From Tetrapisispora phaffii CBS 4417 (lineage: Eukaryota; Ascomycota; Saccharomycetes; Saccharomycetales; Saccharomycetaceae): a DNA stretch of 64,000 nt. The translations under genes were made by a program, and so were the position numbers. This document shows positions 1 through 64,000 of this stretch, piece by piece. Positions within the stretch are counted from its first letter, which is position 1. Each line of letters opens with the position of its first letter. Below the pieces are notes generated by a model. The model had not been told where the DNA came from, ran no database searches, and saw only the letters and a list, made by a program, of their open reading frames with translations. The stretch covers positions 496,001-560,000 of the forward strand of contig NC_016523.1 of assembly GCF_000236905.1 (NCBI RefSeq). The letters run 5' to 3'.

Positions 1-365
1 ATTTCACATCTCTAAAACAAACTGTTTGATACTGGTTGCAAAAGTTCATTGCAGTTATGGTATCTGTATGTAAATTATAGTAATGACTCTACACTCCTAG
101 AACTAACCACTTTCAAAGATTCTTCTCATTTAGAAGTTTAAATGACAGAGTTCCTTAAATATAAAATGTTGCAATTATTTTTTTTATGTTACACACACAC
201 ATATATATATAGTCTTTTGGTAACAAAAGTTGTTTTTATGTATAATATCCTAATTTATACGTGGTACCAATTCGTTAAATGGTTTAAACTATGCTATTAT
301 AGTATATCGTTTAAATATAATATAAATTTCGAAAAGACATATACATGTACTTAAATATTGTCAAG
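1..365. other. Left-edge intergenic DNA
   Basis: AT-rich sequence downstream of TIF35. It holds a short dinucleotide run (AC then AT, about 191-211). The one reading frame here (142-354) is low-complexity and AT-driven, and I do not call it a gene. No RNA gene or other signal was seen. Confidence 0.6.
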
Positions 366-1247
366 TTAATCTCTAGGAACGGACCATTCTACTCTTAAGA
401 TCAAGTTCATGAATCCTTTACCGTCAAGACCATATAATGCATCCTCAGCTGATTTTTCATCAGTAAATGTGATGAAAGCAAAACCTCTAGATTTACCTGT
501 TTCTCTATTTCTGATTACAGCTACTCTCTGTATGTTATCATATGCATAAAGAAGTTCATCTCTGATCATCTCTTCTGTAGCATGTGTGTTCAGTTGAGAT
601 ATCTTTATTATAAAGGTCTCTTCTTCCTGTTCTGAATATTTGTCATTATTTATACCCTCATCTGAAGATTCTAGATTATTAGTCTCTAAGTTTATTGTTG
701 GGTTAGTTTTAGAAGATGCAACTGAATTGGTATCAGATACTTTTAATGGCTTTTTTGATGGTGATGATCTAACATCGTCTGATGAAACATCTGATACTGA
801 TTTGCTTGATGAAGCTGTTGTATTATTAAGGCTCTTATTGGAAACGTTTCTTGATTCAGCTTTGTTAGGACAATGAATACTAAAATGAGGGCCTGCACAA
901 TATCTGCAGCTAACTAACTTGTCCTGTTTCTTTTTTCTTTCTATCTTAGTTTGTTCTTCTTCTAATTCTCTCCAATTTGTACCTAACAATAGGTAAACTT
1001 CCTCACCCAATTGGGTAGTTGAATGATTAGGACCAGGAGGAGAATTTGTTTCAGAACCGTATTTTTTCCATTTCTTTCTAGCAAGAACACTTGAATTTAT
1101 GTATTGTAAAGCAAATATATTTCTTATTTTTTGAGTTAACTTACTCTTCTCTGTATTACCATTGACGGTAGTCTCCTTATATGTAATATATGAAACAGTT
1201 TCATCGGGATTCTCAACTACTTCATGCACAGTTCTTGGGATTATCAT
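366..1247 (-). CDS. TIF35: Translation initiation factor eIF3 subunit g
   Basis: Subunit g of the eIF3 complex, which helps 43S recruitment, scanning and reinitiation in the cytoplasm. The 293-aa protein has the family layout. An N-terminal eIF3i/eIF3b-facing region contains KKWKKYGSE and LGEEVYLLLGTNW. A zinc-knuckle-like CX2CX3HX4C follows (CRYCAGPHFSIHCP). Next come a Ser-rich linker and a C-terminal RRM with RNP1-like KSRGFAFITF, ending in LILRVEWSVP. S. cerevisiae Tif35 is 274 aa. I chose the ATG at 1247 because the protein from there aligns with the family; 58 further in-frame codons run upstream to an ATG at 1421 but look unrelated. In S. cerevisiae this gene (YDR429C) lies beside CYM1, as it does here apart from two interleaved chromosome XIII genes. 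It is divergent from RAD33. Identification is firm; the start is likely. Confidence 0.93.
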   Translation of the reverse strand: MIIPRTVHEVVENPDETVSYITYKETTVNGNTEKSKLTQKIRNIFALQYINSSVLARKKWKKYGSETNSPPGPNHSTTQLGEEVYLLLGTNWRELEEEQTKIERKKKQDKLVSCRYCAGPHFSIHCPNKAESRNVSNKSLNNTTASSSKSVSDVSSDDVRSSPSKKPLKVSDTNSVASSKTNPTINLETNNLESSDEGINNDKYSEQEEETFIIKISQLNTHATEEMIRDELLYAYDNIQRVAVIRNRETGKSRGFAFITFTDEKSAEDALYGLDGKGFMNLILRVEWSVPRD

Positions 1248-1890
1248 CTTGTGTGCTTTACGGTTTTGGTTCCAACTCCTTGAGATGTATAAACTTTGGT
1301 AAAAATTTTCAAACGCTAACCTTGGACAATAAGATTGATAGCTCCTAGTTAGAGCTAAAGATATTAAAAGTAACTGAAAATAGCACAAAGGTCTAGAATA
1401 CTGTGAATACTGTCTATACACCTATCCATACGACTTTAACCTAAATGATGTTAACAACAGGCACGCGCAACCAGTTGGTGAAGTTTCTGTTAATTATAGA
1501 AATTAAAATTTCAATCCTTTATTGAAAACGCAGTTCATGGATAAGAAAATGAACAAGATGAAAGAAATTGTATAATGAACAATGAAGAGATAAAGAAAGG
1601 TTTATTAAAGAAAACCATTTGATAATTGTAGTTGTGTTATAAAGAATTTAGATTCTGATTACTAGATCATCGAATTCATAGTGGTTTGTCTAGTTATACA
1701 TGGGTTGTCATTGAGAAAGTTCACTGAACTCTAGTTAATTAACAATATTGATTGCCTTATTAGTAGATAAATTATCTTAATGATCTAGTTTAGTAGCAGA
1801 TGACCATTTTCCATTGTTAATTGAATTTTATATTTACCATAGGTATTGGATATATTACCTGTTGTTATTCTTTTGATTAATATAGTAAAT
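1248..1890. other. Divergent TIF35/RAD33 intergenic region
   Basis: A 643-bp AT-rich region between divergent genes that should hold both promoters. The first 174 bases are an in-frame upstream extension of TIF35 with no resemblance to the family. No RNA gene, repeat or clear factor site was found. Confidence 0.55.
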
Positions 1891-2415
1891 ATGGCTAAAT
1901 TATCCTACAAACAAGTGGAGAAGTTTATGAATGCAAAAATTCCTGATGAGATAGAAGATTCAATATTGGAGACCTTCGCCAAATATTCGATCGAGGAGGA
2001 TATGACTGTTGCAAATCTAAAGGACTATTTCAATAATCTAGAGTTACCTGAAATATTGTGGAGTAAAATTCCTTCAGATGAGTTTTGCATCGAAGGTACT
2101 TCTATTATTGATTTCGATTTGCTGATGAAAAAAACTTATCACATTCTAATATTTATGGACAATGAAGATATTATAGATGAATTATGGGGTTTATTTGTTA
2201 AACAAAGTGGAAGAGGTGCTCAATTTACCAATGTGAAACTTAAAAATCATGTCTTTGGTGTTAAGGACATAATGAAAGTTTGTAATACTGTGGCCATGAA
2301 ACAAAATGACCGAATTATTGAGATGGTGAGTGTTGCAACATCAGGAAGAAGATTGTACATCACATATATCGATTTTGCATATATAATGGGTAAACTTGGC
2401 CTTCTAAGATTTTAA
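1891..2415 (+). CDS. RAD33: Nucleotide excision repair protein Rad33 (centrin-like fold)
   Basis: Rad33 binds Rad4-Rad34 and supports nucleotide excision repair in the nucleus. The 174-aa protein (S. cerevisiae 176 aa) matches the family along its length. Landmarks are the N-terminal YKQVEKFMNAKIPDEIEDSILE, the DMTVANLKDYF segment, the central IEGTSIIDFDLL, and the C-terminal ATSGRRLYITYIDFAYIMGKLGLL. The protein is centrin/EF-hand-like in shape but lacks obvious calcium loops. The ATG at 1891 (MAKLSYKQ) is chosen; an in-frame extension upstream has only a TTG and a hydrophobic stretch unlike the family. Its neighbours TIF35 and ERV25 match the merged YDR429/YML011-012 order. Confidence 0.9.
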   Translation: MAKLSYKQVEKFMNAKIPDEIEDSILETFAKYSIEEDMTVANLKDYFNNLELPEILWSKIPSDEFCIEGTSIIDFDLLMKKTYHILIFMDNEDIIDELWGLFVKQSGRGAQFTNVKLKNHVFGVKDIMKVCNTVAMKQNDRIIEMVSVATSGRRLYITYIDFAYIMGKLGLLRF

Positions 2416-2557
2416 GCTCATGAAAGCATATTATAGAAGAGATATTTATTGAAGAATTAACCCATAATGTTTTGGTAGTTAAATAAAGTTATTTTTTTAT
2501 TATGTATTTATTATATAGTAATGTTTATCATATTGCTACATATATTAGTTTTATCGT

Positions 2558-3199
2558 TTAGATAATGTGCTTAGCTCTGAAGAAATCTCTTAAGTAATAT
2601 ACTTGAAGACTACCAAGTCCCATCAAGGCAATTATAATTAAAAAGGAAAAGTTGACAACTCTTGCATTGGTTGATTCATTTGTATCTCTCAACCTTGCTT
2701 CCCTGTTCTTCATGTACGAAAATTCATCAACAATATCATCAGCTAATTCTTCTATCTTTCTTAAGTCTAATTCAATTGGTTTCAGTTTCTCACTTGAACT
2801 AACCTTGTTCCAATCACGAGCTTCAGAACCACTTTCCACATCAACCTCAATGGATCTGCTCAACGATCTACCAGAAACCTTTGCCTTATTGGTTAGACAC
2901 ACATCAAATGTGGTACTCATTGATGCTGTAAAAACGACACGAGCATCTCCAACTAAGTCTTTCACTCTACGATATTCATTACCATTTGTATCACGTACTG
3001 TTAGTGTGACTTCTTGGTTATCTCCAGAAGAACCATCTGATGTAACTTCGATGACTACCAATTGACCTTCAGAGACAAAATCACGAATACAGAAAGGTTC
3101 TGGATTCAATTCAGCAGGTAAGTCAAATAGTAAGGCTTGAGAAACCTTTGCTAGTACTAGAAACAAAGCAAAACACAAGTTGAAAATTGAATTCTTCAT
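2558..3199 (-). CDS. ERV25: p24-family COPII cargo receptor Erv25
   Basis: p24 family member that cycles between ER and Golgi with Emp24 and sorts GPI-anchored cargo into COPII vesicles. The 213-aa protein (S. cerevisiae 211 aa) starts with a signal peptide (about residues 1-22). A lumenal GOLD domain follows, containing [13 protein letters not shown] and [10 protein letters not shown] with the family's paired cysteines. Next are a coiled-coil stretch ([20 protein letters not shown]) and one membrane span (about 183-200). The cytosolic tail [13 protein letters not shown] carries the FF COPII/COPI signal. The length and the tail ending (KHII) match Erv25 rather than other p24 proteins. It lies between RAD33 and CYM1, tail-to-tail with RAD33. 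Confidence 0.95.
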
Positions 3200-3607
3200 A
3201 TCCTCAATAATCGCTATAACGTTTGATGATGTAACAATGGGTTACTACCAATACCAAATGCTTAAAACCAACTCTAAAGTATGCCACCGATTTAATCAAT
3301 CTACATATCTCGATATAATGATTATATCTTTTATCTCATTTATTGATTTTGTAACTATTTGAGATCAACTGCTATTTTCATTTTTCATTATGGCGTTAGT
3401 TTGGAAAAGATATAAAACAACAATGAGTTCGATGAACAATGAATTTGAATAACAATACATTAGGAAGAAGGATATAAACTTAACGCAGAGCTGATATACT
3501 ATTATATTTTATGAAATTATATGCTGAATGTATATTTAAGTTATTTACAGGTACTTCAAAGAGTCAGGCTTGTCATGGAGGGTAGGGGAATGACTTGAAG
3601 AAAATGT
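3200..3607. other. ERV25 promoter / CYM1 3' region
   Basis: A 408-bp AT-rich region between two minus-strand genes. It should contain the ERV25 promoter and the CYM1 3' end. No additional gene or motif could be supported. Confidence 0.5.
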
Positions 3608-6574
3608 TTATTTGATTTCCCATGTCGGATCAGTTATTTTATCATCGATTAAAGGCCCAATGACTGTACTCTTAGTATTTGAATTCACTAGATATTTTTC
3701 TGCTGCGGCATACACATCAGACAATTTCACATCTAATAGTGCTTCTCTTCTCTTTTGTCTCATAGCATCAGTGACACCGCTGTTAAAAAGAGATACACCT
3801 TCATTTTTACGTGGCATAGGAGCATCAACTTGTTGGAATATTGTCAGTTTAGCTTCATTGATGTCATTGATTGTCCATTTCGAATCTTGTAAAATATATT
3901 GTGGACAGTTGTCAAATGTTTCTAATGATTGTAAAGGATTTGGGTCCCTATAAGAATAGTAACTAAATACACCATCTAGTGCATTGTATGTTGAACCTCC
4001 TCCGTAAGCGCCACCTTTTTCTCTAACTTCCTTATGAAGATGTTTATATGTAAGCATGTTTGCCAATACTTGTAACGACGCACCGTCCTTGTTGTTATAA
4101 GAAACCCCAGGGAGTGCTTTAGAAGTGTAATGTACTTGGAACGGAAATTTAATCAAAGTGTTAGACATCGGAGAGGTAGACTTCAATAAAGGAAAGTTTT
4201 TACCTTCAATACCATTAACAGATTTCTCGCCAAAAGTTGGAAAATTTCCTGCAAAAGATTTTAATAACTTCTTTACTGAATCAATTTGCTCATTGGTATC
4301 TGTGGTGATTAAAAACTCTAATTTATTAGATGTGATAACCAATTTTTGAATTTCAATTAATTTGTCAATAACTTCCGTTTGCAATAAGGCATCATCGTCA
4401 ATCAAAGAATTTAATTTATTCATGAAATTAACTTGTTCTATACCACCGAAACATTCCTCTATGGAGTTTTTGGCTCTTATCTGTGCTGAAGAATATAGCT
4501 TAGCGTATGAATGTCCAGATTCAGCAATGCTAGATGTATTCGAAGAGACAGTTGATTTTATTAGCACCTTTAACTTATTACTGTGCTTTTTAAAGTCAGT
4601 ATTTAGTAAAACTTTAGACCATAAATCTGTGATATGTTCCACTTTTGAATTTAAACTCCATCCATTAAATTTAAAGAAAAGCTCTGGACTCATATCAACT
4701 GGATTAGATACTACATCGATGCTTGCGCTAATTCCTCCTGTAAATAATTTAATCTCATTTTCAATTTCAGAATAATCTTCTGTGGATGTACCTAGATGGG
4801 TTAACGAATCAGCAAATAAAGAAAGGTAGGGATATAAATCTTTTGAAATAACATTCTTTAAATTTATTTTACCTCTGACATATGTAAGACCATTAGTATC
4901 AGTCAATCTAGTGTACATGGTAGAATCCTTAGCCAAGGCAAAGTCATCACCGTTTCTGGAAATATCATCAACAGATAAACTAGGTAGACAGGAGAGATCT
5001 TGTTTCTCGTTTTGCTTTTCTTGCAATAACAAACCTCTTTCAAAAATTACTTTCTTATCTTGCTCATTTAAATTTGCTGTTTTTCTAAGAAGTCTTTCAG
5101 ACTCTTCCTTTTCTAACATGTCAGTGAAATTTGGTACTCCCTTCATAGTAAATTCAAACGAAGGAGTATCTATTAAGTATTTTTTTAATAGATTTTTGAA
5201 TAATGCATCACCTTGAGAACTCCATTCTTCTTTGAACCTATTTAATATATTATCAATTGATAAATTAGCAAATGGATCTCTGCTATTCATCCATCCTGGA
5301 AGAATTGAATATAGTATCTGTAAACCAAAGTCAACTTTCTGGTCTTTTTTTGATAATTCAATTTGTTGTATGATAGCGTCAACTTTTTTGTCATCAAATG
5401 GAGTATCAATTATCATTTTAAAAGTATCTTTCACAGCATTTTTAAAACGATCAATGTTTTCTAGACCTTGAACACCTACAGTGAAGAAATTCTTTGCAGT
5501 CGTTGTTTCCATTCCAGTGTTTACTGAAAAATCAGTTCCAATACCAGATTCAATTAAATTCTTATAAAATGGAGATGAATGACCATCAAGTAAGAGGTTG
5601 CCCAAAACGCCAAGTAAGAAAACTTCATAAGTATCATGAGGATCTCCACAAACCCACGTCAATGACGATGTAAGTTGTTTTTCTGGAGGTAACATTGGGT
5701 CCATTTGACCTACTTCCGGAACTGAAATGTTTTCTTTTATATCAATCGGTAGTAATGCTGGGGTTTTATTACTCCTCTTACCATAACCTTTCAATTCACT
5801 GTTTAAATATTTTAAACTATCGATGAGTGGGAAATTACCATATGTAAATGTTTTTGAGTTTGAAGGATGGTAATTCTTCTCATGGAACTCCACTAAGTCT
5901 TCGTATCTCAAGTTCGTGATTTTTGTAGGGTCACCACCAGAATTATTTAAAGAAGGGTATAAACTTTCTTGAAATTTTGTCCAGAAATAATAGTTCGCAT
6001 TTGATATCTGACCTTTCATTTCATTGTAAACAACACCTTTGAATTGCAAATCACTTTTTGGATCAGTCAAATCTTTATTCTCTAGTCTCCAACCTTCTTG
6101 GAAAAAATCTTCAGCTTTTAATAACGGTCTTAATGTAGCGTCAATATAGACATCTCTTAAATTTTTAAAATCATTTTGATTAGTGGTAGCAAATGGAAAG
6201 AAGGTATAATCATGTGCAGTCATAGCATTCATAAAATTCGATAATGATCTATTGAGCATTTTAAAAAAAGGATCTCTAACAGGATATTTCACGGAACCGC
6301 ATAATGTCGTATGTTCTAAAATATGTGGTACACCAGTTGAGTCTGGGGGGTTAGTTTTAAACCCAATGCTGAAAACATTATTCTTATCGTCTCTATCTAC
6401 ATGTAAATGTTCAGCACCTGTAACTTCATGTTTTAAATCAACTGCTATCAACTTCAACTCTGGAACAGGTAACACTCTTCTAATTTCATATCCATGCAAA
6501 ATACCACCTATGGGGTATTTCCTTAGTATCTGTGATTGTGCGTATGTTGATCCAAACCTTCTGAATGACAACAT
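3608..6574 (-). CDS. CYM1: Mitochondrial presequence protease Cym1 (M16C metallopeptidase)
   Basis: Intermembrane-space/matrix zinc peptidase that degrades cleaved targeting presequences and other peptides; human PITRM1/PreP orthologue. The 988-aa length equals the family (S. cerevisiae 989). The inverted zinc motif HXXEH is at residues 84-88 (HILEH, in GVPHILEHTTLCGS), with a downstream acidic ligand region near VVYNEMKGQ. The C-terminal half contains the conserved REKGGAYGGG segment that helps form the closed chamber. The N-terminus is short, basic and Ser/Arg-rich (MLSFRRFGSTYAQSQ), fitting a mitochondrial targeting signal. The ATG at 6574 is the natural start. In S. cerevisiae it is next to TIF35 (YDR429C-YDR430C). 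Upstream lies the assembly gap. Confidence 0.95.
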   Translation of the reverse strand: MLSFRRFGSTYAQSQILRKYPIGGILHGYEIRRVLPVPELKLIAVDLKHEVTGAEHLHVDRDDKNNVFSIGFKTNPPDSTGVPHILEHTTLCGSVKYPVRDPFFKMLNRSLSNFMNAMTAHDYTFFPFATTNQNDFKNLRDVYIDATLRPLLKAEDFFQEGWRLENKDLTDPKSDLQFKGVVYNEMKGQISNANYYFWTKFQESLYPSLNNSGGDPTKITNLRYEDLVEFHEKNYHPSNSKTFTYGNFPLIDSLKYLNSELKGYGKRSNKTPALLPIDIKENISVPEVGQMDPMLPPEKQLTSSLTWVCGDPHDTYEVFLLGVLGNLLLDGHSSPFYKNLIESGIGTDFSVNTGMETTTAKNFFTVGVQGLENIDRFKNAVKDTFKMIIDTPFDDKKVDAIIQQIELSKKDQKVDFGLQILYSILPGWMNSRDPFANLSIDNILNRFKEEWSSQGDALFKNLLKKYLIDTPSFEFTMKGVPNFTDMLEKEESERLLRKTANLNEQDKKVIFERGLLLQEKQNEKQDLSCLPSLSVDDISRNGDDFALAKDSTMYTRLTDTNGLTYVRGKINLKNVISKDLYPYLSLFADSLTHLGTSTEDYSEIENEIKLFTGGISASIDVVSNPVDMSPELFFKFNGWSLNSKVEHITDLWSKVLLNTDFKKHSNKLKVLIKSTVSSNTSSIAESGHSYAKLYSSAQIRAKNSIEECFGGIEQVNFMNKLNSLIDDDALLQTEVIDKLIEIQKLVITSNKLEFLITTDTNEQIDSVKKLLKSFAGNFPTFGEKSVNGIEGKNFPLLKSTSPMSNTLIKFPFQVHYTSKALPGVSYNNKDGASLQVLANMLTYKHLHKEVREKGGAYGGGSTYNALDGVFSYYSYRDPNPLQSLETFDNCPQYILQDSKWTINDINEAKLTIFQQVDAPMPRKNEGVSLFNSGVTDAMRQKRREALLDVKLSDVYAAAEKYLVNSNTKSTVIGPLIDDKITDPTWEIK

Positions 6575-7053
6575 TTTTGACCTTATAATTATATTTTTAG
6601 TAATGTATTCGAATGTTTGGTATTCAGATATTTGCTGTTTACAGTACTCACAACTATACTAAACNNNNNNNNNNNNNNNNNNNNGTGAACTATTGAAAAG
6701 ATTTGTTATCATTAAGGATACTATCAATCTGTCAAAATTTGATAGTTTAATCGACCAAAGAGGCAGTTTTGAAATTACTAATTTTATGTCAAAAGTCCCG
6801 GCCTGGCCTTTAAAGCAGTAACGGTAATCACATTGGACCATCTAATGGCATATGTCAATAGATAAATATATATGAATAACTCTCTATTGAAGTTGTTTAA
6901 TATTATAAACAAGATGATATATTTATGTTACATTATAAATGTAACTGATTTAAACATTGTTCGTTATTATTAACTAGAAATTAGTGATCTGATGTTATTT
7001 AATCTATCAATAAGATTGACACACATCCATTTATGTAATATATTCAAATATAC
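6575..7053. other. CYM1-UBX2 intergenic region with assembly gap
   Basis: It contains the CYM1 promoter, the 20-N gap and the UBX2 3' end. To the right of the gap there is an 8-bp inverted repeat with an 11-nt spacer (6720-6727 with 6739-6746). No gene is visible. Because the gap size is unknown, the absence of a gene here is not certain. Confidence 0.5.
6665..6684. other. Assembly gap (20 N)
   Basis: Exactly twenty N bases, typical of a placeholder for a contig join of unknown length. The real distance and content between CYM1 and UBX2 are therefore unknown. Confidence 0.98.
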
Positions 7054-8976
7054 TTACTCTGAATCGTCGTCAGTATATTCATCATTAATAATTTCTTCAA
7101 CCAAGAGACTCCCATTTGGCCATAGTTCAGTGGTATCATGAATTTTGGTGTCCGTTGAAATAGGAATTTTGACTCTTGGGTAAGGTGAAATTAATTCAAA
7201 ATCAATATCTAACTCATAATTAGATGTTTCCAAGCTTGTTTCGAATTTTGTAAGTTCATTATTGATTAAATTCATTAAATTGTTAATTTCAAAATCTATG
7301 TCGAAGCCGTTGTTTTCTTTGAAGCATAATAAAGTATCATCTTCAGACAATTCCTTGATTTTTAATGGTAGGATTTTAACCCAATTAGAAATATTTTTGG
7401 AAAAATCCTCTAAGAATAAATGACAACCAATATTAACATATAGTGAATATAAGCTATCATCACCTCTTATTTTTTTAATCAATCTGTTACCGCCTGCCAA
7501 TCTCACTTGTAAATTGGCACATTTTACTGTATCCAAAAAACCTGTCTCATTATTACTAATAGCATCTTGTAAAATATCAACACATGCCTTCAACCAATTT
7601 AAAGATTTTAAAGTATTAAACAGTTTGATTTCTTTTTCTCTTTGCTCAACCTCGAGTTGCTCTAATCTCTTTTCTTCATTTTCTAGTTGTTTTTTCTCTT
7701 CCTTTATTCTGTCTTGCTCTAATGATGTTTCATATGCTCTATTTTGTAATTCTTTTATTTCTCTAGCCACACGCAACTCTTCCTTTTCAGTTTTGCTTAC
7801 TATGATTTCTGAACCGAACCTATCCATTGCTACTTTAAAAGAACTGATAAATTTATTTGGTGAATTTATTCTAACCTTGTTTAGAACCGATGGTCTAGTT
7901 ATTCCATTAATGGATCCATTGGAGTTCAAAACATTTCCTACTAGAAGAACTTCCGGGGTATGCCTAATCGCTAATTTCTTCGCAACTAACCAAGGTTCTA
8001 ATTCAATAGCACTTTTTATGTACACCGATAGTGATTTTTGTTTCACAACATAATCTTCAAGTAGATTTAATACTGATGTATTTGACAAAACTTTTGAAAT
8101 AAATCTTTTGGAATTAATATCTGCTTCGTGTTCTTCTTTCTCTTTCAAATTACCTAACACAATAACCAAAATAAATTGAAAATCATCTTTACATTCGGTC
8201 AGTAATGTGTTAAATGACTTTTGATGATCGTTTTTTGATGTTATTATAGATTCGAGCTTTTGTTTATTTTCAGGACTTTCAACTAAGTTAAGTATCGTCT
8301 CATTTATTGAAACCTCATCATGGCTTGGTCTGGCGGGAATTTTACAAACCATCTGGGAATTATCACTGCTTTTAAATGAAAATCCCATAGTGAGAACACC
8401 CCATAAAAGTGATAATATATTGTATGCTATACGAAATAGTAATTTTGGTACAAACATTAAAATTACATTGAATGGATTATTTTGAAATGTAGATTCATGA
8501 GATATCAGAGCTTTATTCAAACCCACAACACTATATTTTTGCTTAAAATTTGGATGTAATGCTTCTACTATAGGTAATTTAGGAACAACTTGAGAAGCAA
8601 GAAATCTATTGCGTATGATATCATCCACAAAAGGGCCTGTATCTCTCAAATTCTCAACACTCCCAGAATTCACTGCAAAGTCATTTGTGATAGAATCCCC
8701 AATAAAACTACTATTAGGAATACGTTCTGGAACCTCTGGAGGTTCTGTTGCAAATATATCTGATTCTGGAACAGACTCAAACCTTGCAGTTTCCTTCCAA
8801 GTACCATCAAAATACCTCCCTATAGCAGCCTCTAAATTCCAACCATGGTTTCTCAACAAATTAACAATACCAGATAGCTCATCTTCCGGGAAAGAAGTAA
8901 TTAATTGAAATTGATTCAATTTATCTTCTTCATCGTGAGATAAATGAAACTCATTATTATCATCCTTAATAATCAT
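7054..8976 (-). CDS. UBX2: ER/lipid-droplet Cdc48 receptor Ubx2
   Basis: Membrane protein that recruits Cdc48 to the Hrd1/Doa10 ubiquitin ligases in ER-associated degradation; it also acts in OLE pathway control and mitochondrial import clearance. The 640-aa protein (S. cerevisiae 584) has an N-terminal UBA-like domain (SFPEDELSGIVNLLRNHGWNLEAAIGRYFDG). A hydrophobic hairpin follows near residues 170-200 (VILMFVPKLLF...). Next is a thioredoxin/UAS-like domain (ELEPWLVAKKLAIRHTPEVLLVGNV), then a charged coiled coil (about 395-450), and a C-terminal UBX domain ending in LWPNGSLLVEE. The ATG at 8976 (MIIKDDNNEFHLSH) is used; the codon before it is GTG. Divergent from GPI17. The order matches YML012W-YML013W. 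Confidence 0.95.
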   Translation of the reverse strand: MIIKDDNNEFHLSHDEEDKLNQFQLITSFPEDELSGIVNLLRNHGWNLEAAIGRYFDGTWKETARFESVPESDIFATEPPEVPERIPNSSFIGDSITNDFAVNSGSVENLRDTGPFVDDIIRNRFLASQVVPKLPIVEALHPNFKQKYSVVGLNKALISHESTFQNNPFNVILMFVPKLLFRIAYNILSLLWGVLTMGFSFKSSDNSQMVCKIPARPSHDEVSINETILNLVESPENKQKLESIITSKNDHQKSFNTLLTECKDDFQFILVIVLGNLKEKEEHEADINSKRFISKVLSNTSVLNLLEDYVVKQKSLSVYIKSAIELEPWLVAKKLAIRHTPEVLLVGNVLNSNGSINGITRPSVLNKVRINSPNKFISSFKVAMDRFGSEIIVSKTEKEELRVAREIKELQNRAYETSLEQDRIKEEKKQLENEEKRLEQLEVEQREKEIKLFNTLKSLNWLKACVDILQDAISNNETGFLDTVKCANLQVRLAGGNRLIKKIRGDDSLYSLYVNIGCHLFLEDFSKNISNWVKILPLKIKELSEDDTLLCFKENNGFDIDFEINNLMNLINNELTKFETSLETSNYELDIDFELISPYPRVKIPISTDTKIHDTTELWPNGSLLVEEIINDEYTDDDSE

Positions 8977-9487
8977 CACGATTTTTAATGTTCAACACAA
9001 TTTCTTCTCACAAAAAAATAACCAAATTATCAATAAACCAAGAAGAATATCTATTTCAACTTGTCTACATGACTATGCTAATCCTAAACTTCCTCATCTA
9101 TATACATCATCGAACTGTCTTTCCTTTCATTATATATGTTAATTAGTAAAACAAGGGACCCTGAACTTTGCTTAAACCGATTTTGCATTTTATGTAGAAG
9201 AAGTCGTTCGTTATGATCCGCTGACTTTTCAATATAAGAACTTCACTATAAACAAGATAACGATTATGATGATGATGATTGCAACATCGTTATACAATTA
9301 TAGTATGCTTCTGTCGAGCAATCTATCGACATTTATCTAGCTTAATTGATTGCATTTTAATTAGGTTTTGTCTGCATTTACTTTGACAGGTTCCTATTTG
9401 GTGTTGGTGAAGAAAAAGTGTTAGTTCGTTTTATATTAGAACTTTGTAAATAATAACAAGTAAAGAGAAGGTTTCGTAAGAATTATT
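8977..9487. other. Divergent UBX2/GPI17 intergenic region
   Basis: A 511-bp promoter region between divergent genes. It has a short ATG/GAT trinucleotide run at about 9266-9279. TRM9 and NPL3, which lie near here on one or other S. cerevisiae track, are not present. Confidence 0.5.
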
Positions 9488-11056
9488 ATGAATAACAATT
9501 ATAAGTTAAGATTATTCGTTCTATTTAGTTATTTGTCGGTATTTTTTCTGTTAGGTGTGCCTCTTTGGTATAAATTGACAACGATTCATAGGGCGGATCT
9601 TCCAATTACTTACATAAAAGAATTAGTTGACAATAAGTTGAATGATGTGCATTTGAAGTTACCTATATATGTCGATTCTCAGATTAATGATATTAAAGAG
9701 TCAGCCATTTTACTTAAGGACATACAATCGGAGATTAATGATATATTGGGTAAAAATAACGCTGGTTTAGATATATCAGTGAACGTATTGGATTATGTAA
9801 AAGAAAATCTAGATTCAAAGAATGAAAACGCTAATCAAATATTAAAGATAGTCAAAGGTGATAATAATTTAAAAATGGTAGAAAATAGAGACTTTTTCTC
9901 ATCAACTGCCACTACAGTTGAAGTTAACGATCTTTCAACTGACTACCAGAAATCCATTCGTGAACTTTCAAATATCATTCTCAATAATATATTAGGCGTT
10001 AACGCTAAAAATATTAATACTGTGATTGCTTCGACAAAAGATATTAATGATGGTGAAAAGACTGGGGTGTCCATACCATATATACAGGATATTCATCTGA
10101 GTGCCATCTTGTTGTCAGGGGACGGTGATGCACTTGGTTGGGATATAGAGTCAAGTATGTCCAAATATATTACACCTCTACGAGAAATGTTATCCTCAGT
10201 ATACCATTTTACTGTAGATTCAGATATTGTTTATTACAATGACTTGAATTTACATTCACAACATGCGGTGAATGAATCTACTCTGGCACATATTTTAGAT
10301 ATTTCAGAAATATCTACCAGTGATGAGTATTCAGAGCAGATTGGATTGACCCTTGCTATCGTGTTTCCTAGTCGTGAAGTTGGCAATAATGGATTGGAGT
10401 TTATCAAACCAAAATCAATTGAAAAATTAGACGGCTCTGAAAAGGTTTCAAACGATATTAATTGGGAAAAATATTTGATTCCAAGATGGGGTAGCTTAAT
10501 TATCAACAAGTATCCTTTAAAGGCAAACTCATATTTAGACGAAGAATTTCTACATCCAATCATGCATAAATTTTCAATTGATCTATTAGAAATTCTGGGA
10601 ATAGGTTCTGATATGATGTCACCATATAATTCATTACACATGTTTAAACGTTCCGTGGTGTTAAGAAATCTACTAAAATCAGTGGACACTTTGCAATCGC
10701 TAGTTAGACTAACGGAATCATTCAAACAAATGGCAGTTCCAGAACAAGTCTTGGCAGATGTCAACACTGCTATTGGAATCAGGTACGAAATAATTAATAA
10801 AATAAATCATTTCGGAACATCAAATGGAATCAATAACAACATTGTTTGGGATGAATTGGTTCTTCTAAGTAATAAGTTAGTCACTGTTTGTGAAAATGCA
10901 TTTTTTGATAATGAAATGGTTCAACAAAATTTCTTCCCAGACGAACATAAAACTGCAGTTTACTTCCCATTTTTAGGTCCCATTGCAATGGTTTTATTTT
11001 TGGGCATAGTAAATATGATAAAGGATAGAAGTCACATCGTTGACAGTATTAAATAG
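9488..11056 (+). CDS. GPI17: GPI transamidase subunit Gpi17 (PIG-S)
   Basis: Subunit of the ER-membrane GPI transamidase that attaches GPI anchors to proteins. The 522-aa protein (S. cerevisiae 534) has the PIG-S layout. A first membrane span (about 9-27) is followed by GVPLWYKLTTIHRADLP, a family signature where the dipeptide-like PLW and the R-A-x-LP segment are conserved. A large lumenal domain contains SAILLSGDGDALGWDIES and IPRWGSLIIN. A second span lies near the C-terminus (about 494-511, YFPFLGPIAMVLFLGIVNM). The start ATG at 9488 gives the expected short cytosolic N-terminus. It sits between UBX2 and TAF11, as the merged YML013/YDR434/YML015 order predicts. Confidence 0.93.
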   Translation: MNNNYKLRLFVLFSYLSVFFLLGVPLWYKLTTIHRADLPITYIKELVDNKLNDVHLKLPIYVDSQINDIKESAILLKDIQSEINDILGKNNAGLDISVNVLDYVKENLDSKNENANQILKIVKGDNNLKMVENRDFFSSTATTVEVNDLSTDYQKSIRELSNIILNNILGVNAKNINTVIASTKDINDGEKTGVSIPYIQDIHLSAILLSGDGDALGWDIESSMSKYITPLREMLSSVYHFTVDSDIVYYNDLNLHSQHAVNESTLAHILDISEISTSDEYSEQIGLTLAIVFPSREVGNNGLEFIKPKSIEKLDGSEKVSNDINWEKYLIPRWGSLIINKYPLKANSYLDEEFLHPIMHKFSIDLLEILGIGSDMMSPYNSLHMFKRSVVLRNLLKSVDTLQSLVRLTESFKQMAVPEQVLADVNTAIGIRYEIINKINHFGTSNGINNNIVWDELVLLSNKLVTVCENAFFDNEMVQQNFFPDEHKTAVYFPFLGPIAMVLFLGIVNMIKDRSHIVDSIK

Positions 11057-11412
11057 TTATTTGACATAAATAAATATGATGATCTTTTGAATCATCACAA
11101 AGTAGAATATCAGACAATATTATTACATATTTAAAATGTTTCAATCAATCTCGAACATGTTAATGAAGGTGTTTCCAATTTGATTTATTGACAGTTTGTT
11201 ATGTGTCTCTTCTATTCGATGCTCCATAGTTAAGCGCACTATTGAAAAAATGGAAAGTTAAGAGTTTACATATAGAACTGAAGTGTATATTTATGTTTCA
11301 ATGATGATACAAGGTACGTCGCATGTATATATATATAGGTATATATTGGGCATTTAGTGGTAAAATCAGCTGAAGCTTGTCTATAAGAAAGTGATAACTG
11401 CGAAAAGGGACG
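11057..11412. other. GPI17-TAF11 intergenic region
   Basis: A 356-bp AT-rich tandem intergenic region with a TATATATATA run at about 11326-11336, which may serve as a TATA element about 80 bp upstream of the TAF11 ATG. Nothing else was seen. Confidence 0.45.
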
Positions 11413-12633
11413 ATGAGTAACTATAAAAGTGAAACGAAAGGACCAATAAATTTGATTCCTAAGACAAATTATATTTCCACTTTAACAGTTGCTAATTACT
11501 TATTGACTAAGCAAACAATTGACCAGGCTTTGAATGAAGATCATGAGTATGTGCTGAATAAGAATATTGAGATGAGAACTGGAGGTACCTTAAATTCATT
11601 CTTTGCCACAGGAAATTATAAATTAAATTACAAGAACAATGATGAGGAAAACTCTGAACCAGAGAAGAAGAGAAGAAAAATCATTTATAACAATGGGAAA
11701 GCACAAGAACCGGATGAGCTGATCAATGAAGTTCCTGGTAATATCAAATTTGCCAAGGATATCCGAGATGAGAAGGCTAAAGAGTTGGTGTTCTCGCATG
11801 TATTAGATCAAAACGAGCAATTCAGGCTATTAGTCAATAATTTGGATGAAGACCAAACAAATAGATTTGAAGTATTTCACAGAACCTCTTTGAACAAAGC
11901 ACAAGTGAAGAAATTAGCTAATACTGTATTGAATCAAAATATATCTGAAAACATCAGAGTTTTCCTTCAATCTATCGGTAAAGTTTTTGCAGGAGAAATC
12001 ATTGAATTGGCCATGCAGGTACGAATGAAATGGTTAGTGGGTCAGTTGACTATCAATTATAATAAAAGGAAGAGAATCGGTAAACAATTGAAGAAATTCT
12101 TAAAAAAATTAACGATGTTAGTTCAAAAATCAAACAGCACAAACAGCAGCACTTCACTGACTGCTGCTGAAGAGAATAACGAAGATATAGAGATTTTAAA
12201 TTCCAATAGTGAATTCAATGATAGTATCGATGAATGTGAAAGTGATTCTTTTTATGATGATGATGAAGAAGAAGAACCGTTTGTTAAAGCTGGTAATGAG
12301 CTATTGAAATATAATAAACAAGTGACACAAGATATAAAAACAGAATTAGTTAAGCATTATAACATCTTGGCCAAAAGATTCAATTCTTTAAATATGAACA
12401 TCGATAAGTTTCTCGGTTCAGTCGAAGATTCTTCTTCAGTAACATCAGAAAGTATCGGTGAAGGATCGACTAAAAACCAACCTCAAAATACGAAATCAAA
12501 AGTAATCAATACCAGTCCATTGTTATCCGAACATATAAGAGAAGCATGGAGATTATATCAATTACAAAGCGATTCCCTGCCTTCTGCAACATGGAGACAA
12601 CAAGGTGAAGGAAATGGATGGATGTTCAGATAA
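11413..12633 (+). CDS. TAF11: TFIID subunit TAF11
   Basis: Histone-fold subunit of TFIID that pairs with TAF13 and contacts TFIIA/TBP in the nucleus. The 406-aa protein (S. cerevisiae 346) has a low-complexity N-terminus with a basic KKRRKII patch. The histone-fold part is about residues 150-235 (NNLDEDQTNRFEVFHRTSLNKAQVKKL..., GKVFAGEIIELAMQVRMKW). A long acidic, Ser-rich insert then separates it from the last helix SPLLSEHIREAWRLYQLQ (about residues 365-385). The split of the fold by an insert is also present in the S. cerevisiae protein; here the insert is longer. It lies between GPI17 and PPZ, and PPM1 (YDR435C) is absent from this interval. Confidence 0.92.
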   Translation: MSNYKSETKGPINLIPKTNYISTLTVANYLLTKQTIDQALNEDHEYVLNKNIEMRTGGTLNSFFATGNYKLNYKNNDEENSEPEKKRRKIIYNNGKAQEPDELINEVPGNIKFAKDIRDEKAKELVFSHVLDQNEQFRLLVNNLDEDQTNRFEVFHRTSLNKAQVKKLANTVLNQNISENIRVFLQSIGKVFAGEIIELAMQVRMKWLVGQLTINYNKRKRIGKQLKKFLKKLTMLVQKSNSTNSSTSLTAAEENNEDIEILNSNSEFNDSIDECESDSFYDDDEEEEPFVKAGNELLKYNKQVTQDIKTELVKHYNILAKRFNSLNMNIDKFLGSVEDSSSVTSESIGEGSTKNQPQNTKSKVINTSPLLSEHIREAWRLYQLQSDSLPSATWRQQGEGNGWMFR

Positions 12634-13331
12634 GATAATGGCGCTACCTAATATCCTAAACATATAATTAATTAGCATGATGAATACTCAGTATATCAAC
12701 AATCATAAAACAGAAAAATGTGATATCAATCACACACATACCTGTATATATCCATCTTTTTATTTAAAGTATCTCAGTAATATTGAAAACTATCGACTTC
12801 ATATTTTTAAAGCATACGCTCCGTTATGATTTCCTCAATAACTTTAATTTTTAGATAAAATTAGAAAATGATAATTATTATAAAAGTAAATTTCTATGTA
12901 ATTTATGTTAGTTATATTTGTTATTTAATTACTATTGTTTACTATCTTGTGTTGTTATTGTAAATATCTGAACTAGTTGAGTTTGTTACAATTACTAAAA
13001 TTTTATAACCCGTCAATAATCAGGATTATAGTACATTGAACCATTAGATTCATAATTGATACTTTTTGTAAGACACCTTTATCGGCATTAATAAGTAATT
13101 GAAAGAATCTTAACGCTCTTCTACTAGAGAATTGTTCTATATTTTGGTACCAATTGCAAATACTGTACTACGGTTTAACTAAGCAGCAAAATTTTATTTC
13201 CATTGGTTTTGCTTTTAATCTGTCCAAAATTTAGTGTCAGATTCGAAATTATCTCTCTGTTTTTATTAGACCTATCCAATAGAAAAATCTACAAGATATA
13301 ATCATAATAGCACGATATTTATTTGAGTAAT
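12634..13331. other. TAF11-PPZ intergenic region
   Basis: A 698-bp AT-rich tandem intergenic region containing the PPZ promoter. No RNA gene, repeat or recognisable relic of PPM1 was seen by eye. Confidence 0.5.
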
Positions 13332-15470
13332 ATGGGTAACTCTGGATCAAAACCACGTAAGAAGGGTTCTGGTAAAGCAAACAATGCTCCTCCAACAACT
13401 CAAACAAAACCAACTAAACTACAATCAAAGCAAAAATCATCATCTGAATCTGATTCGAATAAGGATACTTCCACACGAAATAAAGCTACAGATGATTCGG
13501 TAATGAAAGAAAATTTGTCAAGGACAGAGACTATGCAGTCAACAAAGTCGAATAGATCACTTCGATCATTAAGATCTAAAAAATCTCAAACTTCTATATC
13601 TGGAAACTCCAATGTCGACATTCAAGAAAAATATAGAGATGATGATCATTTACCTCCTCGTACAAAGGAAATTCAAAGGGTTCATTCTTCGGGCTCACAA
13701 ATGTATAGCCACTCTAGGTCACACTCATTAAGTCGAGTTCCAACAGATGTGCAATCTAATAAATCAAATAATAATTTACTGCCTGGTATCAATTCAGGTA
13801 GAGCAGATTCTAGAAAATCTAGTTTTAATGGCAGTTATGATATACCACCTTCGATGATACAAGTCAAACCAAAATCACCAATTTTACGAAATAGGAATTA
13901 CACATCTTCTTCCGTTAGTTCATTTCAAGAGAATGCAATAACGGATGATGAAAATGATGATTCAAATAATAACATTGCTTACTCTAACTCAAGAAAAAGA
14001 GTTGATATATTAAGACATAGTCATTCTTCGGGTACATCAAGGGGTAGTCCATTTGCTTCTAGATCAAGACGTAAATCTGATAACAGTGTATCAGAGAATG
14101 ACTTATCGCCAGGAGCTGATCATTTACCAATGCATTCGATGTCAAGAACAGGTTCGCATAACTCAATGCATAGTAGGAGATCATCTACAAATTCAGTTGG
14201 TACAAATACATTTGTAACTCCTATGAACTCACCTGGTATAAAAATAACCGATACAGATCAAGAAAGAAATGATTATTTCTCTCACTCAAATGATTCTAAC
14301 AATTACAGATATAACAATGAAACTGGACTTGATATTCAAAATAACCAATATATTGGTGATCATAGTAGTGAACTGGCTGGTGAGGCCATGTATTTCCCAA
14401 ACGCGGATAATTCATACGATGCATTACATTCTACTTCTCATGACAGAAACATAAATGATGATAGTACCATTTCAAAAAAGAAAAAATCTACGAAAATGCT
14501 TGATATAGATGAAACAATTCAAAAATTATTAGATGCAGGCTATGCATCCAAAAGAACTAAAAATGTCTGTTTAAAGAATTCAGAAATTGCACAAATATGT
14601 CAGAGATCAAGAGAGATATTTTTATCTCAACCGCCGCTATTAGAGTTATCACCACCTGTAAAGATTGTTGGTGATGTCCATGGACAATATGGTGACTTAC
14701 TAAGATTGTTTACAAAATGTGGATTTCCTCCATCATCAAACTACTTATTTTTAGGTGATTACGTCGATCGTGGGAAACAATCACTTGAAACTATTCTATT
14801 ACTATTATGTTATAAAATTAAATATCCAGAAAATTTCTTCTTACTTAGAGGTAACCATGAATGTGCCAATGTTACTCGTGTTTATGGTTTTTATGATGAA
14901 TGCAAACGTCGTTGTAACATTAAAACATGGAAAGTGTTTGTTGACACATTTAATACATTACCATTGGCTGCCATAGTTACCGGTAAAATTTTCTGTGTAC
15001 ACGGTGGTTTATCCCCAGTTTTGAACTCCATGGATGAAATAAGACACGTTAGTAGACCAACAGATATACCTGATTTTGGTTTAATAAATGATCTGCTATG
15101 GTCAGACCCAACGGATTCTCCCAACGAATGGGAAGATAATGAAAGGGGTGTTAGTTATTGTTACAATAAGGTGGCCATAAACAAATTTTTGAATAAATTT
15201 GATTTTGACTTGGTGTGTAGAGCTCATATGGTTGTAGAGGATGGTTATGAGTTTTTTAATGATAGAAGTCTAGTAACAGTATTTTCTGCGCCTAACTATT
15301 GTGGTGAATTCGATAACTGGGGTGCAGTCATGAGTGTCAATGAAGGGTTGTTGTGTTCATTTGAATTATTGGATCCTCTGGACAGTGTGGCATTAAAACA
15401 AGTCATGAAAAAGGGAAGACACGAGAGAAAATTTGCAAATCAACAGCAACAACAATATATTCAGAACTAA
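13332..15470 (+). CDS. PPZ1: Serine/threonine protein phosphatase Z (PPZ1/PPZ2)
   Basis: PP1-like phosphatase controlling K+ transport through Trk1/2, salt tolerance and cell-wall signalling, inhibited by Hal3/Vhs3. The 712-aa protein (S. cerevisiae Ppz1 692, Ppz2 710) starts MGNSGSK, an N-myristoylation signal. A long Ser/Thr/Asn-rich basic N-terminal region runs to about residue 390. The catalytic domain then has the three metal/phosphate motifs GDVHGQYGD (about 446), GDYVDRG and RGNHE, plus [11 protein letters not shown] near the end. The catalytic ATG is 13332; the three preceding in-frame codons start with TTG and would destroy the myristoylation site. S. cerevisiae keeps two copies (YML016C, YDR436W); this locus is equally syntenic to both, so PPZ1 is used only as a label. 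Confidence 0.96.
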
Positions 15471-15815
15471 TGGTGAATCCATGTCAAAATAACTTTATAT
15501 AATAATATAATAGGATGACAGTTTGATACCGTTTATAGTTCACTATACACCTCCGTCTTATTTAAAGTAATACAATGATATACTTCTTTAACCATATATG
15601 TCTATTTTTTGTATGTATCTTACATATTGTCCGAGTTATGTTAAAAGTTAAAATATTTGAAATTGTGCAATGTGATAATGTTAAAAACTATCTAATGTCT
15701 ATTCACATATGTATATAAAGTGATCGTTTGTTGGTATAGATTAGAGAGAGTACTTCATATTATCATTTATATATACAATTTCGAAGTCGTATTTCTCGAG
15801 AACTCTGATGAAACT
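15471..15815. other. PPZ-GPI19 intergenic region
   Basis: A 345-bp AT-rich tandem intergenic region. An in-frame stretch upstream of GPI19 begins only at a GTG and has no family similarity, so it is treated as 5' leader. Confidence 0.5.
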
Positions 15816-16235
15816 ATGATTCAAGGCTCGTTTAGTAATGAATATTACTGGTTTTCAAGGCATTTCATAACATGTTCAGCAACAATATTTATAATCATAT
15901 GGACATTTATACCTGAAGATATTGATATACTATTTATCAAGAAGGATTTTATACGATCTATTTTAGACATCCTTCCAGATCGAAGATGGGTGATCTATTT
16001 CCAATGTTTTGTCTTAATGGGCATGCTTTGGTGTTATACGGCGTTGATGATGTATAACGAAGATGTATTAACTCCAAATTTAGATGATTTATCTACAATA
16101 ACTGATTCAAGAGCAAATGTAGTTATAGTAAGTGATAAAGAGAAATTTTTAAATGAGTATGCATATAATGCAACCAGCGGCGTATTTGATTTACCTATAA
16201 CAGATGTATGTAAAATACTATATAGTGATGATTAA
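15816..16235 (+). CDS. GPI19: GPI-N-acetylglucosaminyltransferase subunit Gpi19 (PIG-P)
   Basis: Subunit of the GPI-GlcNAc transferase that makes the first GPI precursor on the cytosolic face of the ER. The 139-aa protein (S. cerevisiae 140) has two membrane spans: about residues 12-30 (FITCSATIFIIIWTFIPE) and 62-82 (VIYFQCFVLMGMLWCYTALM). The PIG-P pattern Y-W-F is seen in NEYYWFSRHF, and RRWVIYFQCFVLM marks the second span. The conserved P-L/ITDV C-terminal element appears as DLPITDVCKILY. The ATG at 15816 (MIQGSFSNEYYW) gives the family length. The gene lies tail-to-tail with PSP2, only 57 bp apart. Confidence 0.93.
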   Translation: MIQGSFSNEYYWFSRHFITCSATIFIIIWTFIPEDIDILFIKKDFIRSILDILPDRRWVIYFQCFVLMGMLWCYTALMMYNEDVLTPNLDDLSTITDSRANVVIVSDKEKFLNEYAYNATSGVFDLPITDVCKILYSDD

Positions 16236-16292
16236 GTAACATATGATGTAAAATACAATAATGAATCAAAATCAAAATTGGAATTGAAATGC

Positions 16293-18038
16293 TTATTCAG
16301 CTACATTGGTGTGTGATTCAGTAGATTCTGAATTTTCGTTTCCTTCGTGGTTACGACCTGTATCATGAAATCTACCACGATGAGGGCCGTTACCACCACG
16401 ACAGGAACCACTTCCGCCTCTGTGTCCGTTACCACGAGAAGAGCCTCTTTGATTAGTAAATCTCCTATTGTTTGTATAGTTACCTCTACCTCTGCTTGTA
16501 TTTGAGTAGCCATAGGAGCCATTCCTATTGGAACTATTGGAACTAGTGGAATTAGTATTATTGTTGTTGTATTTTGAAGTACGATTGAATGACTCTTCAT
16601 CATTACCAGAATTGCTCGAATGCAGAAAACCTGCAGCTGGCCTGAATAAAGAATAGCGTTCTTCTGGTTGTGAATTATTTGGTTTCCCAGTATAATTACC
16701 ATTGCTGTTATTTGATCTGTTTCCATAGTTATTATTACCTCTGCCTCTAGATCCGCCTCTAATATTGCCTCTATTGCCTCCTCTACCAGTGTAGTTTCCT
16801 CTATTACTCTTGTAATTACCTTCTCTCTTATAGTTGTAATTTTCTGATTGATCTTTCACGTCACTTTTATGTTCTTCGACATCATTTTCTTCCTTTGATA
16901 AATCCTTCAATTCTTCAACATTTTCAGTAACCAATCTGTCCTTATTTTTATTGGTGTTCTTGTTATCACGGTCATTAGCCTTGACTTCATCAGATCCATG
17001 CATACCTTCTCCATTATCTTCCTCATCTTCCAGAGCACTTTCAGATTCGTTAAATTTAGTGTTATCGTTAGCATTTACTTTAGCCTTTTCTGCTTGTTGA
17101 GTTTCTTTTTTAACAATGTGCGAATAATTTAAAGTTTTTGTAACTGGAATAGTGGTATTTACGTGTGTATTTGTTGGTAATAAGGATTCCTTTGTAGTTA
17201 TCGTAGCAGTCGCCAAAGAACGAATATTGTCTGAAGTAGTAATATCGTTATTTTCATTCTTCAAAATTTTTACTTTAGTTGCATGTTTTGAGTTTAAATT
17301 GTTCATGGTATTAGAGAATCTTCTTAAAGTAGTTGTGTCTTCTACGTGCAACGTTGCGATTTGTTCTTCTAATTTCAAAATTTTTGATTGTGTATCTACT
17401 GGTTTTGCAGCTCCAAATGGGTTGCTTTTTCTCCTCTCTTTTGGTTGATTATCGTGAGAATTCTGAATCATATTTTTAGGCAATGGTGCTTCAGGGGAGG
17501 GTATTTTGAAGGATTTGACAGATTCAGTTCGGTCCATATAGTTCTTGAAATCAACGAAATCGGCTGGAGACACGATGATGTTATAAATTTCTTTCAAAGG
17601 ATCATACCAACCTTTCAATATTTTATCCATATCTCTAACGGAATATAACTCTACGAAGCATACCTTAGAAGATAATTTGAAGTATTCATAGAATTTGTTT
17701 GGATTTTGAATATCTGCCATTGTTGGGTTTGGATTTAAAACCCAAAACATTTTAAATTTAATAAAATTTGTGAATTTAGAATTGAACAAATCTTTCATTT
17801 CAAAATCAGAGAAATCTGAAGATAAGTTCGAGAATTTGACAATATAGGGAGGCCCTGAAGCACTCTTGTTCACATGGTGGCTATTGCCGCTTGATTTTTT
17901 CAATAGATCGATGTTGGTTGTGCTACTAATGGCATCCAGGTTGATGTCGTCTTCGTCCCATAGAGTGTCGCTAAGGGTATCGTTACCCAGGAATTCCTCG
18001 AGAGACATTTTCTTCATGGTAGAATTGTTAGTTGTCAT
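16293..18038 (-). CDS. PSP2: RGG-motif RNA-binding protein Psp2
   Basis: Cytoplasmic RNA-binding protein that in S. cerevisiae promotes translation of autophagy mRNAs and suppresses DNA polymerase alpha and intron-splicing mutants. The 581-aa protein (S. cerevisiae 593) begins near the family signature MSLEEFLGND...WDEDDINLDAI. Its middle is acidic and Asn/Lys-rich, and the C-terminal third is dense in RGG/RG repeats (RGGNRG, RGGSRGRG, RGRGNYT, RGSSRGNGHRGGSG). I report the first ATG (18038). The internal ATG at 18008 (residue 11) aligns with the S. cerevisiae start and is a strong alternative. S. cerevisiae PSP2 has an intron right after the start; I found no donor, branch point or acceptor here. 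The upstream region is the GC-rich island, shared with the divergent transporter gene. Confidence 0.93.
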   Translation of the reverse strand: MTTNNSTMKKMSLEEFLGNDTLSDTLWDEDDINLDAISSTTNIDLLKKSSGNSHHVNKSASGPPYIVKFSNLSSDFSDFEMKDLFNSKFTNFIKFKMFWVLNPNPTMADIQNPNKFYEYFKLSSKVCFVELYSVRDMDKILKGWYDPLKEIYNIIVSPADFVDFKNYMDRTESVKSFKIPSPEAPLPKNMIQNSHDNQPKERRKSNPFGAAKPVDTQSKILKLEEQIATLHVEDTTTLRRFSNTMNNLNSKHATKVKILKNENNDITTSDNIRSLATATITTKESLLPTNTHVNTTIPVTKTLNYSHIVKKETQQAEKAKVNANDNTKFNESESALEDEEDNGEGMHGSDEVKANDRDNKNTNKNKDRLVTENVEELKDLSKEENDVEEHKSDVKDQSENYNYKREGNYKSNRGNYTGRGGNRGNIRGGSRGRGNNNYGNRSNNSNGNYTGKPNNSQPEERYSLFRPAAGFLHSSNSGNDEESFNRTSKYNNNNTNSTSSNSSNRNGSYGYSNTSRGRGNYTNNRRFTNQRGSSRGNGHRGGSGSCRGGNGPHRGRFHDTGRNHEGNENSESTESHTNVAE

Positions 18039-18369
18039 TGTAAATGTGAACTGATATTAATACGAGGGGGTTGCAGTCGTCTGTTGCTCGCTTGTTGACA
18101 GTGCGATCTGAGGTGCTTGACGAATAGAGGCAGCAGATAGTTAACCAAGTAATGAGAGTTAGAAGTTTTATAGATGAGGATAATGGTAATGCAATGGACC
18201 ATAGCCGTACCAAACAAAAGGTGATAGTCGCTGATTGATGAAGCAGGTTAAGCTATTCGAGTTCATTGTTACTTACTGTTTACACAACTGGTAGTATCGT
18301 TCGTACTTTCTCTTCGTTGTCTCTGGATAATGGCAAATGGACGCGCATCGATCACAGCACACGAGGCCA

Positions 18370-18417
18370 CGGACGAGCGGGCAACCGGCCGCGCGCGGCC
18401 GGTTGCCCGCTAGTCCG
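18370..18417. repeat. 48-bp near-perfect palindrome
   Basis: The two halves are reverse complements with no spacer. Positions 18376-18411 (36 bp) are perfectly palindromic, centred on GCGCGC. After one mismatched pair (18375/18412), five more pairs match outward. The core is pure G+C (CCGGCCGCGCGCGGCCGG). Such a sequence could extrude a cruciform or adopt Z-DNA locally, or bind a dimeric factor; the function is unknown. Confidence 0.95.
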
Positions 18418-18446
18418 AGAGGGTAACAATGCAATCACGCAAGTAG

Positions 18447-18542
18447 CACGTGATTGATTTTACTTCACGTGATCAGAAGCTCGCACGTGACGGACAAACA
18501 CTTATCACGTGCAATTTGCCGGCATCACGTGCTTCTCACGTG
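18447..18542. promoter_or_regulatory. Cluster of six CACGTG E-boxes
   Basis: Exact CACGTG hexamers start at 18447, 18466, 18484, 18506, 18526 and 18537, so the start-to-start spacings are 19, 18, 22, 20 and 11 bp. At 18466, 18506, 18526 and 18537 the motif reads TCACGTG, which suits Cbf1; CACGTG is also the Pho4/Tye7 core. The near-20-bp spacing of most sites means neighbouring sites are about two helical turns apart. It lies about 410-500 bp upstream of PSP2 and about 860-960 bp upstream of the THI74-like gene. Confidence 0.85.
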
Positions 18543-18548
18543 GCAGTG

Positions 18549-18586
18549 GGCGCAAAGAATTTCCCGATCGGGGAATTCTTCGCGCC
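18549..18586. repeat. 38-bp imperfect palindrome
   Basis: An inverted repeat without spacer centred on CGATCG (18565-18570). Seventeen of nineteen base pairs match; the mismatches are 18562/18573 and 18554/18581. It sits 7 bp after the last E-box, so the E-box array is bracketed by palindromes. Another GC hairpin with 6-bp stems (GGGCGC/GCGCCC, loop CGC) is at 18630-18644. Confidence 0.9.
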
Positions 18587-19402
18587 ACCACAGTTTGTTT
18601 TAGTATTTTTTTTGTGCGTGGTTGCCCTCGGGCGCCGCGCGCCCACGCCGTTTTCTTAAGCACCACACAGACGCGTGCGGTGTTTGCCGCGGCGTTGCTA
18701 GCTTCCTGTGGAACGCCCGGACACACAAGGCCAAGGCAATTGCTGCACACAGGCAGTGCTGCTCTACCAGCCTGCACAAGTCCGTCTGGGCTCGCGGTTA
18801 CTGTCCAGTGCAATGCCGTGAGCATCCCACTCCTGCGGCATTCTATGACACAGCGCATTCCAGTCCACAGCGGCTGTCGCAGAAGACTGCTCTTGCCTCC
18901 TTCTCCACATGCTGCACCGCCCGAACCTCATCCTTTACGCTCCTCCGGACATTCTTTGGTAGAGTGTCCCCGGAACGACGCTGCGCGCCCTCCCTGCGCG
19001 GCCGCGATGACCATGTCTCGAAACGGTCGAACCATCTATCGTCTCAAAACATAATCGTTCCATCAAAAATATTTACAGCTTCAGTTCATAAGAGCAATGC
19101 TAGATTGATAAGACTTCTGTTTTTTGTTCCTGATCGTTTTGGTGCAATATATATTGGGGATCGAGACATTTCTATTTCATATATAAACGCATGGATCACA
19201 GACTGCCAAATAATAAATTATAAGTTACGAACCCATTCAGTAATATCCGAAGAAAATACAACCGAGTTCTCTATACATATTGCATCCCACCATTGAAAAA
19301 TTTGGTGTAACCTCTTCCTCACATTTACATACACACTCGTATTGCTCCAACCTTTGGGTCTATCACAGTTCATATCGTCGCTCAACAAAAAAATCATAAA
19401 AA

Positions 19403-20755
19403 ATGAGTACAAAGACTTTGAATAATAAGAGATGGAGTATGGGGCTGATCATGTTATCTGCAGTCGTTGTTTTATGGGTCCTGTCATCATTTTTAATTAA
19501 TATAATATTCAGAGATAATTCATATAGGAAACCTTTCCTAATCACATACATCAATACTGTGTCTTTTATCTTCTATCTGCTTCCGTTGATAAAAACAATT
19601 TTAGTCAATTTTTACTATAATGGTGTAAGAAACGAGATTCCAAATATATTAAACGAATTAATCATTGCCCAAGAGGGGCCAGATTCGACTACTGTTAATC
19701 CCTTGCATCCAGAACCATCGGGCGCATCGAATGTCTCAAGCGTTGCAAATGACATTGCAGAAGGTTCTTCACAGACACTGCCAAATGAAGCAACGAGTTT
19801 ATTGTCATCTAGCTCTAAGGATGATACGGATTCAAAACAAACCTTAACCCCAAAAAACAGAATGACATTGAAAGAGACAATACTTCTCAGTCTCGAATTC
19901 TGTTCATTATGGTTTCTAGCAAATTTAATGACTAACTCTTCCCTTGCATACACGTCAGTCGCGTCGCAGACAATTCTGTCGTCAACTTCATCTTTCTTCA
20001 CTTTGTTCATTGGTTATATATGGAACATTGAAAAGATCACAAAATCGAAGACATTGGGTTCCCTGGTGTCCTTCATTGGTATCATATTGGTGACACATTC
20101 GGATTATTACCATTATGATGACAATTACCCACCAAGAACAAATCCACACTCATCTTTAATCACATTCGCAAAGGAAATCATTAATATACTGACGACGTCA
20201 GACAATGATGAAGAGTATGGAAATAGTCCATTTAGAATGTTTATCGGTAATTTGTTGGCATTGGCTGGTGCATTATTATATAGTGTCTACTCGATTCTAT
20301 TGAAGAAAAAAGTACAAGATGAATCAAGATTGAACATGCATGTCTTTTTTGGCTTTGTTGGTTTCTTCACTTTGGTTTTATTCTGGCCAGTTATAGTGCT
20401 ACTTCAATACTACGGCTGGGAAACAATTGAATTGCCTCCAACCAACACAATTGCCATCATCGTCCTAATTAACTGTCTAATAACATTTGTAAGTGATTAC
20501 TGTTGGGCAAATGCAATGTTATTAACAACTCCATTGACCGTTACAGTGGGTCTTTCATTGACAATTCCACTAGCAATGTTTGGTGATTTGCTTTTTGTCA
20601 ATAAGAAAATGAATTGGGTTTACATATTCGGTGCCATATTAATCATGGGTTCTTTTTTCGTAATAAATAATGAGTCAGGCATTGAACAAAATGAATTATC
20701 AGAACAACAAGAACAACAGAATTCACAGTCGCAGAATGTAGAAAATCAAGTTTGA
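19403..20755 (+). CDS. THI74: DMT-superfamily transporter (THI74 / YML018C family)
   Basis: Multi-span membrane protein of the drug/metabolite transporter (SLC35F-like) superfamily. S. cerevisiae has two duplicates here: THI74 (mitochondrial, thiamine-repressible) and YML018C (vacuolar membrane). The substrate is not established. The 450-aa protein shows about ten spans, the first at residues 12-33. A long hydrophilic Ser/Thr-rich loop follows (about 78-155), then paired EamA-like halves with SLAYTSVASQTILSSTSSFFTL and the second-half NLLALAGALLYSVYSILLKKK. The tail is Glu/Gln-rich. It is longer than the S. cerevisiae proteins (about 370-393 aa). The gene is + like both relatives, so the symbol is a label. 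Upstream is the GC-rich island. Confidence 0.85.
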   Translation: MSTKTLNNKRWSMGLIMLSAVVVLWVLSSFLINIIFRDNSYRKPFLITYINTVSFIFYLLPLIKTILVNFYYNGVRNEIPNILNELIIAQEGPDSTTVNPLHPEPSGASNVSSVANDIAEGSSQTLPNEATSLLSSSSKDDTDSKQTLTPKNRMTLKETILLSLEFCSLWFLANLMTNSSLAYTSVASQTILSSTSSFFTLFIGYIWNIEKITKSKTLGSLVSFIGIILVTHSDYYHYDDNYPPRTNPHSSLITFAKEIINILTTSDNDEEYGNSPFRMFIGNLLALAGALLYSVYSILLKKKVQDESRLNMHVFFGFVGFFTLVLFWPVIVLLQYYGWETIELPPTNTIAIIVLINCLITFVSDYCWANAMLLTTPLTVTVGLSLTIPLAMFGDLLFVNKKMNWVYIFGAILIMGSFFVINNESGIEQNELSEQQEQQNSQSQNVENQV

Positions 20756-20960
20756 TTACTCACATTACATTAGAGAGGTTTTATAAACATACCCCAAATA
20801 GACTCACATCCATATATATTGAACAACTCAAAGGTAGTTTTTTTTTACACTTTAAATACTACACAAAGATTCATGACACATTAGGGATTTTATTATACAG
20901 TAATATATACTTCATGTTAAATAAATTAAACAATATCTAAATGATATATTAAATATTTAT

Positions 20961-21938
20961 TTAAAACATAAATGGATATCCTGGGCTCTTTATTGCATAG
21001 ATTTGCATATAATACTGAGTTGAATAAAATAATATACACGCCAAAACAGACGTGTATAATATTTTATTCTTTGGTGAGATCTCGAGAGTAGGTAGTGTGA
21101 TTAATGCATATATTTCAAGACTTAATAATAAATATAACATTGACATTGTAAAGATCTCAATACCAAATTGCCAACTTGTACCACCACTAAAAAACATGAT
21201 TTTGCCATCTTCACCCCTAGCAATGAATGGAATACCTTTAATTTGAGTAAATTTATAACCTGTTAAACTTGGTAACATTATGCCAAATATAAGAAAGAAA
21301 CAGAAGAATTTGGCCTTATTAGTAACTCTAGGTAAAATTACTCTCTTTATAATGATGAAAAAAGCCATGCAAATAATAAAATATAATGAAAAGGCATTGG
21401 TATCGAATGGCTCTTGAATTAATACTAAAATATTCATAGTTTTACCCAAAAAATCAGCAAATCTCATTACATCTTTAGCATGTATGTTTTTCAATTCATA
21501 TTGATAGAATTGATTCACTAACCAACTAAAGTTTTTGGAGGATTCGTGTGTGGTTGGTGGATATACTAACAGATGTGGAACGGATTGTAATTTCAGATCT
21601 CTTACCAATTTAGAATTCTCATTTGTGTCAGCAACATAAAATAATACATTTAAGTTAGGATGCTGAGACTTGACAGCATCGTATACATTTTCTAATGTGT
21701 CTTCAAAATCAAGGCACATTTCACATTTTCTGCCATTTGAAGTAACTCCTCTCATTGTAATAAAAAGAATGCTATAGTACCCTTCTATCCCAATTGTACT
21801 CAATGATTCATAATTGTAATCATTGACTTCGATTAAGCCTTTCTCATTTTGAAATGAAAGAACATGATTCAGTTCATCATCACCAACTACCACTCTTAAA
21901 AGGGTAATAAGTAAAATACTCAAGTATCGGCACAGCAT
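20961..21938 (-). CDS. OST6: Oligosaccharyltransferase subunit Ost6 (oxidoreductase type)
   Basis: Subunit of the ER oligosaccharyltransferase (OST3/OST6, human MAGT1/TUSC3 family); its lumenal thioredoxin-like domain holds acceptor proteins through mixed disulfides. The 325-aa protein (S. cerevisiae Ost6 332) has a signal peptide (about 1-19) and a thioredoxin fold with the CXXC motif at C72-C75 (KCEMCLDFED). Four C-terminal membrane spans follow (from about residue 185). The genomic place between YML018C and YML020W, and the sequence, indicate Ost6 rather than Ost3. It is convergent with the transporter gene (about 200 bp apart) and divergent from LRS4. Confidence 0.92.
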   Translation of the reverse strand: MLCRYLSILLITLLRVVVGDDELNHVLSFQNEKGLIEVNDYNYESLSTIGIEGYYSILFITMRGVTSNGRKCEMCLDFEDTLENVYDAVKSQHPNLNVLFYVADTNENSKLVRDLKLQSVPHLLVYPPTTHESSKNFSWLVNQFYQYELKNIHAKDVMRFADFLGKTMNILVLIQEPFDTNAFSLYFIICMAFFIIIKRVILPRVTNKAKFFCFFLIFGIMLPSLTGYKFTQIKGIPFIARGEDGKIMFFSGGTSWQFGIEIFTMSMLYLLLSLEIYALITLPTLEISPKNKILYTSVLACILFYSTQYYMQIYAIKSPGYPFMF

Positions 21939-22307
21939 CTAAACAACGAGATTATTAGCCTATTTCTCACACGTATCAGTGATAATTCTTTGTCTCTAAT
22001 TGATATTAATCAACACCATGCCAAGAAATATATAAAGAATTACACATTCGAAGTTGCATTTTTAAATGTGAAAGGGTCTCTCATCTTTAAATTTTGACCA
22101 AGTTAGATTTTTACCGCATAACAAGATCACAGATATAAAAACATCGATCTTCAAAATAAAGTAAAATAAGGATGGTATACAAGATCTACTTACAAGGTTA
22201 TCAAGTTGCAAGGCTTAACTACGTTGCTAGTACTCACATTAAACTACGATATTAGGAAGGTTTAAACATAAACTTATTGAATGGGTAATCTATCATAATT
22301 GTTAATC
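21939..22307. other. Divergent OST6/LRS4 intergenic region
   Basis: A 369-bp AT-rich divergent promoter region. A short in-frame stretch just before the LRS4 ATG begins at TTG and is not coding by family comparison. No distinct motif was seen. Confidence 0.45.
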
Positions 22308-23174
22308 ATGACGTCTTTATTGCAACTATTGTATAATTATCAGATGTCTGTAATTGAAAGTGAAAGGTTTTACTATACTCATTTACTAGAAGAAAAAGAG
22401 TTGAATACAAAAAACGAAGCCTTAATAAAGAATAATGATAATACTGCTGTGTTGGTTGATGATATAACAGGGAAACAACAAGAGCATTCTTTGAGTAAAG
22501 AACTCATCTCGTTACAAAGACAATTAACGAAAGTGTCCATAGAATTACAAACAATGAAACTAAGCAATGAGCAATTAAAGGAAGCACAGAAGGTTACAAA
22601 GAATACGATGAATCAAAAATTAAATAATTCACTAAAAACAATTGAGAGACTAAAGAGTGAATTGAGTGTGAATAATTCTAGTCATGGTGATGAAGACGCA
22701 TCTTCAGTTACTCCTCCAAAAATATTTAATACATTTAAAAACAATGAAATTAAGCAGAAAAACAATATTCACTTATTATCACCAGTTACTAGGAAGGAGT
22801 CGGGGCATCTAGAATCAAATAACAAAATTGAGAAACTTTCTGGAATACGTAACATTGTAAATTCTAAGAAGCATACATTATTTGACATGGATACTGAATC
22901 AGAAGCTGATAACTCTCTAAATTCTATTGAAAATGTTTTAAAAATAAATACCTTAAAGAGAAATGAAGTATTAGCTAACATGGTGCTTCCAAAGGATGCA
23001 TTACCTGAAAGCTCCGACATTAATTCTTCACAAAATATTCTTTCTGTCGATATACCTCTTATAAAAGGCAATACAGTAGAAGAAAAACAAGTGAAGAATC
23101 ATCATGAAACAAAAAAGAGAACGTTAACGAAAACCAGGATCCAAAAATTAGACAGTGACGATAGCTTATTATAA
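22308..23174 (+). CDS. LRS4: Monopolin/rDNA silencing subunit Lrs4
   Basis: Lrs4 with Csm1 forms the V-shaped core of the monopolin/cohibin complex, which clamps kinetochores in meiosis I and tethers rDNA in the nucleolus. The 288-aa protein (S. cerevisiae 347) starts MTSLLQLLYNYQ, matching the family's MTTLLQLLSNY. A coiled coil runs over about residues 35-120 (LISLQRQLTKVSIELQTMKL...). Conserved short elements are IHLLSPVTR, HTLFD near the middle, and a basic C-terminal RTLTKTRIQKL followed by acidic DSDDS. The ATG at 22308 is chosen by alignment to the family start. It lies between OST6 and YML020W, fitting the merged YML019/YDR439/YML020 order. Confidence 0.88.
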   Translation: MTSLLQLLYNYQMSVIESERFYYTHLLEEKELNTKNEALIKNNDNTAVLVDDITGKQQEHSLSKELISLQRQLTKVSIELQTMKLSNEQLKEAQKVTKNTMNQKLNNSLKTIERLKSELSVNNSSHGDEDASSVTPPKIFNTFKNNEIKQKNNIHLLSPVTRKESGHLESNNKIEKLSGIRNIVNSKKHTLFDMDTESEADNSLNSIENVLKINTLKRNEVLANMVLPKDALPESSDINSSQNILSVDIPLIKGNTVEEKQVKNHHETKKRTLTKTRIQKLDSDDSLL

Positions 23175-23392
23175 TTAGCGGATCGTGGTTTGGTAAACAT
23201 TTACTAGATATATACCATAATGAATAATGTTAATGATAATTGATTTATTAATGCGAATGGGTGATATTTCTATATTATATATTTGTATCTTTTATGTTTC
23301 ATTAAATTAAATAAGTTTTCCTGACAAATTGATCATAATTGTTAGGAATGGAATGTTTGAAGATAAAATCGTGGTTATCTTCTGTTTAAACA

Positions 23393-25465
23393 TTAAAATT
23401 TGGATATTAGTCCATTTAGTCTGTATTTCATTTCTTTTAGGTTTTTATTTACCGGTTTCCACAATTCGAACTCTTTGATCAATGTTTCTATATCCTCCTT
23501 ATGGATAGTCTTATTAGTTTCAGATAAGAGTCCGCGCATACACCAAGGTAAATTATATGGGTTTGTTTTCAATTGAGCAATTGCATATGGCATGTAAGTA
23601 ACAGGAACAGGCTTTTTTAGATCGGTAGTTTCAAGCGAAAATTTAAGTCCTAACTCATATACTTGTGCTTCGTTGTATATTGTCGAATGACCGCCTCCCG
23701 TTAATGTTCCTGCCAAGGCTTCGCTAATTTCTTTGATTATGCCATGGTCATCATAACCTAAATTCAGTAGCGTTTCTGTCATGTCCACAACTCTGGTGAT
23801 AAACGATGGTGTTCGAGAACCTTTGTCAATAAAAGTAGCTCTGAACACGTTTGGATGTCTTGCAAACAAGCATATTGAAGAGTATAACGGTACCAATTGA
23901 TCATTTATTGACCCAACAAAAGTAACCTTGACATTGTTTGCAATTAATATCCTGAAATATTTAATGTAGCTTTTAGATGGAGTAGATTCTGGATTTTGGA
24001 ACTCAAACAATTCTCTTAAGGAATCGCTTTCAATTGTAGAGTATGCACGAACAAATAAAGTTCTATCAGCTCCAAAGAAAGGCCCATTATTAATTCCAGC
24101 CATTGCCAAAACAGATATTATTTTCTTTCCTCTAGTGCTACTCGTGTAAGAGTTAGTTTCGAATGAAACTGATGTTGTTTTAAGAATGCCAGCTTCTAAT
24201 AATTTTCCTAACAAAATCATTGTCACAGGAGAACCTTGGGAATGTGCTACAAAATATATGAAATCTGCACTGTTTAGTTCTGTCTGGTATCTTTTCATAA
24301 CCTCAAAAAAATAATCAACCCTTTCAAAGATTTTTCCTTCTTTTTCTAATGCAATTTTATTTATTTCGAAGGTTGTATTATGCTTTTCAAAATATCTTCT
24401 CACAATAACTTCAGCTTCATTTACAAATTTTAAAGAGGTGCCTGTTGGTTCACCAATAAAAGGTCTAAGCATTTTTGTTGGGAAAAATCCATGAACTCCT
24501 ACGATTAAAATATTAATTGGCCTGGAAGCAGAATCAGATAATTGGTAGAAATTCTGTTTTGGACTTTGAATTTGCAATGACATCTCTTTTTTCTCATGTG
24601 ATATTATGTTTAAATTACTGGCCAAGGAACTTAACGAATAGGATATAGAAGACCAAACTGTGCTCTCTGGCAATACATTAAATTGTGGTACAACAATATT
24701 CGGGTGTTCAATGGTAGCATCCAGCTTTTGAAATTCTTTATCTGAAGTGAGAGTGCAGTCAATTTTTGATTGTGTCTTTGTTAAATCATATTCCGACTCA
24801 TGAATGATTGAATTTGTTAATGGTTTTGTCAAATTAATAATAGGAAGTGGATTAGAGTTTGATGGAGATTCTTGACTTTCAATGATTGTATCGTTATCAT
24901 TATGGAATTGTGTTCCTTTATACATCGACAATAAAGACCAGCCCCTTGATCTATTCTGATTGTCATCATTTGGTTGGCTTCCTATTTCCACCTTAGTAGC
25001 ACTTTGGCTATCAGTATTATCATTACTCTTGGTTGGAAGTGGAAGATTGTATTGTTTGTTAATATCATCACTTGAATTATTACTCCATAGAGACCAATTT
25101 CTCGAATGTGCATTTTTTGAAACACTGAGTAACTCAGGGTTTCCATTTATAATTGAATTGGATTTTGAATTACTTACGTTATCTAAATTTCCAATTAGAT
25201 TAGAAGTAGAAGTAGAATTAGAAGTAGAATTTGAAACATCGTTAGAATTTGTCTCAACAGTATTCACAGCTGCATCAGTGAGGCTTTTTATATTAGTAGC
25301 AGGCATTGTATCATTTGCTGAGCCTCTTTGAGAAATAAAGTTTTTAGACAATGATGTAGAACTTAATTCCTTCAATATAGTACTATTAAACACCTTATCG
25401 TTATTCTTAGTAAACCTCGTCTGTTCATTGATCTTTACTATAGGTATATCATCTATTTGGATCAT
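23393..25465 (-). CDS. Putative alpha/beta hydrolase, YML020W orthologue
   Basis: Orthologue of the uncharacterised S. cerevisiae YML020W (664 aa). The 690-aa protein has an Asn/Ser-rich N-terminal third that looks disordered. The folded C-terminal half contains [31 protein letters not shown], an oxyanion-like GVHGFFP segment. Near residue 407 it has [22 protein letters not shown], where HSQG resembles the nucleophile elbow of lipases with Ala in place of the first Gly. Later it has GPFFGADR and [10 protein letters not shown], which could hold the catalytic Asp, then GGHSTIYNE with a candidate His. This pattern suggests a serine hydrolase or lipase. That function is an inference from motifs; I know of no assigned substrate. 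Confidence 0.88.
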
Positions 25466-26012
25466 ATTACTTCAATAATATAAAAAATAGTAGATATACT
25501 TCCAATCAGCTCGTTTACCGTTTCTCTAGTCAAGTTGTTTGGTTTAAAGATTTGACAAATGTACTTCGAATTGATGGTAAACAGAAATATTTCCAACAAA
25601 ACTAACAGGCCTTTAGAATACTAAAAGAACTAATTGTATGCAAATAATATAACAAACCAACTTTAAATCCCTTATATATTTTAGAAATTTAAATTTAACT
25701 TTTTCGATTTAGTGATGTTTACTAAGCAGTTCGAAATCGATTTTATCAAAAACTTAGCCTCAATGAAATGGGGAAAGTGACATAGTTCTATTTAATATTT
25801 GCAATGATGAAACGCATATTACAGGAAGCAAATACTTTAGTGGGTTTAATTAGCAGTCGTATTTGGTGTTATGTAGCTTGAATTATTTAACTTTCACTGT
25901 ACTAGTTACACGTCAAGTGAGTTAAACTTGTAAATATTGGTTGAAATTTATCGAACTGGAGGAACGCTAATTGAAAATTATTATCAGTTTGGGATATTTG
26001 AGATAAAAAAGA
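25466..26012. other. Divergent YML020W/UNG1 intergenic region
   Basis: A 547-bp AT-rich divergent promoter region. A TAA in frame with UNG1 at 26004-26006 closes the frame immediately upstream of the UNG1 ATG. No other element could be supported. Confidence 0.5.
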
Positions 26013-27017
26013 ATGACTGTACCTGAGAAGAAGAGAGGTCAATCGACCATAGAATCGTTTTTTAAAAATACTCCTGTTAAAAGGGCCAAAGTTACTGTGT
26101 CTAAGGAGGAAACTATCGCTATAAGTAAGATAAGGAATGAAAGTGCTGTTACAGTTGGGGTGGGGTCAAAAATAGTAAACAAGGGTATGGACAAAAAATC
26201 ATTTAAGGGCTCATGCAGCAGTATGCTTTTGAATTTATTACAATTAGAAATCGATACAATTGAAGATAGTTGGTTTGAAAGACTCTCTCATGAATTCAAA
26301 AAGCCATACTTCATCCAACTTAAGAAGTTCATTGATGGTGAACAATCCAAGAGTACTGTGTTTCCACCTGCAGATGATATATATTCGTGGAGCAGGCTAA
26401 CCCCATTTAGGCAGGTGAAGGTTGTTATCATCGGCCAAGACCCTTATCATAATTACAACCAGGCACATGGTTTAGCATTTAGTGTGAAAAGTCCAACTCC
26501 TGCCCCTCCTTCACTGAAGAACATTTACAAAGAGTTGAAAAATGAGTATCCTGACTATGAGATCGATAATAACGTAGGTGACTTGACACCATGGGCCAAA
26601 CAAGGTGTATTATTATTGAATACAGCGTTAACGGTAAAAGCACACAATGCTAATTCTCATTCAAAAGCAGGTTGGTCAGATTTTACCAAAGAGGTAGTCC
26701 AAACTCTAATTAATGATAGGATCGAGTCTAAAGAACCAATAGCGTTTTTATTGTGGGGAAACAACGCGATTAGATTAGTTGAAACAATTCTAACTGAATC
26801 ACGTAAGATTAATAAAAGTAATCTACCAGACAATTTTAAGTTGTTAAAATCAGTCCATCCATCTCCTTTGAGTGCAAGCAGGGGCTTTTTTGGGACACAG
26901 CATTTTAAACAGATTAATGACTGGTTGTACACTGAACAAAAGACAGATATGATAGATTGGAGTGTCGTGCCTGGTTCAAAATTGGCAGGCATCAAGAAGT
27001 ATTGTAACATGCATTAA
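26013..27017 (+). CDS. UNG1: Uracil-DNA glycosylase
   Basis: Family-1 uracil-DNA glycosylase that removes uracil from DNA in nucleus and mitochondria and starts base excision repair. The 334-aa protein (S. cerevisiae 359) has the water-activating loop GQDPYHN at residues 141-147 with catalytic Asp143. It also has the uracil-binding GVLLLNTALTV, and HPSPLSASRGFFG with the catalytic His and the leucine loop. At the N-terminus QSTIESFF (residues 10-17) is a full PCNA-interacting PIP box, as in S. cerevisiae (QTTIEDFF). The ATG aligns with an internal Met of the S. cerevisiae protein. The in-frame TAA upstream means the first part of its mitochondrial leader has no counterpart here. Confidence 0.96.
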   Translation: MTVPEKKRGQSTIESFFKNTPVKRAKVTVSKEETIAISKIRNESAVTVGVGSKIVNKGMDKKSFKGSCSSMLLNLLQLEIDTIEDSWFERLSHEFKKPYFIQLKKFIDGEQSKSTVFPPADDIYSWSRLTPFRQVKVVIIGQDPYHNYNQAHGLAFSVKSPTPAPPSLKNIYKELKNEYPDYEIDNNVGDLTPWAKQGVLLLNTALTVKAHNANSHSKAGWSDFTKEVVQTLINDRIESKEPIAFLLWGNNAIRLVETILTESRKINKSNLPDNFKLLKSVHPSPLSASRGFFGTQHFKQINDWLYTEQKTDMIDWSVVPGSKLAGIKKYCNMH

Positions 27018-27686
27018 TTATCAGCACATTTCATCAAGAACCTGGAAAGGAGTGTATAGTTACGAAGGGATATTCTACTCAATAAATATAGCTTGAGACA
27101 TACGCACTGTGACATATTTTAAAAGAATCTTGGCAAAAAAAACCATTTGTCCTTCTAGGTGCGTTCGCCAGCCAGCTGCATGGTAAGCGAGATATTTAAT
27201 CTATATAGTCAGTCATGTATGATATATATGATTAAATCAACTACATAATTCAATGATTTGAATTGAGTTTTTAACACTTTTAGGCTACATTTCCCTTCTT
27301 TCTAATACATTATCTCTAGCCAAAACCATATTCGCGTTAATTCCCATTTGCTAATTTAATAAACACGAAAGATTTAAAATGAGTAATAAGATATTAAATA
27401 CTTAAATATTTAAATAATAATTAGTTTGAACAATCGACTAAGTCACTACGGCACTATTGAAAAGGAGTAGTAAACACTTTGTTGTACTAGTTATCAATAT
27501 ATATTACGAGTTAGAAACGTTTGCTAGTCGTCGTTTTGTTCTGTTTTTATATTAGCATTTCAACATAAAATTGTTAAAATTTTGAATAGTATTTAAATTT
27601 ACTATTGGACTATATTGGGAAACAGAATAGTTCAACAGAAGCTTTGTATTTTAGTGTGAAATTGAAACTGAATTTTAAGAGGTTTG
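27018..27686. other. UNG1-DOT1 intergenic region
   Basis: A 669-bp AT-rich tandem intergenic region with the DOT1 promoter. Runs of AAATATTTAAATAATAATT lie near 27400-27420. No gene or repeat was found. Confidence 0.45.
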
Positions 27687-29456
27687 ATGAATGAATTGAC
27701 TTCTGATATAGATACAGATTCTATATTTTCAAGTGTGTCCAAGGATATGACACCAGAAGAAGTTGTGGTTGATAAAACAGAGGAGAGAATTAATAAAAAG
27801 GGCATCAAGAAATTAAGCTCAGTCCAATCTTTGCTAAACGATGCGTACAAATACTCTTCTCATACTGAATATACTTTACCAGAGTCTTTCCTAAGAACAA
27901 GGAATAAGCCTAAAATTATAGAAGATGTAGAATATGAAGCTCCAAGACCAAAGAAAAAAATTCAGATTAAAACCCAAAGGAAAAAATTGAAAGTGGAGAA
28001 ACCTGTAAAACCTAAAAAGATAAAAAAGGTCAAGGCCAAATTAGAAGGAAAAACAATAAAGAGTAATGGAGAAGTTCAGATATCATATAGAGGAAGAAAG
28101 AAGGGAAGCAAAAATAAGAAGACTATTACTAAGCTTGAAAAGGATAATAAACTCAATGAAAATACTTTACAAAATGAAAGAATAAAAGAAACTCAAATCA
28201 ATCAACAAGAAACTAATCAAAAAGAACCAACAGATTTCATTGACTTATCTTTAGAACCGTTTCCTCTGAAGTATGATTTCTTTGATATCGATTATTTGAA
28301 AAGTAATACAGAATTGAATGAGCTACCTAATCCATCAACATCTTTAACAAATAAATATTATTCTCCAACTGCATCTCAAATGAATTCTGAGGGTTCACAA
28401 GTTTACAAAATTGTTAAACTACGATACCCACTATTCACCAATTACTCTGAAGAATTTCACGTTGATTTTTTGAATAAACATTTTGATACCATTTACAATC
28501 CTATGGTGGAACTAGGTAAATTGATTGAATATTTTGCCAAAGTTTACATCCCAGATGCATATTACAATGAAATATCGAGAGAAATCATTAAACCTATGAA
28601 TCACGCATTCGATATAAAGGATGTTGAAAAGTTTACCGATGCTATCAATAAGTATAATACCTTTATCCTAACTATTCCTAGAGATGAAATAATTAAAAAA
28701 CTCGAATGTACAAAGGAACTTCCAAAATATTTTATTCAAGATCTTCTACATGTTGTTTATACGAGAAGTATTCATCCTAAAGCTAAAACTTTAAAGAAAT
28801 ATGCTGCATTTAGTAGCTATGTTTATGGTGAATTGCTTCCTAGTTTTCTATCAGAAATTTATTCCAACTGCTCTTTAAGTTCTGATAAAATATTTATGGA
28901 TCTTGGATCTGGTGTAGGTAATTGTGTCGTTCAAGCAGCATTGGAATACGGTTGTAAATTGAGCTTTGGTTGTGAAATAATGGAAAATGCTAGTGACTTA
29001 ACTGAAGCTCAGTATTCAGAATTGACGAAACGATGTAAACTTTTTGGTATCAAACTAAGTCCTATCAAATATTCTCTCAGAAAAAGTTTTATCGATAACG
29101 ATGAAGTTTCAAAACTTATAAAGGAGTGTGACGTTCTATTGATAAATAATTTTTTATTCGATGCAAAGATTAATAATGCAGTTACAAAGATTCTTCAAAG
29201 TTGTAAACCCGGTTGTAAATTAATTTCTTTAAAAAGTTTAAGACCTGTTTCGTATACAATTGATTTTAATGATACGGAAAATATATTGAATAGAATGAAA
29301 ATTACAAAGCATAACTTAAAGGAAAATAGTGTTTCATGGACACATAGTGGAGGTGAATATTACATATCAGAAGTAATGACAGAATTAGATGAATCTCTTT
29401 TTACTTTAAACGCTGGACACAGAAAAACTCATAAAGTTATCAAATATACTAGATAA
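27687..29456 (+). CDS. DOT1: Histone H3-K79 methyltransferase Dot1
   Basis: Non-SET methyltransferase for lysine 79 of histone H3, acting in telomeric silencing, the meiotic checkpoint and DNA repair. The 589-aa protein (S. cerevisiae 582) has a Lys-rich N-terminal region (about 90-150) that ends in RGRKKGSKNKK, an AT-hook-like element; in S. cerevisiae this part binds nucleosomes. The catalytic DOT1 domain covers about 240-585. It includes the D1 loop region YAAFSSYVYGELLP, the SAM motif DLGSGVGNCVVQAALEYG (from about residue 405), CEIMENAS, the NNFLFD motif and LKSLRPVS. The ATG at 27687 (MNELTSD) is used; the preceding codon is TTG. It lies between UNG1 and APT as in the merged YML021/YDR440/YDR441 order. 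Confidence 0.96.
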   Translation: MNELTSDIDTDSIFSSVSKDMTPEEVVVDKTEERINKKGIKKLSSVQSLLNDAYKYSSHTEYTLPESFLRTRNKPKIIEDVEYEAPRPKKKIQIKTQRKKLKVEKPVKPKKIKKVKAKLEGKTIKSNGEVQISYRGRKKGSKNKKTITKLEKDNKLNENTLQNERIKETQINQQETNQKEPTDFIDLSLEPFPLKYDFFDIDYLKSNTELNELPNPSTSLTNKYYSPTASQMNSEGSQVYKIVKLRYPLFTNYSEEFHVDFLNKHFDTIYNPMVELGKLIEYFAKVYIPDAYYNEISREIIKPMNHAFDIKDVEKFTDAINKYNTFILTIPRDEIIKKLECTKELPKYFIQDLLHVVYTRSIHPKAKTLKKYAAFSSYVYGELLPSFLSEIYSNCSLSSDKIFMDLGSGVGNCVVQAALEYGCKLSFGCEIMENASDLTEAQYSELTKRCKLFGIKLSPIKYSLRKSFIDNDEVSKLIKECDVLLINNFLFDAKINNAVTKILQSCKPGCKLISLKSLRPVSYTIDFNDTENILNRMKITKHNLKENSVSWTHSGGEYYISEVMTELDESLFTLNAGHRKTHKVIKYTR

Positions 29457-29672
29457 AAGTCCAATGCTTTTATTTTCAGGAATGACTTTTTGCACATGTT
29501 TATCTAATATATTTAGCAACGTTAAGCATTGTGATATTTCATTGTTTTTTTAGTAATACATAACAACTATATTTTCTATAAAAATCAATATACATACATT
29601 TTTAATGCAACATAAGTTCAAACGTAACAATTTTATTAAGTATCTCGAATATTATATGCTGTTTATCTCTAT

Positions 29673-30236
29673 TTAGTTTTGTAGTTTATCTTCTTGGCCA
29701 CTTAGCAAAGTGAAAACTGGAGCATTCAATTGATCTCTACCCTTTAAGAAATCTAATTCCATAACAAAGTTATATTCTAAAACCTTTGAACCAATCTTTT
29801 CGATTAATTCACCGGCAGCCTTTGCGGAACCACCAGTAGCAATAATATCATCGACGATGATGACATTACTACCTTGAGGAATAGCATCCTTTTGCATTTC
29901 GAAGACATCAGAACCATATTCCTTTTGATAGGTAGCTTGAACACACTCACCTGGTAACTTACCAGCCTTTCTAACTGGAACAAAACCAACACCTAAGGCT
30001 AAGGCTAAAGTTGGGCCAAATAAAAAACCTCTGGATTCTAAACCAACGATGTAGTTAACCTTAGTGTTTGGGAAGGCTTCTTGTAAATGTAACTTAAAAG
30101 CATCTACTAATTTTTGGAAAGTGACTGGGTCTCTGAAGATAGGTAAGAAATCTTCAAATAAGATACCTTCACTTGGGAAATTTGGGTATTGTCTTAAAGT
30201 TGCCTTTAAATCGTTAGCATAAGCTTGTAATGGCAT
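29673..30236 (-). CDS. APT1: Adenine phosphoribosyltransferase
   Basis: Converts adenine plus PRPP to AMP in purine salvage in the cytosol. The 187-aa protein equals S. cerevisiae Apt1 in length and matches it closely (QYPNFPSEGILFEDFLPIFRDP, GLESRGFLFGPTLALALGVGFVPVRKAGKLPG). The PRPP-binding motif VIIVDDIIATGGSA is at residues 125-138. S. cerevisiae retains duplicates APT1 (active) and APT2 (inactive); conservation of the active-site segments suggests this copy is active. The gene is convergent with DOT1. An upstream TGAGTCTCACGTGAC composite is noted separately. Confidence 0.96.
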   Translation of the reverse strand: MPLQAYANDLKATLRQYPNFPSEGILFEDFLPIFRDPVTFQKLVDAFKLHLQEAFPNTKVNYIVGLESRGFLFGPTLALALGVGFVPVRKAGKLPGECVQATYQKEYGSDVFEMQKDAIPQGSNVIIVDDIIATGGSAKAAGELIEKIGSKVLEYNFVMELDFLKGRDQLNAPVFTLLSGQEDKLQN

Positions 30237-30818
30237 TATGTATATTGATATTATATTGTGCTAGGTTTTTTGAAATAACGAATGAGTCTTGAAAGTTAAG
30301 TTAAATTTTTTTCAATAAGGAAAAAAGTATTGGACTCAAACCAATAAGTTTTAAAAACTAACTTCAATTTAAAATTATTTCATTTTGTAAATATTTTAAC
30401 CATTGAAGATTTTATAAAAATATTGAGCACAGTTATTGCAATTATTATTATGCATTATTCATGAGATGAGCACAATTGCTATGAAAAAAAAAAAATTTTA
30501 TTTTTCCTCTTCGTTTCTTTTTCAGATCAGAACGAATATGTTAATATTTATTGGTTTCGGTCAACAATGTAATAATATGTAAAGCAAATTAGAATGTGAG
30601 CGTGCATATGTTGAAATGATTTGATGAATTACATATTGTCGGAAGAGTAGAGCAAAAATATCTTTAGTTAAAATTTCTAAATGAGTCTCACGTGACATTA
30701 TGACACTTGCATTTGATTATTAAAATATGAGATTAAGGTCGGTTTTCTATACCCATTACAAATGAAGTTTTGAATTGACGATGACATATAATAATGTTTA
30801 TAATCTTTGGTTATATGC
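30237..30818. other. APT promoter / SSN2 3' region
   Basis: A 582-bp AT-rich region between two minus-strand genes, with a 12-A run at about 30484-30495. A reading frame on the plus strand overlapping the SSN2 3' end is a shadow of SSN2. Apart from the composite site near 30683-30696, nothing is notable. Confidence 0.5.
30683..30696. promoter_or_regulatory. Possible Gcn4/Bas1-like plus E-box site upstream of APT
   Basis: The sequence reads GAGTC followed directly by TCACGTGA (30688-30695), about 450 bp upstream of the APT ATG. TGAGTC is close to the TGACTC/TGASTCA core used by Bas1 and Gcn4, which regulate purine genes; CACGTG is a Cbf1/Pho4 core. The assignment rests on motif resemblance only. 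Confidence 0.3.
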
Positions 30819-33800
30819 TTATTCAGTTTCTACATTTATATGGACCATCATTTTCATCATCTTCTTGACTGCCAATACATGCCAAGGTATATGGGAATAT
30901 TCTCCTTTAGAAATCCCAAACCATGGATTTAATGCTGCAAGATTTGTAAAGTCTGATAATATGGTTTGTAACAATTGTGTGCTATCAGAATGGGGGCAAT
31001 TCAATAAATTGATTTCGAACTTGGGCAATAAGGACCCCCTTCGTTGGTTGAATTTTACTAGTGCACCACTCTTAATAGCACATCTGTGTTGTGAGTTTGA
31101 TAGCGGGAACGGGTATTCAAAGATAATACTGTATAACTCTTGACTTATATCTCTTAACTCATAGTCTCCCAATTTATGTGGATTTATTGGTGTAGAAAAT
31201 GAATCATCCTTGAAAGATGGTTTAAAAGTTGGATACAATTGATCCTCATCGACGAATGATATCTTGGAAGTATCGTTTACACAGACAACAGCTAAATGAA
31301 TATTCCTACCTGATAACCTTCTCCAATTCATCAATTCATCATCAGGTAAAATACTGTTCAATCTTGTTAGAATTAAACATATTTTTCCATATTTGGTAGA
31401 TGCAAGTTTTAAAGCATTTGCCCAAATTTCAGTACAAGCTTGATCAAACTTCGTCTTAGAGCGACCAACATACCATACCCTGGTAGATGTATCTTTACCA
31501 AAACTGTCAGAAAAGGCTGCAAATATCCATTCTTTGTCTATACTTCTAGAATATGCCAAATGAATATATGTATCATAGTGTATCGCAGAAGGGATATTAT
31601 TTGATTGGGATGTGCGAAACTTTATCTTATCAGGGTGTTTGGGTACTATGCTGGTAAATTTCACAGACTTTTTTGGTAAATTATTATATATTGAAACAGA
31701 TAAATCGTGATAATCATCGATCAATGTCAAAGGATCCTTAATGAAATCCATTAAAACAGTCTTAAAATATAGCTCAGCATTAGGAATTTTAGCTTTAACT
31801 TCATCATATATGATTTGAAATTTGGATGTCATTAGTACTAAATCGGATAAACTGTTTGACTTCAAAGGAAATATTAATAATATCGGAATAGCCCTTGATG
31901 AATTTTGAGTTGTTAGACAATAAGCAACGAGCTGAGTTGCTAATAGTAATAATCTACTATCTTGATAATCATCTAGGTATACCATACCTTCTGTATCTTC
32001 ATTATTTAATTTTAATCTTTCACAAAATCCAAATTCATGACTTATATAAGTCTGACACAATGAAGAAACAAATGCCGGACAATCCAATTTATTCGATGTA
32101 GTTAACAGTAATAATTTGAAATTTTTTATAGCATTAACAGGTTTTAAATTTAGGTATTTACTGAATGGTTGGCAGTCAGCTCTAATTTTTATAATTTCGT
32201 TTCGCCTCTTTAGATAGATTGATGGGCTTTGAGTTTTGTACATTTTTTCTATCAAAATATTTCCATTTACTCTCTCAAAACTTGTAAATAAGTCACTAAC
32301 TGTTGATTTGATTAAGCCATCAGAACATGAAGTAACACCGATATAAGATTTATCAGGGTAGTGGAGATTATCTAACTTATCCCAGTCAAATATAATTTGT
32401 TCGGCTATTAAATTCAAAATGTCCTGCTTGGGACTGTTAAGTTTTACAATTGGGTTGGAAGTAGTATATTCCTCCGGAATAGATGAAATAGGCATATGTC
32501 TAAACAAAAACGGCAAACTAGCAATTGAAGAAGTGGCAAATTCATAATTTGAGTTCTTAGATTCATTTATGACTCTGCTTGGTGAAGTATTTTTTAAAGA
32601 TTCAGGGAATACTTCATCATTGCTATTTTTATCCAATGGTTTTCTATCTTTCGTTCTATTTTGTTGTAAACTAAATTTTGGAAAAATATCAATAGCCATC
32701 TTTGATTCGGGATAGATATATGATGCCTGGGGTTCATTCATTCTGACCGGTGAATTGACATTTAAACCGTCGGATGGTGGGCTTCTCCATATAGAGTTAA
32801 TTGCATATTTTGTGTCTTCATTGGTATTTGGGAAAGTAGAGCTTATTTGATCATTCTTCACTAAACCTGAGGATAATTGACCTTGTAAATCATGCATAGT
32901 TCCATTTGTAATTGGGAAGTTTAAGTCTATTGTATTAAATTCATTTTTATCCTCTCCTTTATATTCAAGATCTTCCAGATCATCGCTACCGTCACTATCA
33001 TCCCCTGATTCTGATATTGAATTTTTTGAAATATCAAAATTTAAAGCTTCCTCACTCTGAGAAGGCTCAAAAGAAAACTTACCTCCACTTTTGTATTTAT
33101 TATCAACGTTACTTTCAATAATTGGATTGAAATTAAGTGGGGCAAAAACACTTTTTCTCCTTTCTCTTGGCGTTTCGACTGGTAGTGGTGCACCAGGATC
33201 CATATATAATGGACTGTTTGACAAGGTTATTTCTTCTAACGGAATATCTAAATACTGTCTCTTTAAGGTAGACCGCTTTGTTGGATCTCTTTGTATTTTC
33301 TCGATATTCTCTTTAAAAAACCTTTTATTGTCTGATTCTAATGAATTGGTAAACATACGGTTCCTAGAATTGGTATTTTCTCCCTCTTCATCATCTGACA
33401 TTTCAAACATATCTTCGGTAATTTCATCAGAAGCATTTCTCGTTTTATTGGGTTTGTCAGAAACGGTGCGTGTTTCATTAAAACTATTATTATTTTCTTC
33501 ATTCTCAAAATCTTCGTAATCTTCTCCAAACAATTCTTTATCTTCTACCGAATCAATAGACACTGATTCAAAATTTGACGATTCTTTAGAAGAGAACGGC
33601 GGCTGCTCAATTACATCACGAATTTTATTATCAGTCCCTTCATTAGTCAACATGTCAATAGAAGATGTTGATTTTGCAGCTATAGGGTTTTCACTTAGAC
33701 TTCTAATTATCTTTCCTGGTTGTGAAGTAACAGGTGCGGTTTTATTTACCAAAGTCTGATCCAGGGTAGGAGTAAATTTCATATCTATATTGCTATAGCT

Positions 33801-35282
33801 ATTTGTAGTTGAAAATGGCTGTGCACTTCTTGGATTCATCTCAGAGGTTGAATGTGCATTCGCGGTTGCTATAGAAACAGAGTTACTATTTGAGGCAGTA
33901 CTTCTATTAAAAATTTGAAATTGATCTGTATAGGCTCCTCCTGAACTTGAAGGATTATTAGTAGATAGTGCCCCAAATATTCCCGGTGTCCTGTATGCCG
34001 ACGATTGTCTTAGTTGTATATAATTGTCTATAATATTGAATGCATCATCTAAATCAGATGGGAATATATTACTACTGTTATTATTGGAACCACTTGAAGT
34101 ATTATTACATTGCTGGGATTTGGTTTTGTTTCCCTCTAGCTTTGCAGATTGGGAATTGGAGTATGTTTCATGAAGTGGAGATGCAGATTTGTTATTAGAT
34201 GCAGGTTGTATGTAAATCAAATCTAATGGCCATGATATTGTTCTTGTGTCATCTGACGGTTTATTAAAGGATGCTATCGTGGGAAGTTGGCCATTAAAGT
34301 TTGTTAGATTTGGAATGATTTTAATCCACTCGATTTCTTTCTTTCTTTCTAATAGGTCTACACCATGAGATATAGCGAGTGTCTTCAATAACACCTCGCT
34401 ATTTTCAGGCTGTGTTGTTAAACAATCTTTTAATTGCAATGAGGGGAGATATGCTCGTGTACCTGATGGCAATATGTATATGGCATTTTCTTTTACAAAT
34501 GATTTATGTATAAAACCATTTTGATCATTAGCAGGCGGAATTGAACCAATATTCAGGGGTAATAAATCAGAATGCTTCAAAGATAGAGATAAAGTTAAGT
34601 CACCATTTTCAAACAGATGTGGTTCGATTTGTAGAATATAAGTTTTGACAGTTCTATCCGATTTATTATGTAAATATGTTTTTGAACGTAAGTTTTCATC
34701 GTCAATGTTGATTAAAGATTTGGGCATATATTTGTTTTCTTTATTATAGTCAAAATATGATATTATGCAGCCGTTACCTATAGGTAGTAAATTTCTGTTG
34801 GACTTTGAAGTTAAATTCAAATAGATCATCCTCCTAAGTGCCTTTAGGAAAATAGCATATGAAGGTGGTAAATTTGGTTTTGAATAATTGGCATCGAACA
34901 CATCAGATTTATCCGGATGGACTATGGTATCATCAGTAGTTGATGGAACTTTGGTATTTGTCAAATCAAGTGTTAAATTATCAGTATCATTTGAATTACC
35001 ACTATTATTTTTTTGTTTGGTATTATTTAAGGTGTCAGAAGCTGTACTATGAATTATTGGCAAGGGATCATCGTTCATACTGAAACACCATAATTCTCTA
35101 GATAATGAAGCAATTAAGCATTTTGGATCATTTTTCCTCAATATCATTTCTGTTTTCAATGCCCATTGATCATCTCTATTTTTACAAGTATATTGAGCAT
35201 AATTTATTTTTTCGATCTTTTCTATTTTATAGAAATTTGTCAGTACATCTTCAAGTCTATAGGACACTTCTTCCGTAGACAT
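30819..35282 (-). CDS. SSN2: Mediator kinase-module subunit Med13
   Basis: Med13 (Ssn2/Srb9) links the Cdk8-cyclin C kinase module to core Mediator and represses transcription in the nucleus. The 1487-aa protein (S. cerevisiae 1420) has the conserved N-terminal domain (SYRLEDVLTNFYKIEKIEKINYAQYTCKN..., AIFLKALRRMIYLNLTSKSNRNLLP). A long Ser/Asn-rich disordered middle follows (about 370-900). The C-terminal PIWI/MID-like domain (about 1000-1487) includes ASTKYGKICLILTRLNSILPDDEL and ends with an LNPWFGISKGEYSHIPWHVLAVKKMMKMM stretch. The start ATG is at 35282. Order and orientation match YDR443C next to YDR444W; the upstream divergent region is unusually long. Confidence 0.95.
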   Translation of the reverse strand: MSTEEVSYRLEDVLTNFYKIEKIEKINYAQYTCKNRDDQWALKTEMILRKNDPKCLIASLSRELWCFSMNDDPLPIIHSTASDTLNNTKQKNNSGNSNDTDNLTLDLTNTKVPSTTDDTIVHPDKSDVFDANYSKPNLPPSYAIFLKALRRMIYLNLTSKSNRNLLPIGNGCIISYFDYNKENKYMPKSLINIDDENLRSKTYLHNKSDRTVKTYILQIEPHLFENGDLTLSLSLKHSDLLPLNIGSIPPANDQNGFIHKSFVKENAIYILPSGTRAYLPSLQLKDCLTTQPENSEVLLKTLAISHGVDLLERKKEIEWIKIIPNLTNFNGQLPTIASFNKPSDDTRTISWPLDLIYIQPASNNKSASPLHETYSNSQSAKLEGNKTKSQQCNNTSSGSNNNSSNIFPSDLDDAFNIIDNYIQLRQSSAYRTPGIFGALSTNNPSSSGGAYTDQFQIFNRSTASNSNSVSIATANAHSTSEMNPRSAQPFSTTNSYSNIDMKFTPTLDQTLVNKTAPVTSQPGKIIRSLSENPIAAKSTSSIDMLTNEGTDNKIRDVIEQPPFSSKESSNFESVSIDSVEDKELFGEDYEDFENEENNNSFNETRTVSDKPNKTRNASDEITEDMFEMSDDEEGENTNSRNRMFTNSLESDNKRFFKENIEKIQRDPTKRSTLKRQYLDIPLEEITLSNSPLYMDPGAPLPVETPRERRKSVFAPLNFNPIIESNVDNKYKSGGKFSFEPSQSEEALNFDISKNSISESGDDSDGSDDLEDLEYKGEDKNEFNTIDLNFPITNGTMHDLQGQLSSGLVKNDQISSTFPNTNEDTKYAINSIWRSPPSDGLNVNSPVRMNEPQASYIYPESKMAIDIFPKFSLQQNRTKDRKPLDKNSNDEVFPESLKNTSPSRVINESKNSNYEFATSSIASLPFLFRHMPISSIPEEYTTSNPIVKLNSPKQDILNLIAEQIIFDWDKLDNLHYPDKSYIGVTSCSDGLIKSTVSDLFTSFERVNGNILIEKMYKTQSPSIYLKRRNEIIKIRADCQPFSKYLNLKPVNAIKNFKLLLLTTSNKLDCPAFVSSLCQTYISHEFGFCERLKLNNEDTEGMVYLDDYQDSRLLLLATQLVAYCLTTQNSSRAIPILLIFPLKSNSLSDLVLMTSKFQIIYDEVKAKIPNAELYFKTVLMDFIKDPLTLIDDYHDLSVSIYNNLPKKSVKFTSIVPKHPDKIKFRTSQSNNIPSAIHYDTYIHLAYSRSIDKEWIFAAFSDSFGKDTSTRVWYVGRSKTKFDQACTEIWANALKLASTKYGKICLILTRLNSILPDDELMNWRRLSGRNIHLAVVCVNDTSKISFVDEDQLYPTFKPSFKDDSFSTPINPHKLGDYELRDISQELYSIIFEYPFPLSNSQHRCAIKSGALVKFNQRRGSLLPKFEINLLNCPHSDSTQLLQTILSDFTNLAALNPWFGISKGEYSHIPWHVLAVKKMMKMMVHINVETE

Positions 35283-36919
35283 TATGCATATATTAACTGT
35301 TTAATCTGTGTAATAGAGTTGGTTTCGGTTATATTCTAGAACAGTATAATGGACAATATCCGTTCTTGTATTTTATCTTATAATTGAAATTTTTAAGGTT
35401 TAAAAATAATTAAAATCAAAGTTCGTAATGGTGAGCTGTATAACAAAATATATGTCGTTTTTTAATCGAAGCTACTACGATGCGTAGTTATTCAATTTTT
35501 TTTCAATTGATAAAGAAGAATTAATGGATTCTTTTGATCTGCAATCTCATGACAAAGGAATTCTAGGAATTATTACTACAGCGGGAAGACTTTAATAATT
35601 TATTATTGCATCGCGGAAATCGGAAAGGGTAAATTCAAATAGACCTACAATAAAAAAATATTTAGTTTAAAGCTGTAAATGGGTGTAAGTCCGGGTGATA
35701 ATTAAATATTATTATTTCGCAGCAATAATGATTCTATGCAATAAAAGAAGCCTCCGTTCTCCTAGCTATCGCTGCAACAGCAACTGTCATCCAAGGTATA
35801 CATATTAAAGGACAATTCCCATTATTTGTTTTGTTACAAACATATAGTAATGGTAATATATTACTTCTAACTCACAAAAACTCCAACCTCTCAATTTCCT
35901 GTGAAGAGAAAGTATAAGCAACGCACAAAACCAAATTAAGTAATAAATAAGTCTTTAAAATTAACACAATAAGTAAAGTAATATGCTGTTCATTCAGATT
36001 TATAAAGAGAACTGAATAAAATTTAACGAATTATATATATACACCCATTAAATTTAGCCGCCGAGGTAGATATTAAAAATAAAATAAAGGAAATTCTTCT
36101 TCTTGTTGTTAAACTTGCAATGACGACACGCGATAGGAAGAAAATATCATAACCTAACATAGAGATAGTGGCCGAGTGGTAAGCAAACGCTGATGTCTGG
36201 GTGTGCACATCAACAAAACTATGATTATAAAGGGTTGAAAAGTTAACTTTCCAGAATTTTATTACTGGATGACCTTTATACCATTCTACCGTAATTAAGA
36301 TCTTTAACCCGAAGTAGAAAAGCCGGCATAGCTCCTGCATGATTTTCTCACTAAATCAAACACCGAATCCCTTAATTTGTGTTATTTTTTTATTTTTTAG
36401 ATATTCAACGCGTACAATTTTATTTCATTAATGTTCGTTTGTCGATTGAAGGATAACAAACCATAATAATATCATATCACTACCATCATTAATTAGACGA
36501 TACTTTTATAAATTTGTTCGTTAGAGTTTACAAGAAACAAACGTACAAATGAATAAATTTGCTATTATTGAATTCTGTAGATTTATTTTTTGTCCTAATG
36601 GTTTATATATCGAAAAAAGATAGTTACTCTTGGCAAGTTACAGTGTTTGTAACTTATAAATATATGTTTTGAGCAAAGGTTTATGAACTTTCAGCCGTAG
36701 AACAAATTCTTTATCATGCAGATTTTAATTTCTGATCTGCTAAAGTTGATTAGATGTTTTAAAATTGTTAATATATGTGGGTGATATTTGTAGTTATAGT
36801 TGTAATTGTATTTTAGGCACATCTAAAACATAACTTGATATTGGTTTTACTTTGTATATAACATTTTTATGAGTTCGTCTGGATCAAGATAAAGAATTGG
36901 GTCAATAAAACAAATTGAA
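35283..36919. other. Long divergent intergenic region SSN2/YDR444W
   Basis: A 1637-bp AT-rich region with no convincing gene. A 105-codon minus-strand frame (36023-36340) shows no family. A TGGCCGAGTGG sequence at 36169-36179 matches a tRNA A-box, but no B-box or acceptor stem follows. On the merged ancestral order NSE5 (YML023C) lies in the interval between APT and RPS17, so a decayed copy could be here; none is recognisable by eye. Confidence 0.5.
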
Positions 36920-39127
36920 ATGAGTAACATCGAAGTTGAAAATGAACAAAGTAGTTCGGTAGTTGCTGTTAAATCATCACTAGTGTTAGATAGCTCTAAA
37001 TCAACTAATGCTTCTATATCTAAGAAAGACGTTATTACAGAGAAAATTATGATTTATAATGTTTCGAATGTATTTAGTATTGGTGATGTGATGAGATTTA
37101 GAATCGATATTAATAAGAAGAAACTATTTTCATATTTTGGTATTAATGATGAACATACATATTTAGAGGTTATAGTTAAAAATAAAGAGAACCCGATGCT
37201 AAGACCATTATATATAGCGGGTCCTTATGCTGTCTATACGGATATTAGACCACACAATTATAATGAAAATATTAAATTTAATACATATACTGGTCAGAAT
37301 AACGTTGTTGAAGATATACAATATACTGGTGATTTAAAACCAGATGAAACTTTTAAAGGAATACTATTGATGAATCCCAATTCTAAAGTTGATGAAGACG
37401 AGAATTATGGTTGGACAGTAGATATCTTATCACAAATTGCCGTGACAACATTGTTAAAACTTGATATCTCAATGAAGATTAGAATTATTACCGAAAAACT
37501 AAGGAGAGAAACAACCATGTCTTTTAATACCAATGCAAACTTGGAAAGAAATCAAAATAATAGTACAAGTAGTATTTCAAAAATGTATTATAAAATGAAA
37601 GATAGAGTTAATTCTAGCTTAAAAACTGACAATATAATTGATCCACATAAAGAGAATGAAACTGGGTTTCGTGTAATAAGTTGGGACACTGATGAATTAT
37701 GGAATCTAATGCCAAAATATGAAAAGAAACCAGTACATCTTGTACTGTTAACTCATGGTATTTTCTCAAATATAGGTTGTGATATGTTGTATATTAAGGA
37801 TAAAATAGAAGAAATGACTTACAATATGGACGAAGAATTTAATCCCAATGTTGTAATAAGAGGTTGTATGGAAAATATGGGGAAATCGTCACACGGTGTG
37901 TATAAACTTGGCGTCACAATCGGTGAATACATTGTAAAAGAAGTTAAAAAATTAAATGATCTGGGTTATAATATAAATAAAATCTCGTTCATAGGTCACT
38001 CTCTTGGAGGTCTAACACAATCTATGGCAATTCATTATATTTCTGTAATCTATCCAGATTTTTTTGATCCAGTTAAGGGCATTAAACCTGTAAATTTTAT
38101 TACTATGGCAAGTCCAATGATTGGAATGCCGGCAGATTTTCCAAAATATGTCACCCTTGCTCTAGATTTTGGTGCATTAGGAATAACAGGTAGAGATTTG
38201 ACATTAAAAAATACACCATGGACTTCCAAAACCGGCATTGGATTAACTTACAGTACAACTACTAATAGTAGTAAAAAAAAACTGAAATCCATTTTGGAAA
38301 TTTTACCACAACCTCCAGCGAGAAGTATCTTTGAAAGGTTTATTAATAGAACGTTATATGCCAATATTGTTCACGATGGTATTGTACCTTTGAAAACGGC
38401 AGCATTATTATATCTTGATTGGCAAGGTTTAAATAGAGTCAAATTATTAAAAGATAGTTTAGATAACACAACACATCATGATATCGCAAAGATATCTCAA
38501 GATACTACACAAGACGATAAGAATAATAATGCAGAAAATAATATATCTGAAACAAAGTCAAATATGGCTGAAATTCCTGATCAAGCACATGATAAAAAGG
38601 CAGCTCTTCAATGGCTAGCACCATTAGGGTTGACTAATAGTTCTAAATATAGGTCTTATGAAAGAACTCAAACTATTGTCAAAGGTGAGAAAAAAGATGG
38701 TTTAATTGAACTAGAATTTAAACCTCCACCTACAGCTTCCCCGGCGCTGGCTGCTTTATCTGTTTTAACCTCTGCAGAGCCATCACAGGAATACATAAGG
38801 GACCCTTCTAAAAGAACAGATGCAATTATTCACGATAAGATTTATAGTCCCGATGAGTTGCCACCACGTCACTACCAGGGTAGATCGATTATAAAAAAGA
38901 TCATACACCCTAATGAAAGAATAAATAGAGCGCAAGAAAGAATTGCTAGATCATGGCAAGAAACAATGATATGGAGAAAAGTTTTAGTAAATCTAAAACC
39001 AGATTCACATAATAATATAGTTGTTCGTAGAAGGTTTCTCAATTTATTTGGTAATGTTGCTGTTATGCATATGGTCAATGAACATTTCGGTGTTGAAGCC
39101 TGTAAAACTTATGCAAAAATAGAATAA
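36920..39127 (+). CDS. Putative lipase/serine esterase of the DUF676 family, YDR444W orthologue
   Basis: Orthologue of the S. cerevisiae putative hydrolase YDR444W (687 aa). The 735-aa protein has an N-terminal C2-like/beta domain (about 40-200) with MIYNVSNVFSIGDVMRFRI. The DUF676 alpha/beta-hydrolase domain begins with KPVHLVLLTHGIFSNIGCDMLYIKD. The nucleophile elbow is GHSLGG at about residues 358-364 (ISFIGHSLGGLTQSMAIHYI). HDGIVPLKTAALLYLDW lies later and likely carries the catalytic Asp/His region. The C-terminal part is basic. Relatives in yeast include ROG1 and YOR059C-type lipid hydrolases. Lipase activity is a family-based prediction; the substrate is unknown. Confidence 0.92.
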   Translation: MSNIEVENEQSSSVVAVKSSLVLDSSKSTNASISKKDVITEKIMIYNVSNVFSIGDVMRFRIDINKKKLFSYFGINDEHTYLEVIVKNKENPMLRPLYIAGPYAVYTDIRPHNYNENIKFNTYTGQNNVVEDIQYTGDLKPDETFKGILLMNPNSKVDEDENYGWTVDILSQIAVTTLLKLDISMKIRIITEKLRRETTMSFNTNANLERNQNNSTSSISKMYYKMKDRVNSSLKTDNIIDPHKENETGFRVISWDTDELWNLMPKYEKKPVHLVLLTHGIFSNIGCDMLYIKDKIEEMTYNMDEEFNPNVVIRGCMENMGKSSHGVYKLGVTIGEYIVKEVKKLNDLGYNINKISFIGHSLGGLTQSMAIHYISVIYPDFFDPVKGIKPVNFITMASPMIGMPADFPKYVTLALDFGALGITGRDLTLKNTPWTSKTGIGLTYSTTTNSSKKKLKSILEILPQPPARSIFERFINRTLYANIVHDGIVPLKTAALLYLDWQGLNRVKLLKDSLDNTTHHDIAKISQDTTQDDKNNNAENNISETKSNMAEIPDQAHDKKAALQWLAPLGLTNSSKYRSYERTQTIVKGEKKDGLIELEFKPPPTASPALAALSVLTSAEPSQEYIRDPSKRTDAIIHDKIYSPDELPPRHYQGRSIIKKIIHPNERINRAQERIARSWQETMIWRKVLVNLKPDSHNNIVVRRRFLNLFGNVAVMHMVNEHFGVEACKTYAKIE

Positions 39128-39377
39128 TTGTATTTAAATTTTCTTTAAATATGCGTAATTGTTACAGAAATAGAACTTAATAAGAAATTCATTGATTATG
39201 ATCTTGTTTATAGATATTTAATGGTACTATATACAATAAGTATATAATTTTTTTTAAATATTAGTTAGCCGCCGATGTACCCGCTTTCTATAAAAGAGTA
39301 ACTATTACGAACAAAAACTTAAAATTATTCACACTAATCAAACTGTCAAGGTAAGCCATACTAACACATTGAACACA

Positions 39378-40325
39378 ATGGCATTAATTAAAAGGGAAAG
39401 TGATACTTATTTGAACAACATAGTGGTTAAACAAGAGAAAAGCTCCGGTAATCATTATAATAACGAAGAACAGCAAAAAAAATTCGATGTCACATCTGCT
39501 AAAGAGAGTCGCCCAGCTTTGGATGAAGTTTCAACGAACAAGAAGTCGATTAAAGCAAGAGACACCAACAGTGATCAAAAACAAAAATATTTGAATTACC
39601 TATTAAAAACAGACACATACACCAGAACACCAGCAAATCAAAAAATTGTTTCTGCTCACCCCCCTCCTAGTAGACACCAAGAAAATAGATCGTTCAACGA
39701 AGGACAGAATTTAGATACTTCAAAGGAAATCAGCAAAAACAAGAGATGTAACTCTATGTCAAATGATGGTAAAACCAAAGAAGATTTCGAAACGATCAGT
39801 AAGCAACGGAAAAAAAACAGCGTTAACTCAATTAAGGATATCAATGATTTTTCTTCCCAGTGTCTACAAAAGGAAGGTTTATATGAATCAAAAAATTTAC
39901 AAGATAAAAATGATACAACACAAATAATTAATAAGAACCCAAAAGAAATCAAGTGTGTTTCACCAGGACCATATAAACCATCAACTTCATTCCTTTATGA
40001 AATTGCTAATTCAGAACAATTGGAATACACAGAACTAAAAGATATATTTCAAAATATTAACGAAACAGAAGACAAAGATTATGTATTCGATGTATCTAAT
40101 ATGACCCTTGATACTTGGGTTGAAGAAGGTCAGAAAAATATTAGTGAATATCGTGAATTAATTAGTCAACTTGTAAAGAAAAGAATTGAATTTAGCATTC
40201 GGTTTCAATTAATTACAGATATAATCAACCAACGTGCAAATGCTTTAAATGAAAAGGGGTTATTATTAGATGATAAACTCAAAAAAATAAAAGAAATAGG
40301 TGATGAAATCCTAAATATTATATAA
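39378..40325 (+). CDS. ECM11: Synaptonemal complex central-element protein Ecm11
   Basis: Ecm11 with Gmc2 forms the central element of the meiotic synaptonemal complex and requires SUMOylation. The 315-aa protein (S. cerevisiae about 302) starts MALIKRESD. IKRE places a SUMO consensus (psi-K-x-E) on Lys5, the residue known as the SUMO acceptor in S. cerevisiae Ecm11. A second consensus VKQE is at Lys18. The middle is basic and low-complexity. The conserved C-terminal part (about 220-315) is helical: TLDTWVEEGQKNISEYRELISQLVKKRIEFSIRFQLITDIINQRANALNEKG. The ATG at 39378 is chosen over an upstream TTG. Synteny with YDR444W and RPS17 supports the name. Confidence 0.87.
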   Translation: MALIKRESDTYLNNIVVKQEKSSGNHYNNEEQQKKFDVTSAKESRPALDEVSTNKKSIKARDTNSDQKQKYLNYLLKTDTYTRTPANQKIVSAHPPPSRHQENRSFNEGQNLDTSKEISKNKRCNSMSNDGKTKEDFETISKQRKKNSVNSIKDINDFSSQCLQKEGLYESKNLQDKNDTTQIINKNPKEIKCVSPGPYKPSTSFLYEIANSEQLEYTELKDIFQNINETEDKDYVFDVSNMTLDTWVEEGQKNISEYRELISQLVKKRIEFSIRFQLITDIINQRANALNEKGLLLDDKLKKIKEIGDEILNII

Positions 40326-40576
40326 TAATTATAGTATTATTACTTTGCTGTTCATGGTGTTATTATTGGTTCTTAAAACATTCTATGTTGATCTAGTGTC
40401 TAATTTTCTCAAAATAAATTAACTTATCAAGTCAAGAATATATATATATAGATACATTGAAATAAAATAAGAGAACATAATAAATTATTTGTAGTTTATG
40501 GTTTTATTTAACTGTATACAAAAAGGAGATTATGAAATTACATATAAATTTTAAATTTTGAAATTTAAATGTTAAT

Positions 40577-41619
40577 TTAAGCTCTTCTTCTGAAACGTCT
40601 GGTGTTGTTAGCAGAGACAGAAACGACAGATAATGGTAATTTTAAACCTAAAGATTTAACTAAATCAGCGGTTTGGTTGTCGACGTTCAAGACACCCTTA
40701 GAGTGAGATAAGTCTAAAGCTGAGACTTCTGGAACATATTGATCCTTTCTTTCTCTTTCTTCTTCTTGTAACTTGAAAGAAATACCTCTGACTGGACCCT
40801 TTTGAATTCTCTTCATTAAGTGAGTAGTGTAACCAGCAATCTTATTTCTTAATCTTTTAGATTGGATGGTAGCAATTTCATCACATAATCTCTTGTTGAT
40901 TTGGAAATCCAAAGTCAACTTTGGATAGTACTTTTCAATTAAAGCCTTGGAAGCTCTTTTGACGGTCTTAGTTCTAACTCTACCCTGCATAAAATGAAAT
41001 AATTTAAATTTAATTAATGAAATAATAGAATTTAAAGAATAATTTTGTTAGTATTTTGATTGATTAATATGGCTTTATATATTTAAAGCGTTGGTGTTCT
41101 TAGAAAATAATACTGATAAAATTCAATTTTTGTCAGTTTAATTGATATTTGATCTACTTTTCAGATATAAGTAATGCCATGTAGAATTTCCTTGTCAAAT
41201 CTTTTTTCTAATATGTTTCATGGAACAATATGTTATTTTAACTTTTACAATGGTACTTTATTTGTGGTTATTCAATGTTTTATAACTACTGCAATTATGT
41301 CTAGTCCTTCCATTTACTATATATAAAAGCAATGAAATGATCCTCATTCTCGTTATATCTATTTACTTTAAATCATTATACTATGATAAAACTGTCCCTT
41401 CTGTACTTTCAAAACTTGAATATAGTCTCTCTCTCTTAACGTACTACGCAGTCATCTCTCTCCACTACTATACAATACTGTCCATCAATATGAGACTATC
41501 TTCCAATAATACCATTGTTTTATTATACATATTTTTAGTTCTAATATCAATTCTTATCTTATCTTATCCCAATTCGCTTAAAGTTTAAGTAACGTTATTG
41601 TAATCTCTTTACATACCAT
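40577..41619 (-). CDS. RPS17: 40S ribosomal protein S17 (eS17), spliced
   Basis: Small-subunit ribosomal protein eS17. Exon 1 is only the ATG (41617-41619). Exon 2 (40577-40984) encodes [28 protein letters not shown]... to the end. The product is 136 aa, the same as S. cerevisiae Rps17. The intron (40985-41616, 632 nt) has GTATGT at the donor, TACTAAC (minus strand) at 41047-41053 and CAG at the acceptor; the same start-codon intron exists in S. cerevisiae RPS17A/B. Reading straight through the acceptor would give an unlikely MQGRV start. S. cerevisiae has two copies (YML024W, YDR447C). An 83-codon plus-strand frame inside the intron is a chance ORF. Confidence 0.97.
40985..41616 (-). other. 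RPS17: RPS17 intron
   Basis: 632-nt spliceosomal intron placed directly after the initiation codon. The donor GTATGT is at 41616-41611, the branch point TACTAAC at 41053-41047, and the acceptor CAG ends at 40985. No snoRNA-like box C/D pair was recognised inside. Confidence 0.93.
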
Positions 41620-42582
41620 TTTTGAATAATTTGTCTCTAAGACTCTTTTAACTAATGTTGGTAAATTACAATAACTGAATACGTTTACAAGAAAGTGTTC
41701 TTAAATACAAGGTTCCAGATATACCATAGAGGTCACTAGCTACAATATGTCGCTAACGATCAAAACAATTGGTTAACCATTGGAGCCAAAGAAAGAGACA
41801 GTGAGAATGAGACAGTGAATAGTAGCTGACAATATTATAATACTATGAATAATAATAATGGTAATAATAACTAGTGTTTAAAGAGAGACCATCAAGTAGA
41901 ATCACAAATTTTTACGGTGCTAACAAGTAATTTCACCATACTGTAGCATCCCATACATCATACAGTCATAAGCTATAGTTTCTATTGCCATAATTAACAA
42001 TTTCAATTGTCAAAGTTTCAAAAAAATAAAATTGAAACCACCGACAACTTTTTGATGTTTGGTATGCATGGAGGGAAAGTTATTAGGAAAATATCAATAT
42101 ATTAGCATATTGAACCTTCATTTGTACATTGATTACACTGTGAATTTATGATATCATTACCAGATATACTTTTATTTCTGGAATCGGTGTTTTTGTTTTC
42201 CTAAGCGTTTTTTCCGAAAATTAAATGTAAAACTAAAAAATTAAAAATTAAAAATAAAAATATGAAGGTGTCTGGGTGGTTAAATTTGTAGTCACTTGAC
42301 TTTGCTTTCCGGGTAAACTGGAATTTCAATCTTGCTTTTTTCTGATTAGAAGATAAACTTAACTAAAACTGATTAATAAAGTCAGAATAATCAGTTATCA
42401 ATTATAACATATTGGATTCAATTCTATCCACAGTCCATTTCTTATTATTTTAAATAATTGAATTGTATAATTGGTACAGGTTATTTGTTTATTATACAAT
42501 ATTATCATTTGTATCCAGTTTAAATTATTTTGTTGTAGTAATCCAACAAGGAAGATTAAAGAACATTGTAATTGAAAAAAAG
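41620..42582. other. Divergent RPS17/YML6 intergenic region
   Basis: A 963-bp AT-rich region containing both promoters. ADA2 and UTP6, which separate RPS17B and RPS18A on S. cerevisiae chromosome IV, are absent between RPS17 and RPS18. An odd GC-balanced stretch near 42265-42340 ends in TTTTTT and faintly resembles a decayed tRNA, but no cloverleaf could be built. Confidence 0.5.
41946..41959. promoter_or_regulatory. Rap1-like site upstream of RPS17
   Basis: GCATCCCATACATC contains CCCATACAT, the core of the Rap1 consensus ACACCCATACAT, about 330 bp upstream of the RPS17 ATG. Rap1 sites at this distance are typical of yeast ribosomal-protein promoters. Motif evidence only. Confidence 0.45.
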
Positions 42583-43401
42583 ATGATTAGGGCCAATTTT
42601 AGGAAATTTGCTGTTCAAAGTCGTAGACAGACTACTCAAGCTGCTTCCAATGCAATTTCTGAGAATACTTTGTTTCCAAATGCTGCGTTGCCTGCGAAAT
42701 ACGTTTTGACTACTATACGTTCTTTTCCCTCGCTGGAACCAATAAGTTTTGCACCAATTCCTTCATCAGTTTTAAATGCTCCTTTAAGAAGAGATATACT
42801 ATGGAGTGCAGTTGTGTATGAGAATGATAATAAAAGAGTGGGATCATCAAATCCTCCTGGAAGAAGTGAAAATGGTTATTCTCGTAGAAAGTTAGCCCCA
42901 CAAAAAGGTACAGGTAGGGCGAGAGTAGGTGATGCTAATTCTCCGACAAGACACAATGGTGCAAGAGCATTAGCTAGATCTGCTCCCAATGATTATACAA
43001 CAAAACTAACGAATAAACTGTACAATCAAGCTATTCTTAACGCACTAAGTCATCAGTACAGATCTAATAATTTATTTGTAATTGGAGGTGGAAACACTTT
43101 AGCAAGTACAAATGATTTGGATTTAAATGAATTAGAAGTTACACAATCCAATTTAGACACCGACGATTCTGAAATAATATTTGAAAGATTTCTAGAAGAA
43201 TATAAGTTGAGAGGTAAAAAATTACTTTTCATAACAGATTCACCAAGACCAAATTTAATGGCTGTCACTGATAAATATAAAAATCAAATTGATCTTGTCC
43301 AAAAAGAATTCATTGACGTAAATGATCTGTTAAGGGCAAAAAAAATATTCATAGATCTCAAGGCATTGGAATTTTTATCCGTTACTCATTCTCCTAATTA
43401 A
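42583..43401 (+). CDS. YML6: Mitochondrial large-subunit ribosomal protein uL4m
   Basis: Mitochondrial 54S ribosomal protein of the L4 family. The 272-aa protein (S. cerevisiae Yml6 286) has a basic Ser/Arg-rich N-terminus suited to mitochondrial import ([19 protein letters not shown]). The uL4 core includes [17 protein letters not shown] and [30 protein letters not shown], the loop that reaches into the exit tunnel. [16 protein letters not shown] lies at the end. The ATG at 42583 matches the family start; 40 in-frame codons upstream encode a hydrophobic stretch unlike uL4m. Located between RPS17 and RPS18 as in YML024-YML026. Confidence 0.93.
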
Positions 43402-44277
43402 ACAGGAACAACCAGCCAAAAACTGAGGAACTAAGATTTAATAGTAAAAAAATGAAGCGTTGGAAAAGAAGTTGTAAACCTGTAAATAGCGTAACAGTAT
43501 AAAGAACAATAACTCAATCTAGTGTTTTTTTTATTTTTAAAATAAAATAAATATAACAAATGTCAACAATCTGACGTAACTATATGTTACTAATTTGGAA
43601 CATTCATAAATATTTTTCATGTAATCATGTAATTAGGTATACAATTTGTTAAATGAATATTCTCGTTAACGTAGATGGATAGATATGTTAAAACACATTC
43701 CTGTAAACTACTGAAACTCAAATCGATATTTCACTGGACTGCGAACTGTACACCCATGCATTATTCAACAACTCCCTAAATAAAATAAATCACGAGATCT
43801 CGAATTATAATGAAACTGATTTCAACAAATGAAAAAAACTCAAAAAAAAGTATGTAGATTTTTCATTGTAAAAGTCACAATTTGTACGAGGATTTCTCAC
43901 AACAATTTACACTTTTTATATTCTTCTCTTACCAACGTAAAATAGATTTTAAAATTACGGGTCACGTTTTCTCAAATAGAAAAATATTTCATCATATTCA
44001 ACGAAATTTGTTCATTGAAAAATTAACAATTACACATCCCATCGCAACAATAAAACTGTTTCTTCATAATAAATATGTTCTTTTGATGAGAAAATTGTAA
44101 CAGTAAAGTAGTAGTTTAACCAATATCGTGATACTGATTATATGTAAATATTATCAACCATAATATTTTTAATAGTTAATATTTAAAACCTTCATTATTC
44201 CATCTTGAATTAATTATCTCGATTTATATTCTTATTTTTAGACTTAAAAGGCCAACTAACTGTCGAGCAAAATAAAA
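43402..44277. other. YML6-RPS18 intergenic region
   Basis: An 876-bp AT-rich region with the RPS18 promoter. A 72-codon frame (43882-44100) has no family. A Rap1-like site lies about 520 bp upstream of RPS18, and A-rich tracts follow near 43822-43850. Confidence 0.5.
43750..43762 (+). promoter_or_regulatory. Rap1-like site upstream of RPS18
   Basis: ACACCCATGCATT matches the Rap1 consensus ACACCCRYACAY at all but one position. It lies about 520 bp upstream of the RPS18 start, followed by A/T-rich tracts as usual in ribosomal-protein promoters. Confidence 0.5.
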
Positions 44278-45217
44278 ATGTCTTTAGTCGTTTCTGAACA
44301 AGGTTCTTTCCAACATATTTTACGGTATGTTTATAAAATATCAGTTTGTTTAAAATGAATTGTTAATTGCGAAGAGAATACTACGTCTGTTATATAATAA
44401 TTGGATACAGGAGCTACCTTTTAACTGCCGTTACAACTTCTGCCCTGCATAAATTACAAAATATCATGAGATAATAATAACAGAAAATATAAGGTTTTTA
44501 AATTTTTGAATAATAACATATTAGTGGAACTTAATCTAAAAGAAACATAATATTACATTCGTTATTAGTAAATATACATTTTTGAATATAAGGCAACACT
44601 ATTAAAATTTGAGATTGTGGAGATCAGGATTTTAATTTAATATACAAACGAGTATCTCAAGTTATTACGCTATAATAATCACATTTTGGTTTTTTTACTT
44701 CATGAATTAGTTACTAACAATTTATTCTTTTTTATTGAAAATTTGAATTTGTATTAATGCCATTTATTATGGTTTATTAACTCACTTTTATATTGATCAT
44801 AAAAATTATATTATTCTATTCAGTTTGTTAAACACTAACGTCGATGGTAACATCAAAATTGTTTACGCTTTAACCTACATCAAGGGTGTCGGTAGACGTT
44901 ACGCCAACTTAGTCTGTAAGAAGGCTGATGTTAGCCTAAACAAGAGAGCCGGTGAATTAACCCAAGAAGAATTAGAAAGAGTTGTCCAAATTATGCAAAA
45001 TCCAACTAACTTCAAAATCCCAGCTTGGTTCTTGAACAGACAAAAGGATGTCAACGATGGTAAGGACTACCACAACTTGGCCAACAACGTCGAATCCAAA
45101 TTAAGAGATGATTTAGAAAGATTAAAGAAGATCAGATCTCACAGAGGTATCAGACATTTCTGGGGCTTACGTGTTAGAGGTCAACATACCAAGACCACCG
45201 GTAGAAGAAGATCTTAA
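44278..45217 (+). CDS. RPS18: 40S ribosomal protein S18 (uS13), spliced
   Basis: Small-subunit ribosomal protein uS13. Exon 1 (44278-44324) encodes [16 protein letters not shown] with the last codon split. Exon 2 (44824-45217) continues [35 protein letters not shown] and ends [12 protein letters not shown]. The product is 146 aa, identical in length to S. cerevisiae Rps18. The intron (44325-44823, 499 nt) starts GTATGT, has TACTAAC at 44712-44718 and ends CAG; the position is the same as in S. cerevisiae RPS18A/B. Without exon 1 the exon-2 frame has no ATG, which confirms splicing. Confidence 0.97.
44325..44823 (+). other. RPS18: RPS18 intron
   Basis: 499-nt spliceosomal intron. The donor GTATGT is at 44325-44330 and the branch point TACTAAC at 44712-44718. 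The acceptor TTCAG ends at 44823, so the branch-to-acceptor distance is about 105 nt, long for yeast. No embedded RNA gene was recognised. Confidence 0.93.
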
Positions 45218-45516
45218 ACACATTAAAGATATATATCAATATATATTTCTATTGTATAAATACATTTTAATTAAAATAAAATAATCAGAAATTACTTTTT
45301 GTATATTTATCAACCTTTCAAGAGATATATTGCAGGAAAACAATATGTACATCATTGCCCTTTAATTAGCCCAAATCATGCGCATGTATTTGTAACTTTT
45401 GTTGTTAATAGTTATGGACATATTACGTTAATCTATTTTATTGAATTTAAGAACAATGCTATTAAATATTGATCGTATTATAGGGTTACAAATCTCTGCG
45501 TTAACGTTAAATAAAT

Positions 45517-46800
45517 CTACTTCTGTGCAATATTTACACTAAGAGATTTTAATGGACTTCTGTTTATTTCTTTGTTGGTTTTTGCTTGTTTGCTAGGGGT
45601 ATTCGAAAGTAACGCAGAAGCATTCTCTCTATTTAAATGAAAAGTCAATGCTTGACCCCTTCTGAAGTTAGGTGCTGACGACCCTTTCATTGGAGTTGGA
45701 GAGGCAACTTGGATGCCTTCATTAATTTGTGATATGTCACTGCTACTATTGTGAGAATCAATGTCACTTTTTTTAGGAGTGGAATGGTATCCATCAAATG
45801 GAATGTTTATTGAAGGTATGCTGTTATTTATGACAGATGAATCATCAATATTTTTCGATTGTGTATCTTGCATGATGGAAAAACTACTGCTATTGTCATT
45901 ATCCTTTGGTTCATTTACATTGTGTAATTTTTCATTTGCAAGTTTATGTCTTTTCACTGCTTGTCTTTTATTTTGAAACCAGATCTGAACTGCTTTTTCT
46001 GACATCTTACAGCGTTCACCTAATTCTATCCTTTTAAGTCTATCTGGAGTAGTACATTTGGCAAATTCATTTTGAAGAATATTCAATTCTTGAGTTGAAG
46101 TCTTTCTTCTCTTTCGTCTGGCTAATGGTGCATTATCTATTTTAGGTTCTTTTGTTGGGAAAGTTTCTTGAGAGTGTGTAATAAATGCGAATGCTCTCTT
46201 CTTATCGCTAGACGTAGGTGTTATAATTGCTTTGACAGCATGTATAGGTGATATAATATATTGATCTCTGCTCTGTGTATTAGTATTCGGATTCTTGCTA
46301 AACTTTAAATTTGTGGAGGATGCTGGTTTTGATTTTATATGTTGTTTCTGACTATTTTTAAAATCCAAAATAGATTCCTTCCTTTTTGTAACGTTTGGTG
46401 TTTTTGGTGTATTCAAATATGGATCATACTTAAATGCTAATTTGGATGGAGTCTTTAAATCTATACTGTTTAATGGGTATGGAGAAGTTTTGTTAGATCT
46501 AAGCCCATTGATATCAAAATCCAAGAGAGATTTCGAACTTGACAATTGTGACTTTTCGGTGCCCGTATCAGCTGCTGTGTACCTTAATGCACTGTCCACC
46601 GATTTTGGACGGGAGATTGTACTGGATAATGGAGGTAATCTAATTACTCCGTGCCTATCGTTATTGAAAGAAGAAGACGGTGTAGCCAAGGAAGGTATCT
46701 CCAATGCATTAAAGTGTTGTCCACTTGTCTCCGTATGGATATTATTGTTCAGCATCAGTTTAGAAACCGACGGTAAATATTGTTGGCCGCCTTGCATCAT
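45517..46800 (-). CDS. YOX1: Homeodomain repressor Yox1/Yhp1
   Basis: Homeodomain repressor that in S. cerevisiae binds early-cell-cycle boxes with Mcm1 and limits M/G1 transcription. The 427-aa protein has the conserved lead-in [27 protein letters not shown] (about residues 201-227). The homeodomain follows at about 226-286, with helix 3 [15 protein letters not shown]-terminal [11 protein letters not shown] element is shared with Yox1/Yhp1 and is likely a corepressor contact. S. cerevisiae has two copies (YML027W, YDR451C), and the longer C-terminal conservation favours Yox1-like. The ATG at 46800 is followed by a second Met; either could start. About 1.66 kb of non-coding DNA separate it from TSA1. 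Confidence 0.93.
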
Positions 46801-48461
46801 TCTTGCTGCAATTATTAATATTCTTTATTATGAAGCAAACTAAGATATATGTATATATATATATATATTATCGGACGATACAGGTATGAACTAGTATTGC
46901 AATAATGGAAGTAATATATTGTATGGCTTAATATGTTTGGATATTAATTTTTGAAGATCGTAAGCATTTAATCTTTCAAAGGTCTTAATTACAAAAATAA
47001 TCACTTGATATATATAGTAATGAAAAGGACTAAATAATAGGTAATCTTAGGCGTAACTTTAGAGTTTGCTGTTCAAGTGTCTGTTTAAAAATAGAGCAAA
47101 TGATTGTCTGTTTTTAATTAGAATGGAACCTAAGATAGAGCGCTACGTTGAATCTTAATGGTGTATAACAAACAAACGATAAACAAACCCCAAAATAATA
47201 AACAAACAGATATCTTAATTAGTGGTGTAATATAACCATTTTAAGAAAGCAAATGGTATAAATAATATCGCATCCATGTACTCATTTAGTAAAAATGACA
47301 TCTAAAGAGCATTATTAATAAAAAGCCTTGATATTATAAAAATATACATAGATGTTCCTACTGAGATGTGGAATTATTCTCTTAATTGAACGTTCGTTCG
47401 CTACCCTAATTGTTGTTGTTTGTTGTTGTCGTTGTTGTTGGTGTTTTCAGTTGATATCTCTTCTTTTAACTTCAATATATTGTATTGTTTCATATACACT
47501 TCCATTATCAACAATCACTTTCAATTCGTATCATTCCCTAATTAGTATAGATCTTTCCTAATTAGGCGAGATTACAGGTTTTTCGAAATCAGCGCGTCAA
47601 TAATTTCGAAAAAGAGTCGTGTTTGTACACCCATTAGTTAATGTTCTTCGTAACAATTAAACAATGATTTAATATCAATATCAATCAACACTTCTAATAT
47701 AAACATAAATAGAATATTAATTGTCATCAAAAGTTTAAATACTTGAATAATGGACTAATCCAGAACTGTTGACTAGCTTTGATAACAAGAATGAGAGTCT
47801 GCAGTAACGAACGGGACTTTTTATAGTGATGATCAAATGGAAAATAATCCAGAAACTAAAACTAGATGCGCAATATTGGATACAGTTGAGATCATCATGC
47901 GACATTCTGATAAATTCATATTCTGTCATTTATTAGAGGATGCTTTAAACGGATGTTAACTCTTACCTTTGTATAATCAAGTTAAACTTGTAATCGAAGT
48001 ATAGTATGGAGATTATACGATCATGAATTGATAGATTCATCGCGTATGTTTCTGTTCTTTGCGTTTCTAATTCATACCTTAACTTTTAGCTATCGATATA
48101 CTCTTTCAATATTTATGAATTAAGGTAAAAAAAATTCAGAGGACATGTTTTTTCATTAAGTAGAGTGTTTATTAGGTATATAAATTGTTATTTTCTAGTT
48201 ATATACTGTTAAACTAAAGGTATGTTTAATAGATACCTTATACAAGTGACCCAGATTAATCGTCTTATTCAAGGTGTTTCTTTAAAATGAAAAAAATACA
48301 AAACAAATAAAGCACCATCAGGTCTATCAGTACTTGTACTTGAAGAATGTATACCTCTCTAGTTGATGTTTGTTATGATCGTGAGATTGCCTCTTCATTT
48401 TCTTTTAAAGAGTAATTTGAAGAAAAAACATTGGCATTTCAGCTGTTCCCGAACATTAAAT
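46801..48461. other. Long YOX1 promoter / TSA1 3' region
   Basis: A 1661-bp region holding a TA dinucleotide tract (about 46845-46868), a GTT-rich tract (about 47408-47445) and a Rap1-like ACACCCATT (47628-47636). No gene. PPN1 (YDR452W) lies between YHP1 and TSA2 in S. cerevisiae and is missing here. Confidence 0.5.
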
Positions 48462-49052
48462 TTATTTGTTAGCTTCGTTAAAGTATTCCTTGGATTCGTC
48501 GACGGTTGGCTTAATAGTAGCGGAACCTGGAGTCCAGTTACATGGTAAGACAGTACCGTGCTTGTCAGTCCATTGGAAGCCTTCGACTATTCTTAAAGCT
48601 TCTTCAACATTTCTACCGACTGGTAAATCGTTGATGGTAATGTGTCTAATGATACCCTTTGGATCAATGACGAATAGACCTCTTAAGGCGATACCTTCTT
48701 CTTCAATCAAGACACCGTAGTCCCTGGACAAACTGTGGTTGGTGTCGGCTAATAGAGGGATGTCGACTGGGCCTAAACCACCATCTTTTCTAGCAATGTT
48801 AGTCCAAGCTAATAAAGAGTATTCGGAATCAGTGGAGGCGAATAAAACTTCAGCACCTAAATCTCTGAATCTCTTGACAGCGTCCGAAAAAGCAACAATT
48901 TCAGTTGGACAGACGAAAGTAAAAGCTAATGGAATGAAACCTAAAACAACATATTTACCTCTGTATTGTTCCAATGAGACTTCATCAAAAACACCGTCGA
49001 CAACAGCAGTCTTCTTGAAAGCTGGAGCTTCTTTTTGAACTTGAGCGACCAT
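48462..49052 (-). CDS. TSA1: Thioredoxin peroxidase Tsa1 (typical 2-Cys peroxiredoxin)
   Basis: Cytosolic peroxiredoxin that reduces H2O2 and peroxynitrite using thioredoxin and acts as a chaperone when hyperoxidised. The 196-aa length equals S. cerevisiae Tsa1. The peroxidatic cysteine is C48 (TFVCPTE) and the resolving cysteine C171 (LPCNWTPG). The GGLG (residues 91-94) and C-terminal YF (190-191) motifs mark a hyperoxidation-sensitive eukaryotic enzyme. The ATG at 49052 ([10 protein letters not shown]) matches the family; 27 upstream in-frame codons are leader. Codon choice is strongly biased (TTG, AGA, GGT, GTC), in keeping with high expression. Upstream are a TATATAAA and a Yap1-type TTAGTAA. 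Confidence 0.97.
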
Positions 49053-49258
49053 TTCTATATTCTTAGTTATGTAGTTATTATAAATTGAAATAGGATTTCT
49101 GACAAACTTAATACAGTTATTAAGGTTAGGCAAAGAATTGAGTATTTCGATTGTTGTTTTTCTGTAAGAAGGCTAACAACTAAAAATGAAAGGAGAACAA
49201 TTATGGAATGGAACAGATAAGAAATTGGACCAAATCATAATCATAAAAATAGAAGAAG

Positions 49259-49266
49259 TTTATATA
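49259..49266 (-). promoter_or_regulatory. TSA1: TATA box of TSA1
   Basis: TATATAAA on the minus strand about 207 bp upstream of the TSA1 ATG, next to an 8-T run at 49271-49278. A consensus TATA fits a strongly inducible stress gene. Confidence 0.45.
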
Positions 49267-49434
49267 CATATTTTTTTTGGATTTTTGGGTTTTCTGAATA
49301 TTTGAATTTCTCAACCAACCTTGAAATTAGAAAATTTCTAGAAACGTCAGTAGGAAAAACATATAGAGAGTGATAGTAATAATTAAGGTAATAAAAATTA
49401 AACCAGCTAGAACTTGAAATTTTATAATCGATTG

Positions 49435-49441
49435 TTAGTAA
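49435..49441 (+). promoter_or_regulatory. TSA1: Yap1 recognition element upstream of TSA1
   Basis: TTAGTAA about 385 bp upstream of the TSA1 ATG is an exact Yap1 site (TTASTAA); a second, TTACTAA, is at 49745-49751. TSA1 is a known Yap1/Skn7 target in S. cerevisiae. Heptamers occur by chance in AT-rich DNA, so support is moderate. Confidence 0.4.
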
Positions 49442-49699
49442 TTAAAAGAATATTTAGTATAAAATGAATAACGCTTATCGACTCCACTAAAAGCCCTTGG
49501 AGAATAAAAAAGATCAACTGAAAAGAAAAAGTAGAGAAGCAGTGTGCAATGTTACAATTTCGAAATACTATAAACGGAGTTATTCACCATGTTAACAACA
49601 TATACACATTATATGCACAATTCGCAAACTTCTATGCACAGCCCAACAAAGTAAACTTAAATAAAACAATTTATATGCACTGTCCTGTATAACGATACC

Positions 49700-49724
49700 T
49701 GTTGTGGTTTATTTTACCACAACA
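49700..49724. repeat. Small inverted repeat (9-bp stem, 7-nt loop)
   Basis: TGTTGTGGT (49700-49708) and ACCACAACA (49716-49724) are perfect reverse complements around TTATTTT. It lies in the long TSA1-USA1 intergenic region; the function is unknown. Confidence 0.85.
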
Positions 49725-49967
49725 ATTACCACCAATAAGCTAGTTTACTAACTTTGAATAATTTGCTCGGCCCGGTGTTTCGAAGACCATTTCAATTCTA
49801 CTCACGGCATATATTAGAGTTGAACAGGTCGATACAGAAAGACAGAGAGAGATGGATAATGGATTATTGTTTTCTATGTAGGTAAATTTCTTGATCATTT
49901 TGTAATAAGTCTGAAGGTATGTGGTTTACGTATGAATACTTATTCCAGCAACAAGAGCAGTGAAATT

Positions 49968-49992
49968 TGTGTGTGTGTGTGTGTGTGTGTGT
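49968..49992. repeat. (GT)12 microsatellite
   Basis: Twelve uninterrupted GT units in the intergenic region between TSA1 and USA1. Confidence 0.98.
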
Positions 49993-50837
49993 AGTAAACG
50001 TATTTATGTATGGGCCTGTTGGACGGGGTGTCTTATTTGTTCATTACCACATGTCAGAGAGAAGATGAAAACTGGGAACCATTGGATAAAAATTAAATAG
50101 ATACAGAAGATACTGTGGAGCTTGTTACCTTGTTCATCATTCTACGGGTCTGAAATAGTAAGGTTGTAATATCTTTTTACATTGCGGAAGTTAGGATTAG
50201 TGCCATAATGACTGAGACACTCTGTATTAGTAACAGGTTTGACGCATTGTAAAAATTCTAGAACCCTCAATTGCACTAGTAATCTTTTGAAAATGATAAT
50301 CGTTTGTAGCTATACAAGAAAATTGAGTGGTTCTCTAACTCGAATGATTTGCAGTAAGTTTTATTTCTTGTTTAAGATGGAAAGAACTTGGAAACTGTTG
50401 ACGACTGTTGCTTTGTCTTGACTTGACTTTCTACATAACTCTTTATTATTCATATATGTATGTACTTTTCAATTTGATCGTGAACCATACAGTCCGTTGC
50501 ATTTTCAAAAAATGCAATAGCACCCAATAAAGGGCAGTTTGCGTTTATAATGTGTTGCAGATAAAACAATGACTATAATCACATAATAGTATTAAGTTAT
50601 CGTGGTGTATCAAGGATATACGGAATGTATAATATGTTTACGGGCTTATATTATTCCATGTTGACGAATTGATTATAAATCTATGAAATGTTATAGACTT
50701 TGCGTTTTAAGTCCAAAGCGAATGATGCAACTTTTATGCACCTGAGAGATAAAATTGCTCAACATCAAATTTCGTGAAGGTACTTTCGTATGGGTATGCA
50801 TTTATGTTTTATCTTTTTTTAATTATTTGATTAAATA

Positions 50838-53123
50838 CTATATAGGTAATTGTATTCCGTTTATTTCCTGGTATAGTAGGATTATGAAGTCATTAATATC
50901 TTCAGGTCCGTTTTCTTCGATTTGTTTTCGATAATTTATTATCCAACTGATATATAAAGAATCTAATAATTTTTTCCATTCCTTGTTGACGCTTATTGAA
51001 TTGAAAACAACTTTTAAGTTTTTCAAATCATCGATGTTGTTTAGATTTAAATTATCTTCCCCGAGTTCTTGCTTTATTTTAAGCAACGCATGATGTCTTT
51101 TGGATTTCAATGACGGCGTTAATAATATGTCAATGACGTTAAAATTATCCTTATTATTGATGTAAAATTCCGACGACAATTTGCCCTCCCTTATGTAGCG
51201 TATTATCATGTTAAAAGTTGTGTCATTCAATATTTTGGATTTGATTAAATGCTTCCTCCAAAGTTTGATGATTTCTTGTCCAGATATGAACATTTTAAAG
51301 ATTAGAAATAATGAAATAGAAATCGAGAGAATCCTGGAAAAATATACTTCTGTTTGATAAATGATGTAAATCGGAAATAAAATGTTGAAAAAAATCAAAC
51401 TAGACGTCTTTAAACATATAATTAATATTGGATATACCTTTATGTATTTGCTTCTTAATATTGACAAAAATATTCCAACATTGTCAATATATTTGTTGTT
51501 CCTGTTAACTTGACTAGTGGCCCTCCGTCTTGACCTCCTATCTTGTGATCGTAGATAAGATTCTCCTGCGTCAGAACTGAAATAATCCGTACCAGACGAT
51601 TGTAAAGAAGTTATATCAGATAGCTTAGGGACCTCTAATTCAACATCCATAGATTTATCGTTAATTTTGGAAAACATATTTACTGTTTTGCTCTCTAAAT
51701 ATATCTCATTTTGAAAGACGTTGACATTATTATTGTTGATGTTTAGCAATTTTCCATCCTCAACTTCCAGCGAATATGTTTCTAGTGTTAAATTCTCTTC
51801 CTTTACATAAACTTCTTCGTTATTGCTTGTTGTACATTTTATATAGTACTCGTCTTTTCGTACTATTTCAGAACCAAGTTCGGTAATAAATTTTATATTT
51901 TTATTCAACTCAGCTTCTTCCACTGACTGTGAGTCGCTGATATTATGTCGAGACTCGTTATCGGATGAGTTGGGTACATTTTCTTCGCCATGAGGATCCC
52001 AGTAGGACCCCGAATGCATAAAGTTAAATCTATAGGGACTATTGAATAGTTCAGCCCAAAATCCAGGTCCTGGTTCAATGAATTCTTGTTCAATTACAAC
52101 ATCAATATGTGCCCCATTTGGGTTCTCTATATATTCCGTCACCTTTAAAAATTCGCCCATTGCATTTGTTGAATTACAACGATGTCCCTTATAGTATAAT
52201 GAAATATCTCTATGATACAACCGTAATGCATTTGAATAAGCTTCGCAAATATAATCTTTTATATCATCAACAGTCGTGTCATCTGTGATTTGCATGGTAT
52301 ATGCCAGTAACTGGACGTCAGTGTTGAAATGAATCGTATAATATTCATTTTTATTATATCTGTTCTTTCCATGTATCATTTTGTATTCCATAACAAAGTA
52401 CGCATTTTTTGAAGGTGAATAATCAAATTCTAGCAATTCCCCCAACGTTAAATCATTATATAAATCTTTTTGTTGCGATTCGTTTAAATAAATTGTGTTC
52501 TTCTTGCCATTGATCCTTAATTCTGTTAAGTCGGATTCAATATGTTTAGATTTTATTCCACAATCGGTTTTCCCCTTCTGGACAGTTTCATACTTTCGTA
52601 TATCCGCAATTATTCTTGACTTTAAAATGTTTAAAGTAGTTTTAAGTGGAATATCATCTTCAATGATTTCTAAAAATGATGAAGCTTTGGAATCAAGATT
52701 CACCACAAGTTTAATTCTCAAATTATTAAATTCAGAGTAGAGATTATAATTTAAGTTCTGTAGATATTTAATTTTTTTATCACTCTTCTCAATTTGAATT
52801 TTCAAAAACGTTTGAATATGGTTTCTAGATAAATCTTTTAACGAGGTACTCAATCTCAAAGTCTGTTGTTTGTAAACCAAACGATACTCTGAGACATGAC
52901 CTAACCTAGATATATCATTTTCAACATTATCCGAATTGGAATCGATAACCAAAAACTCAGTAGTCGATGCTTGTAATTGTTCATAAATTTTAAAATGAAT
53001 GTATTGTAACAATCTTAACGCTGAACTAGCAGGATGCGAAGTCACGACAAAGCTAGTGGGAACCAGATCTTTGTCTGAGGAAGTCACAAATATTTGGATT
53101 GGGGAACACACATTAGCTTCCAT
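50838..53123 (-). CDS. USA1: ERAD scaffold Usa1 (HERP-like)
   Basis: Usa1 links the Hrd1 ubiquitin ligase to Der1 and promotes Hrd1 oligomerisation in the ER membrane. The 761-aa protein (S. cerevisiae 838) begins with a divergent region. Central sequence with ubiquitin-like character follows (VQLLAYTMQITDDTTVDDIKDYICEAY). A conserved GPGFWAELFNSPYRFNFMHSGSYWDPHGE element lies near residues 360-390. Two membrane spans are at about 552-600 (VYPILIICLKTSSLIFFNILFPIYII, ILSISISLFLIFKMF). The C-terminal cytosolic domain ends at IQLPI. Overall similarity to S. cerevisiae is modest, so the name relies partly on position and orientation between TSA1 and NDC1 (YML028-YML031). Confidence 0.8.
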   Translation of the reverse strand: MEANVCSPIQIFVTSSDKDLVPTSFVVTSHPASSALRLLQYIHFKIYEQLQASTTEFLVIDSNSDNVENDISRLGHVSEYRLVYKQQTLRLSTSLKDLSRNHIQTFLKIQIEKSDKKIKYLQNLNYNLYSEFNNLRIKLVVNLDSKASSFLEIIEDDIPLKTTLNILKSRIIADIRKYETVQKGKTDCGIKSKHIESDLTELRINGKKNTIYLNESQQKDLYNDLTLGELLEFDYSPSKNAYFVMEYKMIHGKNRYNKNEYYTIHFNTDVQLLAYTMQITDDTTVDDIKDYICEAYSNALRLYHRDISLYYKGHRCNSTNAMGEFLKVTEYIENPNGAHIDVVIEQEFIEPGPGFWAELFNSPYRFNFMHSGSYWDPHGEENVPNSSDNESRHNISDSQSVEEAELNKNIKFITELGSEIVRKDEYYIKCTTSNNEEVYVKEENLTLETYSLEVEDGKLLNINNNNVNVFQNEIYLESKTVNMFSKINDKSMDVELEVPKLSDITSLQSSGTDYFSSDAGESYLRSQDRRSRRRATSQVNRNNKYIDNVGIFLSILRSKYIKVYPILIICLKTSSLIFFNILFPIYIIYQTEVYFSRILSISISLFLIFKMFISGQEIIKLWRKHLIKSKILNDTTFNMIIRYIREGKLSSEFYINNKDNFNVIDILLTPSLKSKRHHALLKIKQELGEDNLNLNNIDDLKNLKVVFNSISVNKEWKKLLDSLYISWIINYRKQIEENGPEDINDFIILLYQEINGIQLPI

Positions 53124-53819
53124 ATCTTGAGATATATATCTGCATACGATATTTTTTTGCCCCCCACTAAATTCAACTCAACTTATCTGATTGTAACAAA
53201 TGATTTTTCCTTCTATCAACTTGCCAATATAAACTTTGGAAACCAAATTTAAATATAGAGATAATTAAGAGTGCTAATGTTGATACTATAATATACTTAC
53301 TAATTCCTTTTATTAACATAATAACTTTACACATTGGGATGAGAACAGTCTTTTATCTTACAATGTTTTAAAAAAAAGTATCTTGAAAACGTTTTGTTTA
53401 CCTTTATAGTAAAAATTAAGGAAATTGCCGTTTTAGGAAACAATGATTCCCGTTTTTTAAAATTGAATCATTTCAGGACAGAGCAAAAAAATTCCTTGTG
53501 CGGATGTTTCTACTGTGTTTCCTAAATTGGAGCACAACATTTCCTCATTAGTTGATATTCGTCATTTTAAATGTACTAAAGTGGTCATCGTCAATGCAGC
53601 TTTCATCCGTTTTAGGATGTTTTGAATACAGTTGACAGCGACAACAAGGTGTCAGTAAAGTGTTTCGAATGAAATAATGCATTAGTATTGTCTTATTAGT
53701 TAAATTTTATATTGTTACAACTTCAATTTATATATATAGATATAGATATATGTGACATGTGTGTCTGCTTTGCCCTTCATTTGCAATTGGCTTTTCTTGT
53801 CTTGTATTGTATTGTGTTT
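53124..53819. other. USA1 promoter / NDC1 3' region
   Basis: A 696-bp AT-rich region with a TATAGATATAGATATA run near 53732-53750. RCF1 (YML030W), expected between USA1 and NDC1, is not present: no frame of adequate length exists. Confidence 0.55.
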
Positions 53820-55520
53820 TTAATTACGGTATATGTTCAATATCCATTCACTCAGTCTTCTTACTTCAGTATCAAGGTATACGTCGTCTAATACGGTATC
53901 GTACTTTAACACTAATTCCAAGAATGCGCTAACGGATAAATCATATAATATTGATATGATATCAGGGGCTGGTGAAGATGGAGTTGCTTCTTCATTTGCG
54001 TTTGCAATCTTTTTAGCAAACGGTACAATTTGATGCGATGGTATTTCTAAATCATTAAATTTGCCTAATGAGTACATTGATTTTTCTAAGCACGTTAGAA
54101 CACTCCCGATTGATTGCTTTACCCTTCCAAATCCATCCTCCTCTTTAGCATTTATTAACAATCCTGTTAATGCAATGACACTATTAGCATGGAGAATAGG
54201 TGATTTGACAAGTCTATTTGCTTGTCGAGATTTAGACATGGTCCATGCTTCAAATAATGTTAGCTTATAACTGTTCTCCGGTTTGTTGTATATTGAGGGA
54301 AAGAAGAAATACCAAATCTTGGATGCTAAGCTTTGATAAAGTATATTCACTAAATCAGGCAGTAACGTGTAACTATTATCATTAGTTGACTCATTTCTCA
54401 AATATTTCTCATTAAAACCATTATTCATCATAGATTGGTTTTTTGTTGAAACCTTATAATAGCTTCCTGTTGTGATATTGTTTTTTGGTTCTCTATATTT
54501 ATGGAATGGGATATAATTATTTCTTACTGCATGGATATACGATTCTACCGGTTCATTTGTCGCCTGTATGATAACCAAACATGACTCCAATAGTTGATTC
54601 CAGATAATTGGATTATCGATAGCCAAATCATAGATTGGATATCTGTAATGAGGAGAAGACAATGTTGATCTATATAAAAGTTCTTGAAAGGCTGTCAATT
54701 TAGTAAACTCGTGTCCTGAGAGAAGTCCAGATAAAAGAGTCTCGATTGGAGTTCTAGATAATAATGATATTGGTTTACCTTTGTATAAACAGCCAATGGA
54801 CATATATGCTGAAAATGTTAAGTTTGCAAACTCGAATTTCATAAAAATGTAGAATGATAATATTATTAGATACCCTTGGAATTTAAAATTCACAATTGAC
54901 AGATCAGTAAAACTGAAAAATATTATTAGGGAAATGAAGTTACAGCTTAGTCCCAAAATCGCTGATTTGATTACTATCTTATGAAATCGTCCCACAATAT
55001 AGTCTTGGGGATCTTGAATGGAATATCCAAATAGAAATGATAATTTGTCAACATTCAAGCACATATGTTGAAATGTATAAGTAGAAGGTATAATAAACCA
55101 GATATATATTTGAAAATAATTTAAAAAATCATAATCCAAAAATGCTGGCCCTATAGTGTCTTTCATCACGAGTGATATTAACATACAACTAATGATGTAT
55201 ATGAATTCATATATTATACATCTTACTGTAAACATTTCTTTTATTAATGCTACCGCAATGTTCGAGTGATCTCTTGATTGAACGTATAAATATTGCTTTC
55301 GTGTCGTAATAATACAGATATTAATGATGTAACTAAGCACTAACTTTAAAAAAAACTTAGGAATCCATATCAAAAGTTGGTTATTATTCGATGTAACTAA
55401 TGACCAAAAGAGAGCTTCGATACATGAACTTATGATTAAGAGACGCGTAGCTAAATTATGGAACCTTGTCTTCGAAACATCATTGAAAATTAGCCTATAG
55501 CTCAATATTGATCCATTCAT
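53820..55520 (-). CDS. NDC1: Nuclear pore/spindle pole body membrane protein Ndc1
   Basis: Ndc1 is a nuclear-envelope membrane nucleoporin needed to insert both pore complexes and spindle pole bodies. The 566-aa protein (S. cerevisiae 655) has about six spans in the first 250 residues. It shares VSKTRFHNLATRLL, DKLSFLFGYSIQDPQDYIVGR and the highly conserved AYMSIGCLYKGKPISLLSRTPIETLLSGL. A soluble C-terminal half includes WTMSKSRQANRLVKSPILHANSVIALTGLLI. The middle linker is shorter than in S. cerevisiae. The start ATG is 55520. Order USA1-NDC1-SRC1 equals YML029-031-034 with RCF1 and RAD52 missing. Confidence 0.93.
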   Translation of the reverse strand: MNGSILSYRLIFNDVSKTRFHNLATRLLIISSCIEALFWSLVTSNNNQLLIWIPKFFLKLVLSYIINICIITTRKQYLYVQSRDHSNIAVALIKEMFTVRCIIYEFIYIISCMLISLVMKDTIGPAFLDYDFLNYFQIYIWFIIPSTYTFQHMCLNVDKLSFLFGYSIQDPQDYIVGRFHKIVIKSAILGLSCNFISLIIFFSFTDLSIVNFKFQGYLIILSFYIFMKFEFANLTFSAYMSIGCLYKGKPISLLSRTPIETLLSGLLSGHEFTKLTAFQELLYRSTLSSPHYRYPIYDLAIDNPIIWNQLLESCLVIIQATNEPVESYIHAVRNNYIPFHKYREPKNNITTGSYYKVSTKNQSMMNNGFNEKYLRNESTNDNSYTLLPDLVNILYQSLASKIWYFFFPSIYNKPENSYKLTLFEAWTMSKSRQANRLVKSPILHANSVIALTGLLINAKEEDGFGRVKQSIGSVLTCLEKSMYSLGKFNDLEIPSHQIVPFAKKIANANEEATPSSPAPDIISILYDLSVSAFLELVLKYDTVLDDVYLDTEVRRLSEWILNIYRN

Positions 55521-55922
55521 AATATTTGGTTGCCAAACTTTTATTAATTCTTTAGATACAATAAAATGGTGAACTGTTTTATGAAACTGCTACTTTTTTT
55601 GATAATTTTATTTAAACTTTTAAATTCTTTGTGTTTCATGAAAGGGTTTACAATTTAATTTAAAGGCATTGCATCGCATCGCATCGCGTTATTCAAAAAT
55701 GTATAAAGAATTTGTTTCATTTTACAAATAAAAGAGTTATATTAAAATAGATATTTTTGTTTATTAATCAAAGGTAGTTCATGATAATGCTAAGTTATCA
55801 TTTGCTCGTTATAATTTGATAAATGTACATAAACTATTAACAATTATATAATTATTTCTTTAATTGTAGTATCCAGTGTTTGTTCGGTTCAATATTTAAA
55901 ATTATAAATATGACAATATCAC
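55521..55922. other. NDC1 promoter / SRC1 3' region
   Basis: A 402-bp AT-rich region containing a GCATC pentamer repeat (55666-55687). RAD52 (YML032C) is absent from this position. Confidence 0.5.
55666..55687. repeat. GCATC pentanucleotide repeat
   Basis: GCATT followed by three GCATC units and a partial unit, about 150 bp upstream of the NDC1 ATG. Short, but locally GC-richer than its surroundings. Confidence 0.85.
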
Positions 55923-58168
55923 TTAAACAGATGCATCGATTTTATTTAAGTTAGTATCTCCAATCCATTCCCAACACTTCATAATTTCGCCGTGTATTTC
56001 TAACAAGCTAGATTTAATATTAGTATTGTTATGTTCTATATTCTTTACAACTTGTCTCCAAACAGCATTTTTATATTGCAGATTAACTATATCAGATAAA
56101 AATACATCTCGTAATTGCACTGTACTTGCATATGGTGTACATGAAAAGTCTTCTATATGTTTTGCTTTGCATTCTTTCAAATATATAAGAACCTTCTTAG
56201 TTATTATATCAATAGATTGCTTTTCGTGGAAATATTTTCTTAACTTGTATTCTGTGTATTTTGCAATAACTAACGTTATAATGGAACACCAAATGATTAA
56301 CTTATAGGTCAGGTATGTCTGGTAAATCTGCCTTTCAAATTGACATTTGAGACCGATGTACTTCTTGGATGATGACCTGAAAAACCTTTTGTTCTCTTCA
56401 ACATTGGATTTTGAAAGATTTCCCTTCTGTCTTTGAACCTCATTGGCTTCATCGTTGCTGATTGTCTGTTTATTGATAGTGTTGAGGTCATCAATCTGTA
56501 ATTAAAATAAGTATATGCATATTTGCAAAAATATTTGTTAGTAATGTTGTTCCTTTAAATTATAATAAAAATTAAAAATTAATTATTACTCACTTGCCTC
56601 CATGAAATTTCCGGCTCCATTTTGAGCTTTGTAATGACTATTTCCCATATTTTGTCAAACTCCTCATCTGTAATCCATGAATCTTTACTCTCTTTAAACA
56701 TATCATATAATTCGTCCTCTGCGAACCCACTTACTTGTTCATCACTATTTTCTCCACAATCAATCTGCGCATTTTTAGCTCTTAAAATTTCTAGCGATTT
56801 CTTAATAACTTCATCGACGATTTTTGTTCTTTTATCATCTTTAATGCACTGCCTAGGAATCGGTAACAATCCGTACAAGGTGTAAAAATTAGAAGTTAAG
56901 TAAAAATCTGGTTTACATTTCACGTTTAGCTCTTCATAGCATATAGTATTAGCAGGACATTCTAAACATGAAGGTGTTAATGATTCTAGCCATGCGTTAA
57001 CGTTTGACAAAGCTGGATATTCGTTATTTAATTTCGCAGGAATTATTTGCCTAGTAGGTAATTCGTGGCCACAAAACCCCATTAATATGCGTTGTTCTCG
57101 GTACCAAAGACTAAATAGTACAGGTAACATAATAATCAAAAATAGATTAATTTGATAAAAATAATGAACTAATTTTGATTGCTTCTTATTAGTGCATTCG
57201 TCCTGCAAATTTTTCTTTATGTTCATGATACTATTATTAGATGAGTTGTCACTAACTGCACTCTTTGCAGTCGATGGATTTATCTCTTTCTTCTCATCTT
57301 TTGATATACTTTCAGAATCACTGTTTTTCTGTAGAATCTTACCAGGTGACTTACCATCAATAACATGATCTTCACTCAATGTTAAACTCCTTTCCTCAGC
57401 AGATTTCTTTAGTTCGTTTTTGAGAAGTTTGGATGATTTTAGTAGAGCCAAATCAGGTGGAATACTTCTTCTAATCTTGTGATCATTCTTCTGAGAACCT
57501 TTCCTGAAAGCCATCTTTGCATCATCTTTATTCGATAACTTTGTATTTGTATTGAGTACTGTAGAATTTGAAATAAATGAATCATTTGATGTATCAATAC
57601 TATTTTCTGAAGTATCACTTTTGAATATTTTCATTGGCGATTCTATTTTAATTGGTGACTTATTAGCTAATTTTTCATGAATAATGCTTGTCTCTGAAAT
57701 TCTATTATCATTCGAAAGATGCTTTTGTTTTTTCTTCTTTGGTGTTGAATAGTCCTCTGCTTGATCTATAGCAGTATCCTTTTCCTTGTTTGATAATTTT
57801 CCAATGGTTTTTATTGGTGTTTTTTCACTTAACTCAATATGCTTTCTTTTCTTCGAGCTGGAAGAAATATCAGGACTGTAACTTAAACTAGGTTCTCTAG
57901 TGATAGGATCAGATGTCATTAAACTTTCCGACTCTGAGCTCTCGCCTGAATAACTATTATTGTTAACATCATTCTTTAACGAAAGATTATATATTTTCCT
58001 TAAATGAGGAATCTTTTTATAAATATTAGTCCTGTATATATTAAGTAAAGTTGATTTTTTAGCTTTAGAAGGAAATTCAACATTATTTTCCGCCAGTATT
58101 TCTTTCAACTCAGAAACTTTAAGGTTTTTATATTTGAAATGCTTATTCAAATATAGCTTTGTCTCCAT
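55923..58168 (-). CDS. SRC1: Inner nuclear membrane LEM/HeH-MSC protein Src1/Heh1, spliced
   Basis: Inner nuclear membrane protein (human MAN1/LEM2 family) that anchors chromatin and rDNA and monitors pore assembly. Exon 1 (56594-58168) encodes the HeH domain (YKNLKVSELKEILAENNVEFPSKAKKSTLL), a basic/acidic linker, membrane span 1 (about 332-355) and the start of the MSC domain (WYREQRILMGFCGHELPTRQ). Exon 2 (55923-56495) encodes KKYIGLKCQFERQIYQTYLTYKL, span 2 (about 591-604) and CWEWIGDTN near the end. The long product is 715 aa (S. cerevisiae 834). Overlapping donors GCAAGTGAGT allow a 585-aa short form lacking span 2. The ATG at 58168 fits the family; an upstream ATG at 58321 would add 51 residues. 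HEH2 is the S. cerevisiae duplicate. Confidence 0.95.
56496..56597 (-). other. SRC1: SRC1 intron with two overlapping 5' splice sites
   Basis: The donor region is GCAAGTGAGT. Using GTGAGT (from 56593) gives a 98-nt intron and joins exon 1 in frame to the long C-terminus. Using GCAAGT (from 56597) gives a 102-nt intron and shifts the frame to a 61-codon tail (56309-56494) that ends before span 2. The branch point TACTAAC is at 56543-56537 and the acceptor CAG ends at 56496. S. cerevisiae SRC1 uses the same overlapping donors. Confidence 0.93.
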
Positions 58169-58675
58169 AATTAAATACTTTGTTTTCCTTTTTCTATTCT
58201 TATATTCTTTTTTTGACCGTAAAGAACAACACCGTTCAATTCCATCAACTTGAAGTCTAGTATAAGATATTAAAAACAATTGAATATAAGCACTGACAGA
58301 TACAATCCCAATGATCTTCATATATACTTAATTATTTAAATAATCTGAAGAGATGCTTTAATTATATATTTACATATTCCTTAAAACAAAATCTAACCCA
58401 AAAAGACATCTAAGTATTCGGGTAAAAAAAGAGATATTACAATAATTAAAAATAAATTTAATGAAATGAACATTTATTAAGGTTCAACTTTATAAATGTA
58501 AATGCATAAATCGTGTAGCAGGAAGGATAGATTGATGAGCAAGTGCATAGTTGATCTATTATTTAGCTTATCTAAGTCAAAGGTCAAAGATCAAAACTAC
58601 TAGAAAAAATTTGTGTTGAAAAAAACATATGTGGAAACTATAATTTGTAACTAAAAGCAATAAGGAGATTCTAGA
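58169..58675. other. Divergent SRC1/YML037C intergenic region
   Basis: A 507-bp AT-rich divergent region. Its left 153 bases could be an N-terminal SRC1 extension with a hydrophobic stretch if the ATG at 58321 is used. AMD1 and CGI121, which lie here in S. cerevisiae, are absent. Confidence 0.5.
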
Positions 58676-60127
58676 ATGGATTATGAAGATAATAAAGATG
58701 GATCGGTTGTGGAAACAGATGCTATTGAAGATTTGGATATAGATACTGAAGTGGTAGCGAAATATTTAAATGAATTGGAAGTTGGGTGCTTATATAATAC
58801 AGAAGATGATGATGAGGTTGTTAACAATCATGATGAAAACTTAATGGATAAACAGGAACCTTATAATCTATATCAACTATTAGATCAGATACCAAATGGA
58901 AGAAAAACAATGAACAGTTTATTTTATACTACATTTAATGTTGGGAAGGAATTTAATAATATACATTTTTCGAATTTTCAAATGAGTAAGAAAGTGGAAC
59001 AGTATGCTGTTGAGTGGTATATTGAAGAAAAGAATGGTTTACAATCAGGAACTACAACTTCTTTAGTTGATAATGATACGCCAATTAAATTTTCATGGAG
59101 TTCCACTAATACCATACCAAAAAATTCAGTTATGTATAAGCATTTGACTAAGAGCACTCGTGAGCTAACGCATGAAACAACCAATCAGAAATTGATGAAG
59201 ATTGTTGACAGTAAATTAGATAATATTAAAAAAGAGGTTATGGGTTGGAAAATTTATGATAAACCAGATCCATTAACGAAAAATAATGAATTGGATGAGA
59301 AGTGTGATGAAACCGAAGATGTAGAAGCGGATTATAGTGTCGAATATAATTCAGATATATCCAATAGTTATTCCATAGACAGATCAAAGCCCTCAGAATT
59401 TTCAGTCTCGTCATTTAAAGTTGATCCTTTACAAGAATTCGTAGTGACAACTTTACCAAAAGAACGTAAGAAAAAAGTAAAACCTGTCAAAAAGAAGCAA
59501 GGATTATTTTGGTTATTCTCTGGGTCAAAGAAAAAAGATAAAAATAAAACAGTAACTAAAGGCGATACAGATGATACAACTAAAACTAATATTACTAATC
59601 GTGATGCTAACGATGAATCAATGAATCAAAGGAGAATTCTTTCTAATAATCTGAATACTGACTCAACAGTGGCGTTTGTCGGTCAACATCAAGAACGATT
59701 AAATTCCATAGACAATAAGATTGTTTATCAAGCAGATTCAGAAAAGGATATAATTACTGAAAGTAGTATTCGTCCGGATCTTAATAAAACTGATCAGGAT
59801 GTAGAAAATATACAGAACAAAACAGTAAATAATGTCGACGTCCTCGAATTAGAAGAGGTCAATAAAGCTGTTAGCAATGGAGGTAAGACCTATCAGCACC
59901 AAGATCAAGGGCAAGGCACACTGGGGCACGGTGTAACGGTGGATTCGCATTCGCATTCGCATTCAGAATCAGACAATGATTTTGGTGACTTTGCTGCAGC
60001 AGTTATTCCAATAACCTTGCCACCAAAAGCTCCTAACAATGATTCAAATTTATCACCAGGCCACAATGATAGTAGTATCTCTTTAATGAATACATTTGTC
60101 CCATTGCAACCAAAAAAAAAGACATAG
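58676..60127 (+). CDS. YML037C orthologue, predicted clathrin-adaptor-associated protein
   Basis: 483-aa protein placed and oriented as S. cerevisiae YML037C (340 aa, function unknown, reported with clathrin-coated vesicles). It is acidic at the N-terminus and basic in the middle (KKVKPVKKKQGLFWLFSGSKKKDKNK, about 263-290), with no membrane span or enzyme motif. Near the C-terminus an HSHSHSHS run from a hexanucleotide repeat precedes DFGDF (residues 435-439). That motif resembles those binding the ear domains of AP-1 gamma and GGA adaptors. The conserved N-terminal part (YNLYQLLDQIPNGRKTMNSLFYTTFNVG...) may be a folded domain. Orthology rests on position and overall character; the trafficking role is inferred. 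Confidence 0.78.
   Translation: MDYEDNKDGSVVETDAIEDLDIDTEVVAKYLNELEVGCLYNTEDDDEVVNNHDENLMDKQEPYNLYQLLDQIPNGRKTMNSLFYTTFNVGKEFNNIHFSNFQMSKKVEQYAVEWYIEEKNGLQSGTTTSLVDNDTPIKFSWSSTNTIPKNSVMYKHLTKSTRELTHETTNQKLMKIVDSKLDNIKKEVMGWKIYDKPDPLTKNNELDEKCDETEDVEADYSVEYNSDISNSYSIDRSKPSEFSVSSFKVDPLQEFVVTTLPKERKKKVKPVKKKQGLFWLFSGSKKKDKNKTVTKGDTDDTTKTNITNRDANDESMNQRRILSNNLNTDSTVAFVGQHQERLNSIDNKIVYQADSEKDIITESSIRPDLNKTDQDVENIQNKTVNNVDVLELEEVNKAVSNGGKTYQHQDQGQGTLGHGVTVDSHSHSHSESDNDFGDFAAAVIPITLPPKAPNNDSNLSPGHNDSSISLMNTFVPLQPKKKT
59942..59964. repeat. In-gene hexanucleotide repeat (TTCGCA)
   Basis: About four tandem units of a TTCGCA-type hexamer inside the YML037C orthologue, encoding alternating Ser-His just before the DFGDF motif. 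Unit-number changes would keep the frame. Confidence 0.85.
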
Positions 60128-60597
60128 GTTTGAAATAATACGTAAATATGTGTGTTCTACCTGACATATAAATTCTCCATATATAGGAATATATATTGCA
60201 TTATCATTCATTGAATCAATTACTTAAATTCAGTTATCTTATGACAAATTGACTTAATGATAAGATACATCTTCCTTCCCTATCATGCCATTCAACTCAA
60301 TGGGAGCTCAGATTAATATCTTAGCTCATCTTATAATTATATTTCAATTACAAAGTCTTAGTCCTCATCTCATCGCGCTAATGTACCCGATTGCGTGAAA
60401 GTTCTCTCGACGGTTATAAATATTATCTGATGCAACTGACATACGTAACATATTAATTTAAGATATTTTAGATAAAATAAGAATGTAAGTGTCTTATGCT
60501 GGGTCAGTTAAATTGATTGATTACTCGAGAAGTTTGGGTCACAGGTGTTTACTTGAAAGTAACACACTAAAAAAATATAAAAATTGAGACAAGAATA
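60128..60597. other. YML037C-YMD8 intergenic region
   Basis: A 470-bp AT-rich tandem intergenic region with the YMD8 promoter. Nothing further was recognised. Confidence 0.45.
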
Positions 60598-61968
60598 ATG
60601 TCAACCCAATTGCTGCTACTGTACATTGGTGGTTGGTATCTCTCATCTATTTCAATATCGTTGTTTCATAAATGGTTATTTGACCCTTTACGAGGGTTTC
60701 ACATTCCTTATCCATTATTGATTACTTCTCTCCAACAGATTACTTTATGGATTTGTGCATATATTTTTATCAAAGCTAAACACTTAAAAGATACAAGAAA
60801 AGTTGAACAAGGATCTTCCAGGCTGAAATATTATCTGAAATACATTCTTCCAACTGCAATAGCAACTGGTGGTGATATCGGATGTAGTAATTTTTCCTAT
60901 AAGTATGTCCCGTTAACGATTGTTACCATTATTAAATCCTCCAGTATTGCATTTGTTCTTTTGTTTGGTTGTTTGTTTAAAGTGGAAAGATTTCATAAAA
61001 AATTATTATTAATCGTCATCATTATGTTTTTTGGTGTGATTCTTATGGTTTATGATCCATCCCATAAGAATGAAGAAAACAGAAAACAGTATTCTAATCT
61101 ATTGTTCGGATGTTTTCTAGTATTAATTGGTAGTTGTCTATCCGGTTTGCGATGGGTTTATACACAAGTGGTTTTACGAAAATCAAACACCGGTGCATCA
61201 GGAAAAGAATCTAATATTAATAGTGTTGAAGGAGATATAATTACAGATAACCAAAATGAAATAGTAATTGATGGAAGTGTAGTTATAGATGCTGAGCGGT
61301 TACAAGTCAAGTCAATTGATCAGAAAGATAGTGATGACAAACCGCATTCAATCATAATTATTCAAAAATTAACACCTTCTATCGGTGTAGTTTGTCTTAT
61401 TGCATCACTAATATTTGAAAAACCTTTTCCAGGTTTTTTCCATTTGTCAATATTCAAATTTAAAAGTGTAATTGGCAGTGAAACCGAATATATCACAACT
61501 TTCATGTCCATACTGAGAGGTATTGCATTAATAGGTTTGCCTGGTGTGGATATTTTCTTTTTAACATTATGTGAATTTAGTATTTTACAAATATCACAAG
61601 TATTGACACTTTCAGTAGCAGGAATAGTCAAAGAAGTGCTAACAATTATATTCTCATTAGTCATTCTAAATGAAAGAATTAAAGGTTTACACAGTTGGAT
61701 CGGGATGGCGGTTATTTTACTCGATGTGGTATATTACAATTACTATAGATATAATGAAAAGAAGAAAGATGAATATATGAAGATAATAGATGATCGTAAT
61801 CCACATGAGGTGCCAAATGATGATTATTTCATTATCAATCATGAGAAGGAAGAAGTCAATACATCTCAACAAAATAATCAAAAAGGCAGCACAGTAACAT
61901 ATTCCATCGCATCTGATCCTGTAGTGCAAGAATATGAATTAAGTAATTTAATCAATTCATCAAAGTAA
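60598..61968 (+). CDS. YMD8: Nucleotide-sugar/triose-phosphate-type transporter Ymd8
   Basis: Member of the TPT/nucleotide-sugar transporter family (DMT superfamily), thought to act in the Golgi/secretory pathway; substrate unproven. The 456-aa protein (S. cerevisiae 442) has about ten spans. It begins LLLYIGGWYLSSISISLFHKWLFDP, the typical first TPT span. It contains LKYILPTAIATGGDIGCSNFSYKYVPLTIVTIIKSSSIAFVLLF, the family's substrate-path segment. It has a hydrophilic loop at about 195-245 and a Gln/Asn-rich tail. The ATG at 60598 is the natural start. It follows YML037C as in S. cerevisiae; the next gene rightwards is not its S. cerevisiae neighbour. Confidence 0.93.
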   Translation: MSTQLLLLYIGGWYLSSISISLFHKWLFDPLRGFHIPYPLLITSLQQITLWICAYIFIKAKHLKDTRKVEQGSSRLKYYLKYILPTAIATGGDIGCSNFSYKYVPLTIVTIIKSSSIAFVLLFGCLFKVERFHKKLLLIVIIMFFGVILMVYDPSHKNEENRKQYSNLLFGCFLVLIGSCLSGLRWVYTQVVLRKSNTGASGKESNINSVEGDIITDNQNEIVIDGSVVIDAERLQVKSIDQKDSDDKPHSIIIIQKLTPSIGVVCLIASLIFEKPFPGFFHLSIFKFKSVIGSETEYITTFMSILRGIALIGLPGVDIFFLTLCEFSILQISQVLTLSVAGIVKEVLTIIFSLVILNERIKGLHSWIGMAVILLDVVYYNYYRYNEKKKDEYMKIIDDRNPHEVPNDDYFIINHEKEEVNTSQQNNQKGSTVTYSIASDPVVQEYELSNLINSSK

Positions 61969-62486
61969 CAAACTGAAGAGCCAAGCTCAAAAGTGTAAAA
62001 TAGACACAGATTCTTAACTAACATAAATACAATTAGAGATTTTTTTATATAACCTTTATAATATTCGATTTTCATTAAGTAATGGTTTCGTCACATTCAA
62101 ACACATATATATAACAGTGTATTTTGTTTTAGAATCTATAATAATTATTCTATTCGTTTTGTAATTTGTTCTATGTTTATAAATAAGTTATATAGTTTAT
62201 AATATAAATAGCTTGATTTGTTTGGTATTGAATAAAAAAAGATCGTTATCGAAGTGAGATGATTTAATTCATGAAAAAATAAAGAGTTAAAAGGGCGGGC
62301 GCAACAGATTATTCAAATCATCCTTAAATATTATTAATAACAATTGAGAATTATCAGAATTAGATCAATCAAATCAATAATACTTGATTTTTTCCAAATA
62401 AAAGACAAAAATTGAAAAGTTCAAGTTGATTTAAGAAGATGGAAAGTAATATAAATTGAAAATTTAAGTGCATGATTTCAAAATTC
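61969..62486. other. Convergent YMD8/ERG11 intergenic region
   Basis: A 518-bp AT-rich region between convergent genes. It marks the point where synteny with the S. cerevisiae YML track ends. I saw no tRNA, LTR or repeat that would explain the breakpoint. Confidence 0.5.

Positions 62487-64000
<1,514 letters not shown>

Follow-up and report, generated by a model that had tools for sequence, protein, structure and literature searches.

The divergent promoter region between two genes of the yeast Tetrapisispora phaffii CBS 4417 contains an island of GC-rich DNA, which raises the question of how such a composition could arise within AT-rich yeast DNA. The window, i.e. the whole stretch of 64,000 nucleotides that was analysed, has a G+C content of only 31.8%. 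An earlier note had counted about 59% G+C for positions 18361-19020; the measured value is 59.4%, and the interval 18341-19030 has 59.3%. A calculation of maximal-scoring GC segments across the window confirmed the island and placed it at 18339..19033, with a score of 112 versus 12.5 for the runner-up. The richest 660-bp stretch starting outside of positions 17000-20000 reached only 40.5% G+C. The following features were localized in and around the island:

16293..18038, minus strand: PSP2 homologue, flanking the island
17859..18038, minus strand: codons 1-60 of PSP2, with raised GC3 (34/60 versus 150/522 in the rest of the gene)
18039..18338, no strand: left shoulder, about 40% G+C versus 28% in the other intergenic DNA of the window
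18339..19033, no strand: GC-rich island, maximal-scoring GC segment, 695 bp, 59.4% G+C
18370..18417, no strand: 48-bp spacerless palindrome, 24-nt arms with one mismatch, 96% complementary, core of 18 G/C bases
18447..18542, no strand: six CACGTG E-boxes (bHLH-type sites) in 96 bp, starts 11-22 bp apart
18549..18586, no strand: 38-bp spacerless palindrome, 19-nt arms with two mismatches, 89% complementary
18600..19033, no strand: GC-rich stretch without a long palindrome and without a recognised protein or RNA family
19403..20755, plus strand: THI74/YML018C-like EamA-family transporter, flanking the island, GC3 of consecutive blocks 0.37, 0.37, 0.40 and 0.34

The identities that had been proposed for the flanking genes, PSP2 and a THI74-like transporter, were both matched, and the neighbourhood of YML017W-YML018C in Saccharomyces cerevisiae is presumably the counterpart of this conserved gene order. 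From left to right the island is composed of the longer palindrome, the E-box array, the shorter palindrome, and a remainder of about 430 bp, which is GC-rich but devoid of E-boxes and long palindromes. It had also been claimed that the island has sharp edges. This holds true for the right edge, at which the G+C fraction drops abruptly from 0.62 inside to 0.32 outside (150 bp on each side), while the left edge is softer (0.61 inside, 0.40 outside). Sharp edges do not mean isolation, because the left shoulder and the nearby synonymous sites of PSP2 are also enriched in G+C.

The latter enrichment was quantified using the third codon positions. G/C-ending codons make up 34 of the first 60 codons of PSP2, but only 150 of the remaining 522 (Fisher p 2.7e-5), and the GC3 per 100 codons changes from 0.47 via 0.35, 0.26 and 0.25 to 0.29 with increasing distance from the island. 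The first of these values is the highest among the 125 blocks of the window, the genes of which have a mean GC3 of 0.27. The six blocks less than 1.2 kb away from the island have an average GC3 of 0.37, compared with 0.264 for the 119 other blocks (p 6e-4), with one of the six showing no rise (0.26). Around the island, the G+C content is thus raised in non-coding DNA as well as at synonymous sites.

The island is not the only one of its kind. According to a tabulation in PMC5499181, the genome of T. phaffii CBS 4417 comprises 16 large contigs with 12.1 Mb. A search of the whole genome for runs of at least 17 G/C bases yielded 24 runs at 22 places, all of which were read, in two sets of 15 and 7 with slightly different score scales. 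Twenty of the places are situated in GC islands with scores of at least 30, and of the other two, one is no more than a poly-G run and one a weak segment of 124 bp. The islands at the 20 places range from about 0.3 to about 5 kb in size and have G+C contents of roughly 49-65%. The largest island that was profiled, the C12 peak, has a width of about 5 kb, and its G+C fraction increases from about 0.34 to 0.76 and then decreases to about 0.42. It spans a full-length MDM31/MDM32 gene (G000:C12:37012-38853, minus strand; Pfam 1.5e-183) with a GC3 of 0.94, as opposed to the window mean of 0.27. The encoded protein is identical (100%) to TPHA_0L00280 of Tetrapisispora phaffii CBS 4417, and the next match, from Vanderwaltozyma polyspora, has 46% identity. 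Another island covers most of the PRB1-like gene TPHA_0M00230, which has a GC3 of 0.66. The location of native genes within islands indicates that the islands are native DNA, the composition of which has been pushed towards G+C. Gene calls within GC-rich loci were based on open reading frames and Pfam. The island of the window is therefore one member of a class of GC islands that occurs genome-wide.

With the exception of the window's own island and of C17:1-3000, the islands were picked by virtue of G/C runs or CACGTG clusters, and for this reason the counts do not give a genome-wide density. The region C17:1-3000, which had been taken regardless of its composition, contains an island of 552 bp, in which there is an inverted repeat of 47 bp. 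CGCG triplets were found 64 times versus 98 times for the reversed control, so this pattern marks GC-rich DNA and nothing more, and a CGCG pattern with fixed spacing had no match. A common 26-base CGCG-rich string is present at C3:1094135, C4:1035700 and C7:806709, in each case about 2-6 kb away from a chromosome end, and it is probably a subtelomeric repeat. Near position 205150 of G000:C10 (L054) a GC-rich island is broken by a run of N, as if hairpin-rich DNA had blocked the assembly.

The earlier note had considered an ancient insertion of foreign DNA or a contamination of the assembly. The high G+C content and the abrupt right edge would be in accord with such an origin. Blastn searches revealed no match to the island in E. 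coli genomes, and only chance-level matches of 21-37 bases to 11 plasmid records (best E 0.05), so that the vector or bacterial matches that had been suggested as a sign of contamination did not turn up. The nucleotide searches covered plasmids and E. coli genomes, so that the case against a fungal donor is an indirect one. The GC excess also runs on into the codons of PSP2, which neither an insertion nor a promoter element is expected to bring about, and at least one of the sibling islands is made up of a native gene. Taken together, a foreign or contaminating origin is extremely improbable. A repeated or mobile element was likewise dropped as a candidate. Copies within the same genome had been named as the indication of an element, and the own-genome search, the sensitivity of which was limited, found the island matching only itself; accordingly, the island does not resemble a repeated element.

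Another option is that the island harbours a gene for a non-coding RNA or an unannotated protein gene. The predicted RNA fold of the whole island is indeed much more stable than that of shuffled sequences (z -6.2, 20 shuffles), and a stop-free frame of 230 codons crosses the right edge. However, the fold of the right part is nearly ordinary (z -0.13 for the minus strand and -2.0 for the plus strand), indicating that the strong fold of the whole island stems largely from the palindromes. A comparison with Rfam did not yield a match at the gathering score; eleven sub-threshold matches, many of them on palindromes, were discarded (best E 0.01). The long stop-free frame contains no ATG, and none of the three long frames matched a Pfam family above the cut-off, in agreement with the claim that no coding family is recognised. 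A match to DUF5949 (E 0.0065) was sub-threshold and was dropped. An RNA or protein gene is therefore highly improbable.

The presence of E-boxes had been claimed as well, and it was verified that six of the seven CACGTG motifs of the window are clustered within the 96 bp of the array. Transcription factors of the bHLH family (Cbf1/Pho4-like) go together with this motif, and the array is a putative bHLH promoter element of the divergent gene pair. This leads to the possibility that the whole island is a dedicated regulatory element, i.e. a divergent promoter with a bHLH array and palindromic operators, which would have become GC-rich via selection for binding sites. In addition to the position of the array between two divergent genes, it speaks for this option that CACGTG triplets with short spacing occur at 44 positions in 30 places of the genome, compared with none for the reversed control. 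However, from ten triplet places that were read only seven lie in GC islands, while the remaining three (C4:590200-592200 and two others) lie in ordinary DNA, and 18 of the 20 G/C-run islands do not coincide with any triplet place. Arrays occur in AT-rich DNA, and there are islands that lack them; the array and the GC excess are therefore separable, and the array was ruled out as the cause of the GC excess. The spacers in the first E-box triplet of the island have a G+C content of 32%, which makes the array poorer in G+C than the DNA around it. The two palindromes did not show copies elsewhere in the genome at the limited sensitivity of that search, indicating that they are not a common operator. 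The 430 bp without sites or long palindromes and the extension of the GC excess to the synonymous sites of PSP2 also do not fit. The proposal of a dedicated regulatory element therefore survives in a reduced form, in that the E-box array looks promoter-like, and it is distinctly unlikely for the GC island as a whole. One triplet place, G000:C4:590200-592200 (L068), has five CACGTG motifs in 85 bp of ordinary DNA with 30% G+C, with neither an island nor a palindrome.

The palindromes that had been noticed in the island, at 18370-18417 and 18549-18586, proved to be real, and palindromes turned out to be a widespread characteristic of the islands. They were scored as spacerless or short-spacer inverted repeats, and local dinucleotide shuffles served for comparison (20 shuffles for the islands). 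In 46.9 kb of island DNA (27 island pieces) 29 palindromes with scores of at least 12 were detected, while the shuffles gave an average of 0.0. The rest of the window, 63.3 kb, contains a single one, with 0.0 expected from 5 shuffles. The flanks of the islands contain 4 palindromes in 53.5 kb versus 0.15 expected, and thus the flanks also exceed chance. At least one palindrome of score 12 is present in 14 of the 20 G/C-run islands (13 of 19 plus the window's own) and absent from six. A second analysis, a histogram of exact arms of at least 12 bases, yielded 27 cases with spacers of 0-14 bases in 46.2 kb of islands and none in the remainder of the window; at spacers above 14 bases the histogram has a thinner tail. 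Both island-wide counts include loci that had been picked by CACGTG, and a motif-free subset was used as a control. Because the picking motifs can themselves be palindromic, palindromes touching a long G/C run or a CACGTG were set aside. With the window's island left aside, the remaining 19 G/C-run islands contain 19 palindromes, of which 14 touch neither motif. Eleven of these 14 have G+C contents of 30-62%, and among the 14 at least two palindromes are formed where dinucleotide repeats meet. The islands are thus strongly enriched in tight, short-spacer inverted repeats. At one locus (L023:1497-1598, G000:C1:1279560) a 46-bp palindrome consists of four CACGTG motifs, and a second 43-bp inverted repeat is located 13 bp away.

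The distribution along the chromosomes was also inspected. Meiotic recombination often leans towards chromosome ends, and the zone 20-110 kb away from the ends was taken as end-adjacent. Ten of 21 G/C-run places fall into this zone, while 24% would be expected (p 0.015); this test is post hoc, as it was chosen once the positions had been seen. The 21 places are the 22 without the poly-G run at C8:741628, the weak segment at C5:299826 being retained. A second list from C1-C11, in which neighbours had been merged and three near-end places sharing one identical string had been dropped, contained 10 end-adjacent places among 30 (p 0.06, among the matches listed). Recombination also favours small chromosomes, and the raw counts of G/C-run places lean in this direction, with 7 in 2.73 Mb for the six small chromosomes and 14 in 9.37 Mb for the ten large ones.

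The island is probably the centre of a persistent hotspot of double-strand break repair, bearing the marks of GC-biased conversion and the scars of fold-back events, a status that we infer from its composition. Breaks would recur at this site, i.e. in the promoter region from which PSP2 and the transporter gene diverge, and they would most likely be Spo11 breaks made during meiosis in the open chromatin of the promoter. In the course of their repair, GC-biased gene conversion would lead to the fixation of G/C in place of A/T. Now and then, a resected 3′ end or a repair polymerase could fold back on a short inverted repeat and copy itself, yielding near-perfect palindromes; template switching at broken ends would be an alternative origin. 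The six-E-box array might be a promoter element under selection that helps to hold the site open; judging by the other loci, however, the GC excess would not require such an array, nor would an array be enough to produce it. The genome encodes break and mismatch machinery, with one match above the cut-off for TP6A_N (Spo11 type), one for SAE2 and six for MutS_V. One MutS-family match (G000:C9:330758-331342, minus strand) has one internal TAA, which could be an error, an intron or a sign of a broken gene.

In S. cerevisiae GC3 has been fitted to conversion tracts (PMC3020949), hairpin-mediated foldback occurs in yeast, also near induced breaks (PMC7467729), and the arms of inverted repeats are homogenised (PMC8604942), as far as the parts of these sources used here go. 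With distance, the G+C content decays both along PSP2 and over the C12 peak. In contrast, the intergenic edges are abrupt, and abrupt steps are found at the edges of other measured islands, too. This counts against a hotspot, as conversion tracts predict a smooth decay, but the abruptness results partly from the choice of segment ends for maximal contrast. The maximum of the C12 peak over a gene body also counts against a hotspot, since breaks in S. cerevisiae avoid coding sequences (PMC3020949, in part). Furthermore, work cited in the part of PMC9246145 considered here found no biased conversion in S. cerevisiae.

A local bias of mutation or replication, e.g. via nucleotide pools at the time of replication or via mutagenic repair, could also have enriched G+C without any biased conversion. 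Composition alone cannot discriminate between such a bias and conversion, the abrupt edges are at least as compatible with a local process as with conversion tracts, and a replication-error model has been proposed for asexual Candida (PMC3845650, in part). However, the tight palindromes are suggestive of template switching or of the repair of breaks. In addition, the islands of about 0.3-5 kb are finer than replication-timing domains, which are coarser than this scale. This explanation is thus rather unlikely.

A recurrent break-repair hotspot with GC-biased conversion would have relatives in other systems, as judged from the parts of the respective sources used here. The sand rat and the jird have scattered, extreme and localised GC-rich regions over native genes, which were read as extreme local biased conversion (PMC7574485); unlike these mammalian peaks, the islands of T. 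phaffii are small, some are intergenic, and they contain long palindromes, which that part of the source does not mention. A dependence of GC3 on the distance to intergenic break sites is found in S. cerevisiae and resembles the trend in PSP2, but the S. cerevisiae gradient is a genome-average effect (PMC3020949), whereas T. phaffii has single loci with 60-76% G+C, one GC3 of 0.94, and abrupt edges. In S. cerevisiae inverted repeats are generated or homogenised through hairpin foldback or through switching between their arms, and the outcomes there are gross rearrangements or scattered coding mutations (PMC7467729, PMC8604942), while in T. phaffii tight palindromes are concentrated in GC islands. 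The GC clusters of yeast mitochondria are also short GC-rich palindromes in AT-rich spacers; however, they are mitochondrial, of unclear origin and described as invading (PMC5499181), whereas the T. phaffii island is nuclear and no related copy was found. GC islands in T. phaffii were not described in the literature searched by title or abstract opening, which is not proof of their absence.

It is tempting to speculate, although this is rather doubtful, that the islands as a class are a fossil record of break-repair hotspots, at which the G+C content was driven to 60-76% and palindromes were generated by fold-back, so that both features could mark hotspots from a single genome. The GC bias of conversion in budding yeasts is disputed (PMC9246145, in part). 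If the peaks of T. phaffii do originate from conversion, this species would be a yeast in which the strength, the mechanism and the cost of the bias could be tested at named loci. In that case the excess of palindromes would be a second sequence signature of break repair, which would be useful without recombination maps.
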